From a virus, in IMG/VR virus record IMGVR_UViG_3300043392_000043, positions 1 through 33,147 of that record: a stretch of 33,147 bases of DNA. One strand, given 5' to 3'. Under the pieces are notes generated by a model, which searched no databases, had not been told where the DNA came from, and was given only the letters and a program-made list of their open reading frames with translations. Of this stretch, positions 1 through 33,147 are shown piece after piece; the first letter of the stretch is position 1; the number at the start of each line of letters is the position of its first letter. Position numbers and translations under genes: made by a program.

Positions 1-189
1 ATTTAATTCTAAAAGATATGCTACATATCAATATGAATCTAAAATAAACAACAATGCAGTTTATGTTTTAGCAACAAACATCGATTTATTCAAGACATTG
101 CCTAAAATAAAAGTGATTGATTTCTTAACTTCTTATTTCAAGATGTTTAACATATCTGTTTTCGACACTTCACCGAATGATGAGAATCT
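1..189. repeat. Terminal direct repeat, left copy (assembly overlap or terminal redundancy)
   Basis: This stretch is the same as the last 189 bases of the window apart from one base: T at 62 against G at 33020. It lies inside a coding sequence, and joining the two ends keeps that reading frame open. It therefore marks a circular or circularly permuted genome of 32,958 bp, not a biological repeat within a linear map. The mismatch changes codon 426 of the joined gene between Tyr (left) and Asp (right). Confidence 0.95.
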
Positions 190-1018
190 TTATTGGCTTA
201 CACCTGAGGATATTCAAAGCACGAAGAAAGCATATTCAAAATCAGTACTAGATTACACTACTTATGTAAATGCAAACGACTTTAAAAAGTCAACGGCTAG
301 TGATTATAATTACTATAATTTCAAACATGCTGAATCTAAATATAAAAGCAATTTGGATTATTTAAGTCAGACTGGATTTGAATATGGACAAGCAGTTAAT
401 CCTTTAGTAAAGCCATCGAATCCTAGAGAATTTGTAGTTCAGACAATATTCACTTTAATGGTCCCAGTTATTTTAACAGGAACAAGCGATGTAGTTACTT
501 ATTATGGATTTGATAATTCATCACCTGAAATACTTCCAGATGGAGAGGCTAGATATACACCAAACTATGGCGAACTAACTATTTTCTATAATTACGGAAA
601 CACTTCTATTTCAAGCGTTCTAGGAGTTCAGAATAATAATACAGCTGGAAAACTATTGAACTCTCCATTAAGAAATTATATGAAGGTATTGCCTTGGAAT
701 AAAAATTTGAATTCTTTAGCTTTCTCAAATTTAAAATTTCAAGATATAGTCTATGACAAATCATTGTATTCAAAGTATTATTCGGCTCAAACAACAAGAT
801 TGTTAAATCCAAACGTATTGTCTCAAGAATATTCTTTAATTTTACCATCTAACGAAATCTATTTGAATGATTCCAATAGTTTTCAAGGCCAAGGCGAAAC
901 ACCAACGGGCTTTAGATTACAGAATGACATAATAATAGCAGAAAATTTATTCACTATACTAGACGCAACGATTGATATAACAACGGGCAAAACCAAATTA
1001 ACACTATTAAACTTCTAA
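1..1018 (+). CDS. Tail structural protein, C-terminal part (gene continues from window end)
   Basis: The frame is open from base 2 to the TAA at 1016-1018. No true start lies here: the TTG at 98 is an internal codon. Joined with 31745-32958 the gene is 2,232 nt, a 743-residue protein, of which this is roughly residues 405-743. I cannot name its family firmly. It is rich in Asn, Tyr, Ser and Thr, with no signal peptide or membrane segment, as expected of a virion protein. It lies directly before the tape measure gene (1 nt gap) and after other tail genes, so a tail-tip or baseplate-hub role is an inference from position and size. Confidence 0.8.
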   Translation, partial: FNSKRYATYQYESKINNNAVYVLATNIDLFKTLPKIKVIDFLTSYFKMFNISVFDTSPNDENLYWLTPEDIQSTKKAYSKSVLDYTTYVNANDFKKSTASDYNYYNFKHAESKYKSNLDYLSQTGFEYGQAVNPLVKPSNPREFVVQTIFTLMVPVILTGTSDVVTYYGFDNSSPEILPDGEARYTPNYGELTIFYNYGNTSISSVLGVQNNNTAGKLLNSPLRNYMKVLPWNKNLNSLAFSNLKFQDIVYDKSLYSKYYSAQTTRLLNPNVLSQEYSLILPSNEIYLNDSNSFQGQGETPTGFRLQNDIIIAENLFTILDATIDITTGKTKLTLLNF

Positions 1019-1019
1019 A

Positions 1020-3077
1020 ATGGCTGACGAAAGCAATAATATTGAACAAAAAATTGTATTAAATTATCAGACTAATGCAAACGAAACCGCAAAAGAGGTT
1101 AATGTGTTGGTTAATGCTACTGAAGATGTAACAGATGCTCAGAAAAAGAATGATACACAAGTTGATAATTCGGAGCAAGGATATAAATCATTCAGAACTC
1201 AAATAAGGGAAGCAACTCAGGACTTAATGAAGATGTCGGCTATTTATGGCGAGTCATCAAAAGAAGCTGTACAAGCAGCTAAAAAGGTAGCAGAGTTAAA
1301 AGACCAAATGGGATTCGCTAAAGATTTGGTTGATAAATTTAATCCTGACCAAAAATTCAAAGCACTTGGAGCAGCTACACAATTAGCGACTAATGCAACA
1401 ACGGCTTTAGTTTCTGGAATGGCTTTATTTGGTGACCAATCTCAAAAGACACAAGAAACTCTTTTAAAGGTTCAAGCTGCGATGGCTTTCTCGGAATCTA
1501 TTACGAACCTTTCGGAATTAGGTGACCAATGGAAGTTATTAAAATCTGTAATTTCTCAAAGTACTATCGTTCAGAATTTAAACAATGCAGCCACGGTTGT
1601 TGCTGGATCTGTAATGAAATTATTTGGAGCAGGTGTAGATACCACTTCAAAATCCTTTAAAGGATTAAAGGCTGCAATAATCGGAACAGGTGTAGGGGCT
1701 TTAGTAGTTGCGTTGGGATTGATTATAAATAATTTTGACGAAATCAAAAAAGTAGTTCTCAAAGTAGTTCCTGGACTAGCAGAAGTTGGCGACACTATTA
1801 TGAGCATAGTAAATTCAGTAACTGATTTTATCGGTATTACTTCAGAGGCTGACAGAGCGACTGAAAGACTGAAAGCAAATGCAGATGCGTCGATAGCTTT
1901 AAATAAAAAATTCCTAGCTGAACATGGCGACCAATTAGACGAATTCACTAAAAAGAAAATCGAAGCTAAAAACGCATATAACGAGGCTATAAAAGAAGAT
2001 GGAGCTGACCAGACTGCTTTAGCGAAAAGATTAAACAGAGAATTGGCCGCAATTGAATATTCTCGTGGAGATGAGAAAAGAAAAATTGCTAAAGATGCAG
2101 CAGAGAAAGCAGCAGAACAAGCCGAAGCAGCTAGAAAAAAAGCTATTGAAGATGCTAAAAGACAAAAAGCTGAGGATTTAAAAAACATAAAACAATATCA
2201 AGATGAAGCAAAAAAGCAAAATGAATTAGGGGCAATGACAGCTCAACAAGCTGAGCTAAAAATGATTGATGATAAATATAAGGCTCAACTTGATTTATTA
2301 AAAAAATATAATAAGGACACATCTGAAATAGATTTGGCCATTATGAACGAAAAAAATGATGTCAATTTAAAGTTTCAAAATGAACAATATGATTTAGAAA
2401 AAAAGGCAAAAGAAAAAGCAATTCAAGATGATTTAGATTACTGGGCATCTGAAAGTGATAAATCTAAAGAAAGAACTGCTGAAAAAAAACAACGTGATGA
2501 AAAAATAGCAGCAGACAAAATTCAGAACGAAAAGAATATTCAAGATGCAATTGCTTCGATAACTCAAAACGGATTGAGCCTTGTAGATTCGCTTGAAGAA
2601 TTAGGACTAAAGAAATCAAAAACAAACGATGGAATTAGAAAAGGTATTGCATTAGCACAAATCGCTGCAGATAGTGCAGTTGCTATTTCGAAAGCAATTC
2701 CAATGGCATTACAAGCTGGTAAAGAAGCCGCAGCAATAGCTGGTCCAGCTGCTCCAGTAGTGGGCCCATTAGTTACTGCAGCTTCGTTAGTTGGTTCAAC
2801 AGCCCTTATTGCTAAAAATGTAGCGAACGCAAAAAAGGTTCTTCAAGGTGGCTCAGCTTCTGCTTCTGGTGGTGGTGCATCTGCGGCTCCAAGTGTTCCT
2901 TCTGTAGCTTCTGCAGCTCCGCAAGTTCAGTTTCAAGCGAGTGCCGAAAATAATATCGCTACAACTATTGCGGCAAATACAAACGCACAGCCACCAGTTC
3001 AGGCTTTTGTAGTTTCTACGGAAGTAACAACTGCTCAAGCATTAGACAGAAAAAAAATAAGCGCAAATAGTTTTTAA
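1020..3077 (+). CDS. Tail tape measure protein
   Basis: A 685-residue protein that should set tail length and line the tail tube lumen. Its N-terminal third is Lys/Glu/Gln-rich helix. A hydrophobic Gly/Ala/Val/Ile segment lies near residues 218-240. A long charged coiled-coil region (about 290-510) follows. Then come an Ala/Gly-rich hydrophobic stretch (about 540-605) and a low-complexity Ala/Ser/Gly/Pro tail. The end (AFVVSTEVTTAQALDRKK) resembles the C-termini of Bacteroidota phage tape measures that I know. At about 0.15 nm per residue a tail near 100 nm would be expected, an inference from length only. It follows the 743-aa tail gene by 1 nt and is followed at once by head genes, an unusual order. 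Confidence 0.88.
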   Translation: MADESNNIEQKIVLNYQTNANETAKEVNVLVNATEDVTDAQKKNDTQVDNSEQGYKSFRTQIREATQDLMKMSAIYGESSKEAVQAAKKVAELKDQMGFAKDLVDKFNPDQKFKALGAATQLATNATTALVSGMALFGDQSQKTQETLLKVQAAMAFSESITNLSELGDQWKLLKSVISQSTIVQNLNNAATVVAGSVMKLFGAGVDTTSKSFKGLKAAIIGTGVGALVVALGLIINNFDEIKKVVLKVVPGLAEVGDTIMSIVNSVTDFIGITSEADRATERLKANADASIALNKKFLAEHGDQLDEFTKKKIEAKNAYNEAIKEDGADQTALAKRLNRELAAIEYSRGDEKRKIAKDAAEKAAEQAEAARKKAIEDAKRQKAEDLKNIKQYQDEAKKQNELGAMTAQQAELKMIDDKYKAQLDLLKKYNKDTSEIDLAIMNEKNDVNLKFQNEQYDLEKKAKEKAIQDDLDYWASESDKSKERTAEKKQRDEKIAADKIQNEKNIQDAIASITQNGLSLVDSLEELGLKKSKTNDGIRKGIALAQIAADSAVAISKAIPMALQAGKEAAAIAGPAAPVVGPLVTAASLVGSTALIAKNVANAKKVLQGGSASASGGGASAAPSVPSVASAAPQVQFQASAENNIATTIAANTNAQPPVQAFVVSTEVTTAQALDRKKISANSF

Positions 3078-3093
3078 TTAAAAAAGAATTTTA

Positions 3094-3101
3094 TATATTT
3101 A
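3094..3101 (+). promoter_or_regulatory. Promoter -7 box (TATATTTA) for head genes, probably leaderless
   Basis: TATATTTA fits the Bacteroidota -7 element TAnnTTTG except for the last base. It ends 4 nt before the ATG at 3106. The same box at the same distance precedes the genes at 11904 and 20487. In Bacteroidota, transcription starts a few bases after this element, so the mRNA would begin at or next to the start codon. I see no clear -33 TTG. Confidence 0.5.
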
Positions 3102-3105
3102 CAGC

Positions 3106-4224
3106 ATGAAAACCTATGAATTAATTTATCCTGAAGGTGGAATCGGAGTTTTTAAAGTTAGTCTTGTAAAGAATCCAGCTGTTGAAACCACTTTAATGAA
3201 GTTTTCTTCTGAAGAAAAAATGTATTTTTCTAATGAAGAAAAAAGAATTGTTTATGCTCCTGCAATGATTCCTAATAAGATGATTTTCAGAAATAACATT
3301 CAAGGAGAACCAGCGAATGTTTTTTATACTGCGGAAACTATTGAGAAACTTCAACAGAATTACTTCAGAAATAAAGGTAATTTCTCAACTAATCTTGACC
3401 ATTCAGACAATAACGTTGAAGGTGTTTTTCCTTTCGAATCTTGGATTGTACAAAACAACGAAATTGATAAATCTAAAGAGATGGGCTTTAATGTTCCAAA
3501 CGGAACTTGGATGATGGGCCATAAAATAGATAATGAATCAGTTTGGAATGATTACATTAAAACAGGTAAAATAGATGGGCTTTCAATTGAAGCTAGTCTT
3601 TTACATAAAGAACAATTAACTAATAAAGTAAACATGAGCAAACTAGATGCCGTAATTGAGGCAATTAAACAAGTTTTCTCTGCAGATGAAGCCGAACAAA
3701 CGGTGGATATGGCAGGAGAACAAAAAGAAATTTCAGTCGGTGACAAATCTTACTTTGTATCGGGCGAATTAATTGAAGGTGCTATCGTTAATGATGCAGA
3801 TGGTAATCCAGTAGCAAACGCTGAGTTTGAATACGAAGGTGTTACCTATAAAACTGACGATATGGGCGCAATCTTACCTATTGAAGATGCTACCAAGGAA
3901 GCCGAAACTCCAGAAGATGTAGCTTCAGAGCCAGCAGCAGCTGACGTTGAAGATTTAAGTGGAGAGGCAACGGGGCAAGAGGACAGTGCTTCAGCAGACT
4001 TACAAGCAGAAATTGATTCTCTGAAAGCAGAGAACGCTGACTTGAAAGAACAACTAGCGAAAGCAGAAGCCGACAAGGTAAAGGCTGAAACGGATTTGAC
4101 TAAAATGGCAAAACAAACGCCAGCTGCAGCACCTATTAAAAACACTCCGAAGGAAGTTTCTAAAAGTTACGCAGAAATGACTAATTTCGAGAAACTAAAA
4201 TTTAACCGAGAAAACAAACGATAG
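3106..4224 (+). CDS. Prohead protease (XkdF/S78-like) with C-terminal scaffold-like coiled coil
   Basis: A 372-residue protein. Residues 1-170 resemble the XkdF-type phage serine protease group: an N-terminal block with APAMIPNKMIFR, a His in the LDHSD segment (about 104-108), and the KIDGLSIEAS block (about 152-161) whose Ser is the likely nucleophile. The middle (about 205-260) is acidic. About 295-345 is a predicted coiled coil of Leu/Glu/Lys/Ala heptads, which fits a scaffolding domain fused to the protease, as in other phages where the enzyme processes capsid and scaffold inside the prohead. It sits two genes upstream of the major capsid gene, separated only by a 62-aa protein. The family assignment is from motif memory; the scaffold role is inference. 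Confidence 0.8.
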   Translation: MKTYELIYPEGGIGVFKVSLVKNPAVETTLMKFSSEEKMYFSNEEKRIVYAPAMIPNKMIFRNNIQGEPANVFYTAETIEKLQQNYFRNKGNFSTNLDHSDNNVEGVFPFESWIVQNNEIDKSKEMGFNVPNGTWMMGHKIDNESVWNDYIKTGKIDGLSIEASLLHKEQLTNKVNMSKLDAVIEAIKQVFSADEAEQTVDMAGEQKEISVGDKSYFVSGELIEGAIVNDADGNPVANAEFEYEGVTYKTDDMGAILPIEDATKEAETPEDVASEPAAADVEDLSGEATGQEDSASADLQAEIDSLKAENADLKEQLAKAEADKVKAETDLTKMAKQTPAAAPIKNTPKEVSKSYAEMTNFEKLKFNRENKR

Positions 4225-4226
4225 TC

Positions 4227-4415
4227 ATGGCAGAAGTAAAAGAAAAAAAAGAAAGCAAATTTTTAAATCCATTTGATTCGGGAGTTTCTTACGCAGATTT
4301 TTTAGCATCTATTCCTAAAGGGAAAAGCGTTGAAGAACATTGCAAAGGAATTTTAACTCAAGAAGAGATTGAATTTTTAAATGCAGAAATCGAACTTATT
4401 AAAAACAACAAATAA
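4227..4415 (+). CDS. Small conserved-looking protein between protease and capsid
   Basis: A 62-residue charged protein (many Lys and Glu) starting 2 nt after the protease stop and ending 9 nt before the capsid gene. It has no membrane segment. I do not recognise the family. Its position in the head operon suggests an assembly helper or minor head part. The tight spacing on both sides and the gene-like composition make it a real gene. Confidence 0.75.
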   Translation: MAEVKEKKESKFLNPFDSGVSYADFLASIPKGKSVEEHCKGILTQEEIEFLNAEIELIKNNK

Positions 4416-4424
4416 AATTAAATT

Positions 4425-5468
4425 ATGTCAATAACATTTTCTGGTACTAAATTACCACAAAGTCAGATTCAAGAAATTCAATCTGAAATCTATGCTGATT
4501 GGGGAACATTCAGAGATAGAGATGTAAACATTCAAGAAAACCACAAATCTGGTACTGAAGTTTACGAAAGTAAAGTGACTGTTGCAGCAAAGGCTTACAC
4601 TAGTGGTCCTGTTACTACAGACGGAACAATCGATTTATCAACACAGAGATCTGCTGTAAACCTTACGAAAGTTGAGTTTTCAGATACAGTTGATAACAAC
4701 GTATTATTAGATACTCGCTTTGAGAAATCAATGGCGCAAGGTGCTTTCAACTTGGTTTCTTCTGAGTTTGATAACGCAGTTCTTCAATACGTTTCTCCAG
4801 CTATCTCTAGCGCAATGGAATCAATGATTTGGGACGGAGCAACTTCAGCTCAAAAAACTGCTATTGCAGCTTTAACACCTGGAGCTGGACAAGGTTCAAT
4901 CTCTGCAGGAGCGCAAACTTTAGCAGCGGCAATGCCAACTAACTTGATTAATTCATTCCCAGCTACTATTTTGTACAACGCTTCTCAATCTAAAGCTACA
5001 CCAGGTGCTGGATTAGGAGATTACAAAAAAGTATTGAGTATTTCAGCAGTAACTGCTTCAAGTATTGCAGCAGAGTACGCTAAAATCTTCGCTACTATCG
5101 ACCCAAAAGTATTGAACGATACTTTACACCCAGTTATCATTTACGCTCCACTAGGAGACAAGCAGTTGATGAAAATCGCTAACAACTCTGTTGGAGCAGC
5201 TTCAAATCAAAACTTCTTATTTGAAGGAACTGGAGCAAATGAGAAAGCATACTACAACGGAATTGAAGTTAAATTCAAACCATTAGTAGGATTCAGAATC
5301 GCTTCACCAGCTATTTATTTATTAATCCTTATGGATTTAGTTTCAGATATGAATATCTTGGAAACAGGTAAAATGGCGAACGGAGCAGATTTAATGTACA
5401 TTAAAAATGTACAAGCATTATCTACTTGGGTAACAAACCAAAGATACATCACTCTTTACGGAGGATAG
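4425..5468 (+). CDS. Major capsid protein
   Basis: A 347-residue protein placed after the protease, with no signal peptide or long hydrophobic segment. Composition is typical of a major capsid protein: Ala/Ser/Thr-rich, with a long Ala/Gly-rich middle (about 130-200). The C-terminal half has the pattern of an HK97-fold A-domain (about 230-340). Codons use more AAC, TTC and TAC than neighbouring genes, consistent with very high expression. A strong terminator follows 8 nt after the stop. No coiled-coil delta domain is visible at its N-terminus; the upstream protease gene may supply scaffolding. Confidence 0.85.
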   Translation: MSITFSGTKLPQSQIQEIQSEIYADWGTFRDRDVNIQENHKSGTEVYESKVTVAAKAYTSGPVTTDGTIDLSTQRSAVNLTKVEFSDTVDNNVLLDTRFEKSMAQGAFNLVSSEFDNAVLQYVSPAISSAMESMIWDGATSAQKTAIAALTPGAGQGSISAGAQTLAAAMPTNLINSFPATILYNASQSKATPGAGLGDYKKVLSISAVTASSIAAEYAKIFATIDPKVLNDTLHPVIIYAPLGDKQLMKIANNSVGAASNQNFLFEGTGANEKAYYNGIEVKFKPLVGFRIASPAIYLLILMDLVSDMNILETGKMANGADLMYIKNVQALSTWVTNQRYITLYGG

Positions 5469-5476
5469 TAATAATC

Positions 5477-5500
5477 AAAGCCCCTTTAATTAGGGGCTTT
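5477..5500 (+). terminator. Intrinsic terminator after the capsid gene
   Basis: Perfect 9-bp stem (AAAGCCCCT at 5477-5485 with AGGGGCTTT at 5492-5500), a 6-nt loop TTAATT, then TTTT overlapping the 3' arm. It lies 8 nt after the capsid stop and before the next gene, so it should cut transcription between capsid and tail tube genes. The A-run on its 5' side could let it act weakly in the reverse direction. Confidence 0.85.
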
Positions 5501-5519
5501 TAAAAAATAAAAAATAATT

Positions 5520-6065
5520 ATGAGTTGTGTAACACTAACAAAAAGTAGAAAGCTAGCATGCGTTTCTAAAATGGCTGGAATTACAGCTATTGGTATTGCT
5601 CCATACGATTCATTGAATAGAGTAGTGACCACTGACGCAGGAGTTGTGACAATTCCTTACGAAGCAAACACTATCGCTAGATTTGAATTAAAAAACACCG
5701 CAACTAAATTTTTAGAAAACGGAGTTTCAGGTGGAGACAATCGCTCTACTGGGGTGACTGGTAACATCTCTTGTATTTTCAACGTTGGATCTGGAGAGGA
5801 TTTGGCATTGAACAAACAAGTTGAAGAAATGTTAAAAGGTGAGGTTGTTTTATTCCTAGAGAAAAAAGACGGAACTATTGTTGCGGCAGGTTCTCAATTA
5901 GGAGCATTGGCAGTTACTGCTGACTCTGACACTGGAGGAACAATTGGAGACCTTAACGGGTACACTGTTACTTTCAACACAATGGAGCCAGATTTTTCAA
6001 GAAAATACTTGCTTACAGGTGCTGGATTAACTGAATACGCTACTGCTTTGAAAGCATACGTGTAA
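5520..6065 (+). CDS. Probable major tail tube protein
   Basis: A 181-residue protein with much Gly, Thr and Val in alternating, beta-rich patterns, no membrane segment, and favoured codons like those of the capsid gene. It is bracketed by two strong terminators (5477-5500 and 6086-6113), a layout typical of an abundant structural protein made from its own transcript unit. Tail tube is my best assignment from size, fold-like composition and expression signals. A minor capsid or head decoration protein remains possible. Its place between capsid and portal is unusual for a tail tube gene. Confidence 0.55.
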   Translation: MSCVTLTKSRKLACVSKMAGITAIGIAPYDSLNRVVTTDAGVVTIPYEANTIARFELKNTATKFLENGVSGGDNRSTGVTGNISCIFNVGSGEDLALNKQVEEMLKGEVVLFLEKKDGTIVAAGSQLGALAVTADSDTGGTIGDLNGYTVTFNTMEPDFSRKYLLTGAGLTEYATALKAYV

Positions 6066-6085
6066 TTCTATCTAAATAAATAATT

Positions 6086-6113
6086 AAAAAGCCAGTTATT
6101 ATGCTGGCTTTTT
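6086..6113 (+). terminator. Intrinsic terminator after the tail tube gene
   Basis: Perfect 10-bp stem (AAAAAGCCAG at 6086-6095 with CTGGCTTTTT at 6104-6113), 8-nt loop, then further Ts (TTT to 6115). It lies 20 nt after the stop at 6065. The flanking A-run and T-run make it plausible in both directions. Confidence 0.85.
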
Positions 6114-6128
6114 TTATAAATTTCAACT

Positions 6129-6458
6129 ATGAAAGTATTATTTTTAGAAACAGAACTAACTTTTTCATTAATTCCTAGAGTTTTTCCGTCGTTAATTGAT
6201 AATTTAATCTTAAATTTACGCAATGAAATAACTGATGTTGAAATTAATCCAGAAATATCTTTCACGATTACGGATAAATTGAACATAAAAATTCTTTCAG
6301 AGCCTAGTGATTTCAAATCTCAAAATAAATATGAGATAGAATTGAAAAACGGATTAAATGTAATTTATAGAGGTAAACTTTTAATTTTAGAACAAGGAAC
6401 AAACATACAAAATTACGAATATGGCAGCCAGACGAAAACAAGATTTGACTACAAATAA
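6129..6458 (+). CDS. Unknown virion-module protein upstream of portal
   Basis: A 109-residue protein, mostly beta-type pattern, without membrane segment or known motif. The ATG lies 15 nt after the terminator stem. Its last 38 nt overlap the start of the portal gene in another frame, which suggests translational coupling. I do not recognise a family. It may be a head or neck component by context only. Confidence 0.65.
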   Translation: MKVLFLETELTFSLIPRVFPSLIDNLILNLRNEITDVEINPEISFTITDKLNIKILSEPSDFKSQNKYEIELKNGLNVIYRGKLLILEQGTNIQNYEYGSQTKTRFDYK

Positions 6459-7539
6459 AGATACACATGTATTTTCGGCAGACGTGAAGATGAGTGCCTT
6501 TCAGCCTATCGACGTGAAGCCCGTTTTTGGTCGTCGATGGATTACTAACGGAGTTCATAATGTAAATTTCGACACGTATCGAAATGCATATGACGATTCC
6601 CCTACTAATTCAAGTATTATTAATGCTTTCGTGAACTACGTTTATGGCGAAGGTTTAATTGATATTAATGGCGAGAACATAAGCCAATACATTTCAGATT
6701 CCGATGTTCTTCTAATTGTTCAAGACTATAAGATTTATGGTGGATTCGCTTGTCAAGTTATTTGGAGTATGGCGAAAGTTCCATTAAGAATCGAGTACAT
6801 ACCGATTTACAAATTAGCCGTTAATTATGACCAAGAATCTATTGAAGTAAATGGATATTGGTATTCTTGGGATTGGAAAAACAATTTTGTATACAGACCT
6901 ACATTCTATCCTAAATTTGACGGAACTTATAAAGAAGAAAACCTTGAAATATTAGTTGTAAGACGTGCAACTGCAGAGCCATTTTTTCCTATTCCAGACT
7001 ATTTGAGTGGAATTCCTTGGGCCCAAGTCGAAGGCGAACTTGCTAATGGTGGAAAAAACCATTTCAAAAATGCTTTAGGAGCATTAACTGTAATCAATTA
7101 CAACAATGGTCGTCAAGCTACACCAGAATTGGCTAGACAAGAAGCGAAAAAAGTTCGAGACAATTACGTTGGAACAGATAATCAAGCGAAAGTAATAGTT
7201 TCATTCAACGAAAGCGCAGAGAGTGCAGTTGTAGTTGACCAATTACACCCACCTGAATTAAATCAACAAAATGTATTTTACTCTGAAGAGGCTGAAAGAA
7301 AGTTAATCGTGGCGCATTCAGCTCCACCTATCTTGTTCGCAGGTTCTAACACTGGAAGTGGATTTAGTTCTAATGCAGATGAAATAGCAGTAGCAACTAA
7401 AGGACTATACAGAAGACATATCAATCCAATGAGAAAAGTAATCATAAATGGCCTAGAATCTATTTTTAAATTGATTGACGCAGAAATAAAATTGGATTTT
7501 AAAGATTTCGAAGAAGAAACTAAACTTGAAAATAGTTAA
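6421..7539 (+). CDS. Portal protein
   Basis: A 372-residue protein that should form the dodecameric ring at the head vertex through which DNA is packaged. The body has the usual portal layout: an alpha/beta N-terminal part with the segment SIINAFVNYVYGEGL (about 61-75), a wing with aromatic beta strands (about 130-190), and a C-terminal helical stem. The stem contains the characteristic HSAPPILFAG segment (about 299-308) before a Gly/Ser-rich loop and a helix around 335-355. It is followed 2 nt later by the connector gene. It is short for a portal (many are 400-550 residues), but similar small portals occur in Bacteroidota phages. The start at 6421 overlaps the previous gene; a later start at the Met near residue 24 cannot be excluded. 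Confidence 0.82.
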   Translation: MAARRKQDLTTNKDTHVFSADVKMSAFQPIDVKPVFGRRWITNGVHNVNFDTYRNAYDDSPTNSSIINAFVNYVYGEGLIDINGENISQYISDSDVLLIVQDYKIYGGFACQVIWSMAKVPLRIEYIPIYKLAVNYDQESIEVNGYWYSWDWKNNFVYRPTFYPKFDGTYKEENLEILVVRRATAEPFFPIPDYLSGIPWAQVEGELANGGKNHFKNALGALTVINYNNGRQATPELARQEAKKVRDNYVGTDNQAKVIVSFNESAESAVVVDQLHPPELNQQNVFYSEEAERKLIVAHSAPPILFAGSNTGSGFSSNADEIAVATKGLYRRHINPMRKVIINGLESIFKLIDAEIKLDFKDFEEETKLENS

Positions 7540-7541
7540 TT

Positions 7542-8000
7542 ATGACAACATTATGGTTAAATTCGAATGATATTCCAGCATTAACTGCTTTCAGTGGGAA
7601 TATTGACGCAGATAGTTTAAAGCCTCATATTTATACGGCTCAAACTACCGATTTGAAAAGAGTTCTTGGACTAGCATTGTACAATAAAATTGATGAAGAT
7701 TATATTGCTGGAACACTAGACGGAGTTTATAAAACTATTTATGATAATTACATCGTGGATATGTTAACATACTTCGCATGTACTAACTATATGGCTTTCG
7801 GTGGTTATAAAACGTCAAACAACGGAATCTACAAAGAAGGAAACGTTGATTTAAAAGAGGTTTCTGTATTAATCGGAAGGTATAAACAGCTAGGAACAAA
7901 CGTTGAGTTGAACTTTTACGATTATATGAAAACAATTTCTATTAATGAGTGGGTAAATTCAACAGATATTGAAGACAATAAAGTAATCCCTTGGTATTAA
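7542..8000 (+). CDS. Head-tail connector-like protein (DUF6712-like)
   Basis: A 152-residue mainly helical protein directly after the portal. The N-terminal pattern (LWLNSNDIPALTAFSGNID), the central DNYIVDMLTYFACTNYM helix and the C-terminal YDYMKTISINEW helix match the gp6-like adaptor proteins of Bacteroidota phages annotated as DUF6712. These bind beneath the portal ring and join head to tail. Assigned from pattern memory and position. Confidence 0.7.
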   Translation: MTTLWLNSNDIPALTAFSGNIDADSLKPHIYTAQTTDLKRVLGLALYNKIDEDYIAGTLDGVYKTIYDNYIVDMLTYFACTNYMAFGGYKTSNNGIYKEGNVDLKEVSVLIGRYKQLGTNVELNFYDYMKTISINEWVNSTDIEDNKVIPWY

Positions 8001-8001
8001 G

Positions 8002-8481
8002 ATGGCACAACAATTTATAAACGTATCGCAACCAAATGATGGATTAGGGGATTCTTTAAGACAATCATTTATAGAAACGAATGATAACTTCAGCGAACTA
8101 TATCAAAATAAAGTCGATAAAGAACTTGGAAAGGGATTGTCTGACAATAATTTTACTGACGATGAACAAGTAAAATTATCGAATATTCAAGAAAACGCAG
8201 AACAAAACGTTCAGCCAGACTGGAATCAAAACGATAATACTCAAGACGACTACATTAAGAACAAGCCAGATACTTTAGGATTTCAAGAAATTTATAATTC
8301 AGAAGTTTTGTCTCAAGGAACGGAAACATTCAACCTTCCAGATGGAGTAGTTGTAGCAATGATTCACGTCGAAAGAGGTTTTAAACTTTCTACGGAATGG
8401 AGTCAGGCAAGTAACGTTTTAACAATTACTGGATTAACCGCAGTTGGAAAACGTGTTTCAATATTAGGATTCATAAAATAA
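8002..8481 (+). CDS. Tail fibre or baseplate-associated protein
   Basis: A 159-residue protein beginning with the pattern QFINVSQPNDGLGDSLRQSF, which I know from fibre and baseplate proteins of many phages. It is followed by a linker with KVDKELGKGLSDNNFTDDE and DDYIKNKP, both typical fibre shaft words. The C-terminal 60 residues are a beta domain. It starts 1 nt after the connector stop and precedes the long fibre gene, so it probably links fibre to tail. Confidence 0.75.
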   Translation: MAQQFINVSQPNDGLGDSLRQSFIETNDNFSELYQNKVDKELGKGLSDNNFTDDEQVKLSNIQENAEQNVQPDWNQNDNTQDDYIKNKPDTLGFQEIYNSEVLSQGTETFNLPDGVVVAMIHVERGFKLSTEWSQASNVLTITGLTAVGKRVSILGFIK

Positions 8482-8495
8482 ATAAAAAAAAACAA

Positions 8496-11387
8496 ATGAA
8501 AAAAATTCTATTTCTGCTATTATTCACAATAGCATCTTATGGCCAAGCCGAGTACGAAAAAATTGCGATAACACAAAACACCCAAGACAATACAGCTGGG
8601 CGATTATTAGTTCAAGACGTTACAACTGGCGAAGTTCGCTGGATTTTAAAAAGTATCTTGGACAACAAATTTAATCAGCCAACTGGCGATGCAACTCAGT
8701 ATCTAGACGGGGCAGGAAATCCTACAATATTTCCAGTATTAAGTCAATCAGATCGAGTAATTACAGAGGTTAGAAATAGCACTGGAACAACAATGACTAA
8801 AGGTACAGTTGTTTATTTAAATGGAGCGACTGGTGGAAAACCGAATATTCAAAAAGCTCAAGCAAACGCAGAAGCTACTTCATCTGGTACGTTTGGAGTT
8901 GTTCAATCAGATATAAATAACAATTCAAATGGTTACGTTGTAGTAATAGGAACAGTTTTAGGATTAAATACATCATCCTATACAGCTGGGCAAGTATTAT
9001 GGTTAAGCCCAACTACTGCTGGTGGATATACTACTACAAAACCAGTGGCACCTAATCACGCAGTGTACGTCGGAATAGTAACTTTAGCAGCTACGCAAGG
9101 AACGATAGAAGTTAAAATTCAAAATGGATATGAACTTGAAGAAATACATGACGTATTAATAACTTCAAAAACTGATAATGACGGATTAATTTATGAATCA
9201 TCTTCGGGGCTTTGGAAAAATAAGCAGATAACTAAAGCGATGGTTGGATTGGCTAATGTTGATAATACTAGCGATGCAAATAAACCTATCTCGACTGCTA
9301 CTCAAACAGCTTTAAATTTAAAAGAAAATACAGCGAATAAAAATACAGCTAATGGATATGCAGGACTTGGAAGTGATGGAAAATTAATATCAAGCCAGTT
9401 GCCAGCTATTACAATAACAGATACATTTGTTGTAGGTTCTCAATCGGCTATGTTGGCATTAACTGCAGAGACAGGAGATGTAGCAGTTAGGACTGACATA
9501 AATAAATCATTCATACTTAAAGGAACTTCAGCTGGAACTCTAGCAGATTGGCAAGAATTATTAACGCCAACAAGTTCAGTTACTTCGGTATTTGGAAGAC
9601 AAGGTGCTGTAACTGCTAACTCTGGAGATTACACAACGGCACAAGTAACCGAAACTACAAATAAAAAATATCAGACTGATAATCAGGCTTTATATAACGA
9701 TGCTACAAGTTCTATTCAAACTCAATTAAATGCAAAAGAGCCTTCAATTAGTGCACCTGGTACAGTAGGTTCATATTGGCGAGGGAATAAAACTTGGGCA
9801 ACATTAGATACTTCTGTAATTCCAGAAAATGGGGCTTTATTTTTTACAGATGCTAGAGCAAAGACAGCAGTAACTGGAAATAGTGGAACATTAAACTATT
9901 TACCTAAATTTACTTCATCTGGAACTATTGGAAACTCTGTTATTTATGATAACGGAACAAATATAGGTATAGGTACTAATTCTCCAGATGTAAAATTGGT
10001 GGTTAATGGCCGTGTAAAAGTTTCAGATAATAGTGTAACAGGATTTTATCAAAGCAGAACGTCAGATGTATTATCGGAAGGTGTATATGGGGGAAATTCT
10101 TTTTCTTTAAGAAATGGAACAACAAGTGAGGATTTAAACTTTGACATATATAATAGGTCTTTAGGAAGTTGGTATACACCAATGATTATTAAAAATACAG
10201 GTAATGTAGGTATTGGTACAGCTTCACCAGATATATTTGGAAGATTTTACGATAAAATTGTAGGTATAAATTCTGCTACAGGAGTAGCTAAACTACAGAT
10301 TAACGGAAGTAGTTATTCAGGTATTGATTTTGGACAATCTGGAAGCAGATATGCCGAAATAAATTCAGGTAGTTCAAATTTAGATATCGGAACTGTTGGT
10401 GCTTTACCTATTTATTTTAATCCAAATGGCTCTACAAAAATGGCTATTACTTCAAATGGGGATGTAGGTATAGGAGTAACATCTACAAGTTCATATAAAT
10501 TATATGTTGCTGGAGGACAATATGGAACTTATTTAAGAGGTGGAGATTTAGGCACTGGAAGTGCAGCTTTAAACGTTGTTAAAGCTGACAATTCAACTGC
10601 TTTTTACATTAGAGGTGACGGAAATGTAGGGATTTCAGAAACGTCTCCAAGTGAAAAACTAACAATAAACTCTGGGAATATAAAATTAAATTCACTTCAA
10701 GCTTCTCCTGGACAATACCGATTTATCGGAAGCGAATATTCTACAGGAAATGGAAATAACAGAGCCGAAGTAAGATTTGGAATTGATAATTCAGATACAA
10801 ATACATTTTTATCTTTTGCAACAGCTGCTGGAGCTGGTACTATTAATGAACGTATGAAAATATATTCCAACGGTTCAATAGCAAAAATAACATCAAGCGG
10901 ATATGATGGAAATTTTGATAATCTTATAAAATACGGAACTGGTCCAGATTTAAATAGTGGAAATTCAAATGCAAATAGATGGATTGGAATTGATGCTACA
11001 GTAACCGCTGGTGCCGCAGCAACAAATGCTTTAAGAATAAGAGCTTATGGTGGTGGAACTGGTAATGCTGCTCCTGTTAATGTTGCTGATTTTAAAGGCG
11101 ACCAAAGTGCTGTTTTTTATGGTTCAGTTACAGCAACGGGATTCTTTCAGAGTTCTGATTTACGTTTAAAGGATATTATTTCAAGAGATGGCGACGTAAT
11201 TAAATACAAGTGGAAAGATAAAAGAGATGATAAAATTCATATTGGATATGTAGCGCAAGAGGTTCAGAAAGAAAATCCTGACCAAGTAAATGCAGATGAT
11301 AAAGGAATTCTTTCTGTTAATTACATCGAAATCCTAGTTCAGAAAATCAAAGATTTGGAAAATAGAATTAAACAATTAGAGAAATAA
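8496..11387 (+). CDS. Long tail fibre with signal-peptide-like N-terminus and S74 chaperone domain
   Basis: A 963-residue host-recognition fibre. Residues 1-17 (MKKILFLLLFTIASYGQ) form a textbook Sec leader of the Flavobacterium type. Then follow shaft segments, including the DNDGLIYESSSGLW and GLANVDNTSDANKP words of fibre shafts. About 480-720 carries repeats of the form NVGIGTxSPD (near 494, 568, 662 and 708), a beta-helix fibre motif. The end is an intramolecular chaperone of the endosialidase type (peptidase S74): S887-D888 with R890 and K892 mark the self-cleavage site, followed by the GYVAQEVQKENPDQV block and a C-terminal coiled coil. After trimerisation the chaperone domain is normally cut off. 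A Sec leader on a virion fibre is odd. Many Bacteroidota cell-surface proteins share this architecture, so host origin is possible. Confidence 0.88.
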   Translation: MKKILFLLLFTIASYGQAEYEKIAITQNTQDNTAGRLLVQDVTTGEVRWILKSILDNKFNQPTGDATQYLDGAGNPTIFPVLSQSDRVITEVRNSTGTTMTKGTVVYLNGATGGKPNIQKAQANAEATSSGTFGVVQSDINNNSNGYVVVIGTVLGLNTSSYTAGQVLWLSPTTAGGYTTTKPVAPNHAVYVGIVTLAATQGTIEVKIQNGYELEEIHDVLITSKTDNDGLIYESSSGLWKNKQITKAMVGLANVDNTSDANKPISTATQTALNLKENTANKNTANGYAGLGSDGKLISSQLPAITITDTFVVGSQSAMLALTAETGDVAVRTDINKSFILKGTSAGTLADWQELLTPTSSVTSVFGRQGAVTANSGDYTTAQVTETTNKKYQTDNQALYNDATSSIQTQLNAKEPSISAPGTVGSYWRGNKTWATLDTSVIPENGALFFTDARAKTAVTGNSGTLNYLPKFTSSGTIGNSVIYDNGTNIGIGTNSPDVKLVVNGRVKVSDNSVTGFYQSRTSDVLSEGVYGGNSFSLRNGTTSEDLNFDIYNRSLGSWYTPMIIKNTGNVGIGTASPDIFGRFYDKIVGINSATGVAKLQINGSSYSGIDFGQSGSRYAEINSGSSNLDIGTVGALPIYFNPNGSTKMAITSNGDVGIGVTSTSSYKLYVAGGQYGTYLRGGDLGTGSAALNVVKADNSTAFYIRGDGNVGISETSPSEKLTINSGNIKLNSLQASPGQYRFIGSEYSTGNGNNRAEVRFGIDNSDTNTFLSFATAAGAGTINERMKIYSNGSIAKITSSGYDGNFDNLIKYGTGPDLNSGNSNANRWIGIDATVTAGAAATNALRIRAYGGGTGNAAPVNVADFKGDQSAVFYGSVTATGFFQSSDLRLKDIISRDGDVIKYKWKDKRDDKIHIGYVAQEVQKENPDQVNADDKGILSVNYIEILVQKIKDLENRIKQLEK

Positions 11388-11878
11388 TGAAATACTTTTT
11401 AATATTATTTTCGGTATTTACATTTGGCCAAGCATCAAATCAAATGGTAACTTTTACAGCTGCGCAGTCTTTAGGGTTTTCCCTAAATTCTGGGCAGTCT
11501 GCCGTTACTTCGAATCAATGTATGACGAAGAACGACGCACTGACTAAATACAATTTGAGTTCTAGCGCAATGAGTGCTTATGCTAACAATCAGTTAGTTC
11601 CTAGAAGCGTTTGGGTGAGCGGACTTCCTTATATTCAATATAATAGAACAAGTGGAGGTTTACTTGCTTCAACAGAATGTTCAAAATTTGGAGACTGGCC
11701 CACGATAGTTTATCAACAAATTAGTACTGGGAGATTTTTTACTAATTCAAGTTTGACAACTGCTTTTAATGGAAATAATTACTGGTATCTTTTTTATGAT
11801 TCAGTAAGTGGAAATACATCAAACTTGAATATTGATAATTCAGGTTATGTATCTAATTCATACGATTGTTTATTTTAA
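11387..11878 (+). CDS. Unknown exported-looking protein in the fibre module
   Basis: A 163-residue protein whose ATG overlaps the TAA of the fibre gene (TAATG). Residues 1-16 form a hydrophobic leader ending FTFGQA, a likely Sec signal. The rest is Ser/Asn/Tyr-rich with three Cys (about residues 45, 98, 161), which could form disulfides after export. No family recognised. Co-translation with the fibre suggests a fibre-associated or cell-surface role, for example receptor masking; that is inference. Confidence 0.7.
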   Translation: MKYFLILFSVFTFGQASNQMVTFTAAQSLGFSLNSGQSAVTSNQCMTKNDALTKYNLSSSAMSAYANNQLVPRSVWVSGLPYIQYNRTSGGLLASTECSKFGDWPTIVYQQISTGRFFTNSSLTTAFNGNNYWYLFYDSVSGNTSNLNIDNSGYVSNSYDCLF

Positions 11879-11891
11879 TAAAAAAAATTTA

Positions 11892-11899
11892 TATCTTTA
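11892..11899 (+). promoter_or_regulatory. Promoter -7 box (TATCTTTA) for the lysis genes, probably leaderless
   Basis: TATCTTTA matches TAnnTTTG except for the last base and ends exactly 4 nt before the ATG at 11904, as at 3094 and 20475. A short A/T-rich gap (11879-11903) separates it from the previous gene. It would give the lysis genes their own transcript with almost no 5' leader. Confidence 0.5.
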
Positions 11900-11903
11900 C
11901 AAA

Positions 11904-12089
11904 ATGAGAAGAAAAAAACCTACATGGTTCAGTAAAACGAAAAACGCAGTTTCTATACTTTCGGACACTGCCGTTGTAATGCTTTTGGCTTTAGGTTATG
12001 CCGAAAATAGCATGGAAATATTAATTTGCAGAGTTGGTATTTCGGGAATTATGAACGCAATTAATGTATTCCTAAAAGAAGAAAATTAA
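11904..12089 (+). CDS. Small membrane protein, holin candidate
   Basis: A 61-residue protein with a basic N-terminus (MRRKKPTWFSK) and one clear hydrophobic helix (about 20-34), then a weaker one (about 42-56). I chose ATG 11904 because an in-frame upstream start would run back into the previous gene and this ATG sits next to a promoter-like box. The gene ends with TAATG shared with the next gene. Size, membrane helices and position before the muramidase fit a holin. No family recognised. Confidence 0.65.
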   Translation: MRRKKPTWFSKTKNAVSILSDTAVVMLLALGYAENSMEILICRVGISGIMNAINVFLKEEN

Positions 12090-12331
12090 TGAATACCGAG
12101 TTTAAAGATTTGAATCAAAAAGTCGATAGGATTCTATACTATTTAGAATCTGACCCAAAAACAAAACAGGAAGGGCTTGTTGAGAAAGTATCTCGAATCG
12201 ATGCCGATTTGGAAAATCTTTTAACTCGTGAAAAAGTTTACCTAGCGAAGTTTTCAGCTTTAGCTTTCGCAGGTGGTGCCGTTTTTCAACTGTGTTGGAT
12301 ATTCCTTCAGAAACTATTTATGAAACCATGA
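12089..12331 (+). CDS. Membrane-anchored small protein, second holin candidate
   Basis: An 80-residue protein: residues 1-48 are charged with heptad-like spacing (probable coiled coil), and residues 54-74 form one hydrophobic helix, followed by a basic tail. This layout resembles XhlA-like lysis accessory proteins. The start overlaps the previous stop (TAATG) and the stop overlaps the muramidase start (ATGA). It probably assists the holin or is the holin itself. Confidence 0.65.
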   Translation: MNTEFKDLNQKVDRILYYLESDPKTKQEGLVEKVSRIDADLENLLTREKVYLAKFSALAFAGGAVFQLCWIFLQKLFMKP

Positions 12332-12855
12332 TAACAGAAAACGAGTTTAAAAATCTTTCTATTACTTTCGGAATCCCAAAACCTTCAATAAAAGCAATTC
12401 AGCTAGTTGAAAGTGGGGGATCTGGTTTTGATAAAAAGACTGGTAAAATAAAAATTCAATTCGAGCCGTCTTGGTTTAAAAGATTAACTAGGCTATTTGT
12501 AAAAAACGGTGTCGAAGGACAAGAAGCAGAGTGGTTGGCTTTTAATAAGGCTTTCGCAAAGAATCCTAATAAAGCAATGGAATCTACATCTTGGGGTTCT
12601 ATGCAAGTAATGGGATTACACTGGAAGCGACTAGGATTTGACTCTGTTGGGGAAATGGTTGACTTCGCAAAGAAATCAGAAAAGAATCAACTATGGCTTG
12701 GGCTTCGATTTATAGCTACAGATGTGAGAATATTTAGAGCCTTAAAAAATAAAGACTGGAATACATTTGCAAAGTATTACAATGGGCCCAACTACAAAGA
12801 AAAGGGCTATCATATTAAATTAAAAAACGCAGAACTAAATTTTAGAACATTATGA
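12328..12855 (+). CDS. Endolysin: N-acetylmuramidase (PF11860/DUF3380 type)
   Basis: A 175-residue enzyme that should cut the peptidoglycan glycan strand at lysis. The IKAIQLVESGGSGFD block (about 21-35) holds the likely catalytic Glu28. The following KIKIQFEPSWFKR strand, the STSWGSMQVMG block in the middle and FAKYYNGPNYKEKGYHIKL at the end are hallmarks of this family. I chose ATG 12328, which forms an ATGA overlap with the previous stop, over the TTG at 12292, which lies inside the preceding gene and adds residues outside the domain. There is no signal peptide, so release depends on the holin. It is followed by the spanin-like gene with another ATGA overlap. Confidence 0.92.
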   Translation: MITENEFKNLSITFGIPKPSIKAIQLVESGGSGFDKKTGKIKIQFEPSWFKRLTRLFVKNGVEGQEAEWLAFNKAFAKNPNKAMESTSWGSMQVMGLHWKRLGFDSVGEMVDFAKKSEKNQLWLGLRFIATDVRIFRALKNKDWNTFAKYYNGPNYKEKGYHIKLKNAELNFRTL

Positions 12856-13481
12856 AAGAATTTTTAAAAAAATCGTGGGCTTGGATATTGTCAGTATTGG
12901 TACTGGCTTCCGTAATCGTTACGAAAACCTACAACGAGAAAATCCAAAAGAAAAACGTTGAAGCACTACAGAGTGAATTAACGAATTACAAATTGAAAGA
13001 CGGAACGCTTGTTGCTTCGAATAAAAGTTTGCTTTTCGAAAACGAACAGCTGAATAAATCTCTATCCGAAAAGGATAAAGAGTTGGCAAATAAATTCTCG
13101 GAAGTAAAAACGGTGACAAAAATACAGGAAGTATTAAGAATTGACACTATAAAGATAGTTTATAAAGACAGTGTTAAGTGTAATTTCAGAAGAGTTGGAA
13201 ACGTAAAAAATAAAAGCTACTCACTCGACTATATCACTACTCAAAAGGGGATTAAATTATCAAACATAGTAGTTCCAGACACTGTTACTGTAATCACTGG
13301 TAAAAAGCGAAAATGGTTTCTAGGAAAAGAAACCGAAACAGTTGATATAATACACTCAAACGTACTTATTAAAACAGAGGACATTAAGCATATCGAGAAT
13401 ACACCGAAAAAAAAATGGTATGACACGAATTTATTTAAAATCGGTGTCGGATTTATAGGTGGCGCAATAATTTTAAAATAA
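12852..13481 (+). CDS. Spanin-like membrane protein
   Basis: A 209-residue protein: a membrane anchor at residues 11-25, a coiled coil at about 28-90, a beta-rich domain at about 100-170, and a second hydrophobic stretch at the extreme C-terminus (about 195-208). Anchor plus periplasmic coiled coil right after the muramidase is the usual place for an inner-membrane spanin subunit. The second hydrophobic end could make it a one-protein spanin. No sequence family recognised, so the role rests on topology and context. A terminator follows. Confidence 0.6.
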   Translation: MKEFLKKSWAWILSVLVLASVIVTKTYNEKIQKKNVEALQSELTNYKLKDGTLVASNKSLLFENEQLNKSLSEKDKELANKFSEVKTVTKIQEVLRIDTIKIVYKDSVKCNFRRVGNVKNKSYSLDYITTQKGIKLSNIVVPDTVTVITGKKRKWFLGKETETVDIIHSNVLIKTEDIKHIENTPKKKWYDTNLFKIGVGFIGGAIILK

Positions 13482-13502
13482 TTTACTTAATAATTATTTT
13501 GG

Positions 13503-13528
13503 GCCATAGTTAATCTATGGCTTTTTTT
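13503..13528 (+). terminator. Intrinsic terminator after the lysis genes
   Basis: A 7-bp perfect stem GCCATAG (13503-13509) with CTATGGC (13515-13521), 5-nt loop TTAAT, then seven Ts. It lies 21 nt after the stop at 13481 and ends the late operon. Confidence 0.85.
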
Positions 13529-13548
13529 ATAACTTAACATAAAAATAT

Positions 13549-14736
13549 ATGTCAAAATGGTCGATTTATGATAATGATTTACTCGAATCATTACAAGAAA
13601 ACAAAGAAATAAACCAAAGTGAACTAGCAAAGTCAATATTTAAAAAACATGATATTGAATTTACTTCTAATCAAACTGAAGCATTAGCGAAGTACATAAA
13701 TCGAAACAGAAAAAGGCTTCTTGACGAATACGAAGGAACGTATGACGCAACTAATTCATTAGATGTGGATAATACTAGCGTAAAACATATGTGGATTAAG
13801 AACAAAGAGGCTTCACTTTTCGTAAAAAATCCTAATTACGTCGAACAAGAATTGACTAAAATCTCAGATCTAAAATCTGAATTAATAAAAGACTTGCAAG
13901 AGTATTCGCCAAAGTTTGTAAAGCTAGAAAGAGTTAAGAATAAAGAAAGCTACTTGCTAATAATTGACCCAGCTGATATTCATATCGGAAAACTGGCTTC
14001 GGCTTTCGAATCTGGAGAGAGTTACGATAATCAAATAGCAGTTCAGCGTGTATTGAGTGGTGTGATTGGAATATTAAACAAGGTGTCGTCTTTCTCTATT
14101 GATAAAATAGTTTTTATCGGTGGAAACGATATTTTACACATTGATAATCCTCAACGAACTACAACTAGTGGAACACCGCAAGATACTGACGGAATGTGGC
14201 ATAGTAATTTTTTAATCGCTAAAAATTTATACACGAATATTATCGAAATGCTACTTCCTATCGCAGATGTTCATTTCGTTTTTAATCCTTCAAATCACGA
14301 TTACACAAACGGGTACTTCTTAGCCCAAGTAATTCAGACGTATTTTAAGAATTCTGAAAATATTACTTTCGATTGTAGTATTTCGCACAGGAAATATTTT
14401 ACTTATGGAAATAATTTAATAGGAACTACACATGGAGATGGTGCGAAGGTTACAGATCTGCCTTTATTAATGGCGCACGAGGCTGTAGATTGGAGCAAAT
14501 GCAAACATAGGTATATTTATACTCATCACGTACATCATAAAAACAGCAAGGATTATATGGGAGTTTGCGTTGAAAGTCTGAGAAGCCCTAGTGGAACAGA
14601 TTCGTGGCATCATAGAAACGGCTATCAGCATGCTCCGAAAGCAGTGGAGGCTTTTCTTCACTCTAAAGATTTTGGGCAAATCGCACGAATTACCCATATT
14701 TTTAACGCATTATTATTTTTATTTTTAGGCTTATGA
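13549..14736 (+). CDS. Metallophosphoesterase with N-terminal HTH-like segment
   Basis: A 395-residue protein. Residues 1-65 look like a helix-turn-helix (NQSELAKSIFKKHDIEF). The calcineurin-type metal-binding motifs follow in order: D143-x-H145, GGND with D194, N249-H250-D251, H295 in GTTHGDG, and the THHVHH block (326-330). Such proteins cut phosphomonoester or phosphodiester bonds, often in nucleic acid. The family occurs in Bacteroidota phages, substrate unknown. After RITHIF (residue 385) the last 10 residues are a Leu/Phe-rich run encoded by T-rich DNA that overlaps the homing endonuclease start. This tail may be a junction product from insertion of the endonuclease gene. Confidence 0.82.
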   Translation: MSKWSIYDNDLLESLQENKEINQSELAKSIFKKHDIEFTSNQTEALAKYINRNRKRLLDEYEGTYDATNSLDVDNTSVKHMWIKNKEASLFVKNPNYVEQELTKISDLKSELIKDLQEYSPKFVKLERVKNKESYLLIIDPADIHIGKLASAFESGESYDNQIAVQRVLSGVIGILNKVSSFSIDKIVFIGGNDILHIDNPQRTTTSGTPQDTDGMWHSNFLIAKNLYTNIIEMLLPIADVHFVFNPSNHDYTNGYFLAQVIQTYFKNSENITFDCSISHRKYFTYGNNLIGTTHGDGAKVTDLPLLMAHEAVDWSKCKHRYIYTHHVHHKNSKDYMGVCVESLRSPSGTDSWHHRNGYQHAPKAVEAFLHSKDFGQIARITHIFNALLFLFLGL

Positions 14737-15395
14737 TTGGAATTTATAAAATAACTAGTCCAACAAATAGAATTTATATTGGGCAGAGTGTGGATATAGA
14801 AAAAAGATTTAAAAGCTATAAAAAAATGTACCAAAAAAATAGTGGACAGACTAGATTATATAGGTCTTTTTTAAAACACGGTGTAAATAATCATATATTT
14901 GAAATAATTTGTATATGTGATGAAAGTGAATTAAATGTAAAAGAAAGATATTACCAAGATTTTTTTGAATGTATCAGTAAAAAAGGGTTAAATTGTAGAT
15001 TAACAAAAACAAATGATAAAAGTGGTAAAGTATCAGAAGAAACTTTATTAAAAATGGTAATAGCATCAACAGGAAACACTCATTGGCTTGGTAAAAAACA
15101 TACACAAGAAACAAAAAATAAAATTTCATTAGCTAATACTGGGCGAAAATATAGTGATGAAATAAATATAAAAAAAGGTAGAAAAGGCAGAGTAAGCAAT
15201 AGGAAAGGTTTTTTTTCTGAAAATCATCCCAAAAGTGTAAAAGTATTACAATATGATTTAGATGATAATTTTATTAGAGAATGGAATTGTTTAATGGATA
15301 TAAGAAGAGAATTGCAATATCATATAGGGAATATAAGCAGTTGTTTAAAAGGAAATAGTAAAACTTATAAAAAATTTAAGTGGATATATAAATAA
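14733..15395 (+). CDS. GIY-YIG homing endonuclease with NUMOD3-type DNA-binding modules
   Basis: A 220-residue free-standing homing endonuclease. The nuclease domain spans about 1-90: G3-I4-Y5 and Y15-I16-G17, Arg25 in the KRF motif, and a Glu in the KERYYQDFF helix (about 71) as metal ligand. Then comes a NUMOD3-like segment (HWLGKKHTQETKNKISLA, about 113-130), and a C-terminal NUMOD1/helix-turn-helix-like domain (about 165-220). Such enzymes nick or cut alleles lacking the gene and so spread it. Its ATG overlaps the stop of the preceding gene (ATGA) and the DNA is visibly more AT-rich than that gene, both consistent with recent insertion. No intron boundary is apparent. Confidence 0.92.
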   Translation: MIGIYKITSPTNRIYIGQSVDIEKRFKSYKKMYQKNSGQTRLYRSFLKHGVNNHIFEIICICDESELNVKERYYQDFFECISKKGLNCRLTKTNDKSGKVSEETLLKMVIASTGNTHWLGKKHTQETKNKISLANTGRKYSDEINIKKGRKGRVSNRKGFFSENHPKSVKVLQYDLDDNFIREWNCLMDIRRELQYHIGNISSCLKGNSKTYKKFKWIYK

Positions 15396-15441
15396 TTTTA
15401 ATTACATTTACAAAGTTTCTATTTTTTTTTAATTCTGATAA

Positions 15442-15478
15442 AAAAGCCCGATTAACTTGATTGTATAATCGGGCTTTT
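15442..15478. terminator. Bidirectional terminator between convergent operons
   Basis: A perfect 13-bp stem (AAAAGCCCGATTA at 15442-15454 with TAATCGGGCTTTT at 15466-15478) and an 11-nt loop. A-rich on the left arm and T-rich on the right, it can stop both the rightward transcript from the endonuclease gene and the leftward recombination operon. The remaining gap (15396-15441) holds only a T-rich run and a TACATTTA box with no gene behind it. Confidence 0.9.
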
Positions 15479-15484
15479 GAATTT

Positions 15485-15757
15485 CTAAAAAGCTGCTTCT
15501 ATTTTCCAGCCTTGAATCGTATTAAAGTAAACCGATTCGCCTTGAGGATTTACCCATTCTCGGCCACGTAAATTAATTGCGACTTTTACTTTTTGACCTT
15601 CTGAAAATGCATCTAGCAATCCAACTTTATCTTGAACGAATTGAACGGAAATATGCTGCGGGTATTGTTCCTCAGTTGTTACTACAACGCTTCTACTTTT
15701 AAACGTTCCATTTTCTTCGATTCCTTGAACTTTTTTGATAATTCCTACTACTTCCAT
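15485..15757 (-). CDS. DUF3127 OB-fold protein, probable ssDNA-binding
   Basis: A 90-residue protein matching DUF3127: the MEVVGIIKKV start, TTEEQYPQHISVQF in the middle, and the REWVNPQGESVYFNTIQGWKIE end. The family has an OB fold and is common in Bacteroidota and their phages, often as an SSB-like protein. It is the last gene of the leftward operon, overlapping the exonuclease gene by 10 nt. It probably covers single strands produced by the exonuclease. Confidence 0.85.
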   Translation of the reverse strand: MEVVGIIKKVQGIEENGTFKSRSVVVTTEEQYPQHISVQFVQDKVGLLDAFSEGQKVKVAINLRGREWVNPQGESVYFNTIQGWKIEAAF

Positions 15758-16368
15758 TGTTTGTTTTGTTTTAATTTATTAATATACTCATTTTTAATTT
15801 CTACTGCTTGTTCAATTCTCGATTTCATTAGTTCTTGAACTTCTTCATCTGCTTCTAATTCGATAGTGTGATAAAATTCGGTTCCATCGATTACTATATA
15901 GTTAAAGAAATAGGCTTTTTTTCTTCCCGTACACATCATCTGCATTTGCATTTGATAGTAATATGGTTTTGAAATTTCTTCTTCTGCCACTAGTCTAAAA
16001 AACGTACTGTTTTTAGGGCATTTTATTTCTAAAATTGCATCTGTTCCAACTAATCCGTCTGGAGATGCGCCTGAGTTTTCGTCATGTTCAAAAAAACTAC
16101 AATTATGAACGTCTATAAATTCAAGTGATTTTAATTCTTTAAACTTTGCGAAGGCTAAAGGCTCCAGTTCAATACCACGTTGCATATCGTACGAAATGAA
16201 ACTTTCTTCTGTATCTCCATAAAGCTGTTCGATTGCTTTATCAATAGCATAGGATTTTCCTGTTTCACCTAATCCTTTTATCCCCATTAATTTATGGATT
16301 TCACTAGCTGTAAATTTTCCATGGCGTTGTAGGTGCCAACCTTCCGAGCGTTGTTCATTATTTTGCAT
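15748..16368 (-). CDS. YqaJ-like phage recombination exonuclease
   Basis: A 206-residue PD-(D/E)XK nuclease of the YqaJ/lambda-Exo group that would resect double-stranded ends for recombination. Visible motifs: N-terminal RSEGWHLQRHGKFTASE, the RGIELEP helix with the first acidic residue, GASPDG with the catalytic Asp, LEIKCP with the ExK pair, and the QMQMQ helix. A complete domain of usual length. No separate annealing protein (RecT or Beta) is recognisable nearby; the 171-aa protein just upstream is the candidate by position. Confidence 0.95.
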   Translation of the reverse strand: MQNNEQRSEGWHLQRHGKFTASEIHKLMGIKGLGETGKSYAIDKAIEQLYGDTEESFISYDMQRGIELEPLAFAKFKELKSLEFIDVHNCSFFEHDENSGASPDGLVGTDAILEIKCPKNSTFFRLVAEEEISKPYYYQMQMQMMCTGRKKAYFFNYIVIDGTEFYHTIELEADEEVQELMKSRIEQAVEIKNEYINKLKQNKQWK

Positions 16369-16873
16369 ATTCCAAATATTTAGTTTCTAATTCTTTTGAT
16401 AATTCGTATTTTGATTTGATTTGTTCGATTGTAGCTTTAGCGTTTTTAGCTGCTTCGAAATTAGCTTCTGTAAAAATTGGTTTTTTACTAGAATCGACTG
16501 GCTGAATTGGTTTGATTCGAACACCGTCTGTAATCGCTCCCATCATTTTCACGTTATGGTCGACAAATAACTCGATTCGCATACCTTTCCAATTCTCTAT
16601 GATATGACATTCTTTTCCAATTAGCCCGTTTTTCTTCGCAAATCCAGCTAAAATTTTGTTATTAGTAGAATTTAGCTTTAAAGGTTTTATCGGCTCTACA
16701 AAGTAGCAAAACACGCCGTCCATTTTGGTACCAGAAACGTCTACACCAGTTTCGAATTTTACTTCCTTAATAGTAAAAATTAGTGCTTTTCCATCCGTTT
16801 CCATTGCGTCGAGATCTGCCGATGCTAAATGCGTTGATTTTCTGAATTTTCTCCAATCTGTTTTAGTTTCCAT
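16358..16873 (-). CDS. Unknown recombination-operon protein
   Basis: A 171-residue protein between the HTH gene and the exonuclease, overlapping the latter by 11 nt. Residues 1-120 are beta-rich with the segment PLKLNSTNNKILAGFAKKNG and an ENWKGMRIELFVD strand. I recall similar layout in phage proteins next to recombination or SSB genes, possibly OB-like. The C-terminal 50 residues are helical and charged. By position it could bind or anneal single strands. I do not assign a family. Confidence 0.7.
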   Translation of the reverse strand: METKTDWRKFRKSTHLASADLDAMETDGKALIFTIKEVKFETGVDVSGTKMDGVFCYFVEPIKPLKLNSTNNKILAGFAKKNGLIGKECHIIENWKGMRIELFVDHNVKMMGAITDGVRIKPIQPVDSSKKPIFTEANFEAAKNAKATIEQIKSKYELSKELETKYLEYAK

Positions 16874-16885
16874 TTTTTTTCTGAT

Positions 16886-17104
16886 TTAAAATAGGTTAAT
16901 AATAATTTTCAAGCCGTTTGAATCTAGTTCTAGTTTTCCAATCATTCCGTTGGCTTTTAATACTTCCTTTAATTTTTTAGTACTGATTCCAGATTTACCT
17001 TGCTTCATTTTAGTCAGCTGAGTTCCGCTGATACCTTTTACGTCTTTAGCGTTTCCACCAACGTGACTAATTAATGCGTCATGTATTTTTTTCTCTAATT
17101 CCAT
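16886..17104 (-). CDS. Small HTH protein, probable transcription regulator
   Basis: A 72-residue protein. Residues 22-50 read as an XRE-like helix-turn-helix (GISGTQLTKMKQGKSGISTKKL has the helix, turn and Lys-rich recognition pattern); the C-terminus is a short beta hairpin. It is the first gene of the leftward operon and faces the rightward early genes across 107 bp, the classical place for a Cro- or CI-like switch. It is too short for a CI with its own cleavage domain. No integrase accompanies it, so lysogeny control is not implied. Confidence 0.65.
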   Translation of the reverse strand: MELEKKIHDALISHVGGNAKDVKGISGTQLTKMKQGKSGISTKKLKEVLKANGMIGKLELDSNGLKIIINLF

Positions 17105-17127
17105 ATTGTTATTGGTTTAATTTTTGA

Positions 17128-17135
17128 CAAATATA
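17128..17135 (-). promoter_or_regulatory. Leftward promoter -7 box (TATATTTG)
   Basis: On the minus strand bases 17135-17128 read TATATTTG, a perfect TAnnTTTG. The ATG of the HTH gene is 23 nt downstream. The box overlaps a small dyad TTTG-A-CAAA (17123-17131), a possible operator. No good -33 TTG is visible. Confidence 0.65.
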
Positions 17136-17160
17136 TAACAAAAGTTTTATTAAAAAAATT

Positions 17161-17190
17161 TTTTGTTTCTTTTTTTTAAATATATCTTTG
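17161..17190 (+). promoter_or_regulatory. Rightward early promoter (TTTTG, 17-nt spacer, TATCTTTG)
   Basis: TATCTTTG at 17183-17190 is a perfect Bacteroidota -7 element and TTTTG at 17161-17165 fits the -33 element with a 17-nt spacer. The predicted start is near 17195, 17 nt before the first ATG at 17212. Back-to-back with the leftward promoter, it should drive the early operon. Confidence 0.75.
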
Positions 17191-17211
17191 TCGAATCAAA
17201 ATTTAAAATAT

Positions 17212-17442
17212 ATGGAAACAGAAAAAAAGTATTACAACCCTGTAGAAATAAGCTACATTTTGGGAACCTACCCAAGAGAAATTAGGAATAGGATAGAACA
17301 ATTAGAATTATTCCCAGATGCTATTATAGGAAAAGCAAAATGTTATGGTAAAGATAAAGTCAATATGATAATGGCTTTTAAAAAATACGTGAAAAAAGAT
17401 GAATTTTTAATATTTGAATCAAAAATGAATTATGAAAATTAG
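17212..17442 (+). CDS. Small early protein, unknown
   Basis: A 76-residue protein. I chose ATG 17212 because the upstream TTG at 17188 is part of the promoter box. The sequence (ISYILGTYPREIRNRIEQL, then KYVKKDEFLIF) looks helical and could be a small DNA-binding domain, but I recognise no family. First gene of the early rightward operon, overlapping the next by 11 nt. Confidence 0.65.
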   Translation: METEKKYYNPVEISYILGTYPREIRNRIEQLELFPDAIIGKAKCYGKDKVNMIMAFKKYVKKDEFLIFESKMNYEN

Positions 17443-17824
17443 CCAACTACCTAAAGATGTAAGATTCAACGCAGAAACTTACAGACAAAACGCAAACCAA
17501 ACTATTTATGAAATTACTAGCGACGAATTAACTGACGCATTTAATTGGAATACTACCAAAGAAGGATATTATTATTGGAAAAAAATGTTCGATGCTCCTG
17601 CTTCAGAAAAGCCTGAGCAATATCAAATTGGAATAGATACTTTTGAACGTTCGGAAGCGAATATGACGAAAGAAGAAATTTTGGCTTGTTGCCGTTTCAA
17701 TATCGACAAATATAACTGGAGAAAAAAAGACCAAGATCTGAGTGACTTTAAAAAAATTATTGACTATGCAAATTTTGCAATTAAACAAATCGAAAAAAAT
17801 GACACACGAGCAACGAATAATTAA
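17432..17824 (+). CDS. Early protein of unknown function
   Basis: A 130-residue, mainly helical, charged protein. It contains an aromatic patch (EGYYYWKKMF, about 46-55) and two Cys close together (about 87-88). No known motif. It overlaps both neighbours (11 nt at the start, 26 nt with the small ORF at its end), as in a tight operon. Confidence 0.7.
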   Translation: MKISQLPKDVRFNAETYRQNANQTIYEITSDELTDAFNWNTTKEGYYYWKKMFDAPASEKPEQYQIGIDTFERSEANMTKEEILACCRFNIDKYNWRKKDQDLSDFKKIIDYANFAIKQIEKNDTRATNN

Positions 17825-17918
17825 GGTATTGAAATTTTATTATAAAAGAGGAATTAATTCAGAAAGAGTAAATAATTTATACAGAAAAATTATAAAAAAT
17901 GGAAAAGTCAGAAAGTAA
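17799..17918 (+). CDS. 39-residue basic small protein
   Basis: A short frame with ATG 17799 inside the end of the previous gene and TAA at 17916-17918 inside the start of the next, filling a gap that would otherwise be empty. The product is strongly basic (many Lys and Arg: RIIKVLKFYYKRG) and probably one or two helices. The overlaps on both sides and gapless coverage support it; length alone would not. Confidence 0.5.
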   Translation: MTHEQRIIKVLKFYYKRGINSERVNNLYRKIIKNGKVRK

Positions 17919-18255
17919 TTTATTGGTATTATTAGAATCGGTTGTTTTACTTCAATTATTATTAGAGAATCTAGAAGAACTGCAAGGAACTCATTACAAT
18001 AAACAGCGATTAAAACAGCAAATGAATTCTCTAATTAAAGAGATTGCGCCATTGGCCGAAAGAGATTATAATATTGTCTTTGGAAATGGGCAAGAAGAAA
18101 CACTTCAGATTTTAAATGAGTATTCTAAATTGATAAAATTTATTTCGCTTCAGAAACTACCTTCGAAAGTAGCACTTTCACAAATAGTTGAGGCTTGGAA
18201 TAAAGACAATAAGACTATCGAAGCTACAGTTCACAGAATCATAAAAAAGAAATAA
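17899..18255 (+). CDS. Helical early protein of unknown function
   Basis: A 118-residue protein with a Leu-rich N-terminal helix (about 7-28), a middle NGQEETLQILNEY helix, and a C-terminal part (about 88-115) resembling a small helix-turn-helix. No family recognised. Followed by two tandem repeats that start at its stop codon. Confidence 0.65.
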   Translation: MEKSESNLLVLLESVVLLQLLLENLEELQGTHYNKQRLKQQMNSLIKEIAPLAERDYNIVFGNGQEETLQILNEYSKLIKFISLQKLPSKVALSQIVEAWNKDNKTIEATVHRIIKKK

Positions 18256-18307
18256 TAAGGCTATAACCTTAAAAATATCAATTAAAATAAGGCTGTAACC
18301 TTAAAAA
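18254..18307 (+). repeat. Two tandem 22-nt repeats with AAGG...CCTT dyads, 32-bp period
   Basis: Copies at 18254-18275 and 18286-18307 differ at one base inside the common core AAGGCTRTAACCTT, followed by an A-run. Each core is an imperfect inverted repeat (AAGG with CCTT). The start points are exactly 32 bp apart, about three DNA turns. They fill the gap between two early genes and end 6 nt before the next ATG. They could be operators for a dimeric protein or RNA hairpins near the ribosome start site. Confidence 0.7.
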
Positions 18308-18313
18308 AATATT

Positions 18314-18610
18314 ATGACAAATTCAGAAATAAGCGAAAAATTTAGAAAAGCTGGTATAAAAAATCATAGGCTTTTGAATAAACCAAGGCCAAAATGGACT
18401 AATGAGGATTTCAAAGAAATGAGTATTTTAATAGATGGAAAAAGATTTCAGAAATATACCTATATTAAAAAAGAAAAAAAATCTATAATAAGAAAAATTG
18501 ACTTTGAAAAATATGATTCAGTAAAACATGCTGCATATTCTAATAACATGAAGCCTTCTCAAATGTACTATTTATTGAGAAAAGGAATTGATTTTAAATT
18601 TTCAGAATAA
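18314..18610 (+). CDS. Small putative DNA-binding protein
   Basis: A 98-residue basic protein. Residues 68-95 (YDSVKHAAYSNNMKPSQMYY and following) resemble the NUMOD1-type helix-turn-helix found at the ends of homing endonucleases, but no nuclease domain is present. The stop overlaps the helicase start (TAATG). The two repeats just upstream are candidate targets. Confidence 0.6.
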   Translation: MTNSEISEKFRKAGIKNHRLLNKPRPKWTNEDFKEMSILIDGKRFQKYTYIKKEKKSIIRKIDFEKYDSVKHAAYSNNMKPSQMYYLLRKGIDFKFSE

Positions 18611-20247
18611 TGATTTTAAGATACTACCAGACCGAAATGATTCAATCTTTATTCGTTAATTTGAATGAATTTAATTCGGTTCTTTGTCAGTCTGCTACTG
18701 GATCTGGTAAAACAGTGATAATGTCTGAATTTATTCGTCAGTGGATTTCTTTAAATCCTAATAAAAAGGTGCTAGTATCGGTTCATCGTGATGAATTAGT
18801 AAATCAAACGTCACAAACTCTTGCTAAATTTGGTATTCTGAATGAGAAAATTACAGCTAAATCTAAAAATGATTTCAAAACAGATGTCTATGTAGGAATG
18901 ACACAAACTATATGGAGCCGAAAAACGTCTTTAGATATTGGGCTAATGGTAATTGATGAGGCTCACGAGCAAATACATTTAAAAACATTCGATTTATTTT
19001 CTGATTGTAAGCGTGTAGGATTTACGGCAACACCAATTATAAATAAAAGAGTAACTTATTATAAATGTAATTACTGCGGTGCTAAATATGACACTAGAGA
19101 AATATGCTGCTACAATGAGCATGTAGATAAATGGGGTGCTCCAGTAACTATGAGCCAAACTTATGATAACATTATCACTGGGATTCCTATAAAAAAACTA
19201 ATTGAAGAAGGTAGCCTTGTAGATGAGGTGATTTTCTCATACGATTATTATTCTGAACTAAAAGCTAAAGGCGATGACGATTTCGACGAAAACGAAATTG
19301 CTGAGGAATCAGTAAAGCACGATGATAATGTTTTACAGGAATACGAAGAAAAGGCAAAAGGAAAAAAGACAATGATTTTCACTGCTTCTACAAAACAGAA
19401 TCTTTCTCTAGTTAATACCTTTAAGGATTATCAGATTAAATCATATGACTCTGTAAACAACGATTCTAGCGAACGCATAAAAGTAGTCGAATGGTTTAAA
19501 AATACAGACGGCGCAATATTAGTTTCCACTGGTACATTTACAACTGGGTTTGACGTAAAAGAAGTGGAGTGTATAATTATAAACCGCCCGACGAAATCTC
19601 TATCTTTATGGCATCAAATAGTTGGTCGTGGTGCTAGAACTTCGGATTTAATTTTTAAGGATAATTTCATAGTCATAGATCTGGGTGGAAATGTTTCACG
19701 ATTAGGTAAATGGTCAGACGAAATAGATTGGCGAGAAATATTTTTTAATGGATTAATTCCAGAAAAAAAGAAAAAAGAACTTTTAATTCAATGCGAAAAA
19801 TGCGGATATAATTGGATTGGACAGAACTCGGATAATTGCCCAGACTGCGGACATAAGAATCAACCGCAGATTAGAATACCGATTGGTGGAATAGGTGAGG
19901 AGCAAGAGAATGAAAGAGTTCAGATGACGACGACCGCATTAAACACGATTCCTATGCCTAATGGAAGGAAAATTGCTGAATTCGTAAAGAGAACTACAAA
20001 TTCAAAAAACGATTACTTTAAAATAATAATCGAAAAGTACATCGATTTATGGAAATTGAATCGTGTCCCAGTTACTATTTACGAAAGCCGAATTAAAAAT
20101 GGAACTCTAGAGCCTAAAATTATGGAATATTTAAAAAAGAACTATGGATATGTGAACATGTTAGGTGAAGGAGTTCCAAGAACTTACAAATATTTGCTAG
20201 AAAAGATAAAGGAAAAGCTGAAAGCGTGTTTTATCCAAAATCACTAA
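18610..20247 (+). CDS. SF2 DEAD/DEAH-type helicase with zinc fingers
   Basis: A 545-residue ATP-dependent helicase. Walker A SATGSGKT at 28-35, motif Ia near VSVHRDELV (57-64), DEAH at 116-119, TATP (139-142), then a Cys cluster inserted between the lobes (C153, C156, C166, C167), and the C-terminal helicase lobe with GTFTTGFDV and HQIVGRGAR (motifs V and VI). A second Cys4 finger (CEKCG, CPDCG) lies at about 394-416. Overall like the phage helicases of the RecQ/UvsW/RapA-like SF2 group that act in replication or recombination. It starts in TAATG overlap with the previous gene. The last 30 residues are basic. Confidence 0.93.
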   Translation: MILRYYQTEMIQSLFVNLNEFNSVLCQSATGSGKTVIMSEFIRQWISLNPNKKVLVSVHRDELVNQTSQTLAKFGILNEKITAKSKNDFKTDVYVGMTQTIWSRKTSLDIGLMVIDEAHEQIHLKTFDLFSDCKRVGFTATPIINKRVTYYKCNYCGAKYDTREICCYNEHVDKWGAPVTMSQTYDNIITGIPIKKLIEEGSLVDEVIFSYDYYSELKAKGDDDFDENEIAEESVKHDDNVLQEYEEKAKGKKTMIFTASTKQNLSLVNTFKDYQIKSYDSVNNDSSERIKVVEWFKNTDGAILVSTGTFTTGFDVKEVECIIINRPTKSLSLWHQIVGRGARTSDLIFKDNFIVIDLGGNVSRLGKWSDEIDWREIFFNGLIPEKKKKELLIQCEKCGYNWIGQNSDNCPDCGHKNQPQIRIPIGGIGEEQENERVQMTTTALNTIPMPNGRKIAEFVKRTTNSKNDYFKIIIEKYIDLWKLNRVPVTIYESRIKNGTLEPKIMEYLKKNYGYVNMLGEGVPRTYKYLLEKIKEKLKACFIQNH

Positions 20248-20486
20248 AAAAAGTTAAATGCTTGTAAATAAACGGTTTAAGTATTTTTCGTGTCGTATCG
20301 AATTAATAATTTGCAAAGTCTGTTGTGTAAAAAAAACGAAAAACAATAATTTTTTTTTTGAGTGCGGCATTTAAAAAAATACGACATACGTCATATAAAA
20401 AATAAAACACCTTATTTTATTAAGTTTTTTAAAAAAAGTGCGTGATTTATGTGAATAATCACAAAAACATTTAGTACATTTACACC
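20248..20486 (+). other. AT-rich intergenic region, possible small Cys-rich ORF and operator
   Basis: 239 bp without a confident gene. A 38-codon frame (20258-20374, ATG start) encodes a basic peptide with five Cys, including a CxxCC group, and could be a tiny zinc-binding protein or chance. The rest is A/T runs; an inverted repeat GTGATT (20442-20447) with AATCAC (20457-20462) lies 12 nt before the promoter box at 20475. Such AT-rich DNA between helicase and primase genes could also hold a replication origin; I see no iteron array. Confidence 0.45.
20475..20482 (+). promoter_or_regulatory. Promoter -7 box (TACATTTA), probably leaderless
   Basis: TACATTTA ends 4 nt before the ATG at 20487, the same spacing as at 3094 and 11892. 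The inverted repeat at 20442-20462 sits where a repressor or activator could act. It begins the AT-rich cassette of three genes. Confidence 0.5.
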
Positions 20487-20777
20487 ATGGAAAATAGAAT
20501 TAAACAAATTTTACGAAAAAAGACCTGTAATTTATTTGCAAATGATTGGTATGATAATACATCATTTGAGATAAATTCTTTAATTGGAAACAAAAAACAA
20601 TTAAAGTTTGAACCTAACATTCGATATTGCTTGACAAAAGCATATTTAGAGAATGGAGACAATAGCATCTCAAAGAAGATGTTTACAATTCAAATACAAA
20701 AATATGCTATTAAAAATGGCTATAAATTTGAATTTAATAGAACACATGACTCAAGAGGATTTATTTTAAAAAATTAA
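20487..20777 (+). CDS. Unknown protein of the AT-rich cassette
   Basis: A 96-residue basic protein. The C-terminal half (SKKMFTIQIQKYAIKNGYKF, about 63-82, then HDSRGFIL) resembles the small winged-helix domain often found at the C-terminus of primase-helicases, which suggests nucleic-acid binding; this is a weak pattern match. It precedes the TS-like gene by 5 nt. The DNA is more AT-rich than the neighbouring helicase and primase genes. Confidence 0.6.
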   Translation: MENRIKQILRKKTCNLFANDWYDNTSFEINSLIGNKKQLKFEPNIRYCLTKAYLENGDNSISKKMFTIQIQKYAIKNGYKFEFNRTHDSRGFILKN

Positions 20778-20782
20778 AGAAA

Positions 20783-21421
20783 ATGGAATTAAACAAATAT
20801 TACAAATTACTAAATAAAATTGTAATTAAAGGAAAATTACAATCAGCTAAAAAAGCTAATAGCTATGGATTAATTAATCAAAAGTTAAGTTTTAATAAAA
20901 AACAATTAGAACATTTATTTAGTGTTCACCCAATTGCAAAAACAAAGCTACAAGATGAGTTAAAATTATATTTTGATGGTATTACTAATGTAAATGAATA
21001 TAATAAGAAGGGAATAACATGGTGGGATTATTGTAAACCTGAATTAATTAATTCTTATCCTACTTATTTTAAAGATCTACCTAAATTGATAAATAAAATT
21101 AATACATTAAAACCTTCAAAAAATTATGTTTTATTTATTGGTAACACATTAGCTGAAACAAATCAATTACCATGTTTAAGTTTGATGCAATTTCAAATTG
21201 TAAATAATAAAATAAATATTACTGTTTATCAAAGATCAGCAGATTGTAATTTAGGATTACCATCTGATCTTTATCAAATATATGTCATTAGTTCATTTAT
21301 TAATTTGCCATTAAATAACATTACTTTTTTTATTGGAAATGCCCATATATATGAAAATAATATTGAACAAACAAAAAATTTATTAATTGGTAAACCATTT
21401 AAGTTTAATTTGAATGTCTAA
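20783..21421 (+). CDS. Divergent thymidylate-synthase-family protein, possibly dCMP-specific
   Basis: A 212-residue protein, shorter than usual TS (about 264). It keeps, in order and close to TS spacing, Glu59, the Trp-Asp of ITWWDY (80-82), the nucleophile Cys131 in LPC, the YQRSAD block with Arg151, Ser152 and Asp154 (20 residues after the Cys, as in TS), GLP, and His188/Tyr190. At the base-recognition site TS has Asn (E. coli N177); here it is Asp162, as in phage dCMP hydroxymethylases. The N-terminal phosphate-binding Arg, the GPVYGxQWR loop and the SRR pair are missing. It could make methyl- or hydroxymethyl-dCMP, use another substrate, or be a degenerate copy. It lies in an AT-rich cassette probably gained by transfer. 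Confidence 0.8.
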   Translation: MELNKYYKLLNKIVIKGKLQSAKKANSYGLINQKLSFNKKQLEHLFSVHPIAKTKLQDELKLYFDGITNVNEYNKKGITWWDYCKPELINSYPTYFKDLPKLINKINTLKPSKNYVLFIGNTLAETNQLPCLSLMQFQIVNNKINITVYQRSADCNLGLPSDLYQIYVISSFINLPLNNITFFIGNAHIYENNIEQTKNLLIGKPFKFNLNV

Positions 21422-21560
21422 AAAAAAATATATAAAACCAAAAACATTAGAGGAATTAGATATTGAAAGAAAAAGATTATTAGTATATCAAAATGATAAT
21501 AAAAGACTAAAAAAAATTTCTGAATATTTAGACTTTATTTATTGGGGTATTAAAAAATAA
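21414..21560 (+). CDS. 48-residue basic small protein
   Basis: ATG 21414 overlaps the end of the TS-like gene by 8 nt; stop at 21558-21560. The product is Lys-rich with a helical middle (TLEELDIERKRLLVYQ) and an aromatic end (YLDFIYWGIKK). No family known. The overlap suggests co-translation with the TS-like protein. Its 3' end carries the -33 region of the next promoter. Confidence 0.6.
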   Translation: MSKKKYIKPKTLEELDIERKRLLVYQNDNKRLKKISEYLDFIYWGIKK

Positions 21561-21572
21561 TTTATATATTTG
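21542..21572 (+). promoter_or_regulatory. Promoter (TTG, 20-nt spacer, TATATTTG) for leader RNA and primase
   Basis: TATATTTG at 21565-21572 is a perfect Bacteroidota -7 element, and TTG at 21542-21544 is a -33 element with a 20-nt spacer. Transcription should begin near 21577-21580, right at the foot of the first hairpin of the structured leader. Confidence 0.75.
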
Positions 21573-21579
21573 TAAAAAT

Positions 21580-21660
21580 TATTGGAGTGGTAGCCAATAT
21601 TTAAAAAATTAAAAGCCTCTGACATAGTACCACCTACCACTGGACTATCTCGGGGGCTTT
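21580..21660 (+). ncRNA. Kissing-loop structured leader RNA before the primase gene
   Basis: Two hairpins. H1: ATTGG (21581-21585) with CCAAT (21594-21598) and an 8-nt loop AGTGGTAG (21586-21593). H2: a long stem, AAAGCCTCTGA (21612-21622) with TCGGGGGCTTT (21650-21660, two G-U pairs), extended by ATAGT/ACTAT and CC/GG with a one-nt bulge, and a 10-nt loop (21632-21641). The loop of H2 contains CTACCACT (21634-21641), a perfect complement of the whole H1 loop. This is a kissing-loop or pseudoknot fold. It begins at the predicted transcription start and ends 14 nt before the primase ATG. There is no T-run after H2, so it is not a simple terminator. Cis-acting control of primase, a small RNA, or an origin element are all possible. 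Confidence 0.75.
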
Positions 21661-21674
21661 ACTTATAAAAAAAT

Positions 21675-24023
21675 ATGACAGTATCAATTTTTAAATCAGT
21701 AAAAGACCCAAACAATCCTTTTCATAAATCAATAGATTATGTTTTAAATAGGATTAAAAATGGAAATTCTAAAGATTTTATCGAACAACTCAGATCTATG
21801 AGCGATGAGGATTATAACAAAAATAAATCTCTACTTCCAGGAACTTGTTTTAATGGTAAATTCAAAACTCGTTCGGCTTCGGGATTAATTCAGCACTCTG
21901 GATTTATTACTCTAGATTTCGACAAATTAAATTCTATTGAAGAAGCTATCGAGTTGAGAGATTCAATCAGCTCCGATGAGTTCGTTTACGCAGCTTGGAT
22001 TTCTCCAAGTGGAAAAGGCATAAAGGTTCTAGTTAAAATACCAGCAGTGCCCGCAAATCATCGAGCATATTTTGAGGCTTTAGAAAAGCATTTTAATCAT
22101 CATAGTTGGGACAAGTCTGGATCTGATGTTTCTCGTTTCTGCTTCGAATCTTACGACCCCGATATGTATGTAAATCCAGATTCATCCGTATGGATTGAAA
22201 TGGAAGAGCCTAACATCGAAAACGTCGGAACAACAGAACCGATAGTGAGAATGACTTCAGACAATCAAATTATCGAAAAGTTACTAGTTTGGTGGGAAAA
22301 GAAATATGGCATGACTATCGGAAAAAAGAACACGAATCTCTATATTTTAGCCTCTGCATTTTATGATTTCGGAATCTCGAAAGATGACGCACTTCACGAA
22401 TGCTTGAAGTTCGATTCTGGTGGGAAGGATAAAGAGATTTCGTCAATAGTCAAATCATCTTACAAAAAAAATACACCTCCAGGAACTAAACATTTTGAGG
22501 ATAACGTAAAGAAAGAGAAAATCGAGAAATTAATTCGCTCAGGAAAAACGAAAAAAGAACTTGAAGAACAATTCGATGGAATTGATATTTCGTTACTGAA
22601 AGAGAATATCGACGTTGATGAGTTTTGGTATTATACTGACAAGGGAAAAATAATGCTTTCAACGCATAAGTTTAAATTCTGGCTAGAGCAAAACAATTTC
22701 TTTAAATACTATCCAAGCGAAAACTCAAACACGTTCACTTTTATTAAGAAGGAGCAGAATATGATTGAGGAAACAAGCGACAAGCTGATTAAAGATTACG
22801 TCTTGAGCAATATTCTAGAGCGTGAGAATATCGGATATGGCCCATATGATTTTATGGCTTCGAATACTGGATATTTTAAACAAGAGTTTCTTTCGATGCT
22901 ATCGACTACTGAAGTAAAAATAAAAGAGGACACTGCTTCTGACTGCTTCCTTTACTATAAAAACTGCGTTGTAAATATCAAGAAGGATTCAGTAAAAACT
23001 ATTGACTACATCGACGTTGATGGATTAGTTTGGAAAAAACAAATAATTGACAGAGAATTCAAAACCGCAGACCACCACGAGGCTGTATTTAGAAAGTTCA
23101 TTTGGTTAATTTCGGGCCAGGACGTACTAAAGTACAATTCTTTTAAATCAGTAATTGGGTACCTGCTTCATTCTTTTAAGACTTCGGCGAATAATAAAGC
23201 GATTGTTTTTAACGACGAAACTATTTCAGAGAATCCAAATGGTGGATCTGGTAAGGGATTATTTTGGAACGCTTTAAAAAATATGCGCAAGGTTTCTCGA
23301 ATCGACGGAAAACAATTTAAACCAGATTCAGATTTCGCATATCAGATAGCTACACCCGATACTCAACTGCTAGTTTTCGATGACGTGAAAAAGAATTTTA
23401 AATTTGAGGATTTATTCTCATTAATTACGGAAGGAATAATAATAACGTATAAAGGGCAGACACCAATTACGTTACCAGTAGAGAAATCTCCAAAGATTCT
23501 AATCACTACAAATTATACTCTCGGAGGTGTAGGTGGTTCTTTCGAGAGAAGAAAATTTGAGATAGAAATGAGCTCATATTTTAGTTATAAACATACACCG
23601 CTTGATGAGTTCGGGCATATGCTTTTCTCTGACTGGTCGGAATCCGAATGGCTAAAGTTCGACAACTTTATGATTAACTGCGTTCAGTACTATCTTAAAA
23701 ATGGATTGGTAAAACACGATTTTAATAATCTCGAAGTAAGAAAGTTCATCAAAGAAACGTCATTTGAATTTTACGAATGGAGCCAAGATTTGGAAAATAT
23801 GCCGATGAATATCAGACTTGATAAAGCGGAGCTGTTTACGAAATTCTGCAACGAATACCAAGACTACAAGAAATGGCTATCGCAAAAGAAATTCACTCAA
23901 TGGCTAGAAGGTTTTGGAAAATATTACAAAATCGAATTTAATCAAGGAAGGAATCACACGATGAGATTCATCGAATATGTTACAGAAGAAAAAACAGAAG
24001 TCGAATCAGATATACCATTTTAA
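21675..24023 (+). CDS. Primase-helicase (VirE-N/PriCT plus SF3 D5-like helicase)
   Basis: A 782-residue replication protein. About 1-180: VirE N-terminal (BT4734-like) primase-type domain, with GLIQHSGFITLDFD and the ISPSGKGIKVLVKI strand, then SGSDVSRFCFESYDPDMYVN. About 195-270: PriCT-like helical domain. About 300-460: linker region. About 500-660: superfamily 3 helicase with Walker A GGSGKG starting at 523, Walker B LLVFDDVKK near 566-574, and the sensor ILITTNY. The C-terminal 120 residues resemble a winged-helix end. The combination is usual for phage and mobile-element replication proteins in Bacteroidota. It is preceded by the kissing-loop leader and followed after 2 nt by a VRR-NUC nuclease. 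Confidence 0.93.
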   Translation: MTVSIFKSVKDPNNPFHKSIDYVLNRIKNGNSKDFIEQLRSMSDEDYNKNKSLLPGTCFNGKFKTRSASGLIQHSGFITLDFDKLNSIEEAIELRDSISSDEFVYAAWISPSGKGIKVLVKIPAVPANHRAYFEALEKHFNHHSWDKSGSDVSRFCFESYDPDMYVNPDSSVWIEMEEPNIENVGTTEPIVRMTSDNQIIEKLLVWWEKKYGMTIGKKNTNLYILASAFYDFGISKDDALHECLKFDSGGKDKEISSIVKSSYKKNTPPGTKHFEDNVKKEKIEKLIRSGKTKKELEEQFDGIDISLLKENIDVDEFWYYTDKGKIMLSTHKFKFWLEQNNFFKYYPSENSNTFTFIKKEQNMIEETSDKLIKDYVLSNILERENIGYGPYDFMASNTGYFKQEFLSMLSTTEVKIKEDTASDCFLYYKNCVVNIKKDSVKTIDYIDVDGLVWKKQIIDREFKTADHHEAVFRKFIWLISGQDVLKYNSFKSVIGYLLHSFKTSANNKAIVFNDETISENPNGGSGKGLFWNALKNMRKVSRIDGKQFKPDSDFAYQIATPDTQLLVFDDVKKNFKFEDLFSLITEGIIITYKGQTPITLPVEKSPKILITTNYTLGGVGGSFERRKFEIEMSSYFSYKHTPLDEFGHMLFSDWSESEWLKFDNFMINCVQYYLKNGLVKHDFNNLEVRKFIKETSFEFYEWSQDLENMPMNIRLDKAELFTKFCNEYQDYKKWLSQKKFTQWLEGFGKYYKIEFNQGRNHTMRFIEYVTEEKTEVESDIPF

Positions 24024-24025
24024 TT

Positions 24026-24331
24026 ATGACGGAACATCAACTACAAATCAGCTGTATATCTTTTTTCAGAAACAATATTACTAGAAAAGGATTAGGTATA
24101 ATTATACCAGTACCGAACGAGCTGGCACGTAAAAGAAAAGACGTTCCTGTTTGTTTAGGTTGTTCCGATACGATTCTAGTTTTTAAAGGCAGAATCATAT
24201 TTTGCGAATTTAAAGTTGGTAAAAATAATCAGCAAGAAATTCAAGTCGCTTTTCAAGAAGCAGTCCAAGAACTCGGATATGAATATCACGTAATCAAAAC
24301 AATACAAGACTTTGAAAACTTACTTCGCTAA
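24026..24331 (+). CDS. VRR-NUC nuclease
   Basis: A 101-residue PD-(D/E)XK nuclease of the VRR-NUC family, stand-alone viral type. It shows the N-terminal QLQISCISFFR helix, the GLGIIIPVPNE segment, the Asp of SDTILVF, and the catalytic CEFKVGKNNQQ block (ExK) with Gln-rich helix behind. These proteins probably act as structure-specific nucleases in replication or recombination. Two nt after the primase-helicase. Confidence 0.93.
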   Translation: MTEHQLQISCISFFRNNITRKGLGIIIPVPNELARKRKDVPVCLGCSDTILVFKGRIIFCEFKVGKNNQQEIQVAFQEAVQELGYEYHVIKTIQDFENLLR

Positions 24332-24458
24332 AAATGGAAAGGAATTCAGACTTTGGTCAATCTATAATGACAACGGTTGGTGGTGTGAAGTTTTATGGAT
24401 TGAAACTAATATTCGAGAGGTTTTCGATTTCAGCAAAGTTGAACCATATTTAAAATAA
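24312..24458 (+). CDS. 48-residue protein with TTG start
   Basis: The frame runs from TTG 24312, inside the end of the nuclease gene, to TAA 24456-24458. The product (LRLWSIYNDNGWWCEVLWIE is a close paraphrase of its core, residues 13-31 with four Trp) is far more protein-like than the overlapping ATG frame at 24334. The sequence after the TTG (KTYFAKNGKEF) reads naturally as an N-terminus. Function unknown. Confidence 0.55.
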   Translation: MKTYFAKNGKEFRLWSIYNDNGWWCEVLWIETNIREVFDFSKVEPYLK

Positions 24459-24493
24459 TTAAACAAAAGTTTTTTTTATTAAAATATATGTTT

Positions 24494-24501
24494 TATATTT
24501 G
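24494..24501 (+). promoter_or_regulatory. Promoter -7 box (TATATTTG)
   Basis: Perfect TAnnTTTG element, 29 nt before the ATG at 24531, in the 72-nt gap between two small genes. No clear -33 TTG. It likely drives the cluster of small genes that follows. Confidence 0.6.
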
Positions 24502-24530
24502 TCCCATAGAAACCATAAAAAATTAATCAG

Positions 24531-24623
24531 ATGAAAAAATTTCTTCAAAAATCAGAGTACCAAATCGCATTCGCATTCTTTTCGGCAATGTATTTTTTAT
24601 TACAAATAATTTTTAGATATTAG
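24531..24623 (+). CDS. 30-residue single-span membrane peptide
   Basis: ATG 24531, stop TAG 24621-24623, 4 nt before the next gene. A basic start (MKKFLQKSEY) is followed by one hydrophobic helix (AFAFFSAMYFLLQIIF). First reading frame behind a good promoter box. Possibly a membrane-acting early phage peptide; no family known. Confidence 0.5.
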   Translation: MKKFLQKSEYQIAFAFFSAMYFLLQIIFRY

Positions 24624-24627
24624 TATT

Positions 24628-24954
24628 ATGGAATTCAAAGGAACAAAAGGTACGTGGAGAGTAATTAATGGATGGGACAAAGAGGGAAATGGAAAGTTTT
24701 TTCCAAGTGTAGTTTTACACGGGCCAGATGATGACAAACAATATGGTAGAAACATAATTGTAATAAATGTTTCACACGACCAAAGACCTGAAAGTATCAT
24801 GGCTAACGCATTACTAATATCAAAAGCACCTGAAATGTTGGAGATGTTAAATAGTATTATCAAATTATTTTATAAAGAGTATTCAGAAGACTCCATAGGA
24901 GGAGTTAAATTGAAAAAAGCAAAACAACTAATCAAAGAAGCAACAGAATTATGA
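24628..24954 (+). CDS. Conserved-type phage protein of unknown function
   Basis: A 108-residue protein. The GTWRVINGW start and the SIMANALLISKAPEMLEML helix (about 56-74) recur in many small phage proteins of unknown role that I have seen. C-terminal helix charged. ATGA overlap with the next gene. Confidence 0.75.
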   Translation: MEFKGTKGTWRVINGWDKEGNGKFFPSVVLHGPDDDKQYGRNIIVINVSHDQRPESIMANALLISKAPEMLEMLNSIIKLFYKEYSEDSIGGVKLKKAKQLIKEATEL

Positions 24955-25247
24955 TAGACACTCACAACAACGAACCAGGTTACTTCGATAAATTAGAAAA
25001 ACCTGAAACTGATAAAAGAACTGAAATAGAAGTTCTTGAGGATTACATCAAAGACACTTTTAACGATGATGAATTGACGGCTTTAGTCGATTCAATTAAG
25101 ATGCGAGCGATTTTAATCGACAAAACTTATAAAAGAATTTGTCAAATTGAATCAGATCTAGGAACTTTTGGGCAAATTAGCTCAGATGAAAGAATAGAAT
25201 GGAGCCAAAGAAAATTATTATTATCTAAATTAATTCAAGACTTGTAA
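24951..25247 (+). CDS. Helical acidic protein of unknown function
   Basis: A 98-residue, charged helical protein with no recognised motif. It overlaps the preceding gene by ATGA and its TAA shares a base with the next ATG (TAATG). Part of a co-translated small-gene run. Confidence 0.7.
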   Translation: MIDTHNNEPGYFDKLEKPETDKRTEIEVLEDYIKDTFNDDELTALVDSIKMRAILIDKTYKRICQIESDLGTFGQISSDERIEWSQRKLLLSKLIQDL

Positions 25248-25387
25248 TGAAAATGAATATCAAAATTAAAAATGGTCGCTGGACCGTTAACGGAAAACTA
25301 TTCAAGGATTTAACCTTGGACGAAATCAAAATATTGAGTATATTTATCGAATCATTTAAAATCCATGAACATGAGATTGTCGATTGA
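25247..25387 (+). CDS. 46-residue small protein
   Basis: ATG 25247 overlaps the previous stop by 1 nt; stop TGA 25385-25387. It has a short beta hairpin-like start (IKIKNGRWTVNGKLFKDLTL) then a helix. Unknown function. Overlap phasing makes it likely to be translated. Confidence 0.55.
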   Translation: MKMNIKIKNGRWTVNGKLFKDLTLDEIKILSIFIESFKIHEHEIVD

Positions 25388-25484
25388 GTTATTCATTATT
25401 GAGATAGGCATGAGATTCGAAAGAATTATTTTTAAATTATTTGGAGATAAAACATATGCTCCAGATGAAACCAAATGGAATTAG
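25365..25484 (+). CDS. 39-residue small protein
   Basis: ATG 25365 lies within the end of the previous small gene; TAG 25482-25484. A hydrophobic/basic first half (LSIELFIIEIGMRFERIIF) and a polar end. A second start at Met3 is possible. Unknown function. Confidence 0.45.
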   Translation: MNMRLSIELFIIEIGMRFERIIFKLFGDKTYAPDETKWN

Positions 25485-25511
25485 TGTAAATCGTAAAACG
25501 GAATATGAGAT

Positions 25512-25766
25512 ATGAAACAAGAAATACTTGAAGAAGCTATGAATAAAAACGGATATCACGAATCAGATTATGATAAAATATGGAGAGAAGGGGTAGAGTT
25601 TGGTGCTAAATGGCAACAAGAACAAGACAAGAATAAGTTTAGTGAGGAAGAAGTTGAACTTGTAGCTAACGAAATGGTTAATTGGGCTATTGATAATATT
25701 GGGAATCCATTTCCTCAAAGCGGTAAAAAGTTTGATGAAGTTATTGCTAAATTTAAAAACAAATAA
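25512..25766 (+). CDS. Small phage protein of unknown function
   Basis: An 84-residue acidic protein. The segment WREGVEFGAKWQQEQ (about 24-38) is a pattern common in small phage proteins of unknown function. Complete with ATG start 27 nt after the previous frame. In-frame open sequence continues after its TAA (see the next entry). Confidence 0.75.
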   Translation: MKQEILEEAMNKNGYHESDYDKIWREGVEFGAKWQQEQDKNKFSEEEVELVANEMVNWAIDNIGNPFPQSGKKFDEVIAKFKNK

Positions 25767-25787
25767 GACATAGAATTTTATTTAGGA

Positions 25788-25940
25788 TTGATAAGATACC
25801 GACCAAATGTAGTTTGGATAGAGATTTACAAGCTAATAAAGGCTGATTCGATAGAAAATGCGGAGATTAAGCTAAAATCTTGGGCGAATAAAAACATACA
25901 TTGTAAAGATGTATTAATAATTGTAACAGAAACAATTTAA
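25788..25940 (+). CDS. 50-residue frame in phase after a stop, TTG start
   Basis: After the TAA at 25764-25766 the same frame stays open to 25940 and encodes a protein-like sequence (RPNVVWIEIYKLIKAD, then ENAEIKLKSWANKN). The only standard start in this frame is TTG 25788; an ATA at 25770 sits where an ATG would be expected. It may be a small gene with a weak or lost start codon, or readthrough product of the preceding gene. Confidence 0.4.
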   Translation: MIRYRPNVVWIEIYKLIKADSIENAEIKLKSWANKNIHCKDVLIIVTETI

Positions 25941-25953
25941 AAACAAATGAGAT

Positions 25954-26127
25954 ATGACAGCAATAGAAAACGTAATCAGAAGGATTAAAAAAGATTCAGC
26001 AGCTGAATATAGTTACGAGCAAGTAATCGAAATGCTTGAAGATGAACTAGAGTTCGAGCAAGAACAATTAAAAAAGCAATTCGATAAAGGCGTTGAAACT
26101 ACACTTTACAATCAAAAACATAAATAA
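25954..26127 (+). CDS. 57-residue helical small protein
   Basis: ATG 25954, TAA sharing a base with the next ATG (TAATG). A strongly helical, Glu/Gln/Lys-rich protein (about residues 22-46 a single amphipathic helix). Unknown function; overlap supports translation. Confidence 0.65.
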   Translation: MTAIENVIRRIKKDSAAEYSYEQVIEMLEDELEFEQEQLKKQFDKGVETTLYNQKHK

Positions 26128-26276
26128 TGAACCAACTACAAATGATTTCAGTTATTCAATGTTACATTCATCATGTTAAAAATATACAGGTAAAAATAAA
26201 TCCACCTAGAAATATTCAAGAAGCATTTTTAATGCAGCAGATGTTTACGATAGCTGAATCATTTTTAAAATTTTAA
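26127..26276 (+). CDS. 49-residue small protein
   Basis: ATG 26127 overlaps the previous stop; TAA 26274-26276 lies 3 nt before the next gene. It contains His-His (about 15-16) and a Met-rich helix (EAFLMQQMFTIAESFLKF). Unknown function. Confidence 0.6.
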   Translation: MNQLQMISVIQCYIHHVKNIQVKINPPRNIQEAFLMQQMFTIAESFLKF

Positions 26277-26279
26277 ATT

Positions 26280-26708
26280 ATGCCAATACCAGTACCAAAA
26301 TTCGGTGAAGAACATGTTGACTTTATAGAGCGATGCATGTCAGATGAAGTTATGCTTTCGGAATATCCTAATGAACAACAACGATTAGCAGTTTGCGCTT
26401 CAAATATTAAGATGGCAAAAGAGAAAGTTTCTTTCGATTACGACGGTGTCTTGAGCACGAAAGCTGGATCTGATTTAGCACGCTCATTAATAAATAAAGC
26501 AATGATTTATATAATATCTGCGCGAGGACATATCGACGGAATGAGTTCGAAAGCAAAAGATTTAGGAATTAATCCAAGCAACGTTTATGCTACTGGCTCA
26601 AATAAAGCTAAAGTTCAAAAGATTTTAGATCTGGGCATCTCAATTCATTACGATAACAATCCAGATGTTATAAAAGAACTTGGCTCAATCGGTAAGCTAT
26701 TAAAATAA
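26280..26708 (+). CDS. HAD-like protein fused to a phage morphogenesis-type N-terminus
   Basis: A 142-residue protein. Residues 1-42 (PKFGEEHVDFIERCMSDEVM, then EYPNEQQRLAVCAS) match a short motif common at the ends of phage head proteins. From 48 on it reads as a small HAD-fold domain: FDYDGVLS (motif I, DxD), SARG (motif II region), and a Lys-containing helix followed by HYDNNPDVI (motif III/IV region). HAD enzymes are mostly phosphatases; the truncated cap and the FDYDG form suggest polynucleotide or nucleotide phosphate as substrate, unproven. It stands between the small-gene run and terminase. Confidence 0.75.
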   Translation: MPIPVPKFGEEHVDFIERCMSDEVMLSEYPNEQQRLAVCASNIKMAKEKVSFDYDGVLSTKAGSDLARSLINKAMIYIISARGHIDGMSSKAKDLGINPSNVYATGSNKAKVQKILDLGISIHYDNNPDVIKELGSIGKLLK

Positions 26709-26715
26709 TTTTTTC

Positions 26716-26723
26716 TATATTTG
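26716..26723 (+). promoter_or_regulatory. Promoter -7 box (TATATTTG) before the terminase genes
   Basis: Perfect TAnnTTTG element 27 nt before the terS ATG at 26751, in a 42-nt gap after the HAD-like gene. Suggests a separate late transcript starting with terS. No clear -33 TTG. Confidence 0.65.
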
Positions 26724-26750
26724 CTAATTGAATAAACAATTATTTTCAAT

Positions 26751-27020
26751 ATGGAAGATGGAAGAAAAAATAATGGGGGTGCTAGAGAAGGAGCAGGAAG
26801 GCGACCAAAAGCTGATGAAATAAAAGTAATCGAGCAAATGGATGCAGTTATGGTTCCAGAAGAAGTTTGGCAATCTTTAGCAAAATTGGTTAGGGCTAGA
26901 GATACAACGGCAATAAAAACTTGGCTTCAATATAGATTCGGAATGCCGAAACAGATAATAGAGCAAACGAATATCAACCCAGACAGACCGAATATAGTTT
27001 TCATTAAGAAAACAAAGTAA
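26751..27020 (+). CDS. Terminase small subunit
   Basis: An 89-residue protein. The N-terminus NGGAREGAGRRPKADE (about 8-23) is the Arg/Gly DNA-binding motif characteristic of small terminase subunits in Bacteroidota phages. A helical body (VPEEVWQSLAKLVRARDTTA) follows, with an RFGMPKQ end typical of the group. It should recognise phage DNA and recruit the large subunit. Separated from terL by a structured RNA region and one small gene. Confidence 0.75.
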   Translation: MEDGRKNNGGAREGAGRRPKADEIKVIEQMDAVMVPEEVWQSLAKLVRARDTTAIKTWLQYRFGMPKQIIEQTNINPDRPNIVFIKKTK

Positions 27021-27026
27021 AACAGT

Positions 27027-27067
27027 ACCTTCCACGCTACCCATAAGAACAGCGTACCAGGGAAGGT
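27027..27067 (+). promoter_or_regulatory. Hairpin between terS and the tRNA-like element
   Basis: Outer stem ACCTTCC (27027-27033) with GGAAGGT (27061-27067); inner stem ACGCT (27034-27038) with AGCGT (27051-27055); 12-nt loop; 5-nt bulge on the 3' side. CTTTT follows, so weak termination is possible. The AGCGTA strand (27051-27056) can instead pair with TACGCT (27142-27147) at the end of the tRNA-like fold, so two mutually exclusive structures exist. Confidence 0.55.
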
Positions 27068-27078
27068 CTTTTGCATAT

Positions 27079-27148
27079 TGCGTTAAGGTGTAAAGGTTGC
27101 ATTCTGGTCTCATAAACCAGTGGGGTGGTTCGATTCCACGCTACGCTA
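27079..27148 (+). tRNA. tRNA-Met(CAT)-like element, degenerate acceptor stem
   Basis: Anticodon arm: CTGGT (27104-27108), loop CTCATAA with anticodon CAT (27111-27113), ACCAG (27116-27120), a perfect 5-bp stem. T loop TTCGATT (27129-27135) on a 4-bp stem GTGG/CCAC. D arm GTGT/GCAT (27088-27091, 27099-27102) around AAAGGTT. Weak points: variable loop of only 3-4 nt, A instead of T at position 8, and only 4 bp (GCGT/ACGC) in a local acceptor stem. A better 6-bp acceptor would use AGCGTA at 27051-27056, leaving an extra arm. It could be a decayed tRNA or a tRNA mimic in the terL leader. Confidence 0.5.
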
Positions 27149-27161
27149 CAAATTTTTAATT

Positions 27162-27320
27162 ATGAAATTTATAGGATTTACAAAATTTATTTACCCAACT
27201 AAATTAACATTTTATAGAAATGTTTATGGTTCCGAAATAGAAATCTTAAAATGTAAATCGATCTGGATTGATTCAGAAAATAATTTCTACAGATGTATGG
27301 AACATTATGGAAGAGGTTAA
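27162..27320 (+). CDS. 52-residue protein before terminase large subunit
   Basis: ATG 27162 is chosen; the frame also runs upstream into the tRNA-like region but no start there is credible. The product is aromatic and basic (FTKFIYPTKLTFYRNVYG) with a possible small beta fold. Its end overlaps the terL start by 14 nt, implying coupled translation. Unknown function. Confidence 0.6.
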   Translation: MKFIGFTKFIYPTKLTFYRNVYGSEIEILKCKSIWIDSENNFYRCMEHYGRG

Positions 27321-28590
27321 ATTTTCAGATAAATACGAACCTTTATTTAATTTACTGCTAGAAACTGATTCGGCTTTAAAAAAAGTCGATACAGTTTGCT
27401 TGTCTGGTGGTCGTGATTCGGGAAAGTCTTTTGCTTTAGGTTGTTTCGTCGGATTAGCGACTGCGCAGTATAATCATCGAGTGCTATTCACTAGACAGAC
27501 GATGTCCTCAACAGATAACTCGATTACTGCCGCACTAGATAATCGTTTGAAATTATTAGGAATTGACAACCTTTATAATTTCGCTAATAACAATTACACG
27601 GTTCGGGATTCAATAGGCAAGATTTCTATAACGGGGCAAAAGACTTCAGTAGGAACTCAAACTGCGAAGCTAAAATCACTTGAGGATTATTCGATTTTTA
27701 TAACGGATGAGGCTGAGGAACTTACAAGCTATGAAGAGTGGATAAAAATAAAACGTTCGATGAGAGCAACCGACGTTCAGTGTCTTTCGATTCTCTGCTT
27801 CAACCCACCTACAAAAAAACACTGGCTTTATAATGAGTTGTTCCAAGGAGTTCCAGATGGATTCAATGGAATAATTGATAATGTACTTTATATCCATACG
27901 ACTTACCTAGATAATGGCCAAGAAAATATGGCACCACATAACTGGTTTGAATATGAGCGTTTGAGATTAGTATATGAAAGCTATTTGGCAACCGATAAAG
28001 ATGAGCAGCCCTTCCTTCCTAAAAAAGTAATCCGAGAATACAAGGAATACAAAAGCACAATTCTTGGTGGTTTTAGAGATTCGGCAGAAGGTGTTATTTT
28101 CGACTACACTATTGGCGAATTTTACGAAAGCGAATATGGAGCCGTTTACGGAATGGACCAAGGATTCACTCACCCGACGGCATGCGTCAAAGTGTTCGTG
28201 GATAAAAACGAAAAGAAAATTTATTTAAAAGAGGTTTTCTATAAAACGAATCAGACCGCAACTCAGATCTATAACGTCATAAAAGACGAAGTTGGATTCA
28301 CTAGAATTTGGTGCGATAGTGCAGCTGCAATGTTCATTAAAGATTTGTACAATAAGGGGCTGAATATAAAGGCGTGTAAGAAGCCGAAAATAAAAGACAG
28401 GATAAATCTAGCTTTAGACTATGAAATTATCATAGACAAGGACAGCATTAATCTACAGAACGAAATGAACAACTACAGATGGTCCGACAAGAATCAAGAC
28501 CAACCGTTTGATGATAACAATCACGCCATAGATGCCTGGGGTTATGCGTTCACTCATATTATAAATGAGAATATTGCACAGATTCTATAA
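27307..28590 (+). CDS. Terminase large subunit
   Basis: A 427-residue packaging motor and nuclease. Walker A GGRDSGKS (34-41), Walker B IFITDEAEE (130-138) with catalytic Glu135, coupling motif CFNPP near 160, and an RNase H-like nuclease domain opening with YGMDQGFTHPTA (about 283-294), a second acidic residue in IWCDSAAAMF, and the final Asp in NHAIDAWGYA. This is the PBSX/SPP1-like (terminase_3) group. I chose ATG 27307 over the ATT-initiated longer frame at 27268. It is preceded by a small overlapping gene and an RNA structure. Confidence 0.95.
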   Translation: MEEVKFSDKYEPLFNLLLETDSALKKVDTVCLSGGRDSGKSFALGCFVGLATAQYNHRVLFTRQTMSSTDNSITAALDNRLKLLGIDNLYNFANNNYTVRDSIGKISITGQKTSVGTQTAKLKSLEDYSIFITDEAEELTSYEEWIKIKRSMRATDVQCLSILCFNPPTKKHWLYNELFQGVPDGFNGIIDNVLYIHTTYLDNGQENMAPHNWFEYERLRLVYESYLATDKDEQPFLPKKVIREYKEYKSTILGGFRDSAEGVIFDYTIGEFYESEYGAVYGMDQGFTHPTACVKVFVDKNEKKIYLKEVFYKTNQTATQIYNVIKDEVGFTRIWCDSAAAMFIKDLYNKGLNIKACKKPKIKDRINLALDYEIIIDKDSINLQNEMNNYRWSDKNQDQPFDDNNHAIDAWGYAFTHIINENIAQIL

Positions 28591-28599
28591 TTTTTTTTA

Positions 28600-28607
28600 T
28601 ATATTTA
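28600..28607 (+). promoter_or_regulatory. Promoter -7-like box (TATATTTA)
   Basis: TATATTTA in the 34-nt gap after terL, 17 nt before the ATG at 28625. It is the same box variant as at 3094 but with a normal leader. It probably drives the tail genes. Confidence 0.5.
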
Positions 28608-28624
28608 CAGATAATTTTAAAACT

Positions 28625-28834
28625 ATGGCAAAAAGCAAAAAATTTATTCCAATGAAAGACCTTGGGAAGTCGCACACTAAAGAGCATCTGAATAGATTCT
28701 TTCCATTCTTGAATAGAGAATTTAGAAAGATTGAAGCCGATGAATTAGAATCTGAAGAAACTTTCAGAGAATTATTCGGTGAAGAGGAATTGGATTTTAA
28801 TAAATTGAGAGTGATTTATGAATTTCAGAAATAG
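28625..28834 (+). CDS. Small virion-module protein
   Basis: A 69-residue protein (MAKSKKFIPMKDLGKSHTKE start; acidic second half). ATG 28625 chosen because the in-frame upstream start lies in terL and the promoter box. Function unknown; place between terL and tail chaperones. Confidence 0.65.
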   Translation: MAKSKKFIPMKDLGKSHTKEHLNRFFPFLNREFRKIEADELESEETFRELFGEEELDFNKLRVIYEFQK

Positions 28835-28839
28835 AAACA

Positions 28840-29217
28840 ATGAAATACAGAAGTAAAAACGATATTAAATATTTGGACTTCATAGCTTTTACAGAAGCGA
28901 TTGAAGGAATGGAAACTGACTTGGTTTACGTCGCTACTAATGTAGTGAAGTATTTCAAGACAACTGATATTGAAGGATTTTCTAAAGCCTTGGAATCTAA
29001 AAAGAAACCAGTGCTGAGATTTAAAGTTGATTTGAATTTCGAGAAAGCCGTTAAATTTATTGACGCAGATACTCTAGTCAAAGATGGAGACGTTATTGAC
29101 TTTTTAAAATTAGTAACCAAGAAAAAATACTTCTGGCAAAAGATAGACTATACAAAAGTTTCTTTAGCTGAAGTGGAATACGTCTTGGCACTTTTTACGA
29201 ATGCGCTGCCGAAATAA
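28840..29217 (+). CDS. Tail assembly chaperone (G-like), zero-frame product
   Basis: A 125-residue, helical, acidic/basic protein with no membrane segment. The zero-frame stop at 29215-29217 lies inside the loop of a hairpin, and a second frame continues beyond it to 29456. The layout (short protein plus frameshifted extension, upstream of the tail tape measure) is that of the G/GT chaperone pair of long-tailed phages, which coat the tape measure during tail assembly. The family assignment is by arrangement and by the extension's likeness to Bacteroidota phage proteins; the zero-frame part itself I do not recognise. Confidence 0.7.
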   Translation: MKYRSKNDIKYLDFIAFTEAIEGMETDLVYVATNVVKYFKTTDIEGFSKALESKKKPVLRFKVDLNFEKAVKFIDADTLVKDGDVIDFLKLVTKKKYFWQKIDYTKVSLAEVEYVLALFTNALPK

Positions 29218-29456
29218 AAGCGCAGTATGAATGGATTTACAACCCACCTATTACGGCAGTAGGTGGAGAGATTACAAACGGAGCAATAGAAAGACAAGAG
29301 TTCAACCAACATTATGGTGGTTACATAGAAATAATTTATCTATTAACTCAAGGCGACTTCACTAAATTCGACGAAGTAGTGAACTGGGATCTGCACAGAT
29401 TCCTTTTTCAAGGGGAATATCTTTTAAGGAAAAGAACAATTGAACAAATGAAATAA
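29172..29456 (+). CDS. Tail assembly chaperone extension (T-like), reached by -1 frameshift
   Basis: This frame, -1 relative to the gene at 28840, has no ATG near its beginning and is open from 29172 to TAA 29454-29456. Translated after a slip on the TTT at 29194-29196, it adds 86 residues to 119 zero-frame residues, a 205-residue fusion. The extension contains YIEIIYLLTQGDFTKFDEVV, a pattern I know from chaperone-like proteins upstream of tape measures in Bacteroidota phages. Its stop shares a base with the next ATG (TAATG). Confidence 0.75.
   Translation, partial: SGIRLGTFYECAAEIKAQYEWIYNPPITAVGGEITNGAIERQEFNQHYGGYIEIIYLLTQGDFTKFDEVVNWDLHRFLFQGEYLLRKRTIEQMK
29190..29224 (+). promoter_or_regulatory. 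Programmed -1 frameshift signal
   Basis: Slippery run A CTT TTT (29190-29196, zero-frame codons CTT TTT), 5-nt spacer, then a perfect 6-bp stem TGCGCT (29202-29207) with AGCGCA (29219-29224) and an 11-nt loop that carries the zero-frame TAA. tRNA-Phe on TTT can shift back one base onto TTT. The heptamer is not the ideal X XXY YYZ form, so efficiency may be modest. The next base read is T29196. Confidence 0.75.
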
Positions 29457-29908
29457 TGAACGAAATTAGTATTTTAAATAATTGGATTATCTCGGAATTT
29501 GACAAAAATAATTTAGTCAATACCATTTCGATTGTTCCTACATTACAGATAGATTCTAACAAGGAAAATATTTATCCTTTAGTGAATATCGACATGCTGA
29601 ATAGTGTAGTTCAAAATGATGTTATTGTAGTTTCATTCGAGATTACTATCGTACAGCAAAGAGATAAAAGGCCAGTAAAGACTGATTCGAAATTGTTAAA
29701 CGATACGAATTATTTGGATAACGTAAACGAAACTCATTCGATTGCCGAAAGATTTATAAACGTTCTCGATAGACAAAACAATTCATTGAATATTGAAGTT
29801 GATGCTATTTCTAAATTGGAGTTCTTAAAAGAATGGAGCAGAGAGAATCTAGACGGAGTTCAATTCAGTATTGATTTATCAATTCCAAATATAGGAACTA
29901 GTTGTTAA
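29456..29908 (+). CDS. Tail completion/terminator-like protein
   Basis: A 150-residue alpha/beta protein with ATG overlapping the preceding TAA. The layout (N-terminal helix LNNWIISEFDKN, then PTLQID and a central beta sheet FEITIVQQRD, then a helix AERFINVLDRQNN) resembles tail terminator proteins of long-tailed phages, which cap the tail tube and join it to the head. The name is from pattern and position; moderate confidence. Confidence 0.6.
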   Translation: MNEISILNNWIISEFDKNNLVNTISIVPTLQIDSNKENIYPLVNIDMLNSVVQNDVIVVSFEITIVQQRDKRPVKTDSKLLNDTNYLDNVNETHSIAERFINVLDRQNNSLNIEVDAISKLEFLKEWSRENLDGVQFSIDLSIPNIGTSC

Positions 29909-30291
29909 GTGAGGTTGAAATAAGAGCAATTGCCCAAGAGGTAGTTAATAGGGCTAAAGGAACAGCACACGTTGATACTGGAGCATTAAAGCGTTCGATT
30001 TCATACACGTACGTTCGTGAGGTAGTTATATTCCGTGAGTTATTTTACGGACAATTCGGGGACAACTCGGAGCTGGAGAAAATAGCAAGAAAGTTAATAC
30101 CAAATGGAGTAGCTTGGAAAATAATTTATACTAACTTTGGTGGAGACACTTACGAAGTAGGAAAGACAAGACAGGGCAGAGCGACGCAGAGCAGAGTTCT
30201 TTCGGCAGTTAAAAGAACGGCAACAAATAGAATAAAAGCATTAATCAGTTTGGCTCAAAAGAAAAGAAAAGATGGCGAAGCGCAAAACTAA
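29902..30291 (+). CDS. HK97 gp10-like neck or tail completion protein (TTG start)
   Basis: A 129-residue basic protein. The AHVDTGALKRSISYTY segment (about 22-37) is the signature of the gp10-like phage family (tail completion/neck). No ATG is available near the start; TTG 29902 overlaps the end of the previous gene by 7 nt. It resembles the next gene, suggesting an ancient duplication. Possible role in joining tail to head. Confidence 0.72.
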   Translation: MLSEVEIRAIAQEVVNRAKGTAHVDTGALKRSISYTYVREVVIFRELFYGQFGDNSELEKIARKLIPNGVAWKIIYTNFGGDTYEVGKTRQGRATQSRVLSAVKRTATNRIKALISLAQKKRKDGEAQN

Positions 30292-30622
30292 AGAAGAAAT
30301 TGATGCAGACAAGATAATCAAAAAACAGTTGAATATTCTTGGAGAAAAGATATATGACGAAGCAAGAGAAACTTCACGATTTGATACTGGGCAATTAAAA
30401 AACTCTATCAACTACATGGTAAAGCCTGACACTAAATTGACGATGGCCCAAGTGTATTACGGGAAATATAACTATCCTAAAGGAGAAAATTCTGGAGATA
30501 AAAACGCTTTGTTAATAGCTGTAAAGGAAAACTCAATGGCTACGACTAAAATAATTGTAAAAGAAATAAACGACCAACTAAATGAACAGTTTACCAATAG
30601 AAAGCAGAACACCAATAAATAG
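30272..30622 (+). CDS. gp10-like neck or tail protein, second copy
   Basis: A 116-residue protein with RFDTGQLKNSINYMV (about 37-51), close to the xDTGxLKxSIxY signature of the preceding gene. It then has MAQVYYGKYN, also a gp10-like feature. Rich in Lys and Asn. Overlaps neighbours by 20 and 41 nt. Probably a paralogue with a different position in the neck. Confidence 0.7.
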   Translation: MAKRKTKEEIDADKIIKKQLNILGEKIYDEARETSRFDTGQLKNSINYMVKPDTKLTMAQVYYGKYNYPKGENSGDKNALLIAVKENSMATTKIIVKEINDQLNEQFTNRKQNTNK

Positions 30623-31745
30623 TGAAAGCCAAATCACTTTTTGTAATTCGCCAATTCATTTAAGAATTCAAAACGATGCGAAAGATTCGTCTATTCAATC
30701 TGCAACAGTGTATTTATGGGTATGGAATGGCGAACAAGATAAATCGCTTGGAAAACCAAACTTTACTTTAAAGAAGGACAAAGTTAGTGCAGATGATGAT
30801 TATATTAATTTTCAAATCGCTGATTTAGTTAAGTCATTTTTAATTACACCTTCAAACGCTTTAAATACGAACCAACCAACTTTCGCTTACAATCAATTGA
30901 CAAATCCAGCTATAACTGGGCAAGGAGTTTTCTGGCAGATAGTCGCAGACGTTACTTCTACAGCTGGAACTGTACAGAAAAACTACACGACGGCTTTCGC
31001 AACTCTAGGATATAACTGGAACTATGAGCAAAATGCAGTTTATTCATACGGAATCGCTCCAAATAATGCTAATAGATGGTACAATCCATTGATTCATAAC
31101 TATATCAGTCAGAGTTTCAATTTAACAAGGACTGTTTCGGAAGCTACAAGCGCAAATATGATTAACATTCAGCAAGTTTCTCCACCAAATAACTGGACTA
31201 GATGCTCACGTGACCCATTTTTGATTGTATTTCTTAATAAATTAGGGCTTTGGGAAATGTTTACACCTAATGGAAAGGCTACAATTTCTACAAAAATAGA
31301 ATCGGAAACGTCAAACAGAGTATTCCGTGACCCATTAATGGTAGACAATAGCTTTACTCATTCGAAATTGCGTGATAATTTAGACGTAACACAACAATAT
31401 GTTATAAATACAGGTTCGCTTACCGAAGAAATGGTTTCGATTGTAGAGCAATTAATTTACTCACCTAAAGTTTATTTGATTAAATTTGCAGGAGACATCG
31501 AAACTAATCCAACGACGGGGATTACAGTTGATAGCACATACATTACTGCTGACGATACAAATATCACGGTGGATAATCAAGGAGTTGCAAATGAATTATT
31601 AGGATATTACAAAACTCATTATCAGATACCAGTAGTGATAACTGATTCGGATTTCATAAGAAAGACAAGAATAAATGACCGAAACGCTATTGACTACAAC
31701 ATTAAGTTTGAAGAAACCAATAATAAAATAAACAATATCAGATAA
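30582..31745 (+). CDS. Virion tail protein, unknown family
   Basis: A 387-residue, beta-rich protein with no signal peptide or membrane segment. N-terminal domain ITFCNSPIHLRI with repeated aromatic strands (TVYLWVWNG, QIADLVKSFLI). The C-terminal part (about 300-387) has a YKTHYQIPVVITDSDF strand pair. Similar proteins occur before tape measure genes in Bacteroidota phages, role unclear; a distal tail or baseplate part is possible. Its stop shares a base with the next ATG (TAATG). Confidence 0.65.
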   Translation: MNSLPIESRTPINSESQITFCNSPIHLRIQNDAKDSSIQSATVYLWVWNGEQDKSLGKPNFTLKKDKVSADDDYINFQIADLVKSFLITPSNALNTNQPTFAYNQLTNPAITGQGVFWQIVADVTSTAGTVQKNYTTAFATLGYNWNYEQNAVYSYGIAPNNANRWYNPLIHNYISQSFNLTRTVSEATSANMINIQQVSPPNNWTRCSRDPFLIVFLNKLGLWEMFTPNGKATISTKIESETSNRVFRDPLMVDNSFTHSKLRDNLDVTQQYVINTGSLTEEMVSIVEQLIYSPKVYLIKFAGDIETNPTTGITVDSTYITADDTNITVDNQGVANELLGYYKTHYQIPVVITDSDFIRKTRINDRNAIDYNIKFEETNNKINNIR

Positions 31746-33147
31746 TGATAACAGAAGTTTTTATTTCAATAGACGGGGAAAATTTTACTAAACTTGACCT
31801 TCATAAAGATGAGAGTATTTCGATGAAATATACTCAGAAGGATTTACAAGATGTAAGTAAAATTTTCTCGCCATATTCAATGAGTTTCACTTTTCCAGCT
31901 ACACCTAAAAATCGTTCAGCATTTGGATTCTTTGGAGATACGGAAGTAATTAAAATAAATACAGAGAATAAATTTCCATGTAAGATTTACACAGATGGAG
32001 TTCTAAATTTAACTGGATTCATTTTACTTTCGGAATTGAGATATAAAAATAATGTTCCAACTGATTTCACTGGCAACTTCGCAACTTCAATGACTAACTT
32101 GAAGGATAGAATTGGAGATGCTTTAATTAGCGACTTGGCTACCGAAAGATTGAAAATAAATTGGACACCAAATAATGTTTACGGATTACTTCAAGGAGCA
32201 AATAACACTACAATTGATGGTGTAAATATTTCATATTTTGTTCCTTTAATTTCTAGCAATAGAGTTCTTGGATTTAATTCAAATATAACTAGCGCATTAA
32301 AGGACAATGTGGCTTATGACGCATCTGTTTTGCCCGATAGTAACGGAACAATAAAATCATATGAATTAAGGCCATGTATGTCATTCAGTTCTATTATAGA
32401 ATTAATTAAAAAGAAATATAATTTAAGTGTCATTTGTCCTTTAGATGAAAGAGATGAGTACAAAGATTTGTTCGTATGGTGTAATTCAGAAAGCATGTAT
32501 TCAAATGAGGCTAAAAAGATGAATCTAAAACAAGGATTCGGTGGACTTTCTTGGTACGGAGACAGAAATGAAGGAGACATTCCAGATCCAAAAAAATACG
32601 TTGGAACAACTAATATTTCAGATAATAGTTTCAAAGTAATAAAGCAAAGAAATGAAGATGAATGGGACAAGTTTTTTTCTTTTAAAATGGCACTTGAAAA
32701 TGTATTGATTACTGGTAACAGCTCAAACAATTCAAGCATAAACGTTACTCTAGTAAGGAAGTCAAACAACGAAGTTCTAGCAACAAAGCAAATAGATCTG
32801 GCAGACGGAAAATTTTTTGATAAAATTCAAATAAACGATTCTCTTTTCATTAATAATGAAGTTGAGTTTTATGTTTACGTTCAATTCAACCAGCCTACTT
32901 CTTGGACAAATGCATATTACGGGATTGAGTTCGAATATTATGATGGAAAATATGGGCCATTTAATTCTAAAAGATATGCTACATATCAATATGAATCTAA
33001 AATAAACAACAATGCAGTTGATGTTTTAGCAACAAACATCGATTTATTCAAGACATTGCCTAAAATAAAAGTGATTGATTTCTTAACTTCTTATTTCAAG
33101 ATGTTTAACATATCTGTTTTCGACACTTCACCGAATGATGAGAATCT
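31745..33147 (+). CDS. Tail structural protein, N-terminal part (gene continues at window start)
   Basis: ATG 31745 overlaps the previous stop (TAATG) and the frame is open to the window end. With 1-1018 it makes a 743-residue protein. The N-terminal part (EVFISIDGENFTKLDL, then MKYTQKDLQDVSKIF and PYSMSFTFPATPKN) is beta-rich and of a type I have seen in tail or baseplate genes of Bacteroidota phages, without a firm family. Bases 32959-33147 are the duplicated end, where codon 426 is GAT (Asp) against TAT (Tyr) in the left copy. Confidence 0.8.
   Translation, partial: MITEVFISIDGENFTKLDLHKDESISMKYTQKDLQDVSKIFSPYSMSFTFPATPKNRSAFGFFGDTEVIKINTENKFPCKIYTDGVLNLTGFILLSELRYKNNVPTDFTGNFATSMTNLKDRIGDALISDLATERLKINWTPNNVYGLLQGANNTTIDGVNISYFVPLISSNRVLGFNSNITSALKDNVAYDASVLPDSNGTIKSYELRPCMSFSSIIELIKKKYNLSVICPLDERDEYKDLFVWCNSESMYSNEAKKMNLKQGFGGLSWYGDRNEGDIPDPKKYVGTTNISDNSFKVIKQRNEDEWDKFFSFKMALENVLITGNSSNNSSINVTLVRKSNNEVLATKQIDLADGKFFDKIQINDSLFINNEVEFYVYVQFNQPTSWTNAYYGIEFEYYDGKYGPFNSKRYATYQYESKINNNAVDVLATNIDLFKTLPKIKVIDFLTSYFKMFNISVFDTSPNDEN
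32959..33147. repeat. Terminal direct repeat, right copy
   Basis: Matches 1-189 with one mismatch (G33020 against T62). See the left copy. The frame across the join is kept. Confidence 0.95.

What the first reader, a model, noticed from the sequence alone, without database searches (positions are those of the whole stretch)
21580..21660. Kissing-loop leader RNA before the primase-helicase gene
The sequence shows two hairpins whose loops are perfect complements over 8 nt (AGTGGTAG with CTACCACT); the first loop is used in full. The second stem is about 18 bp with two G-U pairs and one bulge. A perfect TATATTTG box with an upstream TTG puts the predicted transcription start at the foot of the first hairpin, and the primase ATG is 14 nt after the second. 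Chance agreement of two closed stems plus fully complementary loops in 80 AT-rich bases is unlikely. I know no named RNA of this form. It could control translation of primase, act as an antisense-type copy-control RNA, or form a cruciform origin.
Basis: partly seen in the sequence, partly recalled or inferred. Interest (0 to 1): 0.9.

Follow-up and report, generated by a model that had tools for sequence, protein, structure and literature searches.

The report
Code-swapping kissing-loop leader RNAs in phages
Before the DNA-copying gene of this phage lies a short RNA switch made of two hairpins whose loops match each other; related Flavobacterium-type phages carry the same design with dozens of different matching loop codes, swapped like cassettes, which points to an unrecorded family of RNA controls of early phage genes.

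Summary
The window has a Bacteroidota promoter (TATATTTG, 21565-21572), hairpin 1 (loop AGTGGTAG, 21586-21593), and hairpin 2 (21612-21660) whose loop holds CTACCACT (21634-21641), 14 nt before the primase ATG. The same design recurs in related phages: 172 distinct copies with 66 loop codes, mainly before the primase operon, also before HNH and GIY-YIG nuclease and other early genes. In a frame searched with the code left free, all 60 promoter-bearing copies are perfectly complementary in the two loops, with changes on both sides at three of seven pairs. Hairpin 2 has an intrinsic-terminator signature (92% T-rich tails, background 13%). Primases 98% identical can have unrelated leader cassettes, sharply bounded at about -100..0, while one leader stands before primases 39% identical. 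No Rfam match. Best reading: a promoter-proximal attenuator that also makes a small RNA of about 90 nt, its code a swappable specificity determinant. Termination and trans action are inferred. Opposite-strand antisense and cruciform-origin readings are not supported. Cultured lytic muminviruses carry it, so it is testable.

The parts
21542..21544 (+). TTG, possible -33 element of the promoter
   Evidence: sequence; weak on its own, 20 nt before the -7 box
21565..21572 (+). TATATTTG, Bacteroidota -7 promoter box (TAnnTTTG)
   Evidence: sequence; in a set chosen without regard to promoter, 37 of 45 strong elements have TAnnTTTG within 40 nt upstream, background 5%
21580..21599 (+). hairpin 1 (6-bp stem TATTGG/CCAATA)
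   Evidence: fold; stem covaries among relatives
21586..21593 (+). loop code A = AGTGGTAG (7-nt core GTGGTAG, 21587-21593)
   Evidence: exact complement of 21634-21641
21600..21611 (+). AT-rich linker; the distance from code A to the foot of hairpin 2 is usually 18-22 nt in other alleles
21612..21660 (+). hairpin 2, terminator-like (19 bp, one A bulge, one C.C mismatch, with G-U pairs)
   Evidence: fold; stem covariation with G-U
21634..21641 (+). code A' = CTACCACT in the loop of hairpin 2
21658..21666 (+). T-rich tail TTTACTTAT (weak in the window; strong in most relatives)
21675..24023 (+). downstream gene: BT4734-like_N (formerly VirE_N) primase, 782 aa

Best explanation
A phage leader-RNA family: a promoter fires a transcript that begins with a short code A (in a small hairpin loop or at the free 5' end), then an AT-rich linker of about 20 nt, then an intrinsic-terminator hairpin whose loop displays the exact complement A', mostly 10-20 nt before the start codon of an early gene. 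A and A' pair in the RNA as a kissing or pseudoknot helix that coexists with the terminator stem. Most transcripts probably stop at the hairpin and give a small RNA of about 90 nt; the downstream gene (here primase) is expressed by read-through, so the module is an attenuator. I think A:A' pairing in the nascent RNA sets the read-through level. Because the whole cassette is exchanged between near-identical phages while each code stays self-consistent, the code is probably also a specificity determinant, as in self-specific antisense control. Shown: architecture, base pairing by covariation, promoter and terminator signatures, cassette exchange. Inferred: termination in vivo, effect of pairing on read-through, any action in trans.
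For: Elements are far above chance: 222 hits against 8 in shuffles, 135 against 7 with a promoter in front; loops against upstream regions of other terminators give 29 real against 1.4 permuted at score >= 11. Code-free search: 60/60 promoter-bearing copies have the 7-nt complement, none of the 73 chance matches has a promoter. Covariation: frame A1, 45 sequences, 98.6% of cells paired, kissing helix 100% paired with 3 of 7 pairs changed on both sides, 0/500 shuffles as high; type 1 stems covary. In muminviruses the code GTGGAACG in one isolate is GTGAGACG in another, with both partner letters changed. Terminator: detection blind to T gives 92% with >= 5/8 T after the stem, background 13%. A' is presented unpaired in the loop (83%, other stretches 58%). 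The promoter's last G lies mostly 3-15 nt before A and the ATG mostly 10-20 nt after the hairpin, leaving no room for another promoter. Cassette exchange: flanks 72-98% identical, cassette about 40%; primases 98% identical with different frames, and 39% identical with the same one.
Against: No transcript data. The window's own T-tail is weak. In type 1 the kissing pairs never vary, so there the loop pairing rests on complementarity alone. 106 of 170 distinct primase leaders have no module directly upstream, though 22 of those have one within 900 nt, so it is not essential to the gene. No alternative (mutually exclusive) fold was found, so how pairing would change termination is not shown. Six other cultured Bacteroidota phages had no module scoring 14 or more.
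Confidence: 0.55

Rival explanations
1. Trans-acting self-specific control: the terminated small RNA binds the leader of sibling or incoming phage genomes with the same code and shuts their early gene, giving dose control or superinfection exclusion (as P4 CI RNA does for P4 replication genes).
For: Sharply bounded exchange of whole cassettes between near-identical phages; 66 codes; two codes at one locus among phages of the same two hosts; no two modules of one phage share a code (0/78 pairs). P4 CI RNA stops expression of P4's own replication genes by premature termination (PMC4825925).
Against: The phages seem virulent: integrase in 1 of 28, muminviruses lytic (PMC7077304), so no lysogenic immunity. 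A' would usually be occupied by A of the same molecule. Avoidance of shared codes within a phage is not significant (expected 1.4).
Confidence: 0.3
2. mRNA stability element: tucking the 5' end into the loop of a stable hairpin protects the transcript from 5'-end-dependent decay; the hairpin is a 5' cap, not a switch.
For: In one large subclass A starts 3-5 nt after the promoter's last G, thus at the probable first nucleotides of the RNA; pairing coexists with the stem.
Against: Does not explain the T-rich terminator tails nor the exchange of codes between close relatives.
Confidence: 0.15
3. Translational control like the hairpins before T4-type homing endonuclease genes, with hairpin 2 setting access to the start region.
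For: The hairpin foot lies mostly 10-20 nt before the ATG; many modules precede HNH or GIY-YIG nuclease genes; T4 hairpins control such genes (PMC2988022).
Against: Hairpin 2 does not cover the start codon, and its tail is T-rich as in terminators.
Confidence: 0.12
4. DNA-level element: cruciform replication origin or protein-binding inverted repeat.
For: Lies in the replication region; inverted repeats.
Against: G-U pairs in the sense strand (121 of 1276 stem pairs), promoter and terminator signals on one strand, placement before many genes, several per genome.
Confidence: 0.03
5. Opposite-strand antisense copy-control RNA (ColE1/R1 type).
For: Complementary 7-nt loops as in ColE1-type kissing complexes (own knowledge).
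Against: No enrichment of antisense promoters downstream (15/128 against 16% background); both partners are on the same strand.
Confidence: 0.02

Closest known systems
P4 CI RNA / seqA-seqC leader of satellite phage P4 (and P1/P7 c4 RNA, own knowledge)
   Same: Small RNA made from the leader of the phage's replication (primase-helicase) transcript; complementary segments on the same strand; premature termination; specificity lies in short complementary segments.
   Different: P4 CI is processed and pairs with sites up- and downstream of it; here the two partners are hairpin 1 (or the 5' end) and the terminator loop itself, and the design is repeated before several genes with many codes, in mostly integrase-less phages. 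No Rfam match.
ColE1 RNA I/RNA II kissing loops
   Same: Short complementary hairpin loops that kiss; change of loop letters gives orthogonal groups (PMC9458437, title and abstract seen).
   Different: There the RNAs come from opposite strands; here both loops are in one transcript and no antisense promoter is found.
HK022 put RNA
   Same: Two-hairpin leader of about 70 nt just after an early phage promoter that acts on transcription (PMC9378689).
   Different: put acts on downstream terminators through RNA polymerase with conserved sequence; here the second hairpin is itself terminator-like and sequences differ widely.
RNA hairpins before T4 homing endonuclease genes
   Same: Promoter plus hairpin next to the start codon of phage nuclease genes (PMC2988022).
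   Different: T4 hairpins hide the ribosome site and have no loop-loop code.
lambda 6S RNA / tR' terminator (Q-dependent), own knowledge
   Same: Promoter followed at once by an intrinsic terminator that gates phage genes.
   Different: No loop-loop pairing; regulated by Q protein.

Membership tests
Any Rfam 15 family | covariance-model match at the gathering score | tested here: not met
   0 matches in the window and in 15 related loci; at E <= 1 only sau-19 (25.4 bits, cut-off 80) and a microRNA, both far below cut-off
P4 CI / c4 antisense RNA | match to the c4 family model (RF01695) | tested here: not met
   no match
P4 CI / c4 antisense RNA | complementary segments on the same strand in a phage leader | tested here: met
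P4 CI / c4 antisense RNA | trans action of the small RNA on the same transcript in other genomes | not testable with these tools
   needs infection or plasmid experiments
ColE1-type copy control | antisense RNA from the opposite strand | tested here: not met
   antisense promoter motif 15/128 against 16% background
ColE1-type copy control | 7-nt fully complementary loop-loop (kissing) helix | tested here: met
   helix 2, 7 pairs, 100% paired; partners in two hairpin loops
Transcription attenuator | intrinsic terminator between promoter and gene | tested here: met
   signature only: 92% T-rich tails against 13%, promoter in front
Transcription attenuator | regulated read-through in vivo | not testable with these tools
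   no transcript data held
Metabolite riboswitch | conserved ligand-binding core sequence | tested here: not met
   alleles before the same gene share architecture but not sequence

The most novel reading that the evidence does not exclude
A new class of RNA regulators in which virulent phages carry several orthogonal, swappable loop codes, each an RNA tag that lets a phage's own copies (and those of rivals with the same code) be sensed and silenced in trans: an RNA-based incompatibility system among lytic phages.
Probability: 0.25. Interest if true: 0.93.

Novelty: new variant of a known kind. Interest (0 to 1): 0.8.

Why it matters
It gives a structured, covarying RNA family with a clear grammar (promoter, code, linker, terminator with anti-code, start codon) that recurs before early genes of many uncultured Bacteroidota phages and of cultured Flavobacterium phages. 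Gene control in Bacteroidota phages is little known. The exchange of a 100-nt noncoding cassette between near-identical virulent phages is a sign of selection on RNA specificity, and natural phages with different codes on the same host strains make the question directly testable. The codes would also be a natural source of orthogonal attenuators.

Tried and rejected
Exact type-1 DNA pattern (window spelling) in viral contigs: no hit, too strict. blastn of the window leader against cultured phages: chance hits only; type-1 consensus against phages and plasmids: chance hits only. The one genome contigs match (Actinoplanes, L122) has one long perfect hairpin and no Bacteroidota promoter: chance. 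Opposite-strand antisense RNA: rejected. Metabolite riboswitch: rejected, no shared sequence between alleles. Ordinary terminator of the upstream gene only: unlikely, since each has its own promoter just upstream and a code partner. Selection for different codes within a phage: 0/78 shared but only 1.4 expected, so not claimed. One translation reference had wrong coordinates. Paper searches for kissing-loop or pseudoknot leaders in Bacteroidota phages found nothing of this form, within an open-access library only.

Full report
Check of the observation. The two hairpins and the exact 8-nt complement are in the sequence as stated, and the stretch folds better than 198 of 200 shuffles. The 7-nt core GTGGTAG/CTACCAC lies in the two loops. 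The promoter box TATATTTG is exact. The gene 14 nt downstream of hairpin 2 has a BT4734-like_N (formerly VirE_N) domain and matches a phage primase/helicase family more weakly than an unnamed family. The window has no Rfam match, and 15 related loci have none.

The element is one of a family. Relatives of the primase and of the type-1 pattern were fetched. The leaders before primase genes often hold the same architecture with wholly different sequence: CTCTCTGA/TCAGAGAG, CCTCTGAC/GTCAGAGG, ATGGAAG/CTTCCAT, ATGCAAG/CTTGCAT, CATCTAC/GTAGATG, ACTTCGACA/TGTCGAAGT and others. A finder for code + linker + hairpin with the anti-code in its loop and a T-rich tail gives 222 hits against 8 in shuffled sequence. 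When real terminator-like hairpins are kept and only the upstream regions are permuted, 29 against 1.4 at score 11 or more. In this promoter-blind set, 37 of 45 strong elements have TAnnTTTG within 40 nt upstream against 5% background. With a promoter required, 135 unique modules against 7 in shuffles. Distances are regular: promoter to code mostly 3-5 or 9-15 nt, code to hairpin foot mostly 18-22 nt, hairpin to ATG mostly 10-20 nt.

A test with the code left free. One frame, found mostly before NUMOD4/HNH and GIY-YIG homing-type nuclease genes, was searched in viral contigs by the flanks of A' only (GATAAAGA-N7-CTTTTGA). In the fetched loci (scored with a slightly relaxed pattern) every promoter-bearing copy (60 of 60) has the exact complement of the free 7 nt upstream; 73 other matches have neither promoter nor complement. 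On 45 distinct sequences the named structure is 98.6% paired; the kissing helix is 100% paired with changes on both sides at 3 of its 7 pairs, and the stem of hairpin 1 and the terminator stem also covary; none of 500 shuffles reaches this covariation score. In the window's own type-1 group the stems covary but the code is invariant over 35 sequences, so there the loop pairing is supported by complementarity and by analogy, not by covariation.

Terminator signature. Detection without any T requirement finds 115 modules (2 in shuffles); 92% have at least five T in the eight bases after the stem, against 13% at the matching place before other genes. The window's own tail is weak (TTTACTTAT). A' is displayed unpaired in the loop (83% against 58% for other stretches), so the pairing coexists with the terminator stem. 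There is no sign of an antisense promoter.

Where it occurs. Whole phages examined carry one to four modules, in the replication and early region. Counting distinct modules, most lie before primase operons; others before HNH/GIY-YIG nucleases, a ~147-aa 'KDLF' gene and small genes. 64 of 170 distinct primase leaders have a module directly upstream and 22 more have one within 900 nt. 172 distinct modules have 66 codes, and no two modules of one locus share a code, though this is not more than chance predicts. Among cultured phages, 34 records of lytic Flavobacterium phages (mumin, hattifnatt, hemulen and others, hosts LMO6/LMO9) carry the nuclease frame, and mumin6-1 and hattifnatt9-1 have two and three modules. 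These isolates were described as lytic only (PMC7077304). At one locus their code is GTGGAACG or GTGAGACG with matching anti-codes. Six other cultured Bacteroidota phages had none scoring 14 or more.

Cassette exchange. Primases 98% identical can have unrelated leaders (L063 and L074; L064 and L066), while the same type-1 leader stands before primases 39% identical. In these pairs DNA identity falls from 72-98% to about 40% in the 100 nt before the ATG and returns to 94-98% at the ATG. Only the leader is exchanged. Another pair with primases 99% identical differs by a compensated code change (ATGGAAG to ATGCAAG).

Mechanism. The anatomy supports an attenuator: a promoter, a terminator, and then a gene with no room for another promoter. 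The product should be a small RNA of about 90 nt plus read-through mRNA. What the code pairing does is inferred: it can form before the terminator stem is complete and so set read-through, or it can fold the small RNA. Exchange of cassettes with self-consistent codes suggests that specificity matters between genomes, which a purely local fold would not need; P4 CI RNA is the nearest known logic (PMC4825925). But 27 of 28 phages lack a tyrosine integrase, so any trans effect would act during co-infection or as dose control. 5'-end protection and translational control remain possible.

Relation to known systems. It works somewhat like P4 CI/c4 (self-complementary phage leaders), ColE1 (kissing loops with exchangeable codes), put RNA (two-hairpin leader) and the T4 nuclease hairpins, but it meets the definition of none: no Rfam match, no opposite-strand RNA, no conserved core, and no hairpin over the start codon. 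I rate it a new variant of a known kind (leader attenuators and self-complementary phage RNAs), with a real chance that it is a new class.

Noticed in passing
L009-L018, L021: 150 nt before the primase: A different primase leader: hairpin AAAAGG..CCTTTT whose loop (ACACTGTT, or TTACTTGTT in L009/L010) is complementary to a segment downstream, just before the ATG (AACAGTGT, AACAAGTAA). Looks like a mirrored version of the design with compensated changes; not tested.
   Followed up: partly
L214 5478 and 7348, L211 5408, L195 2797 and 4661, L446 11673 (scanner positions): Free-standing NUMOD4/HNH and GIY-YIG nuclease genes bring their own promoter plus kissing-loop leader, unlike the many T4 nucleases that borrow upstream promoters.
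   Followed up: partly
L004, L071, L200, L214 and others, hairpin 2: Many hairpins have UGAU/UGAU or UGAAAC/GUGGAU at the join of lower and upper stem, which would form tandem sheared G.A pairs; conserved while the code varies.
   Followed up: no
L222 around 2834: A 15-nt perfect complement (AAAATGTGTTGCGGA) between an upstream stretch and a hairpin about 106 nt before the primase ATG.
   Followed up: no
L036-L049, 150 nt before the primase: No kissing leader there; instead repeated TTACACATT / AATGTGTAA inverted repeats in front of a promoter, perhaps an operator.
   Followed up: no
L108 2651-3325: A conserved ~225-aa gene just before the primase leader has no Pfam match; its only relatives among cultured phages are in mycobacteriophages (about 28-33% identity).
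   Followed up: partly
window 20783-21421: Thymidylate synthase-like gene (PF00303) directly upstream of the leader; relatives have other genes there.
   Followed up: no
L100 9022, L115 10472, L239 4570, L134 7684: A recurring leader with code (A)CCGCCAA(G) stands before several unrelated small genes of the early region, always with the same code.
   Followed up: partly
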